64,000 nt of DNA from the NCBI RefSeq assembly GCF_029626155.1, contig NZ_JARUBL010000001.1, forward strand, positions 682,001-746,000. The letters are read 5' to 3'. This document shows, piece by piece, positions 1 to 64,000 of the stretch (position 1 is the first letter of the stretch; every line of letters begins with the position of its first letter). A model generated the notes under the pieces. It did no database searches and was not told the origin of the DNA. It saw nothing but the letters and a program-made list of their open reading frames with translations. The translations under genes and the position numbers were made by a program. This DNA is from Solwaraspora sp. WMMD1047. Its GTDB lineage: Bacteria > Actinomycetota > Actinomycetes > Mycobacteriales > Micromonosporaceae.

Positions 1-287
1 TCCTCATTGCCGACGAGCGGTTCGGTGCGGACGGCGGCGAACCCGCCGACGAAGAGAGCGCCCAACACGGCGTAGAGGGCGATGTTGAGGCGCCTGTCGG
101 TGAACATCTGGTGCATGACGCCCATCATGATGATGCCCATGATCGCCACCATGATGACCGACATGTAGAAGTTGCTCAGGTTCAGGTAGAAGTCCGACCA
201 CCTGCGGATCTGGGAAAGGGTCAGCACGAACATGACCCCCAGGCTGATCAGCAGGACCAGGCCGAATCTGACATAGTTCTTTCTCAT
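1..287 (-). CDS. N-terminal part of a DUF305-type small membrane protein (cut by window edge)
   Basis: The first 95 codons are present, read leftwards from ATG 287, which has a strong GGAGG Shine-Dalgarno (SD) about 7 bases upstream. Three hydrophobic segments are visible at about residues 7-25, 39-58 (very Met/Ile-rich) and 67-86. This three-helix start is the arrangement that precedes the DUF305 domain in many actinobacterial membrane proteins. The domain itself would lie outside the window, so the family call is an inference. The gene runs toward the left edge, with its promoter in the 24 bases before the next gene or shared with it. It could equally be another short membrane protein. Confidence 0.55.
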   Translation of the reverse strand, partial: MRKNYVRFGLVLLISLGVMFVLTLSQIRRWSDFYLNLSNFYMSVIMVAIMGIIMMGVMHQMFTDRRLNIALYAVLGALFVGGFAAVRTEPLVGNE

Positions 288-311
288 CTCTCACCTCCGG
301 CAACACCTGGG

Positions 312-1610
312 TCAACGACGGATGAGTTCCGGTGCCGCGGTGTCCAGTGGCACCTCGGCGCCGGGCACGAGGCCGAGTTGCACGCTCGGTCGGGAGCCGA
401 CCGCGGCGAACAACCAGTCGGCGGCGGTACGGGCGCGGTTGGCGGGCAGCGACCACAGGTGGTAGCCGCGGGCCACGGCCCGGGCGGGCGGCCCCGACAG
501 CGGGACCCGCAGCGGGTTCGCGGTGGCCTGCCAGCCGCCGAGATCGACCACGAAGCCCAGGTCCCGGTGCTGGTAGGTGCGGCGCCGGCCGACCCCGTAG
601 GAGGCGGCGATGTTGTCGGCGGCGAGCCGGCCCTGCCGTACGGCGTGCTGGGCGGTCATCGGGGTGAGCTCGCCCGGCCGGGTCGGATCCGGTACGGCCG
701 CGGCGTCGCCACAGGCGAGGATCTCCGGGTGGCCCGGCACGGCCAGATACTCGTCGACCGTGACCCGGCCCGCGGTGGTGGGCAGCCCGGTGGCCTCGAC
801 GAGCGGGTCGGGTCGTACCCCGACGCACCACACCAGAGTGCGGGACGGGACGAACCGTCCGTCCGACAGGCGTACCCCGTCGGCCGTGGCCTCGGCGACG
901 GATGTGCCCAGACACACCTCGACCCCCCGTTGCCGCAGCACCCGTCCGGCGACCTTCGACATCCGGTCGGAGAGGCCGGGCAGGACCCGGTCGGCGACGT
1001 CCAGCAGGAGCCAGCGTGGGCGGATCCCGTCGAGTCTCGGATGGCGGCGGGCGATCTCGTCGGTGAAGAGCTGGCCCTGGGCGGCGACCTCGGTGCCGGT
1101 GTAACCGGCACCGACCACGACGAAGGTGCAGCGGGCCTCCCGCTCGGCCCGATCGTCGGCGGCGTCGGCCATCTCGATCTGCTGGATCAGCCGCTCGCGC
1201 AAGTGCAGCGCCTCCGGAATGCCCCGGAAGCCGTGCGCGTGGTCGGCGACACCGGGAATCGGCAGCAGCTTGTTGACGCTGCCCGCGGCGAGGACCAGCC
1301 GGTGGTAGGACAACCGGCCGGGCCGCCCCTCCGGATCGACGTAGGTGACGGCCCGGCCGGCGGGGTCGATGCCGTCGACCTCGCCGAGCACGATCCGCAC
1401 CCCGGGCAGCGTGTCGGCCAGCGGCACGGTGACCCGGCGCGGGTCGAGCACCCCGCCGGAGACCTCCGGCAGCAGCGGCAGGTACAGGAAGTAGTCGGTC
1501 GGGTTCACCAGCACCACGTCGGCGGCGCCCCGGGCCTTCCTGGCCAGGCGGCGAGCGGCGTGGAAACCGGCGAATCCCGCGCCGACGATGACGATCCTCG
1601 GTCGGGCCAT
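312..1610 (-). CDS. NAD(P)/FAD-dependent oxidoreductase, type II NADH dehydrogenase-like
   Basis: A 432-residue flavoprotein of the NDH-2 / pyridine nucleotide-disulphide class, which would pass electrons from NAD(P)H via FAD to quinone at the membrane face. The FAD Rossmann motif GAGFAGFHAARRL lies at about residues 9-21, the second dinucleotide motif VVGAGYTGTE near the middle, and the FAD ribityl motif CGDAAAV in the last third. The length fits NDH-2. The open frame continues upstream to 1739, but I chose ATG 1610 because the FAD fold begins right after it and GAGGGGA lies just upstream. The 43 upstream residues look non-coding. No membrane segment is obvious, in line with a peripheral enzyme. 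Confidence 0.85.
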   Translation of the reverse strand: MARPRIVIVGAGFAGFHAARRLARKARGAADVVLVNPTDYFLYLPLLPEVSGGVLDPRRVTVPLADTLPGVRIVLGEVDGIDPAGRAVTYVDPEGRPGRLSYHRLVLAAGSVNKLLPIPGVADHAHGFRGIPEALHLRERLIQQIEMADAADDRAEREARCTFVVVGAGYTGTEVAAQGQLFTDEIARRHPRLDGIRPRWLLLDVADRVLPGLSDRMSKVAGRVLRQRGVEVCLGTSVAEATADGVRLSDGRFVPSRTLVWCVGVRPDPLVEATGLPTTAGRVTVDEYLAVPGHPEILACGDAAAVPDPTRPGELTPMTAQHAVRQGRLAADNIAASYGVGRRRTYQHRDLGFVVDLGGWQATANPLRVPLSGPPARAVARGYHLWSLPANRARTAADWLFAAVGSRPSVQLGLVPGAEVPLDTAAPELIRR

Positions 1611-1772
1611 GACGGGTCCCCTCGATGGTCTGCGATCGTTTCCCCTTCCTCCGGAGGTAACCCGGTAGGTCCGGCGGAAACGTCCGGTCACGTGACGACG
1701 AGCGCCGGGGCCGCCCTCATCCGGCTCCGGCAACGACACGGCCGGGTCGGCGGCGGCGCCCAGCGCGTCTGC

Positions 1773-2891
1773 TCAGGAGGTGGTGGCGTCGGCGTAGCGC
1801 AGGACCGCGCCGATGCCGTGTTCCAGCGGCGCGTCGTCGGGTTCGACGAGAACGAGTTGGGCGTCCGTGCCGGCGATGGCGCGCAGCAGGGCGGCGTCGG
1901 CGCGTACCCGTTGCGGGTCCCGCACGCCGAGGGCGGTCAGGGACTCCTCGTCGACCGCGAGGTGGGTGGGGTCGTCCGGCCCGACCCACAGGGTGTCGGT
2001 GGAGGAGTTGTCGTTCACCAGCAACACGGTGTCGACCTGGCCACGTTGGAGGGCCGCCACCACCTCGGCGAGTCCGGTCGGCGCCGTGCCCTCGCCGGCC
2101 TGGGCCTGGTAGCGGTCGATCACCTCCCGGGTGTGGCGTCCGGTCACCTCGGCGATCGCCCGCCCGGTCGCGTCGTCCAGCGCGGTGTTGTCGGCGCCGG
2201 CGTGTCGGGAGCCGAGGTCGGTCCGGACGGTGCGTTCCCGCCATCGGGCGGGGAGCCGCTGCGTGAACAGTTGCGCCGCACGGACGTCTCCGCCGACGAC
2301 GATCACTTCGGCGCCGATTGATTCGGCCAGGTCCACGGTGGCGGCGGCCACGTCGCCGGCGTTGCGTTCCCAGGACACCTCGGCCGCCTGCTGGTAGCGC
2401 CGGTGCGACCAGCCGCCGGCCTGCACCTTGCGGAGCGGGAAGGTCTCGCCGCCGTCGACCGTGCGCTGTCGGGGCACCTCGTCGGCGGTGATCCCGTCCA
2501 GGTCACCGCCGGTGCGGTCGGCCAGCACCCGGACGTGGGTGACCTCCTCACCACGGTGGGCGAGCAAGGGCATGACGTGCGGCAGCGGCCCGAGCCGCGC
2601 CTCGTCGCTCGGGGGCGGAGCGGGCAGCGGCTCGGCCAACGCCACCCGCCCGGCCCTTGCCAACAGCACCAACCCGTGCCGGCCGGGTCGGGCCGGCTGG
2701 TCACGGACGGCCTGGTCGAGCGCGTCCAGGGTGGCGGGGTCGGCGCCCTGGCCGGCCAGGTCCGAACGCAGCGCGCGCCAGCGCAACCCCACCTCGTGGT
2801 CGGCGTTCGCGCCGTCGCGGCTGGCGTCGAGGTAGACCGACACCCACGGGCCGGGCTGGTCGAACAGCGGTCGCAGGAAGGCCACATTCAT
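1773..2891 (-). CDS. Rv2629-like protein (Vms1/eRF1-related, baeRF group)
   Basis: A 372-residue soluble protein close in length and layout to Mycobacterium Rv2629: an N-terminal part starting MNVAFLRPLFDQPGPW, then an eRF1 domain 2/3-like C-terminal half. That C-terminal half contains a hydrophobic strand followed by GGDVRAAQLF and ends in LRYADA. The family is related to Vms1/Ankzf1 and eRF1, which act at the ribosomal peptidyl-tRNA; the actinobacterial members have no proven reaction. ATG 2891 is preceded by AAAGGAGACCTC, a clear SD. The frame continues upstream only into low-complexity Gly codons. It is monocistronic or loosely linked to the flavoprotein gene downstream. Confidence 0.7.
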   Translation of the reverse strand: MNVAFLRPLFDQPGPWVSVYLDASRDGANADHEVGLRWRALRSDLAGQGADPATLDALDQAVRDQPARPGRHGLVLLARAGRVALAEPLPAPPPSDEARLGPLPHVMPLLAHRGEEVTHVRVLADRTGGDLDGITADEVPRQRTVDGGETFPLRKVQAGGWSHRRYQQAAEVSWERNAGDVAAATVDLAESIGAEVIVVGGDVRAAQLFTQRLPARWRERTVRTDLGSRHAGADNTALDDATGRAIAEVTGRHTREVIDRYQAQAGEGTAPTGLAEVVAALQRGQVDTVLLVNDNSSTDTLWVGPDDPTHLAVDEESLTALGVRDPQRVRADAALLRAIAGTDAQLVLVEPDDAPLEHGIGAVLRYADATTS

Positions 2892-3089
2892 GAGGTCTCC
2901 TTTCGTCGTCCCTCTGCCACCCCCTACCCCGCCAGCTCCAAACGTCACCTCTCGTCGGCGGATGACGCGGCTCGGATCCGTCGGTTCGACGTATGGTGTG
3001 TTCGTATGGCAGTGAAGAAGACGGCGTCCCGCTGTCGGCCGCCCTGGACATCCAACCGGGTCTGGTCATCCGCCGCCTCTGATCATGGC

Positions 3090-3122
3090 GAGGGGCGCCG
3101 GGCTGGTGGCCCGGCGCCCCTC
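3090..3122. terminator. Strong hairpin terminator behind the metalloprotease gene
   Basis: A perfect 14-bp inverted repeat (GAGGGGCGCCGGGC and its complement) with a 5-nt loop lies 15 bases beyond the protease stop codon at 3137. Like most high-GC actinobacterial terminators it lacks a long U-run. It would stop minus-strand transcription before the Rv2629-like gene. Confidence 0.8.
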
Positions 3123-3136
3123 GATCAGGTGCGGTG

Positions 3137-6100
3137 TCAGTAGAGGATCAGGTTGCCGCCGGAGGCGGTGAGGTTGACCTCCTCGGTGGCCGAGCCGTTC
3201 CAGCCGGACGAGAAGAGCAGCCGGTCACCCTCCCAGACCGTGATCCCGATCGAATCCCGCTGACCGGCGCCCCGGTCGGTGAGCGTGACCCGCATGGTCA
3301 GGTCGGTCGCCACCGGCACCGGGCTCTGCGGGGTGGAGATGTCGTACAGGGTCACCAGGTAGCGCAGTTGCGCCTGGCCGTTGCCCGGGGAACCGGAGGT
3401 GGCGAAGGACGCTGCCTGCGTACCCTGGAACTTGTAGCGTTTGTCGCCCGAGCGGTAGCCGACCTTGACCTTGCCGAGCAGCTCGCCGGCCCGGCTGACC
3501 CGGGCGTCCAGGTCGAGCTCCACCCGGTGGTCCGGATCCAGCGGGTACGCGCCCGCCGTGGCGTCGCTGCGCAGGTAGCCGTCGCCAACCAGGGCGAGCC
3601 CGCCCGGCCGGGTGACCACCACCTCGGCCGTGGCGCTGCCGGTGTAGCGGCCGGTGACCTCCGCGGCCACCTGGTGCACCCCGAGCGGCAGGGTGGCCCG
3701 GCAACTGGCCGAACCGTCGGTGCCGGCCGCACCCCACAGCTTCACCTCGGCCGAGCAGAGCGTGGTGTCGCCCTCCTTGAAGGTGAGCTGCACGCCGCGC
3801 ACGTCACCGGCCTCGGCAGTCACGCTGGCGCGCAGCAGAACCTCCGCCGCCAGCGCGCCCTCCGAGGTGGCGAAGGCCTGCGTGTCGCCGGTGTAGGCCA
3901 CCGTCGCCGGCCGGACCTGGCTGATCCGGATGTCGGCGTCGTTGAGGTCGAAGAAGACGTTCCCGACCGCCTCGATCTTGATCCGACCGGTGGTGGTCTC
4001 GATGTTGGGCAGGACCACCGTGGCGCTGCCGTTGTTCGGCACCGCCTCGGCCAGCACGTACGGGAAGGTCTTCGCGCCGTCGGTCGACAGTGAGATCTTC
4101 ACCTGCGCGGCGTTCACCGGGGCGACGTCGGTGTTCGCCACGTCCCAGGTGATCTCCTGGCTGCTGCCGCCGAGCAGGAACGCCGGCCTCGGCTGCGAGG
4201 TGACCAGGAACGGACCCGCTTCCGGGGCCAGCGTGAGCGCCGTCTGGGCGCTGCCGATGCCACCGCCGCCCGGCCGGCTGTCGCGGGCGGTCAGCTTGAA
4301 GTGCATCGTGCGGTCGTTGTCGTAGCCGACCCAGTCGGCGGTCGGCAGGAACTCCGAATAGCAGTCGACCACGGCCGGTGGCACGTTCGACGCGCTGCCG
4401 CTGGCCGGCGGCGCCGGCGCGGCCGGGCAGGTACCGGTCTTGGCGTTGGTGTTGCCGGCCAGGATCTGGGCGGTGTCCGGGAAGACCCGGGTCGGGTCGG
4501 TGCCGACCGCGTTCAGGCCCGGGGAGTAGTACTGCTGGGTGTCCTCCGGACCCACGATCGCGGCCTGCCCGAAGACCCGGAACAGCGGGCCGTTGGTCTT
4601 CACGTTGTCCACCAGGGCGGTGCCCGCGTTGCTGACGCCGCTGATCCCGCCCCGGTCGTTCTGCTCCCACAGGTAGGTGAGCGGGTCGCCGTCCGCGTCG
4701 GTGGCGCTGCCCGTCAGGGCGAACGGCGTCCGGACCGGAATCGTGTACGCCGCCGGCACGGCCACCACCGGCGCCCGGTTGGCCAACTCCTCGACCCGCC
4801 AGCCACCGTTGTCGACCGGGCCGCCCTTGGCGGTCTCACCGACGAAACCGGCCGCGCCGACCAGGTTCGCCAGCCCGAGCGCGCCGACGTTCGTGGCGGC
4901 CAGCGGGCCGCCGTTGAAGGTCACCTGGAAGCCGACGTCGGTGAGGGCGCCGGAGCCGCCGAACGCCGCCACCGTCACCGTGGCGCCGGCCGGCCAGCCG
5001 GAGATTCCCTCGATGGCGGCCTTGATGCCGTCGGTGGTGTAGTTGCCGCCCCGGACGATCGGCGCCGAGGTCTGCCCCGCGTACCGGACGGCGAACGCGT
5101 CGCCGTCGGTGTCGAAGTCGCGCAACGAGACCGTCTGCACCTCGTTGATCGCCGGCCGGACCGCGTTGACCACCGTGGTGATCTCGGTGTAGCTGCGCTG
5201 TGACCAGTACGGGTCGCTGTGTGGCTGCAGGTTGTCCTGCTGGCAGATGCCCGCGTACGCCATGATCGACGAGCCGCTGCCCGGCTCGTACGAGTTGGCG
5301 GCGCTGCGGTTGCCGCCGGAGCAGTTCCACTGGGTGCCGTTGAAGGTGTGGTTGCCGCCGAACTGGTGGCCGATCTCGTGCGCCACGTAGTCGACCGCGA
5401 AGAAGTCGCCGATCGGGTTCGGCAGGCCGGTGCAGCCGCGCGCCTTGCCGTCGCCGCCGACCACGCCGAGCCCGGCCACGCCGCCGCCGGGCAGCCCGAA
5501 GCCGATGTGCCCGACGTCGTACGCGGAGGCGCCGATGAGCTGGCCGAGGACGATCCGGTTGCGGTTCAGCGTGCTGCCGGTGCAGCCGGTCAACTGGGCC
5601 TCGGTGTAGCAGGGCGACGCGCCGCAGGGGCCGTTCGGCTCGCTGGCCAGGGCGGCGGTGTTCAGATTGGTCTTGTCGGTGTCGTTGACCAGCACCAGCC
5701 GGATCGCGGTCTCGTCCTCGTAGATCTGGGTGACCCGGTTGACGAGCGTGACCTTGGCCGCGGTGACGTTCTCCGGTCCGAAGTAGGTCGCGTACGACGG
5801 GTCGGTGACCAGGGCCAGCCGGTAGGTGCGCAGCCGCACCGCCGGGCCGGCGGCGGCCTCCGGCTGGGCGGCCTCCAGCTCCGCGACGGCGTGCTCGACG
5901 TCCTCCCGCTCGATCAGGTCACCGTGCCGGTTGACCAGGTCGTGCGCGTAGTAGCTGGCGTAGACGCTCTGGTCCCGGTGGTACGGGTCGACGTACCAGG
6001 CGCCGTTCGTGGAGCGGACCGAGGCGTGGAAGCCGAGCGGGGTGAGGTCGGCGCGGATCGTCGCGGTCGGGTCGTCGAGCCCCTTGCCGGCGTACGTCCT

Positions 6101-6493
6101 GATCTCGGGGTGGGCGGCGGCCAGGCCGGATTCCATCACCGGGGAGTCGACGACCTCGAAGCGCTGCAACCCGCCTTCGGGGGTGGGCACCGCGAGCACC
6201 AACGGTGTGGACCGGGGGCGGGCGGACTCGTCCGGGGCCCGGTCGAGCTGGCCGGCGATCATCGACCGGTCCAGGGTGTACGCCGCCAGCCGGCGGGCCT
6301 CGATGTCGGCGGGCCGGCCGGACCGGTTCGCCGACGGGCCGTCTTCGAGCAGTTGCCAGGGGCCGTCCGGGGCCGCGCTGGCGGCGTTCGTCGGCGGGAG
6401 CGCGGGCAACAGAACAGCCGCCAGTACGGCGGCGAGCAGGGCGGCCATCCGCCGGCGGCGGGGCCGGCCGGCGGAGGTCGGGGGGTTCCTCAA
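3137..6493 (-). CDS. Secreted M12-type (reprolysin-like) zinc metalloprotease with C-terminal Ig/P-like region
   Basis: A 1118-residue exported protein. Arg-rich n-region plus hydrophobic core (MAALLAAVLAAVLLPALPP) forms a signal peptide, followed by a propeptide-like region to about residue 200. The catalytic zinc motif HEIGHQFGGNHTF sits at residues 372-384 (HExxHxxGxxH), the metzincin signature. The rest is beta-sandwich-like repeats, including a cadherin/PKD-like stretch (ALTGSATDADGDPLTY) and a C-terminal domain resembling proprotein-associated modules. I chose TTG 6493 because AAGGAG lies exactly placed upstream; the ATG 60 bases earlier has no SD and would put 20 extra residues ahead of the signal peptide. 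Expected role: extracellular protein degradation. Confidence 0.85.
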   Translation of the reverse strand: MRNPPTSAGRPRRRRMAALLAAVLAAVLLPALPPTNAASAAPDGPWQLLEDGPSANRSGRPADIEARRLAAYTLDRSMIAGQLDRAPDESARPRSTPLVLAVPTPEGGLQRFEVVDSPVMESGLAAAHPEIRTYAGKGLDDPTATIRADLTPLGFHASVRSTNGAWYVDPYHRDQSVYASYYAHDLVNRHGDLIEREDVEHAVAELEAAQPEAAAGPAVRLRTYRLALVTDPSYATYFGPENVTAAKVTLVNRVTQIYEDETAIRLVLVNDTDKTNLNTAALASEPNGPCGASPCYTEAQLTGCTGSTLNRNRIVLGQLIGASAYDVGHIGFGLPGGGVAGLGVVGGDGKARGCTGLPNPIGDFFAVDYVAHEIGHQFGGNHTFNGTQWNCSGGNRSAANSYEPGSGSSIMAYAGICQQDNLQPHSDPYWSQRSYTEITTVVNAVRPAINEVQTVSLRDFDTDGDAFAVRYAGQTSAPIVRGGNYTTDGIKAAIEGISGWPAGATVTVAAFGGSGALTDVGFQVTFNGGPLAATNVGALGLANLVGAAGFVGETAKGGPVDNGGWRVEELANRAPVVAVPAAYTIPVRTPFALTGSATDADGDPLTYLWEQNDRGGISGVSNAGTALVDNVKTNGPLFRVFGQAAIVGPEDTQQYYSPGLNAVGTDPTRVFPDTAQILAGNTNAKTGTCPAAPAPPASGSASNVPPAVVDCYSEFLPTADWVGYDNDRTMHFKLTARDSRPGGGGIGSAQTALTLAPEAGPFLVTSQPRPAFLLGGSSQEITWDVANTDVAPVNAAQVKISLSTDGAKTFPYVLAEAVPNNGSATVVLPNIETTTGRIKIEAVGNVFFDLNDADIRISQVRPATVAYTGDTQAFATSEGALAAEVLLRASVTAEAGDVRGVQLTFKEGDTTLCSAEVKLWGAAGTDGSASCRATLPLGVHQVAAEVTGRYTGSATAEVVVTRPGGLALVGDGYLRSDATAGAYPLDPDHRVELDLDARVSRAGELLGKVKVGYRSGDKRYKFQGTQAASFATSGSPGNGQAQLRYLVTLYDISTPQSPVPVATDLTMRVTLTDRGAGQRDSIGITVWEGDRLLFSSGWNGSATEEVNLTASGGNLILY

Positions 6494-6661
6494 GTTGTCT
6501 CCTTGGGCGCCGTCGTGAACCACGTCGCCGCCCGGGCCGGGGTAACCGACCATCGCCGACCGTGGATCTTGGGTCAGCCCCAGACGCTAGAGCCCGGCCG
6601 GCGCCCGGCAACATCAGCCGTCCGGTCGGGACAGTGGACTGTGACCAGGGGCGGGGGCGGC

Positions 6662-7450
6662 TCAGTTCACGGGTGCGACCGCGACGGGCCGGGTGAGGAT
6701 CTCGGCGCCGTCGTCGGTGATCGCGATCGTGTGTTCACTGTGCGCCGTCCGGCAGCCGGTCACGCTGCGCAGGGTCCAGCCGTCGGCGTCGGTGACGAGG
6801 GTGGCGGTGTCCGCCATCACCCACGGCTCCAGCGCCAGCAGCAGCCCGGGGCGCAGCCGGTAGCCGCGGCCGGGGCGCCCGGTGTTGGACACGTGCGGGT
6901 CCTGGTGCATCGTCGACCCGACGCCGTGGCCGCCGAACTCGGTGTTCACCGAGTAGCCCGCCGCCCGCAGGACCGAGCCGATGGCGTGCGAGAGGTCGCC
7001 GATGCGGGCGTCGGGGCCGGCCGCGGCGATCCCGGCGGCCAGCGCGCGTTCGGTCGCGTCGATGAGCGCGAGGCTCTCGGGGGGCCGCGTCCCGCCCACG
7101 ACGAAGCTGATGGCGGAGTCGGCGACCACCCCGCCCAGACTGACCGCGAGATCCAGGGAGAGCAGGTCACCGTCGGCGAGCTGGTAGTCGTACGGCCGTC
7201 CGTGCAGCACGGCGTCGTTCACCGAGGTGCAGATGTAGTGGCCGAACGGCCCGCGCCCGAAGGACGGCGCGTAGTCGACGTAGCAGGAGACCGCGCCGGC
7301 CTCGATGATCATCTGCCGGGCCCAGCCGTCGATCTCCAGCAGGTTGGTGCCGACCGTGCTGCGGCTCTTGAGGCTCTGCAGGATCTCGGCGACCAGGGCG
7401 CCGGTGTCCCGCGCGCGCAGCAGTTGGGCGGGGTTGAGGATCTCGATCAT
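6662..7450 (-). CDS. map: Methionine aminopeptidase, type I
   Basis: A 262-residue cytosolic M24 metallopeptidase removing N-terminal Met. The dinuclear-metal ligands are recognisable: two Asp in SLDLAVSLGGVVADS, the His in GGHGVGSTMH, Glu in LALEPWV and Glu in SEHTIAI. There is no N-terminal SH3-binding or zinc-finger extension, so it is the short form, probably an additional copy rather than the housekeeping one (inference). It starts at ATG 7450, with only a weak AGGTG upstream. It is divergent from an XRE regulator across 65 bases carrying two direct repeats, so its expression is probably controlled by that regulator. Confidence 0.9.
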   Translation of the reverse strand: MIEILNPAQLLRARDTGALVAEILQSLKSRSTVGTNLLEIDGWARQMIIEAGAVSCYVDYAPSFGRGPFGHYICTSVNDAVLHGRPYDYQLADGDLLSLDLAVSLGGVVADSAISFVVGGTRPPESLALIDATERALAAGIAAAGPDARIGDLSHAIGSVLRAAGYSVNTEFGGHGVGSTMHQDPHVSNTGRPGRGYRLRPGLLLALEPWVMADTATLVTDADGWTLRSVTGCRTAHSEHTIAITDDGAEILTRPVAVAPVN

Positions 7451-7475
7451 GCGGCACCTACTCGGACGACCAATA

Positions 7476-7500
7476 AGTATCCCGGTCATAGTATCCCGGT
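7476..7500. promoter_or_regulatory. Two direct repeats between map and the XRE gene (probable operator)
   Basis: AGTATCCCGGT occurs twice, at 7476-7486 and 7490-7500, with a 14-bp period. The copies are AT-rich against the background, followed by a TAGAAT-like -10 8 bases before the XRE start at 7516. On the other strand TACTAT and TACTTAT offer -10 sequences for map. This is likely the binding site of the divergent XRE protein. Confidence 0.55.
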
Positions 7501-7515
7501 ACTAGAATCGCAGGC

Positions 7516-7821
7516 ATGGTCAGGTTGCCGCTCACCCCCGCGGAGGTCGAACGCGGGCAGCGCCTCGGCGCCCTCCTCCGGCGCGCCCGGGGAGACCGGT
7601 CGATGCTCGGCACCGCGCTGCGCGCCGGCGTCTCGCCGGAGACCCTCCGGAAGATCGAATCCGGTCGGGTGGCCACCCCCGCCTTCCCGACCATCGCCGC
7701 GATCGCCGACGTGCTCGGCCTCTCCCTCGACGCCGTCTGGTCCGAGCTCAAGCGGTCGGAACTCGACCGGGCCGACGCCGCGCCCGAGTTCACCATCCCG
7801 GGCGAGCGACTGGCCTCCTAG
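7516..7821 (+). CDS. XRE-family helix-turn-helix regulator
   Basis: A 101-residue single-domain DNA-binding protein. The HTH spans about residues 15-70: RLGALLRRARGDRS, then the SPETLRKIESG recognition-helix region, then a third helix ending in LGLSLDAVWSELK. There is no effector domain. It starts at ATG 7516, with the only promoter-like TAGAAT ending 7 bases upstream, so the mRNA may have almost no leader. It is divergent from map across the repeated operator, which suggests autoregulation and control of map (inference). No partner domain hints at a ligand. Confidence 0.85.
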   Translation: MVRLPLTPAEVERGQRLGALLRRARGDRSMLGTALRAGVSPETLRKIESGRVATPAFPTIAAIADVLGLSLDAVWSELKRSELDRADAAPEFTIPGERLAS

Positions 7822-7881
7822 CCGGCCGGGGTGACCGGCTGGCCTCGTGGTCGGCTGGTCTCGTGACCGGTGGGTGACCGG

Positions 7882-9213
7882 TCAGCCGGTGGTCGGGCCG
7901 GGCGGTTCGACCAGGGCGAGCCGGCGACGCAGCCAGGCCCGTTCCGGTTCGGTGCCGACCAGCTCCAGCGCCTGCCGGTACGCCGCGGCGGCCTCCCGGT
8001 CCCGGCCCAGCCGGCTGAGCAGGTCGGCGCGGGCCGCCGGATAGGGGTGGTAGCCGCGCAGCCGGGGCTCGTCGGCCAGCTCGTCGAGCAGCGCCAGGCC
8101 CGCCTCCGGACCGTCGCGCATCGCCACCGCCGCGGCCCGGTTCAACGCCACCACCGGCGACGGCAACAGCGCCAGCAGTACGTCGTAGAGCGCCACGATC
8201 TGCGGCCAGTCGGTGCCGGCCACATCGGGCGCCTCGGCGTGCAGCGCGGCGATCGCGGCCTGCAGGCCGTACGGGCCGGGCGGGCCGCCGGTCAGCGCGA
8301 CGGGCACCAGCGCCAGCCCCTCGTCGATCATCGTCCGGTCCCAGCGGTCGCGGTCCTGGTCGTCGAGGAGCACCACCTCGCCGGCCGGGCCGGTCCGCGC
8401 CGCCCGGCGGGCGTGGGTGAGCAGCAGCAGCCCGAGCAGCCCGGCGACCTCGCGCTGCCGGGGCAGCAGCCGGCGCAGGATCCGGGCCAGCCGGATCGCC
8501 TCCGCCGCCAGGTCGGGGCGCTGCAGGTCCGGTCCGGAGCTGGCCGCGTACCCCTCGGTGAAGATCGAGTAGACGGCCTGCAGCACCCCCGGCAACCGGT
8601 CGCCGAGTTCGTCGGCCCCCGGCACCCGGAACGGGATGCGGGCGTCGCGGATCTTCCGTTTCGCCCGGACGATCCGCTGCGCCATGGTCGCCGGCGGCAC
8701 CAGGAACGCCCGGGCCACCTCGACGGTGCTCAGACCGGCGAGGAAGCGCAGCGTCAACGCGCCGCGGTCGTCGGCGGGCAGCGCCGGATGGGCGCAGGTG
8801 AAGAAGAGCGCGAGCCGCTCGTCGGGCAGGTCGCGGTCGGCGTCGGCGGGTGGGGCGGGGTCGGCCCGGTCGGCCTCGGCCTGCAGGATCGCCAGCCGGG
8901 TGGCGAGCACCCGGTCCCGACGCAGCCGGTCGACGGCCCGCCGCCGGGCGGTGGTCAGCAGCCAGGCGCCGGGCCGGGTCGGCACCCCGTCGACCGGCCA
9001 GTGCACGAGCGCCGCCTCGATCGCCTCGGCGGTCACCTCCTCGGCCAGGTCGAGGTCGCCGAAGCGGCGCACCAGGGCGGCGAGCAGCCGACCGCGCTCC
9101 TCCCGGAAGACCGCCGCCACCGAGGCCCCGACCGAGCCGTCCCCCTCGGCTCCCGGATCGTCCCGGTCGGCCCCCGTCCGGCCGGCGTCGCCGGCTGCCG
9201 CCGCCCCGCCCAC
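7882..9213 (-). CDS. ECF42-type RNA polymerase sigma factor with C-terminal TPR-like domain
   Basis: A 443-residue sigma factor. Sigma-2 (about residues 30-100, LAEEVTAEAIEAALVHW) and sigma-4 (about 130-190, LRFLAGLSTVEVARAF) are followed by a long helical C-terminal domain ending in typical TPR residues (AAAAYRQALELVG). That C-terminal extension and the adjacent YCII gene define the ECF42 group, which has no classical anti-sigma factor; the extension is thought to modulate activity. It starts at GTG 9213, 6 bases after the YCII stop, so the two genes form one operon. The first 25 residues are low-complexity Gly/Ala/Asp and the real start could be slightly internal. Confidence 0.88.
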   Translation of the reverse strand: MGGAAAAGDAGRTGADRDDPGAEGDGSVGASVAAVFREERGRLLAALVRRFGDLDLAEEVTAEAIEAALVHWPVDGVPTRPGAWLLTTARRRAVDRLRRDRVLATRLAILQAEADRADPAPPADADRDLPDERLALFFTCAHPALPADDRGALTLRFLAGLSTVEVARAFLVPPATMAQRIVRAKRKIRDARIPFRVPGADELGDRLPGVLQAVYSIFTEGYAASSGPDLQRPDLAAEAIRLARILRRLLPRQREVAGLLGLLLLTHARRAARTGPAGEVVLLDDQDRDRWDRTMIDEGLALVPVALTGGPPGPYGLQAAIAALHAEAPDVAGTDWPQIVALYDVLLALLPSPVVALNRAAAVAMRDGPEAGLALLDELADEPRLRGYHPYPAARADLLSRLGRDREAAAAYRQALELVGTEPERAWLRRRLALVEPPGPTTG

Positions 9214-9219
9214 CGCTCG

Positions 9220-9570
9220 TCAGCCCCCGAAGTCGGCGATCGGCCGCACCTGGACCGACCCGTCCCGGGCGCCCGGGGAGCGGGCGGCCCACTCCAGCGC
9301 GACATCCAGGTTCGGCACGTCGATGACGTCGTAGCCGCCGAGGATCTCCCGGGTCTCGACGAACGGGCCGTCGGTGACGGTCCGCTCGCCGTCCGCGTCG
9401 ACCCGGACCGTGGTGACCGTGGTCAGGTCCTGCAGCGGGTGCCCGGACACCCAGATCCCCGCCTCCTTCATCGCCTTGTCGAAGCGGACCCAGTCCTCGA
9501 AGTCGCACCCCTCGGCCAGCTCGGCCGGGTTGCTCGTCGGCGGGCTCATGAACAACAGCATGTACTTCAT
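9220..9570 (-). CDS. YCII-related (DGPF) protein
   Basis: A 116-residue ferredoxin-like-fold protein of the YCII family: N-terminal MKYMLLFMSPP and the hallmark TDGPFVETREILGGY (DGPF motif) near residue 70. The family is the conserved partner of ECF42 sigma factors and probably belongs to the regulon or sensing step; its catalytic role is not established. ATG 9570 is preceded by AGGGAG. It is the first gene of a two-gene operon with the sigma factor downstream. The promoter should lie within the 99 bases to the histidine kinase stop at 9670. Confidence 0.9.
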   Translation of the reverse strand: MKYMLLFMSPPTSNPAELAEGCDFEDWVRFDKAMKEAGIWVSGHPLQDLTTVTTVRVDADGERTVTDGPFVETREILGGYDVIDVPNLDVALEWAARSPGARDGSVQVRPIADFGG

Positions 9571-9669
9571 CTGGGACTCCCTGTCGCCGGTTCCGTTGCC
9601 GTACGGGATGACGACGATCGAGGGGCGCCCGGATCGACACCCAGGCCGAGATTACTTCTCCGGCGCAGG

Positions 9670-10707
9670 TCAGCCGACCGGAAGCCGGACGGTGAAGCGG
9701 CAGCCCGCCCCGGCGTTCACCACCTCGACCCGGCCGCCGTGCGCCTCGACCAGGCCGCGCACGATGGCCAGCCCGAGGCCGCCGCCGGTGGACCCGCGCG
9801 GCCGGCCGCGCTCCGGGCTGCGCGCCGGTTCGCCCCGGAACGCCACCTCGAAGACCCGGGGCAGGTCCGGCTCCGGGATGCCACCGCAGGAGTCGGCGAC
9901 GGTCAGCCAGGCGCCGTCGCGATCCCGTCCGCCGACGATCTCGACCGTGCCGTCGTACGGGGTGAACCGGATCGCGTTGCGCAGCAGGTTGGCCACGATC
10001 CGGGCCAGTTCGGGCTCGCTCGCCGACACGACCGGCCAGCCGTGCTCGGTGGCGACCAGCCGGATCCGGTGCGCCCGGGCGACCGGTTCGGCGGCGGCGA
10101 GCGCGTCGGAGACCACGTCGCCGAGCGGCACCCGGGTCAGCGACAGCCGCAGCGCGCCCGCGTTGATCCGGGACAGCTCGAACAGGTCGTCGACCAGCTC
10201 GGTCATCCGGTCCGCCTCGGTGCGGATCCGCCGGTGGTAGTCGGCCACCCCGGCCGGGTCGGCGACCACCCGGTCCTCCAGCGCCTCGGCCATCGCCCGC
10301 AGCCCGGCCAGCGGCGTACGCAGGTCGTGCGAGACCCAGGCGACCAGCTCGCGCCGGTTGGCCTCGGACCGCCGTTCCCGCTCCCGCGCCTGCTCGGCCC
10401 AGACCGCCTCCCGACCCAGCCGGCGCCCCAGCCACCAGCCCAGCGCGAGGCTCACCAGCGCCGAGCCGGCCAGCACGATGAGCAGCACGTCTCGGTCGTG
10501 GGGGGAGATGAACATGGCCTGCGCGATCCCGACCACCCCGGCCAGCACCGCGGTCACGGTGACCACCAGCAGCCCGAAGATGTGCGCGGTGATCGACCGG
10601 CCGCGCAGCGCCCGCAGCAGCACCGCGCCGGGCAGCCCGATGGCCACCGCGCCGGCCAGCGCGACCGCCAGGATCAGGACGGTGTCCCGCAGCGGCAGGT
10701 CAGGCAT
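9670..10707 (-). CDS. Membrane sensor histidine kinase
   Basis: A 345-residue kinase with two or three N-terminal membrane segments: PLRDTVLILAVALAGAVAIG, a second Val/Ala-rich helix and a third near residue 90. A short HAMP-like linker leads to the HisKA box VSHDLRTPLAGL and then the ATP-binding N box (NLLRNAIRF), G1 (DSCGGI) and G2 (GGGLGLAI). There is almost no extracellular sensor loop, so it may sense membrane state. ATG 10707 overlaps the response regulator stop by 8 bases (ATGCCTGA), so translation is coupled. Its cognate regulator is the gene immediately upstream in the operon. Confidence 0.9.
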   Translation of the reverse strand: MPDLPLRDTVLILAVALAGAVAIGLPGAVLLRALRGRSITAHIFGLLVVTVTAVLAGVVGIAQAMFISPHDRDVLLIVLAGSALVSLALGWWLGRRLGREAVWAEQARERERRSEANRRELVAWVSHDLRTPLAGLRAMAEALEDRVVADPAGVADYHRRIRTEADRMTELVDDLFELSRINAGALRLSLTRVPLGDVVSDALAAAEPVARAHRIRLVATEHGWPVVSASEPELARIVANLLRNAIRFTPYDGTVEIVGGRDRDGAWLTVADSCGGIPEPDLPRVFEVAFRGEPARSPERGRPRGSTGGGLGLAIVRGLVEAHGGRVEVVNAGAGCRFTVRLPVG

Positions 10708-11488
10708 TGCCGGTCTCGTACCGGTAGCCCACACCCCAGACGGTGACGATCCGGCGCGGGCCGGCGGGGTCGGGTTCGATCTTCTCCCGCAGCCGCCGGA
10801 CGTGCACGGTCACCGTCGCCTGGTCGCCGAAGGTCCAGCCCCACACCTGGGCGAGCAGCTCGGCCCGGCCGAAGGCGCGCCCCGGATGCCGCAGAAAGAA
10901 AACCAGAAGATCGAATTCGCGTACGGTCAGCGCCAGCTCCTCGCCGCCGCGGCGGGCCAGCCGCCGTTGCCGGTCGACGACGAGATCACCGTCGACGAGC
11001 AGGCCACCGCCACCGTTGCCGGCTGGCCCGCCGTTGCCGGGTGGGCCGCCGGCGGGTGGGCCGCCGGCGGCGAGCGGGTCGGTGGCGCGGGCCGGGCCAC
11101 CGGCACCGGTCACCCGGCGCAGCACCGACTGCACCCGCAGCACCAGCTCGCGGGGGGAGAACGGCTTGGTCACGTAGTCGTCGGCGCCGAGCCGCAGCCC
11201 GGTGATCCGGTCCGCCTCGTCGCCGAGGGCGGTCAACATGATCACCGGCACCGCCTCCGCGTCGGCGCGCAGCCGGCGGCAGACCTCCAACCCGTCGATG
11301 CCCGGCAGCATCAGGTCGAGCAGCACCAGGTCCGGCCGGGTGCCGGCGAAGCTGGCCAGCGCGGCGGGTCCGTCGGCGGCGTGCTCGACGGCGTAGCCGG
11401 CCCGTTCCAGATATCGGCGCAGTACGTCGCTGACGGTGGGATCGTCGTCGACGACGAGGATCCGGCGCGGGGTGGTCACCTGGCCCAT
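10700..11488 (-). CDS. OmpR/PhoB-type response regulator
   Basis: A 262-residue regulator. The receiver domain (about residues 7-125) has acidic pocket VVDDD, phospho-acceptor Asp in LLDLMLPG and Lys in KPFSP. The C-terminal winged helix spans about residues 165-260 (VREFDLLVFFLRHPGR, VWGVGYRYE). The linker is unusually Gly/Pro/Asn-rich (GGPPAGGPPGNGGPAGNGGG). ATG 11488 is used here; GTG 11506 overlaps the upstream stop as GTGA and is an equally possible coupled start. It forms an operon with the DM13 gene before it and the kinase after it. Confidence 0.9.
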   Translation of the reverse strand: MGQVTTPRRILVVDDDPTVSDVLRRYLERAGYAVEHAADGPAALASFAGTRPDLVLLDLMLPGIDGLEVCRRLRADAEAVPVIMLTALGDEADRITGLRLGADDYVTKPFSPRELVLRVQSVLRRVTGAGGPARATDPLAAGGPPAGGPPGNGGPAGNGGGGLLVDGDLVVDRQRRLARRGGEELALTVREFDLLVFFLRHPGRAFGRAELLAQVWGWTFGDQATVTVHVRRLREKIEPDPAGPRRIVTVWGVGYRYETGNA

Positions 11489-11502
11489 GCTGCCCGGTCC
11501 GG

Positions 11503-12093
11503 TCACGCCGCGGTCAGCTCGGCCGCCCCGAACGAGACCGAGAAGCGCTTGCACCAGATCGAGACGCTGCTGAAGTCGGCCGGGTCGACCGAGGACGGCA
11601 GGTCGTAGACCTGGTCACCCCGGTTGCCCTTGAGCCGGTCCAGCTCCACCCACTCGCCGTCGTCGAACACCCGCCACCCGGCCGTGCCCTCAAGTACCGG
11701 CTGGTCGGTCAGCCAGACCCGCAGGTCGGGTCCGTTGGAGGTGGCCAGGTCCCGCAGCACGAGCTGGTGCCGGCCGTCGGGTCGCCGGATCAGCTGGGCG
11801 GTGCCGGTGGTCTTGTGCTCATGGGTGATGAACTCGCCCTTCGCCAGCAGGGTGTTGCCGGCGGGCGGGGCGGCGGAGGTCGCCGGTCCACCGGCGGCGG
11901 GCGGTCCCGAGGCGGACGGATCGGCTTGTGGGGCGGTCGCGGGCGGGGTCTCGATGGTGGGCAGCGCCTCGGTGACCGTCTGGTCGGTGACCAGCTTCCA
12001 GGGCTGGAACCAGTACATGCCGAACGCCCCGGCGATCCCGAGGGCAACGACGAAGGTCCAGGTCAGCGGTGATCTGAGTGCACGCGTCCACAT
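11503..12093 (-). CDS. Membrane-anchored DM13-domain protein
   Basis: A 196-residue protein with one N-terminal membrane helix (about residues 11-30, WTFVVALGIAGAFGMYWF), a Pro/Ala/Ser-rich spacer to about residue 80 and an extracytoplasmic DM13 domain. The domain shows GEFITHEHKTTGTAQL, NGPDLRVWL and the Cys-containing end SIWCKRFSVSFG. DM13 domains are thought to bind a redox cofactor or metal; the conserved Cys is present. As the first gene of the DM13-regulator-kinase operon it may be the sensor accessory or output of that two-component system (inference). Confidence 0.85.
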   Translation of the reverse strand: MWTRALRSPLTWTFVVALGIAGAFGMYWFQPWKLVTDQTVTEALPTIETPPATAPQADPSASGPPAAGGPATSAAPPAGNTLLAKGEFITHEHKTTGTAQLIRRPDGRHQLVLRDLATSNGPDLRVWLTDQPVLEGTAGWRVFDDGEWVELDRLKGNRGDQVYDLPSSVDPADFSSVSIWCKRFSVSFGAAELTAA

Positions 12094-12194
12094 GTGGTCA
12101 AGCCTAGGTGCGCGGCGTCGGCCAACCAGTTGTTGATCTCTTTCGAAGCCCTTACGGCGTAACGGTCACCAGAGTGGACTTTTCGGGTCCCGGG

Positions 12195-12853
12195 ATGCTT
12201 GCCGGCGTACTGCTGATCGACGATCCGGTGCGCCCGGACGCCCGGACGCCCGGACGCCCGGACGCCCGGACGCCCGGACGCCCGGACGCCCGGACGCCCG
12301 GACGCCCGGACGCCCGGACGCCCGGCGGACCGCGCAGCGGCTGCGGCGGGCCGGCTTCGGCCGGATCGTGATGGTGACCGGCGACCGGTCGGCGACCGCG
12401 GACCAGGTGGCCCGGTCGGTCGGCGTCGACGACGTGCTGGCCCGCTGCACCCCGGCGGAGAAGGTCGCCCGGGTGCGGGCCGAGTCGGACCGGGCGGTGA
12501 CCGTGATGGTCGGCGACGGCGTCAACGACGCCCCGGCGTTGGCCGCCGCCGACGTCGGGGTGGCGATGGGGGCCACCGGGGCGACCGCCTCGGCCGACGT
12601 GGCCGACGTGGTGCTGTCGGTGGACCGGCTGGACCGGCTGGCGGACGCGGTGCAGATCGCCCGCCGGTCGCGGGCGATCGCGGTGCAGAGCGCCGCGGCC
12701 GGGATGGGTCTCGCGGTGCTCGGCATGCTCGCCGCCGCGGCCGGTCTGTTGCCGCCGGTGGCCGGTGCCGTCCTCCAGGAGGTCATCGACGTCGCGGTGA
12801 TCCTGAACGCGCTGCGGGCGCTGGGCCCCGGGATCGGTCGGCGGCCGGGCTGA
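12195..12853 (+). pseudogene. Remnant of a heavy-metal P-type ATPase (C-terminal third), frameshifted by an 8-bp repeat
   Basis: From about 12195 the sequence encodes MLAGVLLIDDPVRPDA in one frame. After the repeat tract it continues in another frame as RTAQRLRRAGFGRIVMVTGD, then the hinge motif GDGVNDAPALAAADVG and two terminal hydrophobic segments, ending at TGA 12853. These match the P-domain and last two helices of P1B-type ATPases. The phosphorylation site (DKTGT), nucleotide domain and first six helices are absent; the DM13 gene lies directly upstream on the other strand. It is therefore a dead fragment. The longest single-frame piece starts at GTG 12368. Confidence 0.8.
12231..12325. 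repeat. Tandem 8-bp repeat (CGCCCGGA), 11 full copies plus 7 bases
   Basis: CGCCCGGA is repeated head to tail from 12231 to 12318, with a final 7-base partial to 12325. Because 8 is not a multiple of 3, each copy gained or lost shifts the reading frame. The ATPase frame before and after the tract disagree in the present state. Losing one copy, or gaining two, would join them. Confidence 0.95.
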
Positions 12854-12898
12854 AGTGGCAACAACCTGCCAGCCGGCTGGACCGGCCGCATCGCCTAG

Positions 12899-12915
12899 TA
12901 TGACTATTAGTCATA
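12899..12915. promoter_or_regulatory. Perfect AT-rich palindrome upstream of the SRPBCC gene
   Basis: TATGACTA-T-TAGTCATA is a 17-bp perfect palindrome in very GC-rich DNA, 40 bases before the start of the SRPBCC gene. It looks like an operator for a dimeric repressor overlapping the promoter. No regulator gene is adjacent. Confidence 0.5.
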
Positions 12916-12955
12916 TTCATTGATGGGGGCCGAGCGCTCCCGGATCGGAGAACAC

Positions 12956-13621
12956 ATGATCGAGCAGAAGGCGTTCCGGGTGGAGGTCGCGGTCGACGCT
13001 CCCCGGGATGCCGTCTGGACCGCGCTGACCGACCCGGTCGAGATCCACCGCTGGCACGGCTGGGACTACAAGGGCCTGACCCACGAGATCGAGGAGATCT
13101 ACCTCGACAACGCCCGCCACCTGCGCCGGGATCGGATCGAACTGACCGGCGGTGCGGGCCACGCCATCGAACTGGCGGACCGGGGCACCCAGACCGTCGT
13201 CCGGGCCGTGCTGGGCCGCCTGCCACCGGTCCCTGACGACCGCTACGACGTGATCGAGGAGGGCTGGCGGGCCTTCCTGCAGCAACTGCGCTACTACCTC
13301 GCCGCCCACCCCGGGGTGGACCGGCGCACCATCCACCTCGCCGGCACCGCCGTGCCCGCCGCGGTGGCCACCGCGCTCGCCGGCAAGCTGCCCGGCCGGC
13401 CCTGGCACGCCTCCCGCTACCAGCGGGGCCTGGTCACCACCCGGTTCGGCGGGGCGCTGGCGCTGCTGGCCGCCGAGATCCCGCTCTCCGCCGGGTGGCC
13501 CGGCCAGCTCTCCGTGACGGTCAACACCTACGGGCTTCCCGCGGCCGAGTTCGCCGCCGCCGAACGGGACCTGACCCGCTGGTGGCACGGGCTGGTGCCG
13601 GACGGCGAGATCACCACCTGA
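12956..13621 (+). CDS. SRPBCC/START-fold protein (AHSA1/ATPase-activator-like)
   Basis: A 221-residue soluble protein. The N-terminal 140 residues have the SRPBCC pattern (FRVEVAVDAPRDAVWTAL, WHGWDYKGLTHEIEE, then a C-terminal helix GWRAFLQQLRYYL), a hydrophobic-ligand-binding fold. The C-terminal 80 residues form a second, unassigned domain ending in LTRWWHGLVPDGE, perhaps another SRPBCC copy. ATG 12956 has GGAG about 7 bases upstream; the frame continues 12 codons further up without an SD. The AT-rich palindrome upstream suggests regulated expression. The function is unknown; ligand and partner cannot be inferred. Confidence 0.75.
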   Translation: MIEQKAFRVEVAVDAPRDAVWTALTDPVEIHRWHGWDYKGLTHEIEEIYLDNARHLRRDRIELTGGAGHAIELADRGTQTVVRAVLGRLPPVPDDRYDVIEEGWRAFLQQLRYYLAAHPGVDRRTIHLAGTAVPAAVATALAGKLPGRPWHASRYQRGLVTTRFGGALALLAAEIPLSAGWPGQLSVTVNTYGLPAAEFAAAERDLTRWWHGLVPDGEITT

Positions 13622-13738
13622 ACCGACCACCCACTGATCGAGAAACTTTCGCCGCCAACCCGCCGGGTTGCCGTCCGATCACCGGCGAACCCGGGGATCA
13701 TGGAGACCCCGATGCGGGACCGGAAGGTCGGGCTTCTG

Positions 13739-13766
13739 CCAGGAGGAAGGTTGGGCTTCCTCCTGG
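13739..13766. terminator. Hairpin between the SRPBCC gene and the GH15 operon
   Basis: CCAGGAGGAAG and its exact complement enclose a 6-nt loop, and a smaller GAAG/CTTC hairpin with a similar loop lies just before it. It is about 120 bases after the SRPBCC stop and 45 bases before the GH15 start. It may terminate the first gene or structure the leader of the second. Confidence 0.45.
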
Positions 13767-13809
13767 AGGGGCAGGAGAGGGTGGTCATCCGGTCAGGGAG
13801 GTGCGGTAC

Positions 13810-15648
13810 GTGCTCGGTGGGCAGACGGCAGGCAGGTCCGTCCCGGTCGGGGCGACCGTCGACGGGTATCCGCCGATCGCCGACCACGGGCTGATCGGCG
13901 ACGGCGGAACGGCCGCGCTGGTCGGCACCGACGGCACGATCCGGTGGCTGTGCCTGCCCCGGTTCGACGGGCCGGCGCTCTTCGCCGCCCTGCTCGACGC
14001 CGAACGCGGCGGGCAGTGGCTGCTGCGACCGGCCGGCCTGCGCGAGGTCGCGCAGCACTACCTGCCGGGCACCGCCGTACTCGCCACCGACCTGCACGCC
14101 GACGCCGGCGTCGTACGCGTCATCGACGCCATGATCGTCGACGGACCGCTCGACTCGGGTCGGGAATCGGGGACCGGCGAGCTGGTCCGCCTGGTCACGG
14201 TGGTGCACGGCGAGGTCGACCTGCGGATTGGGCTGACCGGCCGCCAGGGCACCGCCCGACTGCACACCACCGGCCCGGTCGACGGACTGACCGGCGCGAG
14301 CCGGGGTCCGCTGCAGGTGGACGGCCGGACGGCGCTCGACGCGACGATCCGGCTGCGGGCCGGCGACCGGCTCGGACTGGTGCTGCGCTGGGGTGCCGGG
14401 CCGACCCGGCTGCAGACCGTCGACGACGTCGTCGACGCGTTGGAGCGGACCACGGCCGCCTGGCGGGAGTGGAGCGACCGGCTCGACTTCCACGGCCCCC
14501 GGGCGGAACTCGTCCGCCGCAGCGCCATCACGTTGAAGCTCTGCGACCACCACGCCAGCGGCGCGCTGGTCGCCGCCCCCACCTCCTCGCTGCCCGAGGC
14601 GATCGGCGGGGAACGCAACTGGGACTACCGCTTCACCTGGGTCCGGGACGCCGCCTACACCGTGTACGCGCTGCGCCGCATCGGCATGGTCGCCGAATCG
14701 GACGCGTTCCTCTCCTGGGTGCTGCGGGCCTGCGTCCGGGACGGGCAGCCGAGGGTGCTCTACACCCTCGACGGCACGCCACCGGCACCCGAACGGATCG
14801 ACCCGGAGCTCGCCGGCTACCGGCGCTCGGCGCCGGTCCGGTGGGGCAACGCCGCCGCCGACCAGATCCAGCACGACGTCTACGGCGAGATCCTGGACTG
14901 CGCGTACCAGTGGGCCCGGGCCGGCAACCAGATCGACGACCTGCGCTGGGCGAGCCTGACCACGCTCGGCGAAGCCGCCGAGCTCAACTGGCGGACGCCC
15001 GACCACGGAATCTGGGAGATCCGCGAGGCGGGGCGGCCGTTCACCTACTCGGTGGCGATGTGCCAGGTGGCCGTCGACCGGCTGGCCCGGCTGGCCGGCA
15101 TGCGCGGCCGGGCGGCCGAGGCGGGTCGGTGGCGACGGCTGGCGGAGACCATCCGGGGCGCCCTGTTGGCGGAGGCCTGGGACCCGGCCGCCGGCCACCT
15201 CACCGAGCACCTCGGGCAGCCCGGGACGGTGGACGCCGGCCTGCTCGCGCTGCCGCTGCGCCGGGTGATCGAGGCCAGCGACCCGCGGATGGTGGCCACG
15301 GTCGAGGCGGTGCACCACCGGCTCGGCGCCGGTGGCGACCTGCTCTACCGCTACCTGCCCGACGAGTCGCCCGACGGACTCGCCGGCCACGAGGGCGCCT
15401 TCCTGCTCTGCTCGTTCTGGTGGGTGGACAACCTGGTGCTCAGCGGCCGCCGGGAGCGGGCCGAGGAACTGTTCGACCGGCTCTGCGACCGGGCCAACCA
15501 CGTCGGGCTGCTCCCGGAGCAGATCGACCCGGGGACCGGGGCATTCCTGGGAAACTTCCCGCAGGCATTCAGCCACATCGGTCTGATCAGCAGCGCCGTC
15601 AACCTCGCCCGGGCCCGGGGCGGGGAACCGGAGAGGACACCGCGATGA
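13810..15648 (+). CDS. Glycoside hydrolase family 15 (glucoamylase/trehalase-like)
   Basis: A 612-residue cytosolic enzyme of the GH15 family, which splits alpha-glucosidic bonds (starch ends or, in actinobacteria, trehalose) to glucose. An N-terminal beta-sandwich covers about residues 15-240 and the (alpha/alpha)6 barrel the rest. Hallmarks are GGERNWDYRFTWVRDAAY (general acid region) and, near the C-terminus, LLPEQIDPGTGAFLGNFPQA, which holds the catalytic-base Glu. GTG 13810 has GGGAGG 8 bases upstream; longer starts give low-complexity sequence. It overlaps zwf by ATGA, so glucose release is coupled to the oxidative pentose phosphate entry step. Confidence 0.88.
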   Translation: MLGGQTAGRSVPVGATVDGYPPIADHGLIGDGGTAALVGTDGTIRWLCLPRFDGPALFAALLDAERGGQWLLRPAGLREVAQHYLPGTAVLATDLHADAGVVRVIDAMIVDGPLDSGRESGTGELVRLVTVVHGEVDLRIGLTGRQGTARLHTTGPVDGLTGASRGPLQVDGRTALDATIRLRAGDRLGLVLRWGAGPTRLQTVDDVVDALERTTAAWREWSDRLDFHGPRAELVRRSAITLKLCDHHASGALVAAPTSSLPEAIGGERNWDYRFTWVRDAAYTVYALRRIGMVAESDAFLSWVLRACVRDGQPRVLYTLDGTPPAPERIDPELAGYRRSAPVRWGNAAADQIQHDVYGEILDCAYQWARAGNQIDDLRWASLTTLGEAAELNWRTPDHGIWEIREAGRPFTYSVAMCQVAVDRLARLAGMRGRAAEAGRWRRLAETIRGALLAEAWDPAAGHLTEHLGQPGTVDAGLLALPLRRVIEASDPRMVATVEAVHHRLGAGGDLLYRYLPDESPDGLAGHEGAFLLCSFWWVDNLVLSGRRERAEELFDRLCDRANHVGLLPEQIDPGTGAFLGNFPQAFSHIGLISSAVNLARARGGEPERTPR

Positions 15649-17060
15649 CCACCACCACCGCCACCGTGATCGTGCTGGGCGCGACCGGCGACCTGACCAG
15701 CCGCTACCTGCTGCCCGGACTGGCCCAACTGCTGGAGCTCGGCACCCCCGCCGGCGGCCTGCGCCTGGTCGGGGTGGCCCGCGACGAACTGGACGAGGCC
15801 GGCTTCCGGACCCACGTCCGGGCGGCGCTGAGGGAGCGCGCCGGACAGGTGGCCGAGGCGGCCCGTGACCGGCTCGCCGACGACGCCCACTACCTCACCG
15901 GCGACGTGACCGACCCGAAGGTCATCGCCTCGGCGCTGCGGCTCGCCGGTGACCTCGGCACCGGCCCGGACGACCCGGTGGTGCTCTACCTGGCCCTGCC
16001 GCACGTGCTCTTCCCCGACGTCATCGGCGCCCTGCAGTGCTGCGAGATACCCGCCGGCCTGCGGATCGTGGTGGAGAAGCCGTTCGGCTCCGACCTGGCC
16101 GGCGCCCAGCGGCTCAACGCGGCGCTGGGCCGGGTGTTCCGGGAGAACCGGATCTTCCGCGTCGACCACTTCCTGGCCAAGCAGACGGTATTGAACCTGA
16201 TCGGCCTGCGATTCGCCAACCGGATCCTGGAACCGTTGTGGAGCAACTCGCACATCGCCGCCGTCGACATCGTCTTCGACGAGACGGTCGACGCGCAGAC
16301 CCGGGCCAGCTACTACGACCGGGCCGGTGCGCTGCGCGACATGGTGCAGAACCACCTGCTACAGCTGCTCACCCTGGTCGCCATGGAACCGCCGCTCACC
16401 ACCCAGCCCACCGACCTGGCCCGGCGCAAGGTCGACGTGCTGCGGGCGGTCCGGCCGCTGAGCCCGACGGACGTCGCGGCCCGCACCGTCCGGGGCCGCT
16501 ACACCGCCGGCACGGTGCACGGTCGCGACGGCGAGCGGCCGGTCGCCGGCTATGCCGAGGCGCCCGGCGTCGACCCGGCCCGGCAGACCGAGACGTACGC
16601 CGAGATCACCCTCTTCCTGGACAACTGGCGCTGGTCCGGGGTGCCGTTCCGGTTGCGGACCGGGAAGGCGCTGGCCCGCGACCGGCGCGAGATCATCATC
16701 CGGTTCGCCGACGTCCCGCACCCGGTCTTCGCGGACCGGGGCGAATGCAACGAACTGCGGCTGCAGCTCGACCCGGACCGGATGTCGCTGAAGCTGAACG
16801 TGAACGGGATCGGCGACCCGTTCGACCTGGACCCGGTCGAGCTGGACGCCGAGCTCGCCACCCAGGCCCCCAGCCCGTACGGGCAGCTGCTGCTGGCCAT
16901 CATCGAGGGCGACACCCGGCTCTCCGCGCAGGCCGAGGAGGCCGAGGAGAGCTGGCGGATCGTGGAGCCGGTGCTGGCCGCCTGGCGGGACGGCGCCGTG
17001 CCGCTGCTCGACTATCCGGCCGGCTCGGCCGGTCCGGCCGGTGCCGTCGACCGGGTTTAG
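15645..17060 (+). CDS. zwf: Glucose-6-phosphate 1-dehydrogenase
   Basis: A 471-residue enzyme oxidising glucose 6-phosphate with NAD(P)+ to 6-phosphogluconolactone. The nucleotide motif GATGDLTSRYLLPGL opens the protein, VEKPFGSDL follows at about residue 140, and the active-site motif is RVDHFLAKQ (the catalytic His is kept; the usual family form is RIDHYLGKE, so Lys is kept and Glu is replaced by Gln). Full length for the family. It starts at ATG 15645 inside the GH15 stop (ATGA). It is unusual in pairing with a GH15 enzyme instead of tal/opcA, so it may be a secondary copy. Confidence 0.92.
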   Translation: MTTTTATVIVLGATGDLTSRYLLPGLAQLLELGTPAGGLRLVGVARDELDEAGFRTHVRAALRERAGQVAEAARDRLADDAHYLTGDVTDPKVIASALRLAGDLGTGPDDPVVLYLALPHVLFPDVIGALQCCEIPAGLRIVVEKPFGSDLAGAQRLNAALGRVFRENRIFRVDHFLAKQTVLNLIGLRFANRILEPLWSNSHIAAVDIVFDETVDAQTRASYYDRAGALRDMVQNHLLQLLTLVAMEPPLTTQPTDLARRKVDVLRAVRPLSPTDVAARTVRGRYTAGTVHGRDGERPVAGYAEAPGVDPARQTETYAEITLFLDNWRWSGVPFRLRTGKALARDRREIIIRFADVPHPVFADRGECNELRLQLDPDRMSLKLNVNGIGDPFDLDPVELDAELATQAPSPYGQLLLAIIEGDTRLSAQAEEAEESWRIVEPVLAAWRDGAVPLLDYPAGSAGPAGAVDRV

Positions 17061-17062
17061 CG

Positions 17063-18148
17063 ATGATCCGCCTCGACGCGGTCCGGCACCGGTGGCGCGG
17101 CCTGCCGCTGGCCATCGCGTTCATCGCGCTGGTCTGGGCGATCGACGTGGCGGCGCAGGCCCGTGCCGTACTCATCGGTTTCCTCGCGCTGGCGCCGCTG
17201 CTGGCGGCGGCCGTGGAGCGGGCCCGGCGGACCGCGCTGGTGGCCGCGCTGGCCGCCCTGGCCGCGCTCAGTTCGGGGCTCTTCGGCGCCCGGTTCGGCA
17301 GCCTGGACCATCTGCTGCGGGTCGCCGTGGTGATCGCGGTCGGGGTGGTTTCGATCTACGTGGCCCGGGCCCGTGGGCTGCGGGAGGAGCGGTTGCGGCG
17401 GGTCACCGAGATCGCCCGGGTCACCCAGCAGGCGGTGCTGCGGGAGGTGCCGGAGCAGGTCGGCGGGGTGGCGCTGGCGGCCCGGTACGTCTCGGCGTAC
17501 GAGGCGGCCCAGGTCGGCGGGGACCTGTACGAGGTGGTCGACTCGCCGTACGGCGTCCGGATGATCGTCGGGGACGTCTGCGGTAAGGGTCTGGAGGCGG
17601 TGCGGCTGGCGACGACGGTGATGGGGGCGTTCCGGCAGTCCGCGTTCGTCCGGCCGGACCTGCTCACCGTCGCCGAGGACCTGGACCTGGCCGTCGAACG
17701 CGACCTCGGCATCGCCGGCCGGCCCGGCTTCGTCACCGCCGTGCTCGTCGAGTTCGGCGTCGGCACCGACCGCGACCGGATGCGGATCGCGAACTGCGGC
17801 CACCCGGCGCCGCTGCGGCGACCGGCCGGCGGCGAGGTGGAGGCGCTCGAACCGGCGTTGACCACCCCGCCGCTGGGGCTGTCCCGGGGCGCCCGGCCGG
17901 CCCTGGTCGAGTACGACTGGCGGCCGGGGGACCGGCTGCTGCTCTACACCGACGGCCTGGTCGAGGCGCGGGACGGCACCGGGAACGTGCTGCCGATCGC
18001 GGCCATCCAGTCCCGCCTCGCCGTGCCGGACCGGCAGCAGAGCCTGGACGACATCCTCGACCGGCTGCTCGGTCACGTCGGCGGCCGGCCGCAGGACGAC
18101 ATCGCCCTGCTGCTCGCCGAGCACCGGCCGGCCGATCCACCGGGCTGA
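17063..18148 (+). CDS. Membrane-anchored SpoIIE-type (PP2C-like) protein phosphatase
   Basis: A 361-residue protein. Three or four N-terminal membrane helices (about residues 13-112) and a short linker lead to a PPM/SpoIIE phosphatase domain. Metal-binding motifs are visible in VGGDLYEVVDSP, VGDVCGKGLEA and LLLYTDGLVEARD, with a C-terminal QDDIALLLAE. Such enzymes dephosphorylate anti-anti-sigma factors (STAS proteins); no STAS or anti-sigma gene is adjacent. The start is 2 bases after the zwf stop, so it is co-transcribed with GH15 and zwf. A strong terminator follows. Confidence 0.88.
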   Translation: MIRLDAVRHRWRGLPLAIAFIALVWAIDVAAQARAVLIGFLALAPLLAAAVERARRTALVAALAALAALSSGLFGARFGSLDHLLRVAVVIAVGVVSIYVARARGLREERLRRVTEIARVTQQAVLREVPEQVGGVALAARYVSAYEAAQVGGDLYEVVDSPYGVRMIVGDVCGKGLEAVRLATTVMGAFRQSAFVRPDLLTVAEDLDLAVERDLGIAGRPGFVTAVLVEFGVGTDRDRMRIANCGHPAPLRRPAGGEVEALEPALTTPPLGLSRGARPALVEYDWRPGDRLLLYTDGLVEARDGTGNVLPIAAIQSRLAVPDRQQSLDDILDRLLGHVGGRPQDDIALLLAEHRPADPPG

Positions 18149-18252
18149 GTTCGCCGCCGGTCCGCGGCGAAGCCGTGACCGGAGACGGATTCAATTTATG
18201 GATGTCCATGCCGGGGCAGCGCCGACCGGCCCGGGGCGGTAGCATCTTGCCA

Positions 18253-18291
18253 GCCGATGCTGGGCGTTCCCCCGTGCGACCCAGCATCGGC
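18253..18291. terminator. Terminator of the GH15-zwf-phosphatase operon
   Basis: GCCGATGCTGGG and its perfect 12-bp complement flank a 15-nt loop, between convergent genes ending at 18148 (+) and 18334 (-). It can serve both directions. Confidence 0.75.
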
Positions 18292-18333
18292 CCTTCCGGA
18301 CCGGCCGGGCTCCCGCCGGTCGGTAGCGGCCGG

Positions 18334-19617
18334 TCAGTCCTGGCCGGTCACCTTCGGTCGTCCCGGCACCCGCTCGACGTCCATCGTCAGGGTCCGCCCG
18401 TCCGCGGCGTTCGCGGTGTAGACCACCGTCACCACCACCGGCGCGGTGGCGACCAGCTCCAGGAAGCCGACCGTCAGCGGCAGTGGCTGCGGGGGCGGGC
18501 TGCCGTAGAGCAGCTCGCCGATCCGGTAGCAGTCGTCCAGGGTGGCGGTGTCCGGCGGCAGGGTGATCTCGTCCTTGGCCCAGATCCGCGAGAACTCCGG
18601 CTCCCGGCCGATCACGGTGTCCTTCACCACCAGCGGCAGCAGGTACTTGCGGACGCGTACCGGCCGGTTGTTGGGGTTGTGGATGTTGATCTCGGTGGCG
18701 TACTCGCCCGGCCGGAGCACGGTGCGCACCGGCTCGGCCTCCTGCTGTACGCCGCAGACGAACTTCACGCTGTAGGTGGTCAGCTCGCGGGGCTCGTCGG
18801 CGGGCGCGAAGGCCAGTCCATGGTCGACCCGGTTGACGGCGATCAGGGTGGTCGCCCCGGTGGCCGGGTCGATCCGGTAGAACCCGCCGTCGGCCTGGAA
18901 GGTCGCGTACAGGCTGCCGTCGGCCGGGTCGTACGCCAGCCCGCCGGTGTCACCGATCGGTACGCCGGTCACCCCGATCACCGAGTAGCTCCCGGTCGTC
19001 ACGTCCAGCCGGCCGAGGCTGTCGGTGGGCCGGTCGATGCCGAAGACGACGTCGCCGGCCCGGGTCAGCCCGTTGAGATCGCGGGGCTGGCCGTTGGGTG
19101 GGCCGATCACCGTCGCGGCGCCGGTCGCGGTGTCGATCGTGAAGGTGGTCGCGGCCCCCGCGTCGCCCTGGTCGACGCCGACCAGCCGCCCGGTGGAGTC
19201 GAAGGTGAGGCCGCCCTCGAAGATGAAACCGATGCCGAGCGGCCCGACCGCGGTGGCCGCGCCGGTCGTCACGTCGATCGTGTAGAGCTGGGCCGCCGAG
19301 GTCAGGCTGATGCCGTACAGGATGCCGCTGTCGCTGAAGGCGAGCGCGCCGATCGAGACCTCGACCGGGCCGTGCGGGCCGATCAGGGCCGCGGTGCCGC
19401 TGGCCGTGTCGATCAGGTAGAGGTTGGCGCCGTCGGTGCCGTACAGCCCACCGGGCACGATCGCGGTCGGCCGGGCGGCCGGCACCGGCAGCCCTCGGCG
19501 GCCGGCCAGCAACCGGCGGTACGGCTCGCCGAACCGCTCCGCCTCGGCGGCGGGGACGCCCTCCCCGCTGGTCGGCGCGATGGTCAGGGCGGCCGGTTCG
19601 TTGTCGTACTTGCTCAT
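18334..19617 (-). CDS. Beta-propeller-like (DUF4394-type) protein of unknown function
   Basis: A 427-residue protein. From about residue 55 it contains five or six repeats of the type LYLIDTASGTAALIGPHGPV / LYTIDVTTGAATAVGPLG / FTIDTATGAATVIGPP, each a blade of a WD/NHL-like beta propeller. A C-terminal beta domain (about 300-427) has paired Cys (VCGVQ...DDCYRIG). There is no clear signal peptide, so localisation is uncertain. ATG 19617 has the excellent SD GGAGGACCT upstream; the open frame extending to 19848 is not coding-like. No enzymatic motif is visible; a scaffolding or ligand-binding role is only a guess. Confidence 0.7.
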   Translation of the reverse strand: MSKYDNEPAALTIAPTSGEGVPAAEAERFGEPYRRLLAGRRGLPVPAARPTAIVPGGLYGTDGANLYLIDTASGTAALIGPHGPVEVSIGALAFSDSGILYGISLTSAAQLYTIDVTTGAATAVGPLGIGFIFEGGLTFDSTGRLVGVDQGDAGAATTFTIDTATGAATVIGPPNGQPRDLNGLTRAGDVVFGIDRPTDSLGRLDVTTGSYSVIGVTGVPIGDTGGLAYDPADGSLYATFQADGGFYRIDPATGATTLIAVNRVDHGLAFAPADEPRELTTYSVKFVCGVQQEAEPVRTVLRPGEYATEINIHNPNNRPVRVRKYLLPLVVKDTVIGREPEFSRIWAKDEITLPPDTATLDDCYRIGELLYGSPPPQPLPLTVGFLELVATAPVVVTVVYTANAADGRTLTMDVERVPGRPKVTGQD

Positions 19618-19720
19618 GCCAGGTCCTCCAAGCTCACACCCCCGCCCAACCGAGTGGGCGCCGGTGGGATGCTTGGTCACAAGCGCCAAGCCGACAGTTG
19701 GCACAGGCGGGCAACGTCGA

Positions 19721-19740
19721 CCCGGCCGCGCACGGCCGGG
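19721..19740. terminator. Short GC hairpin after the methyltransferase gene
   Basis: CCCGGCCG-CGCA-CGGCCGGG forms an 8-bp stem 17 bases downstream of the minus-strand stop at 19757. Confidence 0.5.
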
Positions 19741-19756
19741 GGGTCGGGCGTCGCGG

Positions 19757-20479
19757 TCAGTCGAAGAAGCGGGCCAGGTGGCTGGCCTCGGGCGCCGGGT
19801 CGTCCGGGCCCAGCGGCGTGAGGTCGGCGAAGATCGACGCCCCGTCACAACCGGCGTGCAGCGGATACCACCGGGGCGTCCCGGGCGGCCGCTGGCAGAT
19901 GCCCTTGATGGTCTGGACGTCCAGCAGCCGGACGTGGGTCGGGTCGGCGACCGCGTTGACGTGCCCCCACCACGGGCTCATCACGTGCAGCACGCCGCCC
20001 GGCCGCAGCACCCGGTGGCACTCGTCGACCAGGACCAGGAAGTCGATCAGGTGTTCCAGGATGTGCACCGTGAAGATCACGTCGACCGAGTCGTCGGCGA
20101 TCGGCAGCGACCGGGACAGGTCGGCCACCGCGTCCACCCCCGGCGCCAGCCGCAGGTCCAGGCCGAGGTTGTCCGGGTACTGCTTGGCCGGGCCGCAGCC
20201 CAGGTCGAGCACGACCGGGGCCAGCCCGCCGACCCGGACCCGCGCCCAGACCGCGAGCACCCCGTCGAGCTGCCCGACCAGTTGCCGTACCAGGCGCAGG
20301 TCGGCCGGGTCGGCGACCTCGCCGGTCAGGTGCGCCACCCCCCGGTCGAACCGGACCTCGACGGCCAGCCGGCCCAGCCGGTCGTCGTGTTTGGCGAGGT
20401 CGGCGTACGCCCCGGTCAGGAAGTCGTCCCGCGCCCGGAGCCGGTCACCGGACAGGGCCGTGGGTGCCAACGCGACCAT
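19757..20479 (-). CDS. BON-domain / class I SAM methyltransferase fusion
   Basis: A 240-residue protein. Residues about 38-82 (RLAVEVRFDRGVAHLTGEV to VWARVRV) read as a BON domain, normally a lipid-associated or periplasmic module. The second half is a methyltransferase: VVLDLGCGPAKQYP (SAM motif I), DVIFTVHILEHL and VLRPGGVLHVMSP (post-motif). There is no signal peptide, so the protein should be cytosolic. ATG 20479 has GGAGGTGA upstream. The acceptor is unknown; the glycine-rich SAM loop is intact, so it is probably active. The combination with BON is unusual and suggests membrane-surface targeting (inference). Confidence 0.75.
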   Translation of the reverse strand: MVALAPTALSGDRLRARDDFLTGAYADLAKHDDRLGRLAVEVRFDRGVAHLTGEVADPADLRLVRQLVGQLDGVLAVWARVRVGGLAPVVLDLGCGPAKQYPDNLGLDLRLAPGVDAVADLSRSLPIADDSVDVIFTVHILEHLIDFLVLVDECHRVLRPGGVLHVMSPWWGHVNAVADPTHVRLLDVQTIKGICQRPPGTPRWYPLHAGCDGASIFADLTPLGPDDPAPEASHLARFFD

Positions 20480-20559
20480 GGGTCACCTCCGGGTGCCGGG
20501 CTACCCGGTTCGGGGGTGGTTATTCCTGGCCGCCGAGCGTGGCGTCAGCGGGCGCGGCG

Positions 20560-20883
20560 TCAACGGGGCAGTGGGCGGCGGGCGGTGCGGCCCACGGCCC
20601 GTACCCGCTGCCGGGGCGCCGGCGCGGCCAACGGTCGTTTCAGGTGGTAGCGGTGCAGCTCACTGCTGCCCTGCTGGGTGAAGTCCTCGGTCACCGAGAC
20701 CAGCTCCCAACCCTGCGCGCCGGCCAGGTTGAGATGGGCCAGGGCGGTGTCCCCGTTCGGCGTCACGTCGAGCACCACGCCATCCGGCCCGTACCAGGTG
20801 AAGGTCAGTTCCCACCCGGAGTCCTCAAGTCGCGGCTGCCGTCGCCGTACCAGCAGGGCGTACTCCCAGTTCACCATGGACAT
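20560..20883 (-). CDS. Small DUF4177-like protein
   Basis: A 107-residue protein. MVNWEYALLVRR at the start and GAQGWELVSVTED in the middle give the pattern of DUF4177-like proteins: short beta-rich proteins with a conserved WEY and GWELV. The Arg-rich C-terminus (RQRVRAVGRTARRPLPR) may bind nucleic acid or be disordered. It lies between the methyltransferase and the ABC-F gene, all on the minus strand. The SD is weak. No function is known. Confidence 0.65.
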   Translation of the reverse strand: MSMVNWEYALLVRRRQPRLEDSGWELTFTWYGPDGVVLDVTPNGDTALAHLNLAGAQGWELVSVTEDFTQQGSSELHRYHLKRPLAAPAPRQRVRAVGRTARRPLPR

Positions 20884-20918
20884 ATTGTGGTCCGGCGATC
20901 GGCTGTGCGCACCCCACG

Positions 20919-22559
20919 TCAGTCCTCGCGGACCGTGCCGGCGTCGACCCGCAGCCGCCGGGTGGTGCGCACCGTGTCGAGCATCCGCCGGTCGTGGGTG
21001 ACCAGCAGCAGGGTGCCCGGGTAGCCGGCCAGCGCCGACTCCAACTGCTCGATCGCCGGCAGGTCCAGGTGGTTGGTCGGCTCGTCGAGCACCAGCAGGT
21101 TGACCCCCCGACCCTGCAGCAGGGCGAGCGCCGCCCGGGTCCGCTCGCCGGGGGAGAGGGTCGCGGCCGGGCGCAGCACGTGCCCCGCGCGGAGGCCGAA
21201 CTTCGCCAGCAGCGTCCGGGCGTCCGCCGGAGAGAGAAGATCCGCGACCGCCACCCGGAACGCGTCCAGCAGCGGCTGGTCGCCGAGGAACAACCCACGG
21301 GCCTGGTCGATCTCGCCGACCACCACCCCGGGGCCGAGTGACGCGTGCCCGGCGGCCAGCGGCAGCCGGCCGAGCAGGGCCGCCAGCAGCGTCGACTTGC
21401 CGGCCCCGTTGGCGCCGGTGATGGCGACCCGGTCACCCCAGCCGATCTGCAGGTCGAGCGGCCCGAGGGTGAAGGCCGCCCGGCGTACGACGGCGCCGCG
21501 CAGCGCCGCGACGACGGCCCCGGCGCGCGGCGCGGCGGCGATCTCCATCCGCAGCTCCCACTCCTTGCGCGGCTCCTCGACCACCTCCAGCCGCTCGATC
21601 AGCCGTTCGGTCTGCCGGGCCTTGGCGGCCTGCTTCTCGGTCGACTCGGACCGGAACTTCCGGCCGATCTTGTCGTTGTCGGTGGCCTTGCGCCGCGCGT
21701 TCTTGACCCCCTTCTCCATCCAGGCCCGCTGGGTCCGGGCCCGGGTCTCCAGCGCGGCGCGGGTGTCGGCGTACTCCTCGTAGTCGGCCCGGGCGTGCCG
21801 GCGGGCCACCTCCCGCTCCTCCAGGTAGGCGGCGTAACCCCCGCCGTACTGGCGGACCTGCTGCTGGGCCAGGTCCAGCTCGACGATCCGGGTGACCGTG
21901 CGGGTCAGGAACTCCCGGTCGTGGCTGACCAGCACCGTGCCAGCCCGCAGCCCGCCGACGAACTCCTCCAGCCGCTGGAGCCCGGCCAGGTCGAGATCGT
22001 TCGTGGGCTCGTCGAGCAGGAAGATGTCGTAGCGGCTGAGCAGCAACGACGCCATCGCCGCGCGGGCCGCCTGCCCGCCGGAGAGGTCGGTCATCGGCCG
22101 GTCCAGGTCGACCGCGAGGCCCAGGTCGGCGGCCACCTGCCCGGCCCGTTCGGACAGGTCGGCGCCGCCGAGCCCGAGCCAGCGGTCCAACGCCACCGAG
22201 TACGCCTCGTCGGCGCCGGCCCGGCCCACCGACAGCGCCTCGGTCGCGGCGTCCAACGCCGCCTGGGCGGCCGCCACCCCGGTCCGCCGCTCCAGGAACG
22301 CCGAGATCGTCTCCCCGGCCCGCCGGTCCGGCTCCTGCGGCAGGTAGCCGACCGTCGCGGTGGGCGGGGTCAGCGTCACCGAGCCCTCCTCGGCGGGCTG
22401 GCTGCCGGCCAGCGTGCGCAGCAGGGTCGACTTGCCGGCGCCGTTCCCGCCGACCAGCCCGACCACGTCGCCGGGCGCGACGACCAGCTCCAGCCCGGTG
22501 AAGAGGACGCGGTCACCGTGGCCGGCGGCGAGTCCCTTGGCGATCATCGTGGCGGTCAT
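20919..22559 (-). CDS. ABC-F family ATPase (ribosome-associated)
   Basis: A 546-residue cytosolic protein with two ABC domains and no membrane segments. Domain 1 has Walker A GGNGAGKST, signature LSGGQ and LLDEPTNDLDL. A charged linker (about residues 240-300, with REVARRHARADYEEY and KNARRKATDND) corresponds to the P-site tRNA interaction motif region. Domain 2 has GANGAGKST, LSPGE and LVLDEPTNHLDL. ABC-F proteins act on the ribosomal E site; some give antibiotic resistance. ATG 22559 precedes MTATMIAKGL; ATG 12 bases downstream is an alternative. It is divergent from the ROK kinase gene across 65 bases. Confidence 0.88.
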   Translation of the reverse strand: MTATMIAKGLAAGHGDRVLFTGLELVVAPGDVVGLVGGNGAGKSTLLRTLAGSQPAEEGSVTLTPPTATVGYLPQEPDRRAGETISAFLERRTGVAAAQAALDAATEALSVGRAGADEAYSVALDRWLGLGGADLSERAGQVAADLGLAVDLDRPMTDLSGGQAARAAMASLLLSRYDIFLLDEPTNDLDLAGLQRLEEFVGGLRAGTVLVSHDREFLTRTVTRIVELDLAQQQVRQYGGGYAAYLEEREVARRHARADYEEYADTRAALETRARTQRAWMEKGVKNARRKATDNDKIGRKFRSESTEKQAAKARQTERLIERLEVVEEPRKEWELRMEIAAAPRAGAVVAALRGAVVRRAAFTLGPLDLQIGWGDRVAITGANGAGKSTLLAALLGRLPLAAGHASLGPGVVVGEIDQARGLFLGDQPLLDAFRVAVADLLSPADARTLLAKFGLRAGHVLRPAATLSPGERTRAALALLQGRGVNLLVLDEPTNHLDLPAIEQLESALAGYPGTLLLVTHDRRMLDTVRTTRRLRVDAGTVRED

Positions 22560-22624
22560 GAGGAGGCGATGGTATCCGGTCGGCCCGACCAGCACGGTCG
22601 GGCCGGGCGGGGCAGACTGGGCGG

Positions 22625-23377
22625 GTGGGAACGACTCTCGCGATCGACTGCGGTGGTGGTGGGATCAAGGCGTCGGTGCTGGACGAGGCCGGCACGATGC
22701 GGGCTCGGCCGCTGCGGGTGCCGACGCCGTATCCATTCCCGCCGGCGCTGTTCGTCAAGACCCTGGTGGAACTCGGGGGACAACTCCCGACGGCCGACCG
22801 GGTCACGGTCGGCATGCCGGGCATGCTGCGGCACGGGGTGGTGGTGGCGACCCCGCACTACGTCACCCGCAGCGGTCCACGTACCCGGGTCGACCCCGAC
22901 CTGGTCACCCAGTGGACGGGCTTCGACGCCTGCAGCGCGCTGAGCACGGCGTTCGGGCTGCCGGCGCTGGTGCTCAACGACGCCGAGGTGCACGGCGCAG
23001 GCGTGGTGGCCGGCACCGGGCTGGAGCTGGTGTTGACGCTCGGCACCGGGCTGGGCTGTGCCGTGTTCGACGGTGGGCGGTTGGCCCCGCACCTGGAGCT
23101 GTCCCAGGCGCCGGTGCGATGGCGGATGAGCTACGACACCTATGTCGGCGAGCACGAGCGGCGCCGCCTCGGTGATGGCTTCTGGTCCCGGCGGGTGCGG
23201 GGCGTGGTGGAGGGTCTGCGGCCGGTCTTCCTCTGGGACCGGCTCTACCTGGGCGGTGGCAACGCGCGGCTGCTCCGGCCAGAGCAACTCGCCCGGATGG
23301 GCGACGACGTGGTGGTGGTGCCGAACACGGCGGGCATCGTGGGTGGCGTCCGAGCGTGGGCAATGGGCGCCGCCTGA
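22625..23377 (+). CDS. ROK-family sugar kinase, polyphosphate glucokinase-like
   Basis: A 250-residue kinase. Phosphate-binding motif AIDCGGGGIKASVLD opens the protein, the catalytic Asp lies in LVLNDAEVHGAG, and GTGLGCAVFDGGRLAPHLE matches the polyphosphate glucokinase pattern (GTGIGSALF...LVPNTE). The length (about 250) also fits that group, not ROK repressors, and no HTH or zinc motif is present. The expected reaction is glucose phosphorylation from polyphosphate or ATP. It starts at GTG 22625. The end overlaps a minus-strand DUF397 frame by 133 bases. Confidence 0.75.
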   Translation: MGTTLAIDCGGGGIKASVLDEAGTMRARPLRVPTPYPFPPALFVKTLVELGGQLPTADRVTVGMPGMLRHGVVVATPHYVTRSGPRTRVDPDLVTQWTGFDACSALSTAFGLPALVLNDAEVHGAGVVAGTGLELVLTLGTGLGCAVFDGGRLAPHLELSQAPVRWRMSYDTYVGEHERRRLGDGFWSRRVRGVVEGLRPVFLWDRLYLGGGNARLLRPEQLARMGDDVVVVPNTAGIVGGVRAWAMGAA

Positions 23378-23562
23378 GTGCCGGTCCGCAGCCCCTTGAG
23401 GAAGGCCAGCCAGGCTGGCCGGGCGAATGCCAGCACCGGTCCTTCGCGGTCCTTGCTGTCCCGTAACTGCACGAGGCCGGGTAGCTCGTCGGCGACTTCG
23501 ACGCAGTTGTCCGCTCCGCCACTACGGGCGCTCTTCCGCCAGCTGGCCGCAGTCGGTTCCAT
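23245..23562 (-). CDS. DUF397 protein with an abnormal read-through tail overlapping the ROK gene
   Basis: A 105-residue frame from ATG 23562. Residues 1-65 are a typical DUF397 protein (SWRKSARSGGADNCVEVADELP, VQLRDSKDREGPVLAF, WLAFLKGL). DUF397 proteins are usually 60-75 residues; here the frame runs on for about 45 low-complexity residues into the antisense of the ROK kinase gene. A stop codon after GLRTG was probably lost or never present. It starts 8 bases after the stop of the XRE/DUF5753 gene, the standard partner. These pairs are regulator/antagonist modules in actinobacterial development; the exact action is not settled. Confidence 0.75.
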   Translation of the reverse strand: MEPTAASWRKSARSGGADNCVEVADELPGLVQLRDSKDREGPVLAFARPAWLAFLKGLRTGTQAAPIAHARTPPTMPAVFGTTTTSSPIRASCSGRSSRALPPPR

Positions 23563-23570
23563 GGGCCTGA

Positions 23571-24425
23571 TCAACCTCTCGGAGTCTTGCTCGCCGCCAC
23601 CAGTAGGCATCTCGTCTCGTCCGGGTCAAGGGCGCTCGACGCGAGCCTGTCGAAGGCGGCTCTGAATCTCTGCGTCTCTGACTCGCTCTCGATGTAGTGT
23701 GCCACTTCATATGATTCGAGATAAACCAGCGGTGGGTCCGGATCGAGCCCGAGGATGACGAATCCGTTGCCGACGGAGGCCGACGCCGCGCCGGCCGTCC
23801 ATGGAAGGATCTGGATGGTCACGTTGGGCTCGTCGGCAAGTTCGACCAGGTGAGCAAGCTGTTCCTGGGTGATGTCGGCGCTTCCCATCTGCCTGTGTAG
23901 GACGCCCTCGTCAAGGACCGCGTGAATGGCGGGTGCGGATTTCCCGTCGGTTATCAGCTGCTGTCGGGCGATTCGCAGGCGGACCCGCCGCTCCAGTTCA
24001 TCGCCCTCGCGTCCGCCGGCCGATATGACCGCCCGTGCATACTCGGGGGTCTGGAGAAGGCCGGGCACGAAAAGACTGTAGGTGTGCAGCGAGGTGGCTG
24101 TCGCCTCCAAGCCGACGTAGGTGCGTAGCCAGTCGGGAACCGAGCTGCCCTCACCGAAGATGGACGTGCTCCACCCTCGCCGGGCGGCCTCCTTGGCGAG
24201 TCTCTCCAATTCCTCGCGCTTCTCCGCCGAGGCGCCGTAGAGGGTCATCAAGGCGCGCATTGTATGAATCTTTGGGGCAGAATGCCCGTTTTCGAACCTG
24301 GAGAGCGACGACTTGGTCACCTCCGCCTGCTCCGCGGCCGCCTCAAGGGTCAGACCCTTCTGCTCACGGAGAGAGCGCAACTCCGTGGCGATGCGGCGTT
24401 TGAGGGCCACCGGCGGTCGGGTCAT
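23571..24425 (-). CDS. XRE/HTH regulator with DUF5753 domain
   Basis: A 284-residue regulator. The HTH covers about residues 10-70 (LRSLREQKGLTLEAAAEQAE, SKSSLSRFENG-like SSLSRFENGHSA). The C-terminal DUF5753 domain has FVPGLLQTPEYARAV and an LLVAASKTP end. ATG 24425 is supported by the HTH beginning 9 residues later. It is the first gene of the pair with DUF397. The upstream region 24493-24510 carries a motif shared with two other promoters of the island, so it may be autoregulatory and local (inference). Codon use is less GC3-extreme than in the flanking operons. Confidence 0.85.
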   Translation of the reverse strand: MTRPPVALKRRIATELRSLREQKGLTLEAAAEQAEVTKSSLSRFENGHSAPKIHTMRALMTLYGASAEKREELERLAKEAARRGWSTSIFGEGSSVPDWLRTYVGLEATATSLHTYSLFVPGLLQTPEYARAVISAGGREGDELERRVRLRIARQQLITDGKSAPAIHAVLDEGVLHRQMGSADITQEQLAHLVELADEPNVTIQILPWTAGAASASVGNGFVILGLDPDPPLVYLESYEVAHYIESESETQRFRAAFDRLASSALDPDETRCLLVAASKTPRG

Positions 24426-24492
24426 GGCAGACAGTCTGACATGGTCCGGCACGGCCTAATGCAGGGGACACGCCTGCCTGACGAGCAAAGTA

Positions 24493-24510
24493 GGAACTCC
24501 CAAACTGGTA
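24493..24510 (-). promoter_or_regulatory. Operator-like motif A (XRE promoter)
   Basis: The minus strand reads TACCAGTTTGGGAGTTCC. TTGGGAGTTC is identical to site C at 26432-26449, and CCCAAACTGGTA (plus strand) matches site B at 24788-24799 in 11 of 12 positions. It ends 67 bases before the XRE start. Confidence 0.5.
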
Positions 24511-24787
24511 CTTTCGTGGTAACTCTGCGTTGCGCGCGGCCGGTGCCGTCGTGCCGGCTGCTCGCCGGCGCCGTGACGTGTCATCAGCGACGGCCGCTCC
24601 GGGTGCCGGACCGGATTGAACCCGGGCCGCTAATCGATACCGAATCGTCGCTTCGGGTATTCCGTGGAAGTCCAATCAAATTGATGTCCGAAAATGGTGA
24701 TTGGCGGTCCTGGCTCCGCGCCGCGCGGTCCGGGACCGAGGGGTGCCGCCGGTCCGCGACGGTGTTGCGCCCCCACTATATCAGAAC

Positions 24788-24799
24788 TACCAGTTTGAG
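24788..24799 (+). promoter_or_regulatory. Operator-like motif B
   Basis: TACCAGTTTGAG on the plus strand, next to TATATC at 24778. It has the same sequence and orientation relative to transcription as motif A, but points to the gene at 25120. Confidence 0.4.
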
Positions 24800-25119
24800 A
24801 ATCCCGAAAAAGCCGGTCTCCGGTGACCGAGTCGCCTTGGCTGCAGTGGTCCGCCCGTGTTTGTGCTTAGAGGAACGAGTCGGGGGCGCGAGAGATACTG
24901 TGATCTACGTCATACCGTTACTTGTGCCAGCCTCCGTGACAGGGGTGGAAGTTGCTGTTTGTATTTCCCACTATGGAACGAAGTTGACCCGAGCGCCTCT
25001 TGCCGGGTGACGAGCACCCGGCGGGACCGACGGCCATCCGGGCCGACGGCCTCGCCCGGGTGGGACCGGGATCGACCGCGGGCTCGGCGGGCGGCAATCG
25101 CGACGATCTGGGGGCATTG

Positions 25120-25497
25120 ATGAGCGGCAACATCCCTGCGACCGAGCAAGCAGCAGTGGGCGAGTCCGGCGTTCCTGAGTGCGAGATCGTCATCCTCACC
25201 GACCGCCTCCGAACCGGGCTTGGTGTCGGTGGCGCCGAGAACGGGCGTGAGGACCGGTATCTCTATGGCGAGTTTCAGGGGAGCGACTTCCGGGCGGGAG
25301 TGCCGTCCGCCGCGACCCTGCTCTTTACCGGCCCCGCGCTCACGGCGACGATTCTGCACCTCATGCGGGGGGGCGTAGACGTTTTCGGGCCCGCCTGGGC
25401 GCGTCTGATGTCCGAAGCGTTCGTGGATTCGATGTCCATGCCAGAGGGCACGGACGGCTCGTGCCCGGGAGACCTGCCCATCGGCCAGTATCTGTGA
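25120..25497 (+). CDS. Hypothetical protein of the accessory island
   Basis: A 125-residue protein I do not recognise: MSGNIPATEQ start, a central LTDRLRTGLGVGG and RYLYGEFQG, a mildly hydrophobic FTGPALTATILHLMRGG and an acidic end. There is no signal peptide, metal motif or HTH. ATG 25120 has a GGGGG run 7 bases upstream; the same frame is open to 25000 without an SD, so the start is uncertain. It is followed by the small peptide gene at 25562 and the gene at 25660, probably one unit, downstream of motif B. Confidence 0.5.
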   Translation: MSGNIPATEQAAVGESGVPECEIVILTDRLRTGLGVGGAENGREDRYLYGEFQGSDFRAGVPSAATLLFTGPALTATILHLMRGGVDVFGPAWARLMSEAFVDSMSMPEGTDGSCPGDLPIGQYL

Positions 25498-25561
25498 GTC
25501 GAGTCCGCGACGGCGCTACCCGTACCTCGGATGGTCGGGCCGGTACCCGATCGGAGGAAGA

Positions 25562-25657
25562 ATGAGAGACCGACAGCCGCTCCGGACCTGCCGGGTCCTA
25601 CGGCGTGATCTCACGCGGCTGGCCGCAGCCGGTCCGGAACGCCGGTCAGGTCCCTAG
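25562..25657 (+). CDS. Small 31-residue peptide ORF, coupled to the next gene
   Basis: ATG 25562 is preceded by GGAGGAAG, the best SD in this island. The peptide begins MRDRQPLRTCRVLRRDLTRL and is basic, with 9 Arg in 31 residues. The TAG at 25655-25657 is followed 2 bases later by the ATG of the next gene, a layout typical of translational coupling. The peptide may be only a coupling device, or a small functional protein; there is no homology I can name. Confidence 0.4.
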   Translation: MRDRQPLRTCRVLRRDLTRLAAAGPERRSGP

Positions 25658-25659
25658 CG

Positions 25660-26040
25660 ATGTCGCCGTCTTCCGCGGTTATGCACGTGACCATCGACGC
25701 CATCGAGAAGATGCGGGCGGACCTGTCCGAGGCTGGAGATCGGGAGCACGGCACCGACGACTGCGGTTTGGCGTCGGCCATGGCCGTACACCGGCTGGCC
25801 ACCATCCTGCAAGAAACCCACGCCTGGAGTCCGGCCATGTCCAGCCGAATTCGAGGCTTCACCGACGATCCGGCGCTACGCCGACTGGTGGACCGATTGC
25901 TCCGCGGTGACGAGGACGCTGACTTCCGGCTCCGGGAGTACGTTGCGCGCCGGCTGTCGGCGCCGGTCTCTCCGCGCTACCGCACCAGGATCGAAGCGGG
26001 CCTGGCGAGGATCGAGGAGCGGATGTGGGACGACGGATAG
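25660..26040 (+). CDS. Hypothetical helical protein
   Basis: A 126-residue, mostly helical, charged protein: VTIDAIEKMRADLSEAGDRE, AMAVHRLATILQE, DPALRRLVDRLLRGDED and a C-terminal RIEAGLARIEERMWDDG. There is no membrane segment or catalytic motif. ATG 25660 lies 2 bases behind the small peptide gene; ATG 25681 is an alternative. A strong terminator begins 2 bases after the stop. The function is unknown; the helical, charged pattern resembles small protein-interaction proteins, not enzymes. Confidence 0.6.
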   Translation: MSPSSAVMHVTIDAIEKMRADLSEAGDREHGTDDCGLASAMAVHRLATILQETHAWSPAMSSRIRGFTDDPALRRLVDRLLRGDEDADFRLREYVARRLSAPVSPRYRTRIEAGLARIEERMWDDG

Positions 26041-26041
26041 A

Positions 26042-26074
26042 GAGGCCCCCCGGAATGGATTTCCGGAGGGCCTC
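26042..26074. terminator. Bidirectional terminator between 25660-26040 and 26088-26360
   Basis: GAGGCCCCCCGGAA and TTCCGGAGGGCCTC pair with one mismatch across a 5-nt loop, directly between two convergent stop codons. Confidence 0.8.
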
Positions 26075-26087
26075 CCTATCCCTCGGT

Positions 26088-26360
26088 TCAGCCGCGGCGA
26101 TGTGCCCCCCCGTCGCGGCCGACCCCCGCACCCACCGGCACCCGGGCGCGCGCTACCCCGGTCCGCGCGAACACCGGGCCCCGGTTTCTTCTGGATGCGT
26201 CCTGTAATGCATGGACACCCGCTTGGAACTGCTCTTTCACTCCATCCACGTGACCCTGCCGGTAGCCGCTGCGGTAGCCGAGCAGGCCGTGCATGCGGCC
26301 CGCGGCGTAGGCCGACGAGCCGGTCAGGGCCAACAGGAAAGCGAGGAAGAACGTGGACAC
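26088..26360 (-). CDS. Small membrane-anchored hypothetical protein
   Basis: A 90-residue protein starting at GTG 26360 with GGAGG upstream. Residues 1-20 (STFFLAFLLALTGSSAYAAG) are a single membrane helix or signal peptide. The rest is Gly/Tyr/Arg- and His-containing (GYRSGYRQGHVDGVKEQF) and Arg-rich at the end. The real coding part may be only the first 55-60 residues, since the tail is low-complexity. It stops 14 bases from the terminator shared with the preceding convergent gene. The promoter carries motif C. Confidence 0.55.
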   Translation of the reverse strand: MSTFFLAFLLALTGSSAYAAGRMHGLLGYRSGYRQGHVDGVKEQFQAGVHALQDASRRNRGPVFARTGVARARVPVGAGVGRDGGAHRRG

Positions 26361-26431
26361 GGGCAGACCTCCATTCGAGACGAGCTCAGACGTTCGGCCT
26401 CAGCGGAGCCGGGCAGGAGTAACCTTAAAAT

Positions 26432-26449
26432 AGAACTCCCAATTTGGGA
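26432..26449 (-). promoter_or_regulatory. Operator-like motif C, palindromic
   Basis: The plus strand reads AGAACTCCCAATTTGGGA; the core TCCCAA-T-TTGGGA is a perfect 13-bp palindrome. It matches motif A in 14 of 18 positions and ends 71 bases before the small membrane protein start (motif A: 67 bases before its gene). Confidence 0.5.
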
Positions 26450-26608
26450 AGCACCTCTGTGTCCACAGTCTCAAGCCGACGGGACCGCGTGCGCGGTGGC
26501 GTCCTGTCGCGTTCTGTGGCACTCCGGGCCAGGCCCTGGAAGAGTCGCCTGACCGCCGTTGTTGTGGAAGCGTCGGTTGGGGACGGTTTCGACAGGAGGA
26601 GGGACCTG

Positions 26609-26977
26609 ATGGATCTTCTGGCCGAATACCGGCGGGCGGTCATGTTCTTCGAGGCCGGCGACCCCGGTGGCGCGGTGCGGCTGCTGGAGCCCATCGTCGA
26701 GGCCGAGCCGGACAACTCCTCCGTACGGCAGTTGTTGGCCCGGGCCTATTTCCAGTCGGCCCAGCTCGGGCGGGCCGAGGAGCAGCTACGGGCGCTGGTG
26801 GACCGCGATCCGAGCGACCACTACGCCCACCACGTGCTGGGTCGGACCCTGGAGCGGCTCAACCGGCCGTCCGACGCGCTGCGGTACCTGCGCATCGCGG
26901 CCGCGATGCGGGCGGAGAATGACGACTACCTGACGGCACTGCGCCGGGTCGAGTCCCGGGTCAACGGGCAGCGGTGA
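26609..26977 (+). CDS. Small TPR protein
   Basis: A 122-residue protein made of about three tetratricopeptide repeats: YRRAVMFFEAGDPGGAVRLL, VRQLLARAYFQSAQLGRAEEQL and AHHVLGRTLERLNRPSDALRYL. TPR units mediate protein-protein contacts. ATG 26609 is preceded by AGGAGGAGG; the upstream open frame to 26444 is not coding. The Smr protein gene starts 7 bases after the stop, so the two are co-transcribed and may interact. No signal peptide. Confidence 0.85.
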   Translation: MDLLAEYRRAVMFFEAGDPGGAVRLLEPIVEAEPDNSSVRQLLARAYFQSAQLGRAEEQLRALVDRDPSDHYAHHVLGRTLERLNRPSDALRYLRIAAAMRAENDDYLTALRRVESRVNGQR

Positions 26978-26984
26978 GGCGAGG

Positions 26985-27239
26985 GTGAAGCTGAAGCTCG
27001 ACCTGCACGACATCTACAACCGGGGCCACGACATCGACCGGGCGCTACGCGGCATCATCGACGAGGCGGTGGCGAAGAGGGCCACCCTGGTGGAGATCAT
27101 CCCCGGGAAGGGTTCCGGTCAGCTCAAGAAGCGGGTGCTCCGGTTCCTGGACCAGAAGGAGATCAAGCAGCTCTACCACCGGGTGGAGAAGGACTCGAAG
27201 AACTTCGGTCGCCTCTTCATCCACTTCAGGCACAGGTAG
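26985..27239 (+). CDS. Small Smr-domain protein
   Basis: An 84-residue stand-alone Smr domain (MutS2 C-terminal nuclease-like): KLDLHDIYNRGHDIDRAL, the characteristic EIIPGKGSGQLKKRVLRFL and IHFRHR. LDLHDI holds the LDxH motif and GKGSGQL replaces the HGxGxG motif in part. Smr domains bind or nick DNA/RNA. It starts at GTG 26985, 7 bases after the TPR gene. The start Met is close to the domain, so the protein is the domain alone. Confidence 0.8.
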   Translation: MKLKLDLHDIYNRGHDIDRALRGIIDEAVAKRATLVEIIPGKGSGQLKKRVLRFLDQKEIKQLYHRVEKDSKNFGRLFIHFRHR

Positions 27240-27320
27240 CGCCAAGCCGCCTGGTGGTTCGGCGTGAGTGACCCACCGTGAGTCCCGCGATCCTGTCAGC
27301 GAGCCTTTACCGTCAGTTTC

Positions 27321-27518
27321 GTGACGGCCATGGATGACGGGGCCCCGAGTTGGGCGACGCTGGTCTGGACGGCTCGGCGGATCCTGGCCCAGCACCGGGA
27401 ACCACCGGTCGACGGGCGACTGACCGGCCGGTGTGCCCAGTGCCGGCCGGATGGCTGCAACCAGGTGGACTGGGCCGACCGGGTCCTGGCGCGGCTGACG
27501 GACGGTGCGGCGCAGTGA
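27321..27518 (+). CDS. Small Cys-motif protein 1
   Basis: A 65-residue protein: WTARRILAQHREPPVDG, then GRCAQCRPDGCNQVDWA with three Cys (CxxC plus one), a possible metal site. It starts at GTG 27321 or ATG 27330. It overlaps the next gene by GTGA. Its middle (HR...VDG...C..C...GC) is related to the same part of the next protein, so the pair likely arose by duplication. Function unknown. Confidence 0.6.
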   Translation: MTAMDDGAPSWATLVWTARRILAQHREPPVDGRLTGRCAQCRPDGCNQVDWADRVLARLTDGAAQ

Positions 27519-27721
27519 GGCCGGCGCACCCGTCCCCCACCCAGGTCCGTAACCGCCTGATTCTGGCGGCCCGGTACATCGTCGCTGAGCACCGGCCGAC
27601 CGTCGACGGGAGCTGTCCGGTCTGCCGGTTCGCCGGATGCCAGGCGCTGCTGACCGCGCAGGCGTACCTGGACTCGGTCGGCGCCCCACCGGCCCGGGGG
27701 GCGGACATCCGCCTCAGGTGA
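27515..27721 (+). CDS. Small Cys-motif protein 2
   Basis: A 68-residue protein: [18 protein letters not shown], then [20 protein letters not shown]. The CPVC...C arrangement and the preceding AxHRPxVDG are shared with the protein just upstream. It starts at GTG 27515, overlapping the upstream stop (GTGA), so the two should be made in fixed ratio. A possible zinc- or redox-site protein; the evidence is only the Cys pattern. Confidence 0.6.
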
Positions 27722-27729
27722 TCGACGCA

Positions 27730-27758
27730 TTGACACGCCTGAAACGCGCTGTCAATAT
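27730..27758 (+). promoter_or_regulatory. Promoter of the GH9 cellulase gene
   Basis: TTGACA at 27730-27735, a 17-base spacer and CAATAT at 27753-27758. This is a near-consensus housekeeping promoter placing the start site at about 27765, just ahead of the CebR box. Confidence 0.65.
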
Positions 27759-27770
27759 CGCGTTAGCCCG

Positions 27771-27784
27771 TGGGAGCGCTTCCA
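27771..27784. promoter_or_regulatory. CebR operator
   Basis: TGGGAGCGCTTCCA differs at one position from the palindromic CebR (LacI-family) box TGGGAGCGCTCCCA, used in actinobacteria to repress cellulase genes until cellobiose is present. It lies just downstream of the promoter, 51 bases before the cellulase start. Confidence 0.88.
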
Positions 27785-27834
27785 TTCGCGCTGCCCGGCA
27801 CACCCGGCACGTGTCCTCCATTGAAAGGACTTCC

Positions 27835-30162
27835 GTGTTCCCACTACGCACCATGCTTCCGTTCCCACCAACCACGACACTCTCCCGGCGGGCGGTCCCG
27901 CTCGCCGTTGTGACCGCGGCGGCGCTGGCCGCCACGGTCGGCCTGACCGGCGGCGCCGCCCACGGGCAGGAGCCGGAAGCTCCGGAGCAGATCGTCAACG
28001 GCGGCTTCGACGACGGCCACGCCCCCTGGTGGGGCACCCCCAACCTGACCCTGGACTCCAGCAGCGGCCAGCTCTGCGCCGACGTGCCCGCCGGCACGGT
28101 GAACCCCTGGGACGCCATCATCGGGCAGGACAACATCCCGCTGGTCGCCGGCGAGACGTACGAGTTCCGGTTCTTCGGCAGCGCCAGCCCGGCCCGGGTC
28201 GGCAAGGCCCTGATCCAGCTTCCGGTCGACCCGTACACCCAGTACCTGGCCGCCAACCCGGAGCTGAGCGTCTCCGGCAACGACTACCGCTACACCTTCA
28301 CCTCCCCGGTGGACCTGCCCAACGCACAGGTCGCCTTCCAGATCGGCGGCAGCGCCACCGCCTGGACGATCTGCCTGGACAACGTCTCCCTGCGCGGCGG
28401 GGCCGAGCCCGAGCAGTACGTTCCCGACACCGGCCCGCGGGTCCGGGTCAACCAGGTCGGCTACCTGCCCAAGGGCCCGAAGAACGCCACCGTGGTCACC
28501 GAGGCCACCACCGCCCTGCCGTGGCAGCTCAAGGACCGCAACGGCAAGGTGGTACGCCACGGCCGGACCAAGCCGCGCGGGGTGGACGCCTCGTCCGGGC
28601 AGAACGTGCACACGGTCGAGTTCGGCTCGTACACCCGGTCCGGGACCGGCTACACGCTGGTCGCCGACGGCGAGACCAGCCGGCCGTTCGACATCGGATC
28701 GGACTTCTACGAGAAGCTCCGCACCGACGCGCTGAAGTTCTACTACACCCAGCGCAGTGGGGTGGAGATTCGCGACGACCTGCGCCCCGGCTACGGCCGC
28801 CCGGCCGGCCACGTCGGCGTCGCGCCGAACCAGGGCGACACCGAGGTACCGTGCCAGCCCGGCGTCTGCGACTACACCCTGGACGTCTCCGGCGGCTGGT
28901 ACGACGCCGGTGACCACGGCAAGTACGTCGTCAACGGCGGCATCTCGGTGCACCAGCTGATGAGCGAGTACGAGCGCTCCTGGCTGGCCCGCACCGGCGA
29001 GCCCTGGAAGCTGTGGGACCGGACCCTGAACCTGCCGGAGAGCGGCAACAAGGTCCCGGACATCCTCGACGAGGCCCGCTGGCAGCAGGAGTTCATGCTC
29101 AAGATGCAGGTGCCGGCCGGCGAGGAGCTGGCCGGAATGGCCCACCACAAGATCCACGACGAGTCGTGGACCGGGCTGCCGCTGCTGCCGCACCTGGACG
29201 ACAAGCGGCGCGAGCTGCACCCGCCGTCCACCGCCGCCACCCTGAACCTGGCCGCCACGGCCGCCCAGGCGGCACGGGTCTACCGGCCGTACGACCGGCA
29301 CTTCGCCGCCCGCAACCTGGCGGCGGCGAAGCGGGCCTGGGCCGCCGCGAAGGCCAACCCGGAGATCTACGCCAGCCCGAACGACGCCAACGGCGGCGGG
29401 CCGTACGACGACAGCGACGTCACCGACGAGTTCTACTGGGCCGCCGTGGAGCTCTTCATCACCACCGGTGAGAAGGAGTTCCGCGACTTCCTGCTGGCCT
29501 CGCCGCACCACACCGGCGACATCTTCACCGCCGGCGGCATGTACTGGGGCGGCACCGCGGCGCTCGGCCGGCTCGCGCTGGCCACCCTGCCGAACAAGCT
29601 GCCCCGCCACGAACGCGACAAGGTACGGGCATCGGTCGTCAAGGGCGCCGACGGGTATCTGGCGACGCTGAAGGCGCACCCGTACGGCATCCCGTACGCG
29701 CCGGCCAACAACCAGTTCGACTGGGGCTCCAACAGCGGGATCATCAACAACGCCATCGTGATCGCCACCGCCTTCGACATCACCGGCAAGGACAAGTACC
29801 GCGACGGTGTCCTGGAGACGATGGACTACATCTTCGGCCGCAACGCCCTCAACCAGTCCTACGTGACCGGCTACGGCGAGGTGGCGTCGAAGAACCAGCA
29901 CAGCCGCTGGTACGCCCGGCAGCTCAATCCGGACCTGCCCAACCCGCCGGTCGGCACGCTCGCGGGCGGGCCGAACTCGGCGATCCAGGACCCGGTGGCC
30001 CAGCAGAAGCTGCAGGGCTGCGTGGCGCAGTTCTGCTACATCGACGACATCGAGTCGTGGGCGACGAACGAGCTGACCATCAACTGGAACGCTCCGCTCT
30101 CCTGGATCGCGGCGTTCATCGCCGACCAGGACAACGGCGACGCCCGGGGTCGCCTCTTCTGA
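27835..30162 (+). CDS. Secreted GH9 endoglucanase with CBM4/9 and Ig-like domains
   Basis: A 775-residue exported cellulase. Signal peptide at about residues 1-45 ([21 protein letters not shown]), CBM4/9 at about 48-197 ([14 protein letters not shown] to CLDNVSL), CelD-type Ig-like domain at about 200-290 ([18 protein letters not shown]), GH9 catalytic barrel at about 300-765. Catalytic region: [13 protein letters not shown] with the two acidic residues near 352-358, [12 protein letters not shown], and acid Glu in the [16 protein letters not shown] segment (about 745). GTG 27835 has GAAAGGA upstream. It acts outside the cell on cellulose; regulated by CebR through the operator upstream. Confidence 0.92.
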
Positions 30163-30177
30163 GCCGAACCCCGCGTG

Positions 30178-30211
30178 CCGGGGTCTCCGCCCACCCGGGC
30201 GGGGACCCCGG
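30178..30211. terminator. Bidirectional terminator between the cellulase and M28 genes
   Basis: CCGGGGTCTCCGCCC and GGGCGGGGACCCCGG pair over 15 bp with a single G-U, across a 4-nt loop, between stop codons at 30162 (+) and 30216 (-). Confidence 0.85.
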
Positions 30212-30215
30212 TCCG

Positions 30216-32600
30216 TCAGAGCGGATAGGTCCGGGCGACCGCCACCAGCTCCGAGCTGTGCGTGCCGGCCACCCCGACCTCCGGCGGGCGGGGCCGGAAA
30301 CCCGGCAGCCCGGTCAGACCGTCGCTGGCATCCATCGCCCGCAGCCGAACCTCCGCACCGAGCTGCCGGAACACCAGGGTGATCTCGACCCCCTCCGCTG
30401 GCGGGGCGTGGAAGACCACCCCGAAGCCCCACCGGCCCTCCGGCGGGTCCGGCACGGTGACCGGCTTACCGGCCACCACCGCTGCCCGCAGTTCCGCGTC
30501 GGCCGCCGCCACGTGCAGCGAGGCGAACCGGACCGGGCGCTGCGGGACCAGCCGGACGGTCAGGGTGCGCGTCCCGCCGTCGACGTTGTCGGCGACCGTC
30601 TCCACCACCGGGGCCGGCAGGGTGGCCGGCTCGGCCGGACCGGCCCGCAGCCGGGCCGTGCCGATCCCCGGGAAGTCGTCCCGGACCGACACCTCCCCGT
30701 CGACGTAGCCGGCGGTCCACGGCAGCGGGTCCGTCTCGTGGCTGAGCCAGCGGGCCGAGCCGGAGTCGGCGTCCAGCGCGTACATCAGGTGGGTCGGGGC
30801 CGGGTGTTCGGCGTCGAACCGGTCCACCGCCAGCCCCAACCCGGCGAAGAGCCCGGTGGCGAGCGCCGCCGCCAGCACTGGAACCGCTCCCAGTCGGCGG
30901 GCGCGCAGCGCGACCAGCCCGCGCTGACCGCCGGCCTCGGGATGCAGCAGATCCACCACCGGCAGCGCGGCCAGGCCGAGCAGCACCGCGAAGAGCGCCG
31001 CCGCGCCGCCCATCGCCATCCCCAACGCGGGGAAGAGCAGCACCACCGTCGGCAGCAGGATCACCAGGCCCACCGCCGCGCCGGCCGTCACCGCCAGCAC
31101 GCCCCAGGGGCCGTCCGGCCGGACCGCGAGCGCGACCAGGCCGCCGACCGCGCCGCCCAGCGCCGGCAGCGTCACCAGGTACGCGCCGCCGGGCATCACC
31201 GCCGCCAGGACCAGCCCCAGCACGGCCAGCCAGCCGAACCCGGCGACCGCCAGCGCGGCCGGACCGAACCGGCGGCGGGTCAGCGCGTACCAGCCGAACA
31301 GGACGGCGGCGGCCAGCGCCAGCACGGCCAGCCGGTACCACTGCGGCCGGTACGGGTCGACCAGCTCGTGGTAGCCGGGCCGGACCGCGGTGATCCCCCA
31401 CCAGAGCAGTTGGGCGCCGACCGGCGCGACCAGCACCGGCAGCAGGGCGAGGCCGAAGCCGGCGGCCAACTGCCGGCCGGTGGCCCGGCCCCGGCGGCGG
31501 GCCAGCCAACCCAGCGCGCCGACCGCGGCGAGCGCCAACCCGGCCAGCGGCCAGGTCAGCCAGCCTGGGTAGCGGACCAGGCCGCCGGGCACCGGGAAGT
31601 AGGTGGCGTCGCCGTCGACGGCCAGCCCGGCCAGGTCGACCGCCCCGAACTCGCGGGCCATCGCGAGCGTGTTGTCGCCGTGGTGTTGCAGGCTGGCCCG
31701 GTCCATCGACTCCGGGGTGTCCAGCGGGGTGTGGTAGACGGCCGCGCCGTCCAGGTAGGCCGCGTTGAGCCCGGCGAACCCCTCCGCGAGGAACGCGGTG
31801 AAGTCGGTGTCGTTGGGAAGCAGCCGGTAGATCTCCACCGCGAACGAGGTGCCGAGCGGGTGCGGCGCGGCCCGCGCGAACGCCGCCACCAGCCCGGCGT
31901 TCGCCGGCGACGTCTCGAACATGATCACCGGGCCGGTGCTGCCCCGGGCCTCCAGGTTGAGCACCACCCCGCCGTCGGCGGCCAGCGGATGGTCGGCCGC
32001 GAACGCGGCAGCGCCGCAGAGACACGCCTCCTCCGCGTCGGTGAGCACGAAGACGATGTCGTTGCGGGGGCGTGGCCCGTCCGCCAGCGCCCGCGCCACC
32101 TCCAGCACCGTCGAGGTGCCCGCGCCGTCGTCGTTGCCGCCCGGGGCGACCTGCGCGGAGTCGTAGTGCGCCACCAGGAAGACCCGGCCGGTCGGGTCGG
32201 TGCCGGGCAGCCGGGCCACCACGTTGCGGACCCGGGCCAGGGTGGCGCCGGCGGCGGCGCCGCTGAGCTGGCCGGCCTCGCTGGCGACGGTGTCCTGCAC
32301 CGACGTCTCCAGGCCCAGCCCGCGCAGCACCCCCACCAGGTGCGCCCGGACCTGGTCGTTGGCCGGGTTGCCGGCGGCGTGCGGCCCGGCTCCCGCGACG
32401 GCCCGGACGTGCTGGTACGCCCGGCCGGCGCTGAACCGGTCGGCCGGGGCGTCCGGGCCGAGCGGGTCGGGCGCGCGCAGACCGGCCAGCGCCACCGCCC
32501 CCAGCACCGCCAGCGCGGCGAGCGCCGCGGCGGCGGCCAGGGCGCGGTGGCGCGGGCGGAGCAGCGCCCGGTCCGCCGGCCGTTGCAGGGATACGCGCAC
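30216..32600 (-). CDS. Membrane M28-family metallopeptidase
   Basis: A 794-residue protein. One N-terminal helix (ALAAAAALAALAVLGAVALAG), then an M28 aminopeptidase domain (about residues 55-310). Its zinc ligands are visible in VFLVAHYDSAQVAPGGNDDGAG, LTDAEEACLCGA and YHTPLDTPESMD. It is followed by about eight membrane helices and a C-terminal extracytoplasmic beta domain (about 600-794). This layout resembles eukaryotic Pff1/Fxna-type membrane M28 peptidases. It starts at GTG 32600 with GGGAGG upstream. Function: peptide cleavage at the outer membrane face; substrate unknown. Confidence 0.85.
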   Translation of the reverse strand: MRVSLQRPADRALLRPRHRALAAAAALAALAVLGAVALAGLRAPDPLGPDAPADRFSAGRAYQHVRAVAGAGPHAAGNPANDQVRAHLVGVLRGLGLETSVQDTVASEAGQLSGAAAGATLARVRNVVARLPGTDPTGRVFLVAHYDSAQVAPGGNDDGAGTSTVLEVARALADGPRPRNDIVFVLTDAEEACLCGAAAFAADHPLAADGGVVLNLEARGSTGPVIMFETSPANAGLVAAFARAAPHPLGTSFAVEIYRLLPNDTDFTAFLAEGFAGLNAAYLDGAAVYHTPLDTPESMDRASLQHHGDNTLAMAREFGAVDLAGLAVDGDATYFPVPGGLVRYPGWLTWPLAGLALAAVGALGWLARRRGRATGRQLAAGFGLALLPVLVAPVGAQLLWWGITAVRPGYHELVDPYRPQWYRLAVLALAAAVLFGWYALTRRRFGPAALAVAGFGWLAVLGLVLAAVMPGGAYLVTLPALGGAVGGLVALAVRPDGPWGVLAVTAGAAVGLVILLPTVVLLFPALGMAMGGAAALFAVLLGLAALPVVDLLHPEAGGQRGLVALRARRLGAVPVLAAALATGLFAGLGLAVDRFDAEHPAPTHLMYALDADSGSARWLSHETDPLPWTAGYVDGEVSVRDDFPGIGTARLRAGPAEPATLPAPVVETVADNVDGGTRTLTVRLVPQRPVRFASLHVAAADAELRAAVVAGKPVTVPDPPEGRWGFGVVFHAPPAEGVEITLVFRQLGAEVRLRAMDASDGLTGLPGFRPRPPEVGVAGTHSSELVAVARTYPL

Positions 32601-32678
32601 GGTCTGCCTCCCAGGGTGGTGGTGACGTGCAGGCCATCATCCCGCCCGCCCGACCGCCAGCCCAGCCGGCCCGTCGCC

Positions 32679-32684
32679 TAGCGT
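32679..32684 (+). promoter_or_regulatory. -10 box of a leaderless transcript
   Basis: TAGCGT lies 7 bases before ATG 32692, so transcription should begin at or near the start codon. No SD is present. Confidence 0.45.
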
Positions 32685-32691
32685 TAGGGCC

Positions 32692-33051
32692 ATGTCCGCC
32701 GCCCCCGTTCCCGACCCGGCCGAGGCGCTCCGCGCGTTCGTGTCGCGGGTCGCGCCGTACGACCCCGACCCGGCCGCCCGGCCGGTCGCCACGGTCGGCA
32801 TCCGCTCCGGCCACGCCACGGACCAGGTCACGCTCACCCCGTACCTGGTCGATGCGCTGGTCCGGGCGCTTGCCGGCTACCGCGACCCGGCTGATCGGGG
32901 CGGCTGCGCCGACTGCGGCGGCCGGCTGGACGACAACCTGCACTGCCCCGCCTGCGGTCGGCTGCACGGAGTGCTCGGCGAGGTGATCGCGCAGCGGGCG
33001 GCGCGGGTCCGGTCCGAGGCCGCGGCCGCCCGGTCGGAGGGGGTCGAGTGA
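32692..33051 (+). CDS. Hypothetical zinc-ribbon protein
   Basis: A 119-residue protein. The first 80 residues are helical and include PYDPDPAARPVATVGIRSGH. A C-terminal zinc ribbon follows, with two CxxC knuckles: CADCGGRLDDNLHCPACGR. There is no HTH or enzymatic motif. It starts at ATG 32692 without an SD, behind a TAGCGT -10 (probable leaderless mRNA). Monocistronic. It could bind nucleic acid or protein; nothing points to a pathway. Confidence 0.65.
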   Translation: MSAAPVPDPAEALRAFVSRVAPYDPDPAARPVATVGIRSGHATDQVTLTPYLVDALVRALAGYRDPADRGGCADCGGRLDDNLHCPACGRLHGVLGEVIAQRAARVRSEAAAARSEGVE

Positions 33052-33187
33052 CCGGCCCGGCCCGGGCCGCGGGCATCTTGTGCGGTGCCGGCCGCTGGTA
33101 CAGGATCAGCGGGTTGACCGCGACGGCGCCTGCCGGCAGCAGCCCGGCGCCGAGCTGGGTGGGGGCCCGACGTCAGGGAGGATCGGT

Positions 33188-34410
33188 ATGACCGGCTCCT
33201 CGGTGGCGCCGCTACCGGCGTACTCGCACGGTGGCCTGGGGCGACACCCCAACCTGCCGCAGGGCGAGCGGCTGCGGGTCCTGCTGGTCGAGGACGACGA
33301 GGGGGACGCCTTCCTCGTCGGTGAGCTGCTCGCCGAGACCGACGCCGCGATCGACCTGGCGGTGGCGACCAGCCTCAACCAGGCCCGGACCCGGTTCGCC
33401 GGGGTGGACTGCGTACTGCTGGATCTGGGGTTGCCCGACGCGCAGGGGCTCGACGGGCTGCGCCAGGTGCTGGCCGCGGCCAGCGGGGCGGCCGTCTGTG
33501 TACTCACCGGCCGACAGGACGAGCACCTCGGCATCGCCGCGGTCGCGGAGGGCGCCCAGGACTACCTGGTCAAGGGCCAGGTCGACGGCGTGCTGCTGGC
33601 CCGGGCGCTGCGCTACGCGGTGGAGCGCAAGCGGGCCGACGAGAACGCCCGCCGGCTGCGCGAGGTGGAGCTGCGCCAGGCCGAGTCGGCCCGGCTGGAG
33701 CGGGGGCTGCTGCCGAAGCCGCTGATGGACACCGACCAGGTGCAGGTGCACCCGTTCTACCGGCCCGGCCGGCACGCCGCGCTGATCGGCGGCGACTTCT
33801 ACGACGTGGTGCAGACCGCGCCCGGCCGGGTGGACCTGATCGTCGGGGACGTCTGCGGGCACGGCGTGGACGAGGCCGCGCTCGGGGTCGAGCTGCGGGT
33901 CGCCTGGCGGGCCCTGGTGCTGGCCCGGGTGCCCGACAACGAGGTGCTCCCGGCGCTGGAGCAGGTGCTGATGAGCGAGCGCCGGCTACGGGAGATCTTC
34001 GCGACGGTGGCGAGCGTACGGCTCGACCTGGCCGCCAACCGGGCCACGGTACGCCTCGCCGGGCATCCGCCGCCGCTGTTGCTCTCGGCCGGTAGGGTCG
34101 CGCCGGTGGCGGCCCCGGGCGGGCTGCTGCTCGGGGTGCGCCCGCGCCCCCCGGCCGCCTTCGAGCTGGAGTTCGACACTGATGACTGGTCGCTACTGAT
34201 GTACACCGACGGGCTGATCGAGGGGCGGGTCGGCGACGGCGACGAGCGGCTCGACGTCTCCGGGCTGCGCGGCCTGGTCGCGGATCCGGGGAATCGGGGC
34301 GTACCGCTGCGTGACCTGCCCGGCTGGCTGGTCGGCCGGGCGGAGGAGGTCAACGGCGGGCCGCTCGCCGATGACGTGGCCATGCTGCTGGTCAGCCGGG
34401 GTGCCGGCCG

Positions 34411-34414
<4 letters not shown>
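33188..34414 (+). CDS. Receiver-SpoIIE phosphatase response regulator
   Basis: A 408-residue protein. The receiver domain (about residues 27-150) has VEDDEGDAF, phospho-acceptor Asp79 in LLDLGLPD, and Lys in YLVKGQ. A coiled linker rich in Arg/Glu leads to a SpoIIE/PP2C phosphatase (about 190-405) with GGDFYDV, VGDVCGHGVDE, YTDGLIEGR and LADDVAMLLVS. The phosphatase should be switched by phosphorylation of the receiver. ATG 33188 has GGGAGG upstream. It overlaps the kinase gene by ATGA, so it is the likely output of that kinase. Targets (STAS proteins) are not nearby. Confidence 0.9.
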
Positions 34415-36011
<1,597 letters not shown>

Positions 36012-36015
<4 letters not shown>

Positions 36016-36464
36016 CGGCGCCGGCCGACGGCAAGAGTCCGATCGAGGTCCTGCTGGTCGAGGACGACCCGGGCGACGTCCTGATGACCAAGGAGGCGTT
36101 CGAGGAGCACAAGCTCCGCAACCGCCTCACCGTCGTCTCCGACGGCGCCCAGGCGCTGGCCTACCTGCGCCGCGAGGGCGAGTACGCCGACGCCGAGGTC
36201 CCCGACCTGATCCTGCTCGACCTGAACCTGCCGAAGCGGGACGGCCGGCAGGTGCTCGCCGAGATCAAGAACGACGAGCAGCTCTGCCGCATCCCGGTGG
36301 TGGTGCTCACCACCTCGCAGGCCGACGAGGACATCCTGCGCAGCTACCAACTGCACGCCAACGCGTACGTCGCCAAGCCCGTCGACTTCGAGCGGTTCAT
36401 CGCGGTGGTGCGCCAGATCGACGAGTTCTTCGTCAGCGTGGTGAAACTCCCGCCGCGCGGTTGA
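36012..36464 (+). CDS. Rcp1-like single-domain response regulator
   Basis: A 150-residue stand-alone receiver. [19 protein letters not shown] is the Rcp1-family signature, with the phospho-acceptor Asp near residue 70 in [11 protein letters not shown] and the conserved Lys in [11 protein letters not shown]. There is no output domain, so it acts by protein contact or as a phosphate shuttle. ATGA overlap with the kinase gene. It probably competes with, or relays to, the receiver-phosphatase encoded two genes upstream. Confidence 0.92.
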
Positions 36465-36466
36465 TC

Positions 36467-37330
36467 ATGATTGACGAGGTCGGGGCACTGATGCGGGAGG
36501 CGGCGGCCCGCGCCATCCTCCCCGCCTACCGACGGCTGGGCGCCGACGACGTGACCGAGAAGGCGCCCGGTGAGGTGGTGACGGTCGCCGACCGGCAGGC
36601 CGAGCGGATCCTCACCGACGGGCTGACCCGGCTGCTGCCCGACTCGCAGGTGGTCGGCGAGGAGGGGGTGGCCGACGACCCCGCCACCCTGGCCCGGCTC
36701 GACCTGCCCGGACCGGTCTGGCTCGTCGACCCGCTGGACGGCACCGCCAACTTCGCCTCCGGTCGGGAGCCGTTCGCGGTGATGGTGGCGCTGCGCCGGG
36801 ACGGGGTCACCGAGGCGAGCTGGATTCTCGACCCGATGGCCGACCGGCTGACCGTGGCCCGAGCCGGCGTGGGGGCGTACGCCGATGGGGTCGAGCTGCG
36901 GGCGCCGGCCGGCGCGCCGCCGGTGGCGGCGCTGCGCGGCGTGCTGCCGACCCGGTTCCTGCCGCCGCCGGTCCGGGCCGCCGTGCAGGCCCGTGCCGCG
37001 CGCCTCGGCGAGGTGCTCGCCGGCCACCACTGCGCCGGCCGGGAGTACCCCGACATCGTCGCCGGGATCCAGCACTTCGCGCTCTTCTGGCGCACCCTGC
37101 CCTGGGACCACGCACCCGGCGCGCTGCTGGTGGGCGAGACCGGCGGGGTGGCCCGCCGGCTCGACGGCAGCCCGTACCAGCCGGCTGACGGGCGGGCCGG
37201 GCTGCTGGTCGCGGCCAATGAGGAGATCTGGCACACCGTACGCGAAACGCTTTTCTCCGGAGTGGACCCGACGGCTCCGCCCGACGGCGTGGTCGGGGGC
37301 GACGGGCCGGCCCCCGATTCGGTAGGCTGA
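36467..37330 (+). CDS. Inositol monophosphatase family protein
   Basis: A 287-residue Mg-dependent phosphatase. The FIG/IMPase signature WLVDPLDGTANFASGREPF (WxVDPLDGTxNF) is at about residues 84-102, and the second motif WDHAPGALLVGETGGV is near residue 215. EEGVAD provides metal ligands. It would hydrolyse inositol phosphate or a related sugar phosphate. I start at ATG 36467; TTG 36461 overlaps the regulator stop and is possible. Placed at the end of the signalling operon, with no other inositol genes nearby; the link to the kinase system is unclear. Confidence 0.88.
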   Translation: MIDEVGALMREAAARAILPAYRRLGADDVTEKAPGEVVTVADRQAERILTDGLTRLLPDSQVVGEEGVADDPATLARLDLPGPVWLVDPLDGTANFASGREPFAVMVALRRDGVTEASWILDPMADRLTVARAGVGAYADGVELRAPAGAPPVAALRGVLPTRFLPPPVRAAVQARAARLGEVLAGHHCAGREYPDIVAGIQHFALFWRTLPWDHAPGALLVGETGGVARRLDGSPYQPADGRAGLLVAANEEIWHTVRETLFSGVDPTAPPDGVVGGDGPAPDSVG

Positions 37331-37472
37331 CCGGCGGTCCACGCCAGGGTGGCGTCCGAAGGGCGCCGGCGCGGGCTGCTGCCGAGAATGCGGTTGTCGC
37401 CGGAACGGGTACGGCGCGGGGGATCACGACGTTCGGCGTGGGGTCGGCGGCCGACAGAGGAGACGGCTTTAC

Positions 37473-38498
37473 GTGCGCAAGACGGGCTTCACCCGACAGC
37501 GGGCCCTGACGCTGGTCGTCGCGCTGGTCGCCGCGTTGGCGGCACCCGCGGCCGTACCGGTCAGCCCCGTCGCCGCCGCGCCGAGTTCCCCCGGCGACGA
37601 GGGCGGCAAGAGCCTGCGTGAGGTGTTCGAGGCGGCCTCGAAGGGCCACATCGAGGCCACGAACAAACTGGAGAAATCCAAGAAGCGCCAGTCCGACCTG
37701 GGGTTGCAGCTGGAACTCATCGAGGCCCGGGTGCAGAGCCTCAGCGCCGAGCTGGGCACGGTGGCCGCCGAGTCGTACCGGCTCGGCCGGCTCACCCCGA
37801 TGTCGATGCTGCTCAACAGCGCCTCCCCGGACGCGTTCCTGGAGCGGGCCGCCGGGCTGGACGTGCTCGCCCAGCGGGACGGCCGCAAGCTCCGGGAGCT
37901 GATCGAGACGCGGGACCAGGCCGACCGGGCCAAGGCCGCCATCGACAATGAGGTCAAGGAGCAGAAGAAGCAGCTCGCCGTCATCGCGAAGAAGAAGCAG
38001 GACGCCGAGCGGGCGCTGGCCACCGTCGGCGGCTCGCCGAGTGGTGGGTTCATCAACGCCAACTCGCCGCTGGCCAAGCCGGCGCCGCGCAACTCCGACG
38101 GTTCCTGGCCGAACGAGTCCTGCACCATCGACGACCCGACCACCGGCGGCTGCATCACCCCGCGGACGCTGCACGCGTACAACCAGGCCAGGGCGGCCGG
38201 TTTCAAGCGGCACACCTCCTGTCACCGCAGCGGCGGCGGCGGTGAGCATCCGAAGGGGCAGGCCTGCGACTTCTCCTCCGGGGCGGAGGGCTTCAAGAAC
38301 TCCCACGCCACCGGCGGCGACCGCACCTACGGCAACAACCTGGCCTCGTTCTACATCAAGAACGCCAACCGACTCGGTGTGCTGTACGTGATCTGGTACC
38401 GGCAGATCTGGATGCCCGGCACCGGCTGGCGGTCATACAGCGGCGGCAGCAGTCCGGCCGGGGCGCACACGAACCACGTTCATCTCTCCATGATCTAG
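37473..38498 (+). CDS. Secreted coiled-coil protein with C-terminal cell-wall-hydrolase-like domain
   Basis: A 341-residue exported protein. GTG 37473 has GAGGAGA upstream. Signal peptide at about 1-35 (RALTLVVALVAALAAPAAV), then coiled coil at about 45-190 (EATNKLEKSKKRQSDL to KEQKKQLAVIAKKKQDAERAL), as in NlpC/P60-associated and RipA-type proteins. The C-terminal domain (about 225-341) has CTIDDPTTGGC, TSCHRSGGGGEHPKGQACDF and THTNHVHLSM-like His, a pattern seen in peptidase/ARB_07466-like cell-wall proteins. The catalytic class is not certain. It probably acts on peptidoglycan outside the membrane. Confidence 0.75.
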   Translation: MRKTGFTRQRALTLVVALVAALAAPAAVPVSPVAAAPSSPGDEGGKSLREVFEAASKGHIEATNKLEKSKKRQSDLGLQLELIEARVQSLSAELGTVAAESYRLGRLTPMSMLLNSASPDAFLERAAGLDVLAQRDGRKLRELIETRDQADRAKAAIDNEVKEQKKQLAVIAKKKQDAERALATVGGSPSGGFINANSPLAKPAPRNSDGSWPNESCTIDDPTTGGCITPRTLHAYNQARAAGFKRHTSCHRSGGGGEHPKGQACDFSSGAEGFKNSHATGGDRTYGNNLASFYIKNANRLGVLYVIWYRQIWMPGTGWRSYSGGSSPAGAHTNHVHLSMI

Positions 38499-38521
38499 GC
38501 AGGTCCGGTCCGCCGGTTGCG

Positions 38522-38527
38522 TACCAT
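38522..38527 (+). promoter_or_regulatory. -10 box of a leaderless transcript
   Basis: TACCAT lies 7 bases before ATG 38535, and there is no SD, so the mRNA probably starts at the AUG. Confidence 0.45.
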
Positions 38528-38534
38528 TGCGGCG

Positions 38535-40106
38535 ATGGAATCTCCCGCACCCGACGTGACCGGCGGCCCACCGCCGACCGAGCCGACCGACGAGGCCGTC
38601 GTGGTGCCGCACGCACTGCCGAACGGGCTCGCCGCCGCGCTGGTCTTCCTGGCCAGCGGCGCGGTGTTGGTACTGGAGACCGCCTCGCTGCGGCTCGTCG
38701 GCCCGTACGTCGGGGTGACCCTGCAGGTGACCAGCTCGGTGATCGGGGTGGCGCTGGCCGCGATCGCCTACGGTGCGTGGTTCGGCGGCTGGATCGCCGA
38801 TCGACGTGACCCGCGTACCCTGCTGGCCCCGGCGCTGGTGCTGGCCGGTGTCACCACCGCCATCACGCTGCCGATCGTCCGGTACGCCGGTGAGGTGCTG
38901 CGCGGCGGGGCCGCCGCCGGCATCGTGCTGCTCACCGCGCTGGCGATCTTCCTGCCGGCCGCGCTGCTCGCCGCGGTCACCCCGCTGGTGGTGAAGCTGC
39001 AGCTCGCCGACCTGCGACGGACCGGGCAGGTGGTCGGCAAACTCTCCAGCATCGGCACCCTGGGCGCCATCACCGCCACCTTCGGCACCGGCTTCGTGCT
39101 GGTCGCCACCCTGCCCAGCAGCGTGATCATCGCCGGACTGGCGGTGCTGCTGGGCGGCACCGGGATCGCCCTCGGGGTCTACCTGCGCCGCCGCGACCAC
39201 ACGGCGGTGCCGGGCCGGCCGAAGGTGAAGGCCGCGGTCGCCGTGCTGGCGCTGGCCGGGGCCGCCCTCACCGTGGTCGCCCCGAACCCGTGCGACGTGG
39301 AGACCGAGTACCACTGCGCGTCGATCGTGACCGATCCCGACAACTCGACCGGTCGGACGCTGGTGCTCAACTCGGCCCGGCACTCCTACGTGGACCTCGC
39401 CGACCCGACCCACCTGGAGTTCGAGTACACCCAGTGGATCGGCGCGGTGGCCGACGTGATGGCACCGGCCGGCGAGCGGCTGGACGCCGTACACCTCGGT
39501 GGCGGCGGCTTCACCATGCCGCGCTACCTCACCGCGACCCGGCCCGGCACCGACAACCTGGTGTACGAGATCGACGGCCAACTTGTCGACCTGGGTCGCC
39601 GGGAGCTGGACGTCCGGCCCGGCCCGGACCTGCGACCGCAGATCGGCGACGCCCGGATGCTCATCGGCCGGTTGCCCGACGACCGGGCCGACCTGGTGGT
39701 CGGCGACGCGTTCGGCCACCTGGTGGTGCCCTGGCACCTGGCCACCCGTGAGATGGCCGCCGAGGTGCACCGGATCGTCCGGCCCACCGGCGTCTACGCC
39801 CAGAACGTGATCGACTATCCGCCGCTGCGGTTCATCCGCGCGGAGCTCGCCACGGTTGCCGCCGAGTTCGCCCACGTCGCGCTGATCGCGCCGCCCGACG
39901 GTCTGGCCGGCGAGCGGGGGGCGAACTTCGTGATCGTCGCCTCCGCGGCGCCGCTGCCGCTGGCCGCCCTGCGCGACCGGCTGGCCACCTCGGTCGACGC
40001 GCCGGTCACGCTGCTGTCCGGCACCGAGCTGGCCGAGTTCGTCGACGACGCCCTCGTGCTCACCGACGAGTACGCCCCGGTCGACCAGCTCCTCGCCACC
40101 GGCTGA
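38535..40106 (+). CDS. Membrane protein fused to a spermidine-synthase-like domain
   Basis: A 523-residue protein. The N-terminal half (about residues 25-245) has seven membrane helices (ALVFLASGAVLVLETASL, VGVALAAIAYGAWFGGWIAD). The C-terminal half (about 255-523) is a Rossmann methyltransferase-like fold of the spermidine synthase superfamily: VHLGGGGFTMPRYL, YEIDGQLVDLG and DLVVGDAFGHLVVPWHL. The putrescine-binding residues are not obvious, so polyamine synthesis is uncertain. Such fused proteins are common in actinobacteria. ATG 38535 is behind a -10 at 38522, so the mRNA is probably leaderless. Confidence 0.8.
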   Translation: MESPAPDVTGGPPPTEPTDEAVVVPHALPNGLAAALVFLASGAVLVLETASLRLVGPYVGVTLQVTSSVIGVALAAIAYGAWFGGWIADRRDPRTLLAPALVLAGVTTAITLPIVRYAGEVLRGGAAAGIVLLTALAIFLPAALLAAVTPLVVKLQLADLRRTGQVVGKLSSIGTLGAITATFGTGFVLVATLPSSVIIAGLAVLLGGTGIALGVYLRRRDHTAVPGRPKVKAAVAVLALAGAALTVVAPNPCDVETEYHCASIVTDPDNSTGRTLVLNSARHSYVDLADPTHLEFEYTQWIGAVADVMAPAGERLDAVHLGGGGFTMPRYLTATRPGTDNLVYEIDGQLVDLGRRELDVRPGPDLRPQIGDARMLIGRLPDDRADLVVGDAFGHLVVPWHLATREMAAEVHRIVRPTGVYAQNVIDYPPLRFIRAELATVAAEFAHVALIAPPDGLAGERGANFVIVASAAPLPLAALRDRLATSVDAPVTLLSGTELAEFVDDALVLTDEYAPVDQLLATG

Positions 40107-40179
40107 CCGGGGTTTCGTCTGCTGACCGATTTCGCCATTTCGGGTGTAGCCCGACCCGGGTTGGGCAAGTAACCGGGCC

Positions 40180-41988
40180 ATGGGTGGGGAGGCGACGGCC
40201 GGGCGGGCGCTGCCCGGGTCGGTGGACTCGGACGGTCCGCTCGGCGGCCGGTACCGGTTGATCGAACAGCTCGGTGCCGGTGGCATGTCGGTGGTCTGGC
40301 GCGGCTACGACGAGGTGCTCGGCCGGCAGGTGGCGGTGAAGGTCCTCGCGCCCCGGCTGGCCGGCGACCGGGTGTTCCGGCACCGGATCCGAATCGAGGC
40401 CCAGGCCGCCGCCCGGCTCTGCCACCCCAACATCACGAACGTGTACGACTACGGCGAGGCGTCGCTGGCCGGCAGCCCGGTGCCGTACGTGGTGATGGAG
40501 CTGGTCGACGGCGAATCCCTGGCGGCCCGACTGGCCCGGTCCGGGCGGTTGCCCTGGCGGCGGGCCGTGACGGTCGGTGCCGAGGTGGCCGCCGCGCTCG
40601 CCACCGCCCACGCGCGAGGGATCGTGCACCGGGACGTCCACCCGGGCAACGTGATGCTCACCGCGAACGGGGCGAAGGTCGTCGATTTCGGGATCTCGGC
40701 CCTGGTCGGGCAGCGCGAGGTAGGGCCGGACGGACAGCTGCTCGGCACCCCCGCCTATCTCGCGCCGGAGCGGCTCGACGGCGGCTCGGTCGCCGCGCCG
40801 GCCGACGTCTACGCGCTCGGCCTGCTGCTCTACCGCGCTCTGACCGGGCGGTATCCGTGGGCGGCGAAGACCACGACCGAGTTTCTCCGGGCCCACATGT
40901 TCACCGAGCCGGATGCGCTGCCGTCGATTCCCGGGTTGCCGGCCGAGGTGGTCGAGCTATGCGCCCGGTGCCTGGCCAAGGACCCGGCCCGCCGGCCCTC
41001 CAGCGCCGAGCTCGCCCGTGGCCTGGCCCACGCCGCCGCCCCCGGCCGGACCGGGCGGCCCGCCGTCGACCGGCCCCTCCCGTCCGCCGTCGACCGGCCC
41101 CTCCCGTCCGACGCCGATCACTACGCCGACGCCGGCACCGTGATCCTGCCGTGGTCGGTGGAGACCGACGCATTGTCGCTGTCGGTCCGCTCGACCGGTG
41201 GCGGCAGCCGGGCAGGCAGCCGGCGCAGCGGCGGTCACCCGGGCGGCCCGGCCCCGGCCGGTCGCGCCGGGCGGCTGCGCGCGACGGCCGGGCGGCTGCG
41301 CGCAACCGGGGAGCGGCGGCGCAGGGTCGAGGTGGCGGCGGTCGGCCTCGGGCTGGTCGCGCTCACCGGCGCGGTCTGGGCCGGCGTCAGCGCCGCCCCG
41401 GCGGACGGCACCGACGGGCTCACCGAGGTGACGGCCGGCGTCGGCTCACCGGCCGGCTGCCAGGTCGAGTACGCGCTGCGCCGGGACACCGGCAGCGACT
41501 TCGAGGCCGGGGTGACAGTCACCAACACCGGCCCCGACCCCGTTGCCGACTGGGCGTTGACGTTCGCGCTACCGGGTGACCAGACGGTGGCCCACGCCGC
41601 GGCCGATGCGGCCGGGGTCGGCTGGCGGCAGCAGGGCCGGAAGTTGACCATCGAGCCCGCCGACGGCGGTCCGACCGCGCTGGCCTCCGGTGCTGCGGCC
41701 ACCATCGCGCTGGCCGGGCAGTACCGTACGACGAACGCGCTGCCCACCGAGTTCCGGCTCGGCGGGCTGGCCTGCCAGGCGCGGGTGACCGGCGTACCGG
41801 GAATGGCCGCCGCCACGCCCGACGGCGCGGTGGCGGTGACGCGCTCGTCGGCGAAGGCGTCGGGCGCCGGCGCCCCGGCCGTCCGGCCGGAACGGGCCGG
41901 TCCGGCCGCACCGAAGGCGAAGGGTGAGGCCAAGCCGCCCAAGCCCGGCAAGCCACCGAAGCCCGGCAAGCCCGCCAAACACCGCTGA
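40180..41988 (+). CDS. Transmembrane Ser/Thr protein kinase with extracellular CBM2-like domain
   Basis: A 602-residue protein. The cytosolic PknB-type kinase spans about residues 23-285: G-loop LGAGGMSVVW, Lys54 in VAVKVL, catalytic loop HRDVHPGN at 150-157, DFG at 169-171, and APE in YLAPERL. The catalytic loop has His154 in place of the usual Lys (HRDxKPxN). A juxtamembrane Gly/Arg-rich region with a VDRPLPS repeat follows, then one helix (about 386-408). The extracellular domain (about 427-535) looks like a cellulose-binding CBM2 (TVTNTGPDPVADWALTFALPG). A Lys/Pro-rich tail ends it. An imperfect palindrome lies at 40149-40166. Confidence 0.85.
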   Translation: MGGEATAGRALPGSVDSDGPLGGRYRLIEQLGAGGMSVVWRGYDEVLGRQVAVKVLAPRLAGDRVFRHRIRIEAQAAARLCHPNITNVYDYGEASLAGSPVPYVVMELVDGESLAARLARSGRLPWRRAVTVGAEVAAALATAHARGIVHRDVHPGNVMLTANGAKVVDFGISALVGQREVGPDGQLLGTPAYLAPERLDGGSVAAPADVYALGLLLYRALTGRYPWAAKTTTEFLRAHMFTEPDALPSIPGLPAEVVELCARCLAKDPARRPSSAELARGLAHAAAPGRTGRPAVDRPLPSAVDRPLPSDADHYADAGTVILPWSVETDALSLSVRSTGGGSRAGSRRSGGHPGGPAPAGRAGRLRATAGRLRATGERRRRVEVAAVGLGLVALTGAVWAGVSAAPADGTDGLTEVTAGVGSPAGCQVEYALRRDTGSDFEAGVTVTNTGPDPVADWALTFALPGDQTVAHAAADAAGVGWRQQGRKLTIEPADGGPTALASGAAATIALAGQYRTTNALPTEFRLGGLACQARVTGVPGMAAATPDGAVAVTRSSAKASGAGAPAVRPERAGPAAPKAKGEAKPPKPGKPPKPGKPAKHR

Positions 41989-42000
41989 TGGGCGGGGCCG

Positions 42001-42753
42001 TCAGGTTTCGGTGGCGAACCGCTGCACCTGGTCGGTGGCACCGGCCACGATCAGGATGGCGTCGCCGGTCAGCACGGTCTCCGGGTCGGGGCGCAGGAAC
42101 TCGCCCGTCGGGCTCTTGATCCCGACCACCGTCACGTCGTACCGGTTCCTCATGGCGAACTGCCCGATGGTCTGGCCGGTCAGCTCGGCCGGCAGGCAGG
42201 TCTTCGCGATCGCGAACCCCTCGTCGAGTTCGATGAAGTCGAGCATCTTCGTGGTGATCAGGTGCGCCACCCGGTCACCCATCGCCGCCTCGGGATAGAT
42301 GACGTGATCGGCGCCGACCGAGGCCAGGATCTTCCCGTGCTTGACGCTTATCGCCTTCGCCCAGATCTCCTGCACCCCCACCTCGGTCAGGGTGAGTACG
42401 GTCAGCACGCTCGCCTCCAGGTCGGTGCCGATGCCGACCACGGCCCGGCCGAACTCGGCCAGCCCGAGTTGCTGCAGTGACTCGTTGTCGGTCGAGTCGG
42501 TCTGCACCACGTGGGTCAGCCGGTCGGCCCAGAACTGGACGGTGTGCGGGTCCTGGTCGATGCCGAGCACCTCGTGGCCGAGCCGCAGCAGCGACTCGGC
42601 CACCTGCCCCCCGAACCGGCCGAGCCCGATCACGGCGACGTTCTCGCCCGCGGTGGGGGCCCGGGACACCGGGCCGGGCTGCCGGGTGTTGCCGTCGAGT
42701 TGGGCCTGCGCCCGATTGCCGCTCGGCTCGCGTCTTCGTCGCTGGTCAGCCAA
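42001..42753 (-). CDS. ktrA: Potassium uptake regulatory subunit (KtrA/TrkA, RCK)
   Basis: A 250-residue cytosolic RCK protein that gates KtrB. NAD/ATP-binding motif VAVIGLGRFGGQVAES at about residues 38-53, the acidic end of strand 2 (IDQD), then a TrkA-C domain (about 170-250, SPTGEFLRPDPETVLTGD). A roughly 35-residue charged N-terminal extension (RRRREPSGNRAQAQL) precedes the fold. It starts at TTG 42753, inside the end of ktrB (8-base overlap), with GAGAGG upstream. Co-translated with the channel subunit. Confidence 0.9.
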   Translation of the reverse strand: MADQRRRREPSGNRAQAQLDGNTRQPGPVSRAPTAGENVAVIGLGRFGGQVAESLLRLGHEVLGIDQDPHTVQFWADRLTHVVQTDSTDNESLQQLGLAEFGRAVVGIGTDLEASVLTVLTLTEVGVQEIWAKAISVKHGKILASVGADHVIYPEAAMGDRVAHLITTKMLDFIELDEGFAIAKTCLPAELTGQTIGQFAMRNRYDVTVVGIKSPTGEFLRPDPETVLTGDAILIVAGATDQVQRFATET

Positions 42754-44080
42754 CGATGGGCCTCTCTTCCGGGTAGCGGTACCGACGGCGCCGGGTGTTC
42801 AGCGCGATGCCGGAGGCGACCGTGATGATGCCGACCCGGCCGACGAACATCAGCACGACCAGCACCAGCTGCGCCGACTCCGGCAGCGTCGACGTCGGCA
42901 GGCTGGTCAGCCCCGTGGTGGCGAAGGCCGAGGTGGCCTCGAACAGAACCCGGTAGAAGATCACGTCGTCCGTCAGGGCGACCAGGGCTAGCGCTCCGGT
43001 GCCGATCACCGCGGTGGCGAGCAGCGCCACCGTGGTCGCCTGGCGCTGGGTGCTCTCCGCGATCCGCCGCTCACGTACCACCACATCGGGCTCGCCGCGG
43101 ACCTCCGCCCAGATCACGAAGGCCAGGATCAGGAAGGTGGTGACCTTGATGCCGCCGGCGGTGCTGGCACTGCCGCCGCCGATGTACATCAGCGCGGTCA
43201 TGATGGTGAGCGTCTCGCTGTTCATCGCGGCGATGTCGACACTGTTCAGTCCGCCGGACCGACTCATCACGTCCTGGAAGACCGCCGCCAGCAGCTTCTC
43301 CTGGGTGCCCAGCGCGCCGAGCGTGTGCGGGTTGGTCCACTCGAAGAGCAGGATGAACAGCGAGCCGAAGACCAGCAGCCCGAGCGAGCCCCAGACGGTG
43401 AGCCGGGTATGCGTCGACCAGCGCAACGGCTGGCGGAACCGGTGCTGCAGCTCGAACAGAACCGGGAATCCCAGGCTGCCGGCGAAGACCCCGAGGATCA
43501 GCGGTACGCAGATCCACCAGTCCCCGACGAACTCGGTCATGCTGGTGCGGTAGAGCGCGAAGCCGGCGTTGTTGAACGCCTGGATGGCGTGGAAGATCGC
43601 GTACCAGATCGCCCGGCCGACCGGATAGTCGTACGCCGCCCAGTAGCGGGCCGCCAGGAAGACGGCGATCACCACCTCGCAGCCCAGCATGGTCACCGCG
43701 ATGCGGATCAGCAGTCGGCGTGGGTTGGCGATCCCGACCGCGCTGCTCTCGGCCTGGGCGATGAGCCGGCCGCGGATCCCGAGCCGCTGCGAGACCAACA
43801 GGCTGAGCAGCGTCGCCATCGCCATGATGCCGTAGCCGCCGAGCTGGGTGAGCAGCGTGATCAGGACCAGCCCGGTGGTGGACCAGTAGCTCGGGGTGTC
43901 GACCACGGTCAGGCCGGTCACGCAGACCGCCGAGGTGGCGGTGAAGAGCGCCACCACCACCGGGGCCGAGTCCGGGTCCTGCCGGGAGACCGGCAGGAGC
44001 AGCAGCACCGTGCCGACCGCGATGGCGCCCAGGAACGCCAGCGGGATGGCCCGCTCGGGCTGGCGCAGTCGCAGTCGCAT
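42746..44080 (-). CDS. ktrB: Potassium uptake channel subunit (KtrB/TrkH)
   Basis: A 444-residue integral membrane protein with four MPM repeats. It contains [34 protein letters not shown] (first pore loop, SAVCVTGL), [15 protein letters not shown] (second, FNNAGF), [18 protein letters not shown] (third) and [13 protein letters not shown] (fourth). These pore Gly motifs are the Trk/Ktr selectivity filter. ATG 44080 has GGGG upstream. It forms an operon with ktrA; the divergent gene is the GDPD. Confidence 0.92.
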
Positions 44081-44275
44081 TGCCCCATTTTCTGGCTGTT
44101 GCCCGATGTCGCGTGGTCATTCGCCACTACCGAGACATTCACCGGACGGACAGCCGCCGCCCCACCGCCCGTCGCCGACCCCCGGTTGGCTCGGACCGAT
44201 CCCGACCGCTGCGGTCGATCTTGGCGAACAGATCCCGACCGACAGGTCCGCACCAACAGAAGGAGACGACCGGAG

Positions 44276-45400
44276 ATGACGCTGCGACGTACCCTCTCCA
44301 CCCTCGGCCTGGCCGGCGTGCTGCTGGCGACGGTCGCGTCGGCCCCCACCACCCCCGCCTCCGCCCGGGGCGAGGCGGCCCGGGACCGTCCGCGCGCCAC
44401 CGATCGGCCGATCGTGATCGCGCACCGGGGCGCCAGCGGCTACCGCCCGGAGCACACCCTGGAGGCGTACCGGTTGGCGATCCGGATGGGGGCCGACTTC
44501 ATCGAGCCCGACCTGGTCGCCACCCGGGACGGGGTGCTGGTCGCCCGGCACGAGAACGAGATCTCCGGCACCACCGACGTGGCCGACCGCCCGGAGTTCG
44601 TCGACCGCCGGTCCACCCGCAGCATCGACGGGGTCTCGGTGACCGGCTGGTTCACCGAGGACTTCACCCTGGCCGAACTGAAGACGCTGCGGGCCAAGGA
44701 GCGGCTGCCGCAGGTCCGGCCGACGAACACCGCGTTCGACGGCCAGTTCCAGGTGCCCACCCTGCAGGAGGTGATCGAGCTGGCCCGGGCCGAGAGCCGG
44801 CGGCTGGGCCGCACCATCGGCATCTACCCGGAGACCAAGCACCCCACCTACTTCCGGTCGATCGGCCTGCCGCTGGAGGAGCCGCTGGTGGCGGTGCTGC
44901 GGCGCAACGGGCTGACCAGCCGCCGGGACGCGGTGATCATCCAGTCGTTCGAGACCGCGAACCTGCGCCGGCTCAGCCGGCTGACCGACGTCCGGCTGGT
45001 GCAGTTGCTCGACGCCGCCGGCCGCCCGTACGACTTCACCGTTGCCGGGGACCCGCGCAGCTATGCCGACCTGGCCCGGCCCGCCGGCCTGAAGTGGATC
45101 AGCACCTACGCGGACGGGATCGGGACGAACAAGAACCTGCTGGTGCCCCGGGACGCGGCCGGGAATCTGCGCGCCCCGTCGACCGTGGTCCGGGACGCCC
45201 ACCGGGCCGGGCTGATCGTGCACGCCTGGACGTTCCGGGCGGAGAACCAGTTCCTGCCGGCCGACTTCCGGATCGGTACCGATCCCAACGCCCGGGGCGC
45301 CATCCAGGCCGAATATGAACTCTTCTACGGTCTCGGCCTGGATGGCGTCTTCAGCGACCACCCGGACACCGCCGTCGCCGCCCGACTCGGCCTGGGCTGA
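44276..45400 (+). CDS. Secreted glycerophosphodiester phosphodiesterase
   Basis: A 374-residue exported enzyme releasing glycerol 3-phosphate from glycerophosphodiesters. Signal peptide at 1-31 ([20 protein letters not shown]). GDPD core: [18 protein letters not shown] (HRG, Glu), [14 protein letters not shown] (metal Glu/Asp), [12 protein letters not shown] (catalytic His). C-terminal motifs [11 protein letters not shown]-like HAWTFRAEN and [10 protein letters not shown]. It resembles GlpQ-type long GDPDs. ATG 44276 has AAGGAGA upstream. A 195-base divergent region separates it from ktrB. I looked for PhoB-type repeats there and found nothing convincing. Confidence 0.92.
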
Positions 45401-45452
45401 CCCCGGCGGTCCGCGCCCGGTGGCGGTCAGCGTCCGCTGGTAGAAAGGCCGG

Positions 45453-47837
45453 ATGGACAGCTACGGGGTGACCGCCAACCGGCCGGCCGACGACGCGGCG
45501 GCCAGTGGCGCGGCGGCCGGCAGTGCGGAGGCCGGCGACCGGGACGGGGTACGCCGGCGGGCCGAGGCGGTGCTGCGTCGGCTCGCCGGCGAGCAGGCCC
45601 GGCTGCGGGAGGACCAGTGGGCGGCGATCGAGGCGCTGGTGGTCGATCGCCGTCGGGTGCTCTGCGTGCAGCGGACCGGCTGGGGCAAGTCTGCGGTCTA
45701 CTTCGTCGCCACTGCGCTGTTGCGAGGGCGGGACGATGCGGCGGGCCTGGACGGTGCGGCGGGCCTGGACGGTGCGGCGGGCCGGGACACCGAGCCGGTC
45801 GGGCAGCCCGGGCCGACCGTGATCGTGTCGCCGCTGCTGGCGTTGATGCGCAACCAGGTGGAGGCCGCCGGCCGGGCCGGCATCCGGGCCCGCACCATCA
45901 ACTCGGCAAACCTCGACGAGTGGGAGCAGATCGCCGCCGAGATCCACGCCGGGGCGGTGGACGTGCTGCTGATCAGCCCGGAGCGGCTGAACAACCCGGA
46001 CTTCCGGGACTCGGTGCTGCCCCGGCTGGCCGCCACCACCGGGCTGCTGGTGGTGGACGAGGCGCACTGCGTCTCGGACTGGGGGCACGACTTCCGCCCC
46101 GACTACCGGCGGCTGCGTACCTTCCTGGCCGGGCTGCCGGAGCGCACCCCGGTGCTGGCCACCACGGCGACCGCCAACAGCCGGGTGACCGCCGACGTCG
46201 CCGAGCAGCTCAGCACCCCGGCCCCCGAAGCCGGCCCGCCAGCCCTTGGTGGCCCAGCCCTTGGCGGCGCGGTCACCGGCGGCGCGGCCGGTGGGGCGGC
46301 GGCCGGCGGACCGGCGGCCGGTGAGGCGCTGGTGCTGCGCGGTTCGCTGGACCGCGAGTCGCTGCGGCTGGCGGTGCTGGAGCTGGAGAGCCCGGCCCAC
46401 CGACTCGGCTGGCTAGCCGACCACCTGGACGGGCTGCCCGGTTCCGGCATCATCTACACGTTGACCGTGGCGGCGGCCGGCGAGACCGCCGAGTTCCTGC
46501 GCGGCCGGGGTTATCAGGTGGCCGCGTACACCGGGCAGGTCGAGGACGCCGACCGGCGGGCCGCCGAGCAGGCCCTGCTCGACAACAAGGTCAAGGCGCT
46601 GGTGGCGACCTCGGCGCTGGGGATGGGGTTCGACAAGCCGGATCTGGGCTTCGTGGTGCACCTGGGCGCCCCGCCGTCCCCGATCGCCTACTACCAGCAG
46701 GTCGGCCGGGCCGGGCGGGCGGTCCGGCAGGCCGAGGTGCTGCTCCTGCCCGGCGCCGAGGACCAGGCGATCTGGCGGTACTTCGCCTCGCTGGCCTTCC
46801 CGCCGGAGGAGCAGGTCCGGGCCGTGCTCGCGGCGTTGCGCCCGGACCGGCCGATCTCCACCGCGGCGCTCGAACCGGTGGTCGACCTGCGCCGGGCCCG
46901 GCTGGAGATGATGCTCAAGGTGCTCGACGTGGACGGCGCGGTCCGCCGGGTGCGCGGCGGTTGGCTGGCCACCGGCGAACCGTGGAGCTACGACACCGCC
47001 CGGCTGGAGCGGGTTGCCACCGCGCGGACAGCCGAGCAGCGGGCCATGCGCGAGTACGCGACCACCGTCGGCTGTCGGATGGAGTTCCTGCGCCGCTGCC
47101 TGGACGACGAGGCGGCGACCGCCTGCGGGCGCTGTGACCGGTGCGCCGAGCCCCGCTACACCGCCGACGTGTCGGCCCCGGCGCTCGCCGCCGCGCACGC
47201 CTTCCTCGGCCGCCCCGGGGTCGAGATCGCGCCGAAGAAGCTCTGGCCGACCGGCCTGGAGGCGGTCGGGGTGCCGCTGCGCGGCAAGCTCGGCGCGGAC
47301 GAGACGGCGCTGCCGGGCCGGGCCGTGGGGCGGCTGTCGGACCTCGGCTGGGGCGGCCGGCTGCGGGACCTGACCGGCCCGGACGCCCCGGACGGGCCGC
47401 TGCCCGACGACGTGGCCGGCGCGGTGATCGAGGTGCTCAAGTCCTGGGCGCACGGCGACGACCCGTGGTCGGCCCGGCCGGTCGGCGTGGTCGCCGTCGG
47501 GTCGCACCGCCGTCCGCGCCTGGTTCGGGAGCTGGCCGAGCGGATCGCCGAGGTCGGGCGCCTGCCGCTGCTCGGCACGGTGCCGGCCCGGTCGGGTGGG
47601 TCAGCCGGGTCGGGTGACGGCGGGGCGCGCGGCAACAGCGCCCAACGGGTACGCGCGCTGCACGACGCGTTCGTCGTCCCGGCGGAGCTGGCGGCGGCGC
47701 TGCCCGGCCTGGCGGGTCCGGTGCTGCTTGTCGACGATCTGGTCGACTCGGGCTGGACGATGACGATGGTGGCCCGCCTGCTGCGCCGGGCCGACGCCCC
47801 CGCCGTACTCCCGCTCGCGCTCGCGGTCGCCGGCTGA
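45453..47837 (+). CDS. RecQ-family ATP-dependent DNA helicase with C-terminal phosphoribosyltransferase-like domain
   Basis: A 794-residue protein. Helicase: Walker A RTGWGKS at about 74-80, SPLLALMRNQ, DEAH box VVDEAHCVSDWGHDFRPDY, SAT-like TTATANSRV, GRAGRAV motif VI and a Cys-rich zinc site (CRMEFLRRCLDDEAATACGRCDRC). Residues about 600-794 continue into a second domain ending in LLVDDLVDSGWTMTM (about 757-770), the PRPP-binding motif of phosphoribosyltransferases. Two low-complexity inserts occur: an 18-bp repeat (AAGLDG) near residue 98 and a Gly/Ala stretch near 265. It acts in DNA repair; the tail's role is unknown. Confidence 0.88.
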   Translation: MDSYGVTANRPADDAAASGAAAGSAEAGDRDGVRRRAEAVLRRLAGEQARLREDQWAAIEALVVDRRRVLCVQRTGWGKSAVYFVATALLRGRDDAAGLDGAAGLDGAAGRDTEPVGQPGPTVIVSPLLALMRNQVEAAGRAGIRARTINSANLDEWEQIAAEIHAGAVDVLLISPERLNNPDFRDSVLPRLAATTGLLVVDEAHCVSDWGHDFRPDYRRLRTFLAGLPERTPVLATTATANSRVTADVAEQLSTPAPEAGPPALGGPALGGAVTGGAAGGAAAGGPAAGEALVLRGSLDRESLRLAVLELESPAHRLGWLADHLDGLPGSGIIYTLTVAAAGETAEFLRGRGYQVAAYTGQVEDADRRAAEQALLDNKVKALVATSALGMGFDKPDLGFVVHLGAPPSPIAYYQQVGRAGRAVRQAEVLLLPGAEDQAIWRYFASLAFPPEEQVRAVLAALRPDRPISTAALEPVVDLRRARLEMMLKVLDVDGAVRRVRGGWLATGEPWSYDTARLERVATARTAEQRAMREYATTVGCRMEFLRRCLDDEAATACGRCDRCAEPRYTADVSAPALAAAHAFLGRPGVEIAPKKLWPTGLEAVGVPLRGKLGADETALPGRAVGRLSDLGWGGRLRDLTGPDAPDGPLPDDVAGAVIEVLKSWAHGDDPWSARPVGVVAVGSHRRPRLVRELAERIAEVGRLPLLGTVPARSGGSAGSGDGGARGNSAQRVRALHDAFVVPAELAAALPGLAGPVLLVDDLVDSGWTMTMVARLLRRADAPAVLPLALAVAG

Positions 47838-47848
47838 GCCGGAATGGG

Positions 47849-48826
47849 TCAGCCGGGGCGGCCGAGGCTGTGGATCGGTTGGTAGTCGAAGCGGTCCATC
47901 CGGATGCGTTTGCCGGGGCGGGGGGCGTGCACGATCCGGTCGGCACCGACGTAGATGGCGACGTGGTGAATGTCGGCGTAGTAGAAGACCAGGTCGCCGG
48001 GGCGCCGGTCGGCACGGCTGATCTTGTTGACCACGCTCCACTGCCGGGCCGCGTTGTGCGGGAGCTGCACGCCGGCCGCCGCCCACGCGGCCGAGGTCAG
48101 CCCGGAGCAGTCGTACCCGCCCGGTCCGGAACCACCCCACTGGTACGGCTTGCCGAGCTGCGCGACGGCGAACCGGACCGCGGTCCCGGCGGCGCCGGGT
48201 GGCGGCTTGGGCAGGTCGCCGGGGGCGACGGTGGGAGCGTCGTCGCGGTCACCGGTGGCGTCCCGGAGCCGGATCAGCCGGCTGAGTTCGGCCTCGATCT
48301 GCTGCTTCCGGTTGCCGAGCTGCCGTTGGTGACCGCGCTGCTGGTCGGCGAGCTGCCGGGCGCTCTGTCGGGCGGCGGCCAGCCGGTCCCGCGAGTCGGT
48401 GAGCTGGCCGATCACCTTCTGCTGCTCCCGACTGAGCCGGCTGAGCAGCAGCAGTGAGTCGACGAGTCCGTCGGTCGAGGCGACCTCGAGCAGGGCGGCG
48501 ACGGTGACCAACGACTGGGTGTTGCTGGTCCGGTACGCGGTGGCCATCATGGCGCCGAGTTCCTGGCGGTGCCGGTCCATCGCGCGTTCCAGCTCGGCCA
48601 TCTCGACGCCCAGCTCGTCGGCCCGGCGCAGGTTGGCGCGCAGCTCCTCGCGCAGGTCGTTGTAGTCCTCGATGACGACTTCGAGCTGCTCCTCGGCGGC
48701 GGCGATCTGTCGGGCGATCGGATCGTCCGACGGCTGGGCGCGGCTGGGGGTTCCGGTCAGGGCGAGCCCGGCGGTCACCCCGGCGGCGACGGCCGCGACC
48801 AGGCGCGGCAGGGTGGAGGTCGGCAC
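47849..48826 (-). CDS. Secreted NlpC/P60 peptidoglycan hydrolase
   Basis: A 325-residue exported cell-wall peptidase. Signal peptide (PRLVAAVAAGVTAGLALTG), long coiled coil at about 35-200 (EEQLEVVIEDYNDLREEL), then NlpC/P60 domain (about 215-325) with catalytic Cys in GGYDCSGLTSAAW, His in YADIHHVAIYVG, and a third polar residue later. It cleaves peptide bonds of peptidoglycan stems. I chose GTG 48826 (VPTSTLPRLVAAV), since the frame upstream runs into the csoR promoter. The SD is weak. It converges with recQ with an 11-base gap and is divergent from csoR. Confidence 0.88.
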   Translation of the reverse strand: MPTSTLPRLVAAVAAGVTAGLALTGTPSRAQPSDDPIARQIAAAEEQLEVVIEDYNDLREELRANLRRADELGVEMAELERAMDRHRQELGAMMATAYRTSNTQSLVTVAALLEVASTDGLVDSLLLLSRLSREQQKVIGQLTDSRDRLAAARQSARQLADQQRGHQRQLGNRKQQIEAELSRLIRLRDATGDRDDAPTVAPGDLPKPPPGAAGTAVRFAVAQLGKPYQWGGSGPGGYDCSGLTSAAWAAAGVQLPHNAARQWSVVNKISRADRRPGDLVFYYADIHHVAIYVGADRIVHAPRPGKRIRMDRFDYQPIHSLGRPG

Positions 48827-48883
48827 GACGTTTTCAACGAGCGAGCCGCCGGAAGGCGACGCCGGCCGCGGGGCACCGGCCCT

Positions 48884-48904
48884 GGATACGGCAGGGGGGT
48901 ATCC
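48884..48904. promoter_or_regulatory. CsoR-type operator
   Basis: GGATAC and GTATCC are inverted around a G-rich centre (GGCAGGGGG). The GGGGGGTAT core is typical of copper-sensing CsoR sites. It sits 8 bases before csoR. Confidence 0.7.
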
Positions 48905-48912
48905 TTGGCGGC

Positions 48913-49239
48913 ATGACCACAGAGCAGCCACCGGCGCCGGCCACCGCCGACGAGGCCGGCCCCTACTGGTACGCGGCGGACAAGCAGGCGCTGCTCGGTC
49001 GCCTGCGCCGGATCGAGGGCCAGGTACGCGGCCTGCACCGGATGGTCGAGCAGGACACCTACTGCATCGACGTGCTCACCCAGATCTCGGCCGCCACCCG
49101 CGCGCTGCAGGCGGTCGCGGTCGGGCTGCTCGAAGGGCACATCGCGCACTGCGTGATGGAGGCCGGCCGGGACGGCAGCGACCCGTCCGCCAAGGTCAAA
49201 GAGGCGTCCGACGCCATCGCCCGTCTCGTCCGCTCATAG
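48913..49239 (+). CDS. csoR: CsoR-type metal-sensing repressor
   Basis: A 108-residue DUF156/CsoR repressor. All-helical: ALLGRLRRIEGQVRGLHRMV, then the copper ligands Cys (YCIDVLTQ), His (LLEGHIAH) and Cys (HCVMEAG), the C-H-C set of Cu(I) sensors. It should leave DNA when Cu(I) binds. ATG 48913 follows the palindromic site by 8 bases. It is followed after 12 bases by copZ: an autoregulated copper operon. Confidence 0.92.
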   Translation: MTTEQPPAPATADEAGPYWYAADKQALLGRLRRIEGQVRGLHRMVEQDTYCIDVLTQISAATRALQAVAVGLLEGHIAHCVMEAGRDGSDPSAKVKEASDAIARLVRS

Positions 49240-49251
49240 GAGTTCACCAGT

Positions 49252-49470
49252 ATGTCCGTCAGCAACACCTATACCGTGTCCGGTATGACCTGTTCCCACT
49301 GCGTGCAGGCGGTGACCGGCGAGTTGACCGCGCTGACCGGCGTCCGGGACGTCCGGATCGACCTGCCGACCGGCGCCGTCACCGTCACCAGCGACGCCCC
49401 GCTGCCGCTCGACGAGGTCCGGGCCGCCGTGGACGAGGCGGGCTACCAGCTCGCCGATGCCGATGCCTGA
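49252..49470 (+). CDS. copZ: CopZ-like copper chaperone
   Basis: A 72-residue HMA domain (ferredoxin-like fold) with the metal motif GMTCSHCVQAV (MxCxxC) near residue 11. It carries Cu(I) in the cytosol. ATG 49252 has AGGAG upstream (ATAGGAGTTCACC). In most actinobacterial operons it hands copper to a CopA P-type ATPase; here the next gene is a membrane protein instead. Confidence 0.92.
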   Translation: MSVSNTYTVSGMTCSHCVQAVTGELTALTGVRDVRIDLPTGAVTVTSDAPLPLDEVRAAVDEAGYQLADADA

Positions 49471-50545
49471 CGAACCGGACCGGAGCGCCATGTCTGGTGG
49501 CCGCCACGGGAGCGCCCTGCCCGGCGGCCCCGACCGGAGCACCCTGTCCGGCGGCCCGGATCGGAGCACCCTGCGGCTGGGCCTGTTCATCGGCGCGCTG
49601 GCGGCGACGCTGATCGCCGGGTTCGGCATCGGCCGGCTGGTCGGCGAGGACGACCAGACCCTGACGGGCGCGGCGGTCGCCGACCACACCCACGAGCCGG
49701 GCGTCGGCCCGCACGACCACGGGCCGAGCGCCGGCTCGCCGGGCCACGACGCGGCCGGGCACGAACCGGGCGGCGACGATCCGGCCGCCGCGGACGACGG
49801 GCACGCCCACGGCGCCGAGCCCGCGGCGGCCGGGGCCGTCGGCGGGCTCTCGCTGAGCGCCGCCGGCCACACGCTGGTGCCGGTCACCTCGTCGTTCCCG
49901 GTCGGCACCGGCCAGGAGTTCGCCTTCCGGGTGCTCGACCCGCAACGCCAGCCGGTGACCCGGTACGCCGTGGTGCACGACAAGCCGATGCACCTGATCG
50001 TGGTCCGCCGGGATCTCTCCGGCTATCAGCACCTGCACCCGACGATGGCGCCGGACGGCACCTGGCGCGTGCCGGTGTCCCTGTCCGAGCCGGGCATCTG
50101 GCGGGCGTACGCCGATTTCGCCGCCCTGGACGCCGACGGCGGCCAGATCCCGGCGACCCTCGGGGTGGATCTGGTGGTGGCCGGCGACTACCGGCCGCGC
50201 CCGCTGCCGGCGGCCGCCCGGGAGGCCACCGTCGACGGCGGGTTCACGGTCGCCTACCAGGGCACCCCTCAGGTGGGTGCGACCTCGCCGCTGGTGTTCC
50301 GGGTGTTCGCCAACGGCAGCCCGGTCACCGACCTGCAGCCCTACCTCGGGGCGTACGGGCACCTGGTGGCGGTGCGGGCCGGGGACCTGGGCTATCTGCA
50401 CGTGCATCCGGAGGAGGCGCGTGATCCGGGTGGGGCGGTCAAGTTCTGGGTCGCCGCGCCCAGCCCCGGCAGCTACCGGCTCTTCTTCGACTTCCAGGTG
50501 GCCGGGGTGGTCCGGACCGCGGAGTTCACGTTGATCGTGCCGTGA
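49457..50545 (+). CDS. Membrane-anchored His-rich protein of the copper operon
   Basis: A 362-residue protein. N-terminal GGPDRSTL repeat, then a helix at about 40-58 (GLFIGALAATLIAGFGIGRL). A His/Asp-rich stretch (residues about 74-118, with HTHEPGVGPHDHG and DGHAHG) looks like a metal-binding linker. Two extracytoplasmic beta domains follow, with paired motifs HLIVVRRDLSGYQHLHP and HLVAVRAGDLGYLHVHP, which suggest duplicated copper-site domains. ATG 49457 overlaps copZ by 14 bases. It probably buffers or senses copper outside the membrane (inference). Confidence 0.75.
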   Translation: MPMPDEPDRSAMSGGRHGSALPGGPDRSTLSGGPDRSTLRLGLFIGALAATLIAGFGIGRLVGEDDQTLTGAAVADHTHEPGVGPHDHGPSAGSPGHDAAGHEPGGDDPAAADDGHAHGAEPAAAGAVGGLSLSAAGHTLVPVTSSFPVGTGQEFAFRVLDPQRQPVTRYAVVHDKPMHLIVVRRDLSGYQHLHPTMAPDGTWRVPVSLSEPGIWRAYADFAALDADGGQIPATLGVDLVVAGDYRPRPLPAAAREATVDGGFTVAYQGTPQVGATSPLVFRVFANGSPVTDLQPYLGAYGHLVAVRAGDLGYLHVHPEEARDPGGAVKFWVAAPSPGSYRLFFDFQVAGVVRTAEFTLIVP

Positions 50546-50547
50546 CG

Positions 50548-50571
50548 TGAGCCCCGGGCCGGCGGGGCTCA
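50548..50571. terminator. Bidirectional terminator after the copper operon
   Basis: TGAGCCCCG and CGGGGCTCA form a 9-bp stem with a 6-nt loop, overlapping the stop of the convergent XRE gene (50569). Confidence 0.65.
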
Positions 50572-51018
50572 GCCGGCGCGGCGGGTGATCCGGCGGGACG
50601 GCTGATCCTGGCGACGGACCGGGCGGCTGGCGAGGTAGCTCAGCAGGTCACGGATGAGCTTCTTCTCCTCGACCGGCACCCCGGGATCGGCGAGCCGGCC
50701 GAGGATCACCCGGATGTCGGCGTCCACCTGGTCGTCGCTTGTCGTCCCGCCCGGCCCGGCCTCGCCGTTGGGCAGGCCGAGCGCCCGGAAGGCCGCCGTC
50801 ACCGGTACGTCGAGCGCGGCGCAGAAGCCGCGTACCTTGGCCAGCTCGGGGTAGTCCTGCCAGTCGCCGGCGAGCCAGCGGAAGACCGTGGAGCGGCCGA
50901 CTCCGGTGTGGGTGGCAAGATCGGTTACGGTCCAGCCGCGCTGGTCCCGTGCGTCGTCGATGGCACGCCGCACGAAGCGGGCGAATGCCGCCTGCGGCGT
51001 GTCCGGTGCGGCGCCCAT
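50569..51018 (-). CDS. XRE-family HTH regulator
   Basis: A 149-residue regulator with an N-terminal HTH (about residues 10-70: FVRRAIDDARDQRGWTVTDLA, GVGRSTVFRWLAGDWQDYPEL) and a short helical C-terminus with an EEKKLIRDLLSYLASR segment. No DUF5753. ATG 51018 is preceded by AAGGGCC at a longish distance; the frame to 51318 is open but contains the promoter. Two direct repeats upstream (51063-51096) suggest self-binding. Neighbours give no target. Confidence 0.75.
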   Translation of the reverse strand: MGAAPDTPQAAFARFVRRAIDDARDQRGWTVTDLATHTGVGRSTVFRWLAGDWQDYPELAKVRGFCAALDVPVTAAFRALGLPNGEAGPGGTTSDDQVDADIRVILGRLADPGVPVEEKKLIRDLLSYLASRPVRRQDQPSRRITRRAG

Positions 51019-51062
51019 GGTCAGGGTTGGCCCTTTCGCCCCGCCTCCGGACCGGGCGCTGC

Positions 51063-51096
51063 CCTGTGAGTAGTCCAGAGTGCTCTCCTGAGAGTA
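51063..51096 (-). promoter_or_regulatory. Direct repeats upstream of the XRE gene
   Basis: TACTCACAGG (complement of 51063-51072) and TACTCTCAGG (51087-51096) differ at one position and are 24 bp apart. The second also contains CTCTC-CT-GAGAG. A candidate operator. Confidence 0.4.
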
Positions 51097-51353
51097 ATAC
51101 GGAGGCGGCTCGACGCAAGTTGCCCGATCGACCGATTCAGTCTCATCGACGGGACTCCTTACCGTTGAGTCAACCCCGTGGGACCGATGCCCTCGCCCAG
51201 GACCCCTCCCCGTCGGTCCCTCGGGCGGACCCTGCCGCAGCCGGGTAAGGTGGCCGTCACGGTGCCTGAAATCCCAGGTCAAGGGGCCTAAGCTTGAGTC
51301 GGGGACCGATCCGATCAAGGCAGACTCCGACCATCACGAGCGACAGGGCGATC

Positions 51354-51785
51354 ATGGCGACACCAGCCGTCCCACCACCCGCGCACCGGCCCGGACCGGT
51401 AAGCCTCTTCTTCGTCGCGAAGGCAGCCGTCTTCGCGGCCGGCTTCTGGGCCTGGCTGCTGGTGCTGGCGATCCAGGCCGACCCGGTCTCCGGCGCACAC
51501 CTGGTGGCCGCCGCGGGCGCGATCACCACCACCCTGGTGTCGGTGCTGCTCGGCGCCCGGTTGGCCCTGCAGCGCAACGCCGCCGACCGGCACGCCGACC
51601 TCAAGCGGCTGCTGGTGGACATCTCCTGGAACGCGTTCACGGCCGCCGGCAACGCGGGCGAACCGGAGGGCCGGTCGAACGTCGTCCCGTTCCCGAGCAC
51701 CGGCCACGACCACCCGATCGGCCGGCTGCCGGGCGACCTGGGCCGGCTGACCGGCGACCACGGCGACCGCGACCGCCGCCGGTAG
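51354..51785 (+). CDS. Small membrane protein of unknown function
   Basis: A 143-residue protein with two hydrophobic helices (about residues 19-42 and 50-70: LFFVAKAAVFAAGFWAWLL, LVAAAGAITTTLVSVLLGA) and a hydrophilic C-terminus rich in Asp/Gly/Arg. No motif I recognise. ATG 51354 has AGGGCG upstream; TTG 51294 is possible, with AAGGGG. The last 40 residues look disordered. It lies head to tail with the convergent methyltransferase gene (21 bases apart). Confidence 0.55.
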   Translation: MATPAVPPPAHRPGPVSLFFVAKAAVFAAGFWAWLLVLAIQADPVSGAHLVAAAGAITTTLVSVLLGARLALQRNAADRHADLKRLLVDISWNAFTAAGNAGEPEGRSNVVPFPSTGHDHPIGRLPGDLGRLTGDHGDRDRRR

Positions 51786-51806
51786 CGGGCCGCCGGTCGG
51801 AGCCGG

Positions 51807-53006
51807 TCAGGAGTGCGGGTCGCCGAGCAGAGCCCGCAGCCGTGGGGTGACCCGCCACTGCGCCAGCAGTTGGTGGTACCCGGTCCGCTGCTCGTCGGTC
51901 GGGGCGGCGCCGGTGCGTCGGGCGCGCAGCAGCAGGTTACGCGGGGTGTGCCGGGAGTCGACGAACTCCACCACCTCGACCTGGTAGCCGTGCAGCCGCA
52001 GCAGCGCCGCCCGCAGCGCGTCGGTGAGCACATCGGCGAACCGCTCCCGCAGAATGCCCTGCCGGGTGAGCAGCTCGTACGGCTCCGGGGCGGGACTCGT
52101 GCGCAGCTGCGCGGCGAGGTCGTGGTGGCAGCACGGCGCGGCGAGAATCCACCGGGCGCCCCAGCGCACCCCCCGGGCCAGCGCCTCGTCGGTGGCGGTG
52201 TCGCAGGCGTGCAGGGCGAGCACCAGGTCGGGTGCGGGCTCGACGGTGACCTCGGCGATCGTGCCGGCCACGAACCGGACCCGGTCGGCGCAGCCCAGCC
52301 GCCCGGCCAGCTCGGTGTTGCGCTCCCGCTGGTCTTCGCGGACGTCCACCCCGGTCAGCTCGGCGTCGATCCCCCGGGCGGCGAGATACCGGTACGAGGC
52401 GAAGGTCAGATAGGCGTTGCCGCAGCCGAGATCGGCGATCCGCAGCGGCTGCGGCAGCTCGGCCGGCAGGGTGGCGGCCAGCGACCGCAGGAACGCGTCC
52501 ACCTGCCGGCGCTTGGCCGCGTTCGCCCCGATCGCGGTGAAGAGCGGATCACCGGGATCGAGCAGATGCTCCTTCTCCCGGTCGTGCCCGCCCGCAGCGC
52601 CCGAGCCACCGCCGGTTCCTGGCCCGTTGCCGGTTCCTGGCCCGCCGGGAGGGCCGCCCGGGGTGTCGGTCCGGTGCACCTGTGCCTCGCCCTTCTTGGT
52701 CACCCGCAGCTGCACGGTCGTCGAGGCGGTCTGCACGTGCCAGTTGCCGAACGGCTGGGCCAGCAGCGCGTCGACCGCGCCGCCGGCCTCCGGACCGGGC
52801 GCCACGTTCCGGGTGTACGGCCGGGCGCCGTCGAAGGTGACGATCTGCAGGCGGGACCCGGACTTCAGCGCGACCGGGCGCAGCTCCGCGCGTACCACGG
52901 ACGGGGCCTGCCCTCGGCGGCGGCCGGCGGCCACCGCCCTGGTCAGACCCGGGTCGAGGAGCAGCTCCCGGAGCTGGGCGAGCGCCAGGTCGAGCTGTTC
53001 CGGCAT
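51807..53006 (-). CDS. Class I SAM-dependent methyltransferase with N-terminal accessory domain
   Basis: A 399-residue protein. Residues 1-140 form an accessory domain (ALKSGSRLQIVTFDGARPYTRN), then a Gly/Pro/Asn linker (GPGTGGGSGAAGG), then a methyltransferase (about 190-399): IADLGCGNAYLTFASYRYL (motif I), GVDVREDQ, DLVLALHACDTATDEAL and APCCHHDLAA. The LHACDTATDEAL and APCCHH pattern is that of METTL25/YwiD-like enzymes, possibly acting on RNA. ATG 53006 is preceded by CCGGGGCAG; the frame upstream is not coding-like. Divergent from the ThrRS leader. Confidence 0.75.
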   Translation of the reverse strand: MPEQLDLALAQLRELLLDPGLTRAVAAGRRRGQAPSVVRAELRPVALKSGSRLQIVTFDGARPYTRNVAPGPEAGGAVDALLAQPFGNWHVQTASTTVQLRVTKKGEAQVHRTDTPGGPPGGPGTGNGPGTGGGSGAAGGHDREKEHLLDPGDPLFTAIGANAAKRRQVDAFLRSLAATLPAELPQPLRIADLGCGNAYLTFASYRYLAARGIDAELTGVDVREDQRERNTELAGRLGCADRVRFVAGTIAEVTVEPAPDLVLALHACDTATDEALARGVRWGARWILAAPCCHHDLAAQLRTSPAPEPYELLTRQGILRERFADVLTDALRAALLRLHGYQVEVVEFVDSRHTPRNLLLRARRTGAAPTDEQRTGYHQLLAQWRVTPRLRALLGDPHS

Positions 53007-53065
53007 GGGCCCATTCTGCCCCGGCGCCGGCCGGTAAATGCGGGCGGGCACCGGGGTGCCGGCGG

Positions 53066-53071
53066 TATGGT
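53066..53071 (+). promoter_or_regulatory. -10 box of the ThrRS leader transcript
   Basis: TATGGT lies 7 bases before the leader ATG at 53079, so transcription should start at the AUG (leaderless leader peptide). Confidence 0.5.
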
Positions 53072-53078
53072 CGTTGGC

Positions 53079-53129
53079 ATGTCGCACGCCGTCAGCACGA
53101 CGACGCCGGAGAGTGTCCCGGCGCGCTGA
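53079..53129 (+). CDS. Threonine-rich leader peptide (attenuator)
   Basis: A 16-residue ORF: MSHAVSTTTPESVPAR. It has three consecutive Thr codons (ACG ACG ACG) and lies 82 bases before a ThrRS-like gene with a strong terminator hairpin between them. Ribosome stalling at the Thr codons when charged tRNA-Thr is scarce would prevent the hairpin from forming. TGA 53127-53129 starts a TGACA-GT-TGTCA inverted repeat. Confidence 0.65.
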   Translation: MSHAVSTTTPESVPAR

Positions 53130-53141
53130 CAGTTGTCATCG

Positions 53142-53171
53142 GAAGCCCCGGGGCGAGTGCCCCGGGGCTTC
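53142..53171 (+). terminator. Attenuator terminator hairpin
   Basis: GAAGCCCCGGGGC and its perfect 13-bp complement enclose a 4-nt loop, 12 bases after the leader peptide stop and 40 bases before the ThrRS gene. CCCGG at 53117-53121 could pair with part of its left arm as an antiterminator (inference). Confidence 0.75.
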
Positions 53172-53211
53172 GGCTTGCGGTCGCTCGCCCTGATCCCGCG
53201 AGGAGACCCCC

Positions 53212-54462
53212 ATGGAGTACGACCACCGCCGGCTCGGCCGCGAGCTGGATCTGTTCGACACCGACCCGCTGATCGGCTCGGGTCTGCCGTACTGGCTGCC
53301 GGCCGGCGCGGCGGTGCGGCAGGCACTGGAGGATTACGTCCGGGCGCAGGAGCGGCGGGCCGGCTACCGGCACGTCTACTCCCCGGTGCTCGGCAAGCGG
53401 CAGCTCTACGAGATCTCCGGGCACTGGTCGCACTACGCCGACGACATGTACCCGCCGATGGAGCTGGACGGCGAGGGTGGTGAGCAGGTGGTGCTGCGGC
53501 CGAGCCTCTGCCCGCACCACGCGGTGATCTTCCGGTCCCGGGCGCACAGCTACCGGGAGCTGCCGCTGCGGATGGCGGAGCTGGGCGGGATGTTCCGCGC
53601 CGAGCTGTCCGGGGTGCTCGGCGGGCTGACCCGGGTCCGGGCCATCCAGCTCAACGACGCGCACATCTTCTGCACCCTGGACCAGGTTGCCGAGGAGGCG
53701 CGGGGAGCGCTGGAGCTGATCGGGCGGGCGTACCGGGCGATGGGGATCAGCCCGGCGCGCTACCGGCTCTCGCTGCCCGGGGCGGGCGGCAAGTACGTCG
53801 CCGACCCGGATTTGTGGCGGCGTTCGACCGCGCTGCTCCGGGAGGTGTTGGACGCCGCCGGGTTGGCCTACGAGGCGGTCGAGGGGGAGGCGGCGTTCTA
53901 CGGCCCGAAGATCGACGTGCAGGTGGTGGACGGTGCCGGCCGGGAGTCCACCCTCTCCACCGTCCAGGTCGACTTCTACCAGTCGGAGCGGTTCAACCTG
54001 TCCTATGTGGGTGCGGACGGTGCGAAACACCGGCCGGTGATGGTGCACCGCAGCATCGTCGGCAGCGTCGAGCGGGCCGTCGCGCACCTGATCGAGGCGC
54101 ACGGCGGGGCGTTTCCGCCCTGGTTGGCGCCGGTGCAGGTGGTGGTGCTGCCGATCTCCGACGCTGAGCTGCCGGCGGCGTCGGCGGTGGCCGCACGGTG
54201 TGTGGAGGCCGGGCTGCGAGTTGAGGTGCACGGGCCGTCGGACGGTGGCTCGTTGGGCGCCCGGATCAGGGCGGCGCGGCTCGTGCCGTACCAGGTGGTG
54301 GTTGGCGGGCGGGAGGCGGCGACCGGCGCCGTGGCACTGCGGTTGCGCGACGGTCGCCGGATCGCTCCCGCGCCGGCCGGCGAGGTGGTGGAACGGATGG
54401 CCGCCGCGGTCGCCGCACACCGACCCGACCTGTGGCCGGAGCTGGGGCATCAAGATCGTTAG
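53212..54462 (+). CDS. Truncated threonyl-tRNA synthetase paralogue (no TGS or editing domain)
   Basis: A 416-residue class II synthetase that starts directly at the catalytic core. Motif 2 region FRAELSGVLGGLTRVRAIQ, zinc ligands Cys (SLCPHHAVIF), His (NDAHIFC) and His (MVHRSIVGSVERAVAHL). The anticodon-binding domain is at about 300-400 (VQVVVLPISDAELPAA). The usual N-terminal TGS and editing domains (about 240 residues) are missing; one residue differs in LNDAHIF (usually QDDAHIF). Similar short copies are known in actinobacteria as secondary ThrRS. ATG 53212 has GAGGAGA upstream. Regulated by the Thr leader. Confidence 0.88.
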   Translation: MEYDHRRLGRELDLFDTDPLIGSGLPYWLPAGAAVRQALEDYVRAQERRAGYRHVYSPVLGKRQLYEISGHWSHYADDMYPPMELDGEGGEQVVLRPSLCPHHAVIFRSRAHSYRELPLRMAELGGMFRAELSGVLGGLTRVRAIQLNDAHIFCTLDQVAEEARGALELIGRAYRAMGISPARYRLSLPGAGGKYVADPDLWRRSTALLREVLDAAGLAYEAVEGEAAFYGPKIDVQVVDGAGRESTLSTVQVDFYQSERFNLSYVGADGAKHRPVMVHRSIVGSVERAVAHLIEAHGGAFPPWLAPVQVVVLPISDAELPAASAVAARCVEAGLRVEVHGPSDGGSLGARIRAARLVPYQVVVGGREAATGAVALRLRDGRRIAPAPAGEVVERMAAAVAAHRPDLWPELGHQDR

Positions 54463-54464
54463 TT

Positions 54465-54503
54465 GCTGAGCAGTGGGAACCCGGTCGATTTCCACTGCTC
54501 AGC
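54465..54503. terminator. Bidirectional terminator after the ThrRS paralogue
   Basis: GCTGAGCAGTGG and CCACTGCTCAGC form a 12-bp stem across a 15-nt loop between convergent genes. Confidence 0.8.
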
Positions 54504-54512
54504 GACTGACGT

Positions 54513-55304
54513 CTATGGCTGTCGGGTGGGAGGCTGCGGTTGTGCCGGGCGGCCGGGGTGGCGTAGGCCGAGGGTTATCAGGACGCTCCGGGTGGTGGCG
54601 GCGGTTGGTTGCCAGATCGCGTCGCGGATCCATCGGCTGGCCGGTGCGACCGTCGCCCGCCAGCCCCAGCGCACCGCCCGGCCGATCGGCACTGCCGTGT
54701 GCCGCCACAGCCAACGCAGCGCGCGCCCGACCGGGCGCAGCAGCAGCCGGTAGACGTAGCCGAGCCCCAGTTCGACCACTCGCCAGGCCCACCGCACCGC
54801 CGCCCAGAGCACCCGGCCGACCAGTACGACACCGGGTCGCACCGCCTCCCAACCGGCCCGCAGCACCCGACCGATCCAGTACGCCACCGCCAGCAGGCCG
54901 GTGGCGGCCCAACCGAGCGCGACGAGCAGACCCACGCCGACCGCCCGCAACACCGGCCGGCAGACGCGAAACAGCCACCCCACGGGTACGACCAGCAGGT
55001 GGTGCCCGAGCCAGCCGAGTGGCCGCCACAGCAGGTGTATGAACAACCAGCGCACCGGTTGCCAGACGACCCGGTCCAGGAACCAGCGCACCGGCCGCAG
55101 CAGGCACCGATCGATGAACCAGCCGACCGGCCGCAGCAGATACCGGTGGAGGAACCGGCCGATCGGAGCGAGCACGTACCTGCCGAACGCGGCCAGAGCC
55201 GTCCAGCCCAGTTGGACCGGCACCACGAAGACGAGCGCGACCACCCGCACCGGCCACCGCACCCATCCGGGCACAACGGGTTCAGGTTCGTTCTGGATCA
55301 CCAC
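54513..55304 (-). CDS. Repetitive Trp/Arg/Pro-rich membrane-associated protein
   Basis: A 263-residue protein, starting at GTG 55304 (second GTG 3 bases later). Residues about 44-115 are six tandem 12-residue units with Pro at position 4 and an aromatic at 7 (LLRPVGWFIDRC, LLRPVRWFLDRV, VWQPVRWLFIHL, LWRPLGWLGHHL). Looser copies return near 185-240. Each unit is amphipathic, with Arg/His spaced around hydrophobics, so the protein could lie on or in the membrane. No known family. It converges with the ThrRS gene. Confidence 0.6.
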   Translation of the reverse strand: MVIQNEPEPVVPGWVRWPVRVVALVFVVPVQLGWTALAAFGRYVLAPIGRFLHRYLLRPVGWFIDRCLLRPVRWFLDRVVWQPVRWLFIHLLWRPLGWLGHHLLVVPVGWLFRVCRPVLRAVGVGLLVALGWAATGLLAVAYWIGRVLRAGWEAVRPGVVLVGRVLWAAVRWAWRVVELGLGYVYRLLLRPVGRALRWLWRHTAVPIGRAVRWGWRATVAPASRWIRDAIWQPTAATTRSVLITLGLRHPGRPAQPQPPTRQP

Positions 55305-55391
55305 CGGCCCACCCTAACCAGCCCTCACCACCCGCCCGACCCTGCTCAATCGCCTGCCACAACCGAAAGCCGTACCCGCAAAGTGCCGTGT

Positions 55392-55460
55392 CCATGATCC
55401 TGGCGCAGTCAGCCGTTGATTTGCCGTCGTTTTCGACGGCTCAGCGCGCCATGATCATGG
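55392..55460. repeat. Long imperfect inverted repeat
   Basis: A 24-bp arm starting CCATGATCCTGGCGC at 55392 matches the complement of the arm ending at 55460 (CGCCATGATCATGG) in about 20 of 24 positions, with a 21-base centre. It resembles a REP/palindromic-unit type intergenic element. No open frame spans it. Confidence 0.5.
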
Positions 55461-55471
55461 GTACTGGGAAT

Positions 55472-55509
55472 GAAACGCCCCGTTGCGCTGAGCGGCAACG
55501 GGGCGTTTC
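55472..55509 (-). terminator. Terminator of the XRE/DUF397 operon
   Basis: GAAACGCCCCGTTGC and its 15-bp complement with an 8-nt loop, 25 bases beyond the DUF397 stop at 55534. The lower strand follows with TTTC. Confidence 0.85.
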
Positions 55510-55533
55510 GAATCGCGGTTCGGCTGGTGCCGA

Positions 55534-55722
55534 TCAGCGTTTGGCGGTGTGGAGGAAGTGCCGCCAAGCGGTGGGGGTGAAGCTGAGGGAGGGGCCGGCC
55601 TGGTCCTTGGAGTCTCGGACGAGCACTCGGCCGGGGAGGTTGTCGGCGACCTCGACGCAGTTGCCGCCCTGCCCGTTGCTGCGGGAGGACTTGCGCCAAC
55701 GCGGAGTGTCGGTCAGCTCCAT
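55534..55722 (-). CDS. DUF397 protein
   Basis: A 62-residue protein, the normal size: MELTDTPRWRKSSRSNGQ, GGNCVEVADNLPG, VLVRDSKDQAGPSLSF, TAWRHFLHTAK. It is the usual small partner of XRE/DUF5753 regulators; it overlaps the regulator stop by 10 bases, so translation is coupled. Compare with the 23245-23562 copy, which has an aberrant tail. The partner-protein mechanism is not established. Confidence 0.92.
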   Translation of the reverse strand: MELTDTPRWRKSSRSNGQGGNCVEVADNLPGRVLVRDSKDQAGPSLSFTPTAWRHFLHTAKR

Positions 55723-56507
55723 GATTCCGCTACCTCCATGACGAGTTCGAGGGATTGCGTCCTGGGTAGAGCGTACTCGCGGATCAACTCCCAGACCTCT
55801 TCCAGCGCGGCAACCCGCTCGGGGTCCTCGGTCACCTCGCCACCGAGGGGGCCATCCATGAACGCCACATTGCGCCCGCCGACTGTCGCGATGGCCAGTG
55901 GCCCGTTGACGCCCGGATAGGCGCCCACCGACGAGGGCACCACGGCGACGCCGACATTCGGCAGCGCGCAGGCCCGGGCGATCGCGTGTAGCTGATCGGC
56001 CATGACCTTCGGGCCACCGACCGGCCGCCGCAGCACCGCCTCGTCGACGATGGCGGCGAGCCGGCATTCGTCCTCGGGTCGGTGCAGGATGTCGGCCCTG
56101 CCCAGGCGCTCCGCGACCGCGTCGTCGATGTTGCGGAGCCGGGTGTTTCCATCGGTGAGAATGGCCCGGGCGTACTCGGGAGTCTGCAACAGGCCGGGCA
56201 CGATCAGGGGCTCGAAGCTTCGGACCATGGTGGCGTTGCTTTCGAGTTCCAGCCAGGGGCGGATCCAGAGGGGGTGGCCGACGAAGGCGCGGCCTTCTGC
56301 GGTCAACTCCTGGAAGAGGGTGCCGGCTTCGAGCACGGCGTCGAGGCGGCGGGCGGTGTCTGGCTGTGGGAGGAGCCGGTTGGTCTCGAACTTGGCGATC
56401 AACGACGTCGACACGTGCATGCGCTCGGCGAGCTGATCCTGGGTGAGCCCGGACTTGGCGCGGGCAAACTTGAGAATTCTTCCGAGACCACCAACATGAC
56501 TCGACAT
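55713..56507 (-). CDS. XRE/HTH regulator with DUF5753 domain
   Basis: A 264-residue regulator: HTH at about 8-62 (LKFARAKSGLTQDQLAERM, STSLIAKFETNRLLPQ), then a DUF5753 domain (FEPLIVPGLLQTPEYARAIL, VGVAVVPSSVGAYPG) ending at residue 264. ATG 56507 has AAGGATCAGGA upstream. It overlaps DUF397 by 10 bases. A palindromic site GTGCTTATATTGCAC lies 50 bases upstream, with a different sequence from motif A/B/C of the other XRE pair, so the two systems should not cross-regulate. Confidence 0.9.
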   Translation of the reverse strand: MSSHVGGLGRILKFARAKSGLTQDQLAERMHVSTSLIAKFETNRLLPQPDTARRLDAVLEAGTLFQELTAEGRAFVGHPLWIRPWLELESNATMVRSFEPLIVPGLLQTPEYARAILTDGNTRLRNIDDAVAERLGRADILHRPEDECRLAAIVDEAVLRRPVGGPKVMADQLHAIARACALPNVGVAVVPSSVGAYPGVNGPLAIATVGGRNVAFMDGPLGGEVTEDPERVAALEEVWELIREYALPRTQSLELVMEVAESWS

Positions 56508-56849
56508 TCCTGATCCTTCCCCGAGCTTTCTCGACTGATTCGGACCGTGTTGCCGTGTGCTTATATTGCACCGTTTCGGCGGCGTGGTCCAGAGTGGATT
56601 AAGCGCGATCTAGGGGCCGTCAGAGTGGCGGTCTGAATGAGCAGGGATTGCATTTCTGGGATTCGCGTACTGACTTCGCCCCGGGTGGGATGTGCCAATC
56701 CTGGACGGGGTGGAGTTGGGGCGGAGTGCCCGCCCGAGCCTCGCCCTCCCCTGGTGGCGACGGCGGGATTCCGAAATCCGGTGTCCGGGGTGCTGCCCCG
56801 ACGCGTACCCCGGGCGCCGGTCCCAACCGATGACAGGACTGGAGGCGTG
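56508..56849. other. 342-base intergenic region
   Basis: Contains the XRE promoter on its left side (AT-rich around 56560) and the operator-like palindrome at 56557-56571. The rest up to 56849 is GC-rich without a credible frame; I see no RNA structure with strong stem conservation. The right end carries the SD and start of the gene at 56850. Confidence 0.6.
56557..56571. promoter_or_regulatory. Operator-like palindrome of the second XRE/DUF397 pair
   Basis: GTGC-TTATATT-GCAC; AT-rich centre, 50 bases before the XRE start codon at 56507. Confidence 0.45.
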
Positions 56850-57227
56850 ATGAACGACAAAGGTGCGGCCGACGAGCCGGAGGGACGACCCCCCGCACGT
56901 CGATGGCGGCCCATCAACGAGCGGCGGATCGGCGGCCGGCTTCCCGAGGCGCAGCCGCCGAACCGCATCCCGGTGCCGCCGTTCCCGACCGGCACCCTCT
57001 CCGGCGCGGCGGGCAAGGCGGTGGTCCCGGACGCCATCCCCAGCCACGTCGAGCTGGACACGCTGCGGATGCTGCTCGCCCGGCACGAACCGTCCGACGA
57101 GTACGTCTGCCGGTGCGGCCAGCCGCTCGGCGAGGAGACCGGCCTCTGCTACTACGGCCGCCAAGCCCAGAAACGGCTGTACGAGGCGATGCTCGACCGC
57201 TCCGCCGGGAGTGACGGCGAGGGGTGA
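56850..57227 (+). CDS. Small hypothetical protein with zinc-like CxCG motif
   Basis: A 125-residue protein. A low-complexity Pro/Arg-rich N-terminus (about residues 1-55), then a compact part with VELDTLRMLLARHEPSDEY and VCRCGQPLGEETGLCYYGRQAQKRL: CxCG and a second Cys, a possible metal site. ATG 56850 has GGAGG upstream; GTG 56847 is possible. Monocistronic. Function unknown. Confidence 0.65.
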   Translation: MNDKGAADEPEGRPPARRWRPINERRIGGRLPEAQPPNRIPVPPFPTGTLSGAAGKAVVPDAIPSHVELDTLRMLLARHEPSDEYVCRCGQPLGEETGLCYYGRQAQKRLYEAMLDRSAGSDGEG

Positions 57228-57306
57228 GCCCGGCCGCGTCATCCGGCCATGTGATCGTCGTCGATGGTTCGCGTTCCGGCCATCCTGCCTTGCGAAGCTC
57301 CGTCCC

Positions 57307-58134
57307 ATGCGGACCATACGGGCGCTGACCTGCCTGGGCCTCGTCATCGGCGCGGTGCTGGCCACGGCACCGGCCGCCGCCGCGCCGAAGAACTCGTTCC
57401 GGGCGTTGACGTTCAACATCCACCATGGGGCGGGGGCCGACGGTCTCGTCGACCTGGACCGGATCGCCCGGGTGGTGCGGTCGACCGGTGCCGACGTGGT
57501 CGGTCTTCAGGAGGTCGACCGGCATTGGAGTGAGCGGAGCGGCTTCGCCGACCAGGCGACCGAGCTGGCTCGGCGGCTGAAGATGCACCTGGTCTACGGC
57601 GCCAACCTGGACCTCGACCCGCTCACACCGGGAGCGCCGCGCCGGCAGTACGGCACCGCGCTGCTGTCGCGTTACCGGATTCTGGACTGGGACAACACCC
57701 TGTTGCCGAAGGTGGCGGGGCACGAGCAGCGTGGGTTGCTGCGCGCCCGGATCGTCGTCGGTCGGGTGCCGGTTCAGGTGTATACGACGCATCTGCAGCA
57801 CAACGACGCCGCTGAGCGGCTGCTGCAGGCCGAGGCGATCCGGGAGTTGGTGGGCGGGTGGCGAGGCCCGGCAGTGCTGCTTGGTGACCTCAACGCGACC
57901 CCCGAGACGCCGGAGATGACCACCCTCACGGCGCTGCTGCCGGACGCCTGGGCTGCTGCCGGCACTGGCGCCGGCCACACGTACCCGAGTGACCTGCCGA
58001 CCGTGCGGATCGACTACGTCCTCGCCTCACCGACCGTCCGGGTCCGCACGGCGAGGGTTCACAACGACCCGGCCGCAGTTGCGGCCTCCGACCACCTTCC
58101 CGTGTCAGCCGTCCTCACGGTCGCCGGTCGGTGA
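57307..58134 (+). CDS. Secreted endonuclease/exonuclease/phosphatase-family enzyme
   Basis: A 275-residue exported protein. Signal peptide at about 1-25 (TCLGLVIGAVLATAPAAAA). EEP fold motifs in order: TFNIHHGAGADG (metal Asn/His), GLQEVDRHW (Glu), YTTHLQHNDAAERLLQ, VLLGDLNATPETPEM (GDLNA), and SDHLPVSAVL (SDHxP). This fold covers sphingomyelinases, nucleases and inositol phosphatases; substrate uncertain. ATG 57307 is the first good start; the frame upstream belongs to the previous gene's shadow. Monocistronic. Confidence 0.88.
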   Translation: MRTIRALTCLGLVIGAVLATAPAAAAPKNSFRALTFNIHHGAGADGLVDLDRIARVVRSTGADVVGLQEVDRHWSERSGFADQATELARRLKMHLVYGANLDLDPLTPGAPRRQYGTALLSRYRILDWDNTLLPKVAGHEQRGLLRARIVVGRVPVQVYTTHLQHNDAAERLLQAEAIRELVGGWRGPAVLLGDLNATPETPEMTTLTALLPDAWAAAGTGAGHTYPSDLPTVRIDYVLASPTVRVRTARVHNDPAAVAASDHLPVSAVLTVAGR

Positions 58135-58565
58135 GGGCTCATCCGGCCATCCACCCGGCACGGACCCGAAGCGCCTCCTGATTGAGCGCTTCCGCGCCGA
58201 ACTGGAGCGGAAGATCGCCGAGAGCTAGGCCGGCGGCCGGGGTGACGGCGGCGGGATTCCGGACCCGACCCCCCCCTCGTCCCGGCCGCAACCGCGCAGC
58301 GTCAGGCACAGACCGTCACTCTGCGCCATCTCGACCCGCCGACGAGTACGACGTGGTCCGCAAGCTTCCGCTCGAATGGCTGTTGAACGCGGCGCCCGCC
58401 GACCATCTCGATCCGTCCTGATCGGTCCATACCGGGCGTTTGACGCGGCGTAGGCGACAGGATCTCAAAGTGCGTTATGACTCTCAGGCATGAAAATGAC
58501 TCGGTGGTATATCGCCAACTGGTTATGTGTGTGGTGGGCGAGGTTACCCGGGGTGACAGCACTGG
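58135..58565. other. 431-base intergenic region with coding-like remnants
   Basis: Two short stretches look like real protein tails without an intact gene: LLIERFRAELERKIAES ending at 58228, and DEYDVVRKLPLEWLLN ending at 58421. Neither has a start codon or SD in frame. The region may hold a decayed small gene. The right part (from 58470) is AT-richer. I see no strong hairpin. Confidence 0.4.
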
Positions 58566-59522
58566 TCAGAAGGTGGCGATCGGGTTGACCGGGCTGCCGG
58601 ACGTGCCGGCCAGGCGGACCGGCGCGACGGCGAGTTGGAAGTCCCACTGGCCGAGTTCGGCCGCTGTGGCCGCGCACGCTTCCAGGTCGCAGTTGTCCAG
58701 CAGCCACAGCCCCATCGCGACCAGGCCGACGGCGTGCACCGGCATCAGCACCTCGTCGTACCCCGACGGTTGAACCTCCTGCGGGGTGTCGGCACCGATC
58801 AGCGCGACCTCCCGCTCCCGCAGCCACGGCAGGCAGGACGCGTGCCAGCCCGCCTGCTCGGCGCCGCCGGCCGGACCGGTCTCGTGCCGGCGCCGGCCGT
58901 TGCCGGTACGCAGCAGCACCGCGTCGCCGGTCCCTACCCGTACACCCTGGCGGTGTTCGGCCGCTTCCAGGTCGTCGGGGAACACGCCCTGCCCCGGCTC
59001 CAACCACGGCACGTCCCGGACCGCCGCGATGTCCAGCAGGACACCGCGGGTGACGATCCCGTCCGCCGCCGCCGTGACGGCCGCCCAGGCAGACCCCGTC
59101 TCGGCGTCGACGAACGAGTGCGGCCGCCCGTTGTACATCGTGCCCTCCCAGAAGATGTGGCACGGCGAGTCGAGATGCGTGACGGTGTTGCCGTGGAAGG
59201 TGAGGCCGATCCGTTCGGTCGAGAAGCCCCAGCGCCGGTCGGCTCGGAACCCGGGCAACGGCATGTTCTCGGCCCCCGGCATGTCAGCGGCGCACGGGCA
59301 GGTCGTCGTCGACCGCTCCAGCTCCGCCGGAGCGGCGACCTCCCACCCGCACGACACGCTCCGGCCGTGCCGCACGGCCCGCGCCGCCGCCACCCGTACC
59401 TCGTCGGTTATGTGGTTCAGGGTGCCGAGCTCGTCGTCGTCACCCCACCGCCCCCAGTTCGACAGTGTGTCGAAGTAGCCGAGCACGTCGTCCTGTCTGG
59501 GCATCGGCGGCCTTGCCGTCAT
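58566..59522 (-). CDS. Cyclase-family metal hydrolase (kynurenine formamidase-like fold)
   Basis: A 318-residue hydrolase. The cyclase motif HGNTVTHLDSPCHIFWEG (pattern HxxTxxHxDxPxH) at about residues 109-126 supplies the metal-binding His and Asp. Also YFDTLSNWGRWGDDDELGTLN near the N-terminus and ALIGADTPQEVQP. The family includes kynurenine formamidase and polyketide-like cyclases; the substrate here is unknown, and no tryptophan or kynurenine genes are nearby. ATG 59522 has GAGCGAGG upstream. Cytosolic. Monocistronic. Confidence 0.85.
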   Translation of the reverse strand: MTARPPMPRQDDVLGYFDTLSNWGRWGDDDELGTLNHITDEVRVAAARAVRHGRSVSCGWEVAAPAELERSTTTCPCAADMPGAENMPLPGFRADRRWGFSTERIGLTFHGNTVTHLDSPCHIFWEGTMYNGRPHSFVDAETGSAWAAVTAAADGIVTRGVLLDIAAVRDVPWLEPGQGVFPDDLEAAEHRQGVRVGTGDAVLLRTGNGRRRHETGPAGGAEQAGWHASCLPWLREREVALIGADTPQEVQPSGYDEVLMPVHAVGLVAMGLWLLDNCDLEACAATAAELGQWDFQLAVAPVRLAGTSGSPVNPIATF

Positions 59523-59648
59523 CCTCGCTCGACTCCTCCGGTCGCGCCCTCCGTCAGACCGCGGGAAGGGTATACCGCCCGGTGGCCGGCCCGATCCGTC
59601 ACCACGCCCGGCGTCGCCGAAACCGGCGGAAAATCTGGTTGAACCACG

Positions 59649-59662
59649 TGGGAGCGCTACCC
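59649..59662. promoter_or_regulatory. CebR-like operator (weaker)
   Basis: TGGGAGCGCTACCC matches the CebR palindrome TGGGAGCGCTCCCA in 12 of 14 positions; the right half is degenerate. 190 bases before the secreted-protein gene. Compare the near-perfect box at 27771. Confidence 0.4.
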
Positions 59663-59763
59663 GTATGCACGGTCGAGGCCGGCGGCTCCCGTCGCCACCA
59701 CCGCCTCACAACGAAGTCTCCGGAGCATCCGGGGAGGGGCCACGCTCGGGCGCCTCCATGGAT

Positions 59764-59782
59764 GTGGGTCACCCGGACCCAC
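59764..59782 (+). other. Small hairpin in the leader of the duplicated protein gene
   Basis: GTGGGTC-ACCCG-GACCCAC, 7-bp stem, 70 bases before the start codon. It may be part of a 5'-leader structure. Confidence 0.3.
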
Positions 59783-59852
59783 CGGCCAGCCTGCGATCGA
59801 GCGCGCGGCAAACCGGCCACCAGCTTCCCGAGAAGGGTTGGGTTGTCAGCGC

Positions 59853-60728
59853 ATGTCATTCATCTCGAAGTCCTCGATGCGTCGTCGCCGCATGTACGGC
59901 GGCGAACCGGCCGGCGGCAGCGGTAGGTGGAAGGTCGTCGGCATCGTGGCCGCCGCGGCGGTCATCGTCGGTGGCGGCCTCGGCGTCGCGGCGGCGACCA
60001 CCAGTGAGTCGGGTTCGTCGGCCTCGGCCGGTACGGTCTCCTGCCCGACCGTCGCCGACAAGCTGCCGGCCGCGCCGGCCGCCGCCCAGGCGGAGGTGAC
60101 CCGGAACCTGGCACAGCTGAACACCCAGATCGCCGAGGCGAACAACCGGATCGCCAACAGTGTCGGCCAGGGCGGCCCGAACTTCGTGCAGAACGCCATT
60201 CTCGGCCCGCTGGCCGACAAGCGGGCCGCCACCATCGACCGGATCCGGATCGCCTTCAACCGCCAGGGCGTCGTGGTTTCCGGCCTGGACGGCCTGGACA
60301 CCTGCTCGCTCGCCAGCGGCGGCGGTGCCGCGGCACCGGCCGAACCGACCGACGTGCCGCCGGCTGCCGGCGGCAACGGCAACGGTGGAAACGCCGACGG
60401 GGGCAACGCCGACGGTGGCGCCGCCGCGGTCGGCACGATCAGCTGCCCGAGTGTTGCCGACAAGCTGCCGGCCGCACCGGCTGCGGCCCAGGCCGAGGTG
60501 ACCCGGAACCTGGCGCTGCTCGACACCCAGATCGGCGAGGCGAACAACCGGCTCGTCAGCACCGTCGGCCAGGGCGGCCCGAACTTCGTGCAGAACGCCA
60601 TCCTCGGTCCACTGAAGAGCAAGCGGGACGCGACCATCGACCGGATTCGGATCGCGTTCAACCGGCAGGGTGTGGTGGTGTCCGGTTTGGACGGCCTCGG
60701 CACCTGCGCGGTCAGCTCCGCCAGCTGA
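59853..60728 (+). CDS. Membrane/secreted protein made of two nearly identical 88-residue copies
   Basis: A 291-residue protein. A basic start (SKSSMRRRRMYGGEP) and a helix at about residues 27-49 (WKVVGIVAAAAVIVGGGLGV) anchor or export it. Residues 64-151 and 198-285 are copies of the same domain, each beginning with CP(T/S)VADKLPAAPAAAQAE and ending in GLDGL(D/G)TC: 76 of 88 residues identical. Cys at each end could form a disulphide. A Gly/Asn/Asp-rich linker (GGNGNGGNADGGNADGG) joins them. ATG 59853. No known family; a surface protein is likely. Confidence 0.8.
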   Translation: MSFISKSSMRRRRMYGGEPAGGSGRWKVVGIVAAAAVIVGGGLGVAAATTSESGSSASAGTVSCPTVADKLPAAPAAAQAEVTRNLAQLNTQIAEANNRIANSVGQGGPNFVQNAILGPLADKRAATIDRIRIAFNRQGVVVSGLDGLDTCSLASGGGAAAPAEPTDVPPAAGGNGNGGNADGGNADGGAAAVGTISCPSVADKLPAAPAAAQAEVTRNLALLDTQIGEANNRLVSTVGQGGPNFVQNAILGPLKSKRDATIDRIRIAFNRQGVVVSGLDGLGTCAVSSAS

Positions 60729-60794
60729 CCGGCACCCGCCGGTAGAACCGGTCAGCGCGCTCCGGCCCCCTGCCTCCACAACCGGGGCGCGCAC

Positions 60795-60828
60795 ACCCCT
60801 CCGCCGACCACGCCGTCGGCGGAGGGGT
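60795..60828. terminator. Bidirectional terminator
   Basis: ACCCCTCCGCCGAC and its 14-bp perfect complement with a 6-nt loop, between the duplicated-protein gene (ends 60728) and the DEAD-box gene (ends 60846, opposite strand). Confidence 0.85.
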
Positions 60829-60845
60829 TCCGCTGTCTGTCAGAG

Positions 60846-62693
60846 TCAGTCGGCTGACGCGGCGCCGTCGCCACCAGCGGCCCCGCCGCCGGCACCCGCA
60901 CCGCCACCCGACCCGCGCCGCCGGCGCCGCCGCCGGGGGCGCCCGGACGACTGCTCCGCCGCCGACTCGTCGCCACCGGCCACACCGGTCATGAAGACCG
61001 GCTGCCGGGACCCGCTGGCCCTCGCCGGGGACTGCCCGGCGCCGCCGCCAGTCGCCGGGGCCTGCCCGGCACCCCCGGTCGACGGGGCCTGCCCGGTGCC
61101 GCCGCCGGTCGACGGGGTCCGCCCGGATCCGCCCTCGGTCGGCGTGGTCTGCTCGACCGCACCGGACTCGCCGGCCACCAGCTCACCGGCCCGGCGCCGC
61201 CGGCGTACCCGATCGCGCCTGGGTTGTTCGGACCCGGCGTCCTCGGACCCCACCGGGGAGTCGGCGGGTGGTGCGGACCGGTCGGAGCCGCCCCGCCGGC
61301 CACGCGACCGGCCACCCCGACCTCCCCGGTCGCCGCCGCCGCGTTCGCCGCCGCGCCGGCCACCGGTGCGGGACCGGCCGCCCAGGTCCTCCTCGACCTC
61401 GGCCGACAGGCCCGCCCGGGTACGCGAGGCGGTCGGCAGGGTGCCCGGCGCGTCGGTGGGGATCTCCAGGTCGGTGTAGAGGTGCGGGGAGGTGTGGTAG
61501 GTCTCCGGCGGCTCCGGCATCTCCAGCCCGAGGGTCTTGTCGATGATCCGCCAGCGCGGCATGTCGTCCCAGTCCACGAAGGTCACCGCCACGCCGGTCG
61601 CGCCGGCCCGGCCGGTCCGGCCGATCCGGTGGGTGTAGGTGTCCTGGTCCTCCGGACAGTCGTAGTTGATCACGTGGGTGACGCCGGTGACGTCCAGGCC
61701 GCGGGCCGCGACGTCGGTGGCGACCAGCACGTCGATCTTGCCGGTCCGGAACGCGCGCAACGCGCGCTCCCGGGCACCCTGGCCCAGATCCCCGTGTACG
61801 GCGGCCACGGCGAAACCACGGAAGTCGAGATCCTCGGCGACCCGGTCGGCGGCCCGCTTCGTACGCGTGAAGATCATGGTCAGGCCGCGGCCCTGTGCCT
61901 GCATGATGCGGGCGACGATCTCGACCTTGTTCATCGAGTGGGTGCGGTAGACGAGCTGCTGGGTCTGCGGCGACGGCCCGGTCTCGGCGGTGTGCCCGGC
62001 GTGGATGGTCACCGGATGGCGCAGGAACCGCCGGGACAGCGCCACGATCGGGTCCGGCATGGTGGCCGAGAAGAGCATCGTCTGCCGGTCCTCCGGCAGC
62101 ATCGCCAGGATCTTCTCGACGTCGTCGAGGAAGCCCAGGTCGAGCATCCGGTCGGCCTCGTCCAGCACCAGCGCCCGGACCCGGTCCAGCCGCAGATGCT
62201 TCTGCTTGGCCAGGTCCATCAGCCGGCCGGGGGTGCCGACCAGGATCTCGACGCCCTTGCGCAGCGCGTCGATCTGCGGCTCGTACGCCACCCCGCCGTA
62301 GATCGGCAGCACCCGGATGCCCCGGGTCTTACCGGCGGCGGCGAGGTCCTTGGCGACCTGCAGGCCCAGCTCCCGGGTGGGGACCACGACAAGTGCCTGC
62401 GGCACCCCGTCGCTGCCCTCGCTCTGGTCGAAGACCCGCTCCAGCAGCGGTACGCCGAAGCCGAGGGTCTTGCCGGTGCCGGTCGGCGCCTGGCCGATCA
62501 TGTCCGTGCCGCGCAGGCCGATCGGCAGCGCGTACTCCTGAATGGCGAACGCGCGGGTGATGCCGACGGCGGCGAGCGCATCCACGGTCTCCTGTCGGGC
62601 GCCCAGATCGGCGAAGGTGGGTGCCTCCGGGCGCACGGGTGCGTCGGCCGCCAGCTCCTGGCCAGCCAGTGCTTCTTCGATGTAATCGCTCAT
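60846..62693 (-). CDS. DEAD-box RNA helicase with Gly/Arg-rich tail
   Basis: A 615-residue ATP-dependent RNA helicase. Motifs in order: Q motif (TRAFAIQEYALP), Walker A APTGTGKT, PTREL, GTPGRL, DEAD box LDEADRMLDLG, SAT, ATDVAARGLDV, HRIGRTGRAG. The core ends near residue 400. The C-terminal 200 residues are disordered, with RGGERGGGDRGGRGGRSRGRRGG and GGSGRTPSTGGGTGQAPSTG repeats, then a Gly/Arg end, for RNA binding. ATG 62693 follows a 258-base upstream region, long enough for a structured leader. Involved in RNA or ribosome remodelling. Confidence 0.92.
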   Translation of the reverse strand: MSDYIEEALAGQELAADAPVRPEAPTFADLGARQETVDALAAVGITRAFAIQEYALPIGLRGTDMIGQAPTGTGKTLGFGVPLLERVFDQSEGSDGVPQALVVVPTRELGLQVAKDLAAAGKTRGIRVLPIYGGVAYEPQIDALRKGVEILVGTPGRLMDLAKQKHLRLDRVRALVLDEADRMLDLGFLDDVEKILAMLPEDRQTMLFSATMPDPIVALSRRFLRHPVTIHAGHTAETGPSPQTQQLVYRTHSMNKVEIVARIMQAQGRGLTMIFTRTKRAADRVAEDLDFRGFAVAAVHGDLGQGARERALRAFRTGKIDVLVATDVAARGLDVTGVTHVINYDCPEDQDTYTHRIGRTGRAGATGVAVTFVDWDDMPRWRIIDKTLGLEMPEPPETYHTSPHLYTDLEIPTDAPGTLPTASRTRAGLSAEVEEDLGGRSRTGGRRGGERGGGDRGGRGGRSRGRRGGSDRSAPPADSPVGSEDAGSEQPRRDRVRRRRRAGELVAGESGAVEQTTPTEGGSGRTPSTGGGTGQAPSTGGAGQAPATGGGAGQSPARASGSRQPVFMTGVAGGDESAAEQSSGRPRRRRRRRGSGGGAGAGGGAAGGDGAASAD

Positions 62694-62939
62694 GTGATTG
62701 TGGGGGTGCCCTCTCGTGGGTGCGCCCCGTCGGTCGTAGGGCGCGGTGTCGGTATGGCGCGGGCCACACGGTTCGTCGGCTTACCGCCGGGGAGCGAACC
62801 GGGCCGCACACGCGCGCCGCAGGCGGCTCCCGGAATCGAATTGATGACCCCATGGCCTGTGGCAACTGCTCTATGCTACCTGACCCGGGCAAATGTCGTC
62901 TCGGGTCGGAACGGCGTCCGTTATCGGGCCTGGGGGCGG

Positions 62940-62945
62940 TAGCCT
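62940..62945 (+). promoter_or_regulatory. -10 box of a leaderless transcript
   Basis: TAGCCT ends 6 bases before GTG 62952. No SD is present. Confidence 0.45.
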
Positions 62946-62951
62946 GCCCCC

Positions 62952-63596
62952 GTGTCCGACCCCGCTGCCCTCACCGACCTGCTCGGCCTGGTCGCGTACG
63001 GCGAACTCGTCGCCTTCGACCGGATGGCGGCCGACGCCCGGCTCGCCCCCGACCTGACCCGCCGCGCGCTGCTCAGCGAGATGGCGGCGCGCGAAATCAC
63101 CCACTATCGGCGGCTCGCGGACCGGTTGACCGAACTGGGGATGCGGCCCGAAGAGGCGATGCGGCCGTACGTGACGGCGCTGCAGTCGTACCACGACTCG
63201 ACCCAGCCGAAGGACTGGCTGGAGGCGCTGACGAAGGCGTACGTCGGCGATGCCGTCGCGGACGACTTCCTGCGGGAGATCGCCGGGCAGCTGGCCGAAC
63301 CGGACCGGCAACTGGTCCTGGATGTGCTGCACGACTCCCGGTACGACGAGTTCGCCGGCCGGGAGATCAGAGCGGCGATCGTCGCCGACCCGAGGCTCGC
63401 CAACCGGCTTTCGATGTGGGCCCGCCGGCTGGTCGGCGAGGCGCTCTCGCACGCCGGGCGGGTGGCCGCGGAGCGGGCCGCGCTGACCACCCTGCTGGTC
63501 GCCCCGACCGGCGACCCCGGCGCGGCCCAGGCCCTGTTCAAGCGGCTGACGGCGGCGCACACCGGACGGATGGCCGCCGTCGGCCTGAACAACTGA
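62952..63596 (+). CDS. Ferritin-like fold protein (MiaE-like)
   Basis: A 214-residue helical protein: LVAYGELVAFDRMAADA, EMAAREITHYRRLADRL (ExxxH-type metal ligand pattern), LTKAYVGDAVADDFLREI, DSRYDEFAGREIRAAI. It resembles the ferritin-like fold of tRNA-hydroxylase MiaE and is the conserved neighbour of DUF3107 in actinobacteria. Whether the diiron site is complete is not certain. It starts at GTG 62952, leaderless. Confidence 0.75.
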   Translation: MSDPAALTDLLGLVAYGELVAFDRMAADARLAPDLTRRALLSEMAAREITHYRRLADRLTELGMRPEEAMRPYVTALQSYHDSTQPKDWLEALTKAYVGDAVADDFLREIAGQLAEPDRQLVLDVLHDSRYDEFAGREIRAAIVADPRLANRLSMWARRLVGEALSHAGRVAAERAALTTLLVAPTGDPGAAQALFKRLTAAHTGRMAAVGLNN

Positions 63597-63628
63597 GCAC
63601 CTGGAAGCGGACCGGGCCGGCCCGCCGG

Positions 63629-63853
63629 TCAGCGGGCGATGAAGCCGACCGCCCGGGGGGACGCCTCGGCGATCTCCACGTAGGCGACCTTGCTGACCGG
63701 CACGATCACCCGCCGACCCCGCTCGTCGGTCAGGGAGAGCGTCCCGTCTCCGGCGATGGCGTCGGTGACGATCTGCTCGATCTCGGCCGGCGTCTGCGAG
63801 CTCTCCAGCACCAGTTCCCGCGGCGCGTACTGCACGCCGATCTTGACCTCCAC
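63629..63853 (-). CDS. DUF3107 protein
   Basis: A 74-residue protein: MEVKIGVQYAPRELVLESS, then EIEQIVTDAIAGDGTLSL and PVSKVAYVEIAEASPR. Length and sequence are those of DUF3107, a short beta-rich family found only in actinobacteria, of unknown biochemical role. GTG 63853 has GAGGAGG upstream. It is convergent with the ferritin-like gene and precedes the TetR-like gene on the same strand. Confidence 0.92.
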   Translation of the reverse strand: MEVKIGVQYAPRELVLESSQTPAEIEQIVTDAIAGDGTLSLTDERGRRVIVPVSKVAYVEIAEASPRAVGFIAR

Positions 63854-63918
63854 GTGGCCTCCTCAATCCGCGCGAAAACTGCGCCGTTGGAAGGCTATCC
63901 GATCGGCGCGCAGCGTCG

Positions 63919-64000
63919 TCAGGCCGACTCGCCCTGCGACTCACCCTGCAACGGGAAGCTGGCGATGCCCCGCCAGGAGAGGCTGGCCAGCAGCGCCTCC
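63919..64000 (-). CDS. C-terminal end of a probable TetR-family regulator (cut by window edge)
   Basis: Only the last 26 codons are visible: EALLASLSWRGIASFPLQ, then an acidic end, stop at 63919. Actinobacterial genomes commonly place a TetR regulator in front of DUF3107, and the sequence fits the end of such a protein. The DNA-binding part lies outside the window. Confidence 0.5.
   Translation of the reverse strand, partial: EALLASLSWRGIASFPLQGESQGESA

Follow-up and report, generated by a model that had tools for sequence, protein, structure and literature searches.

A predicted transmembrane Ser/Thr kinase in a 64-kb stretch of DNA from Solwaraspora sp. WMMD1047 (the window, in all that follows) raises two questions: whether its outer domain, which resembles a cellulose-binding module of family 2 (CBM2), permits the kinase to sense plant or cell-surface polysaccharide directly, as the first-pass annotation had proposed, and whether a kinase with His in place of the usual Lys of the catalytic loop can be active. 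The gene and its parts are as follows.

40180..41988, + strand: 602-aa open reading frame with ATG start, encoding the transmembrane Ser/Thr protein kinase and its CBM2-fold ectodomain
40252..41013, + strand: PknB/PknA-like kinase domain, residues 25-278 (Pfam Pkinase PF00069, 148.3 bits)
40627..40650, + strand: catalytic loop HRDVHPGN, residues 150-157
40639-40641, + strand: H154, at the usual Lys position of the catalytic loop
40684..40692, + strand: DFG, residues 169-171
41332..41388, + strand: single predicted membrane helix, residues 385-403 (hydropathy maximum)
41458..41775, + strand: CBM2-fold ectodomain, residues 427-532; Cys427, Cys532 and the core W458 kept, aromatic strip gone
41479..41493, + strand: R434-R-D436-T-G438, the segment aligned with the W17 loop of CBM2a
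41797..41985, + strand: low-complexity C-terminal tail rich in A, P, K and G, residues 540-602; outside the cell, provided that the predicted helix is correct

A PknB-like receptor kinase with a CBM2-type outer domain

When PDB sequences were searched with the kinase, PknA and PknB from M. tuberculosis were the top matches, and for the AF2 model of the kinase domain (pLDDT 89.6) the top Foldseek match was PknB (5u94, 41% identity). Hydrophobicity is highest at residues 385-403, between the kinase domain and the CBM2-like domain, and a basic juxtamembrane stretch is found between the kinase domain and this predicted helix. PknB likewise possesses one membrane helix and a sensor outside; the sensor of PknB consists of PASTA repeats, whereas the studied kinase has a CBM2-fold ectodomain. 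In the 602-aa open reading frame no PASTA domain was matched by Pfam, and with the model for PASTA kinases (NF033483) it reached 278 bits, below the cut-off of 450. By Pfam and NCBIfam the cytoplasmic part is a kinase domain and not an anti-sigma domain of the RsgI type.

A profile search of the ectodomain against CBM2, proposed in the first-pass annotation as a check, gave a match of 40.8 bits to Pfam CBM_2 (PF00553; cut-off 24) for residues 427-532, covering the whole profile (positions 1-101 of 101). In a six-frame search of the genome, which returned 69 CBM_2 matches, the ectodomain was recovered with 45 bits, again above the cut-off. Its predicted structure (pLDDT 90.6) had as closest fold the CBM2a 6qfs from C. 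fimi (Z 16.8, rmsd 1.7, 106 residues aligned, 36% identity). Profile score, predicted fold and conservation rule out a chance match, and the description as a Ser/Thr kinase with a CBM2-type outside domain, which implied one membrane helix, was borne out.

The ectodomain keeps the fold but not the cellulose-binding strip

In CBM2a, residues W17, W54 and W72 are given as those that bind cellulose in the available text of PMC5935602. The studied ectodomain has the fold, the Cys pair and the core Trp in common with the C. fimi Cex CBM2a (1exg, 6qfs), but in an alignment to 1exg all three binding Trp stand opposite non-aromatic residues. For a wider comparison, a profile was built from 1exg and 62 ordinary CBM2 domains encoded in the same genome, and the CBM2 domains of 71 kinases were aligned to it. 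These 71 comprise the studied kinase, 15 further loci (alignment A1), locus L043, recovered when 14 other loci were checked with a looser motif, 28 of a set of 80 loci, and 26 loci obtained later; the other 52 of the 80 have a kinase open reading frame without a CBM2 match and hence lie outside the 71, and two rows with identical domains (L238 and L239) were both counted. Counts given for 70 kinases, 61 of which are without the loop Lys, do not include L043, and neither does the tree of 112 kinase domains described below.

The strip positions read T, A and G in the studied kinase (0/3 aromatic). No aromatic residue of the triad was found in 68 of the 71 kinase domains, the studied one counted in (67/70 before L043 was added), and the other three have one; among the ordinary domains the triad is complete in 57/62 and two aromatics are present in the remaining 5. 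As the columns of W54 and W72 are gapped in some kinase rows of the profile alignment, a count tolerant of shifts was added, in which any aromatic within the respective loop was accepted. For the W17 loop this gave 6/70 kinases versus 61/62 ordinary domains, for the W54 loop 2/70 versus 62/62, and for the W72 loop 1/70 versus 60/62, so that few kinases have displaced aromatics that could replace the strip. Three of the six W17-loop cases (L120, L124, L125) have a Trp, three positions N-terminal to that of W17. W482 is hardly a substitute for the strip either, as its column is aromatic in 16/70 kinases and in 14/62 ordinary domains, all 14 of which retain W54. Residues that keep the fold are conserved in the kinases: the first Cys in 70/70, the core Trp in 68/70, and the second Cys in 69/70. 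Of the three kinases that have one aromatic, L127 and L132 retain the equivalent of W54 and belong to a clade outside that of the studied kinase, which suggests a stepwise loss from an ordinary CBM2.

With the three binding aromatics absent, cellulose binding in the manner of CBM2a is unlikely for this ectodomain. The first-pass annotation had itself named a lack of carbohydrate-binding aromatic residues as evidence against its proposal, and this lack was found at all three strip positions, which leaves direct sensing of polysaccharide via a CBM2 site unsupported.

A polar motif typical of the kinase ectodomains

At the site of W17, the kinase relatives commonly carry a segment R434-x-D436-[ST]-G438 that is rare in ordinary CBM2 domains. 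D436 is present in 95% of the 61 kinases without the loop Lys versus 8% of the 62 ordinary domains, G438 in 93% versus 13%, R434 in 84% versus 0% and, further along, R487 in 75% versus 0%; position 437 is Ser or Thr in 55/70 kinases. Taken together, R434, D436, D457, R487, P493, L511, Y515, L521 and E524 occur in 66 to 95% of the 61 kinases and in 0 to 8% of the 62 ordinary domains. The polar residues typical of the kinases would fit a new surface, an interpretation weakened by the kinship of the rows, of which 26 out of 61 belong to a single genus (g4) and many of the rest to named Micromonospora. Compared across one set of 29 loci, the ectodomain had a mean column identity of 44% and the kinase domain one of 70%.

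The catalytic loop and the competence of the kinase

As the first-pass annotation had read it, the loop HRDVHPGN is devoid of the usual Lys while Asp152, Asn157, Lys54 and DFG are kept. At the Lys position, 58 of the 71 kinases with CBM2 have Thr, 9 have Lys, 3 have Ser and one, the studied kinase, has His, so that the catalytic-loop His is one version of a change common to most relatives (62/71). The studied kinase has K54 (the beta-3 Lys), E73, D152 (the HRD Asp), N157 and the DFG motif (D169). In 70/70 kinases each, the patterns HRD....N, DFG and Y.[AS]PE were matched, the beta-3 pattern [VI]A[VI]K was matched in 69/70, and the glycine-loop pattern used in 59/70. In three relatives the Pro of the loop is lost as well, with HRD and Asn kept (HRDISSSN in L029, HRDVTAQN in L032, HRDVTANN in L043).

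His was rejected as a frequent variant of this loop. A search for the motif HRDxHPxN in 354 genomes of the family gave 48 places in 41 genomes, some of which may be chance matches as the backward control pattern gave 10, and HRDVHPGN was read solely at the studied locus, whose genus is represented by one of the 354 genomes. Of the other 47 places, 39 read HRDFHPGN (14) or HRDLHP[ED]N (25), which by their motifs we take to be proteins like aminoglycoside phosphotransferases (APH) or other kinase-like proteins. The Thr form of the loop was found in 15/98 genomes of the class (backward control 0) and the Lys form in 96/98. The studied genome contains at least two further loops of the Thr type, HRDITPAN in L060 and HRDLTPGN at C1:2085934 within a Pkinase match. 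L060 (C1:6124423-6125187) is a kinase without the loop Lys that falls into a six-row tree clade in which CBM2 is absent.

In the tree of 112 kinase domains, obtained with the loop residue masked, the studied kinase is placed among rows with Thr and Ser with moderate support (SH-aLRT 82), the tree being a quick, midpoint-rooted one in which this place lies outside any starred set. It omits 9 of the 25 other kinase loci of the same genome, which gave no motif row, and includes one kinase twice (L051 and L062). The loop residue changed at least 8 times on this tree; as the neighbours of the studied kinase are already without the Lys, His154 would most simply be a further change. Over the loop region Pfam also reported APH with 29.5 bits (residues 134-171, above the cut-off) and ABC1 with 22.3 bits (just below it). 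Where the loop Lys would stand, the kinase-like families APH, ABC1/UbiB and Bud32 have His or Thr; the studied kinase, in contrast to these, is PknB-like over its whole length, and the HPGN in common would most simply be a convergence.

According to the available text of PMC12599244, pseudokinases are defined by loss of the beta-3 Lys, the HRD Asp or the DFG Asp; all three are present here and by this definition the studied protein is no pseudokinase. The ten key kinase residues in the available text of PMC1821047 do not include Lys168. With the beta-3 Lys, the HRD Asp, the Asn and DFG retained, the studied protein is probably active as a kinase despite lacking the loop Lys. Of the two options that the first-pass annotation had left side by side, the evidence favours a Lys that the subfamily can dispense with over an altered activity: 62/71 kinases have Thr, Ser or His in its place and keep the other catalytic residues. 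A further difference from PknB and PknA concerns the activation segment: the nine residues preceding GTPAY include neither Ser nor Thr, which makes a PknB-style activation by phosphorylation at this place doubtful. The same was observed in 30 of the 61 kinases without the loop Lys and in 29/47 Lys-type relatives without CBM2, so that it is a trait of the wider lineage.

Gene neighbourhood and the nearby cellulase

Upstream of the kinase gene, the window contains the following features.

27637-30162, + strand: GH9 cellulase with CelD_N and CBM4_9, not CBM2
33080-36015, + strand: SpoIIE-type phosphatase with fused response regulator, and a CHASE3 histidine kinase overlapping it
37473..38498, + strand: putative secreted coiled-coil protein with His-rich C-terminal segment, upstream neighbour
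38517..40106, + strand: fused MFS/spermidine synthase-like membrane protein, upstream neighbour (NCBIfam NF037959, 284 bits)

In 17 of 26 related loci the kinase is adjoined by relatives of the response regulator-SpoIIE protein, the CHASE3 histidine kinase, the secreted protein and the MFS/spermidine synthase-like protein. This four-gene block lies upstream on the same strand in 14 loci and downstream on the opposite strand in 3 (L119, L122, L126), and it was not found at the other 9. TrkA and TrkH come after the kinase in 11/26 loci. The secreted neighbour had no Pfam match, its C-terminal segment EHPKGQACDF ... HTNHVHLS included; it showed very weak similarity to RipC (E 0.0098), EnvC (E 0.095) and PDB 9flh (E 0.0042), and its product may possibly represent an undescribed family of wall hydrolases. 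A sigma-70 scan of positions 37300-42100 detected no promoter-like site, a result of little weight in an actinomycete.

The cellulase noted in the first-pass annotation is real, a GH9 enzyme with CBM4_9. A near-palindrome, TGGGAGCGCTTCCA, at 27771-27784 is one mismatch away from the CebR consensus. Three CebR-like sites with at most two mismatches occur in the window, a number reached in 4 of 100 shuffled sequences. As the near-palindrome lies inside the longest open reading frame of the cellulase, the enzyme may actually start further downstream. The cellulase and the conserved block are separated by an M28 peptidase gene. A further CBM2 domain was found neither in the 64-kb window nor in the regions flanking the 26 related loci, which were covered to 8 kb at most and in some cases over a shorter distance. 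With 69 CBM2 matches in the genome and none other nearby, the cellulase lends weak support to polysaccharide sensing. The surroundings of the kinase weakly indicate a connection with the envelope and not with the use of cellulose.

Distribution in the Micromonosporaceae

A region matching the membrane helix plus CBM2 (E <= 1e-15) was found in 215/354 Micromonosporaceae genomes, belonging to 20 of 44 genera, and in 150/160 genomes of g4, the largest genus sampled. All 26 loci newly fetched from this search encode kinases, the check for a kinase being limited to fetched loci. Records with such a kinase come from Micromonospora, Verrucosispora, Plantactinospora, Actinoplanes, Paractinoplanes, Couchioplanes, Catellatospora, Dactylosporangium and a few more, and from one metagenome bin labelled Actinobacteria. 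In the studied genome two weak CBM2-like matches, L229 (C1:7870897-7871193) and L231 (C1:4763740-4764039), lie in open frames that are 294 and 233 aa long, respectively, and are possibly further non-enzyme uses of the CBM2 fold.

Discussion

Bacterial transmembrane Hanks kinases are a known kind, and among the matches listed in a search of open-licence literature no paper describes one with a CBM2 ectodomain in its title or at the start of its abstract; in a survey of kinase architectures (PMC1262709) neither the word 'cellulose' nor 'carbohydrate' appears. Among the papers found, the closest parallel for a CBM fold in signalling is provided by the RsgI anti-sigma factors from C. thermocellum, described in the available text of PMC4711584 as membrane signalling proteins with CBM3 or CBM42 ectodomains. 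They differ from the studied protein in the CBM family and in the cytoplasmic part, which is a sigma-factor inhibitor in RsgI and a kinase here.

For the studied protein, we would give an even chance to an envelope-sensing, single-pass PknB-like receptor kinase with a repurposed CBM2 fold, belonging to a family widespread in Micromonosporaceae. Its ectodomain would have originated from a secreted CBM2, would have lost cellulose binding early in the kinase family and would have gained the polar surface of R434-x-D436-[ST]-G438 and R487. The ectodomain may now bind, or be anchored by, a component of the envelope, either a wall glycan or a partner protein, with the secreted neighbour or the MFS/spermidine synthase-like neighbour as candidate partners. 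Dimerisation driven by the ligand would join two cytoplasmic kinase domains and switch them on, as proposed for PknB, and these would phosphorylate their partners without the loop Lys, with His154 either replacing Thr or Lys near the gamma-phosphate or merely tolerated. A more specific version can be offered only tentatively, namely that these proteins form a kinase class whose sensor is a CBM module stripped of its sugar strip and provided with a new polar R-x-D-[ST]-G site for a cell-wall or protein ligand, which would make them the Micromonosporaceae counterpart of PASTA kinases, without a catalytic-loop Lys.

If the CBM2-like domain bound cellulose, xylan or chitin and the kinase signalled its presence, one would understand why both profile and fold are those of CBM2, in a genome so rich in CBM2 and with a GH9 cellulase 10 kb away; CBM3-type modules of biomass-sensing RsgI proteins are among the weaker structural neighbours of the ectodomain, and the CBM-bearing anti-sigma factors of Clostridium thermocellum, thought to act in this way, provide a precedent. 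Nevertheless, direct sensing of polysaccharide from plants or the cell surface appears quite improbable, since the strip aromatics are all absent here and none is found in 68/71 kinase domains, no other CBM2 occurs in the window or the flanks of the 26 loci, and the M28 peptidase gene separates the cellulase from the conserved block. Loss of binding residues with retention of those that keep the fold, together with a conservation lower than that of the kinase domain (44% vs 70%), would also be expected of a spacer or stability module that serves only to keep the C terminus outside the cell or to bring about dimerisation, without a ligand. The residues typical of the kinases, such as D436 (95% of 61) and G438 (93%), exceed what a spacer needs, although kinship may explain part of their conservation, and we regard such a module as rather unlikely.

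Turning to the cytoplasmic side, absence of the loop Lys in 62/71 kinases and of the loop Pro in three relatives might be taken as marks of a receptor that is catalytically weakened or a pseudokinase, a scaffold left after the Lys was lost. The three residues that define pseudokinases in the available text of PMC12599244 are present, however, Lys168 is outside the ten key residues in that of PMC1821047, and the Thr form of the loop is found elsewhere in the class (15/98 genomes), all of which makes this scaffold improbable.

The ectodomain probably senses something other than plant polysaccharide, as judged from its residues, and a 'CBM' annotation on a signalling protein should be read with caution before polysaccharide sensing is concluded from it. 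If the envelope-sensing reading is true, a carbohydrate-binding fold can become a signalling ectodomain, and the residue found at the loop position would provide a natural Lys/Thr/Ser/His series useful for probing the role of that Lys. It would also mean that nearly all members of the largest genus sampled have such a receptor kinase, the helix-plus-CBM2 region being matched in 150 of the 160 genomes of g4.
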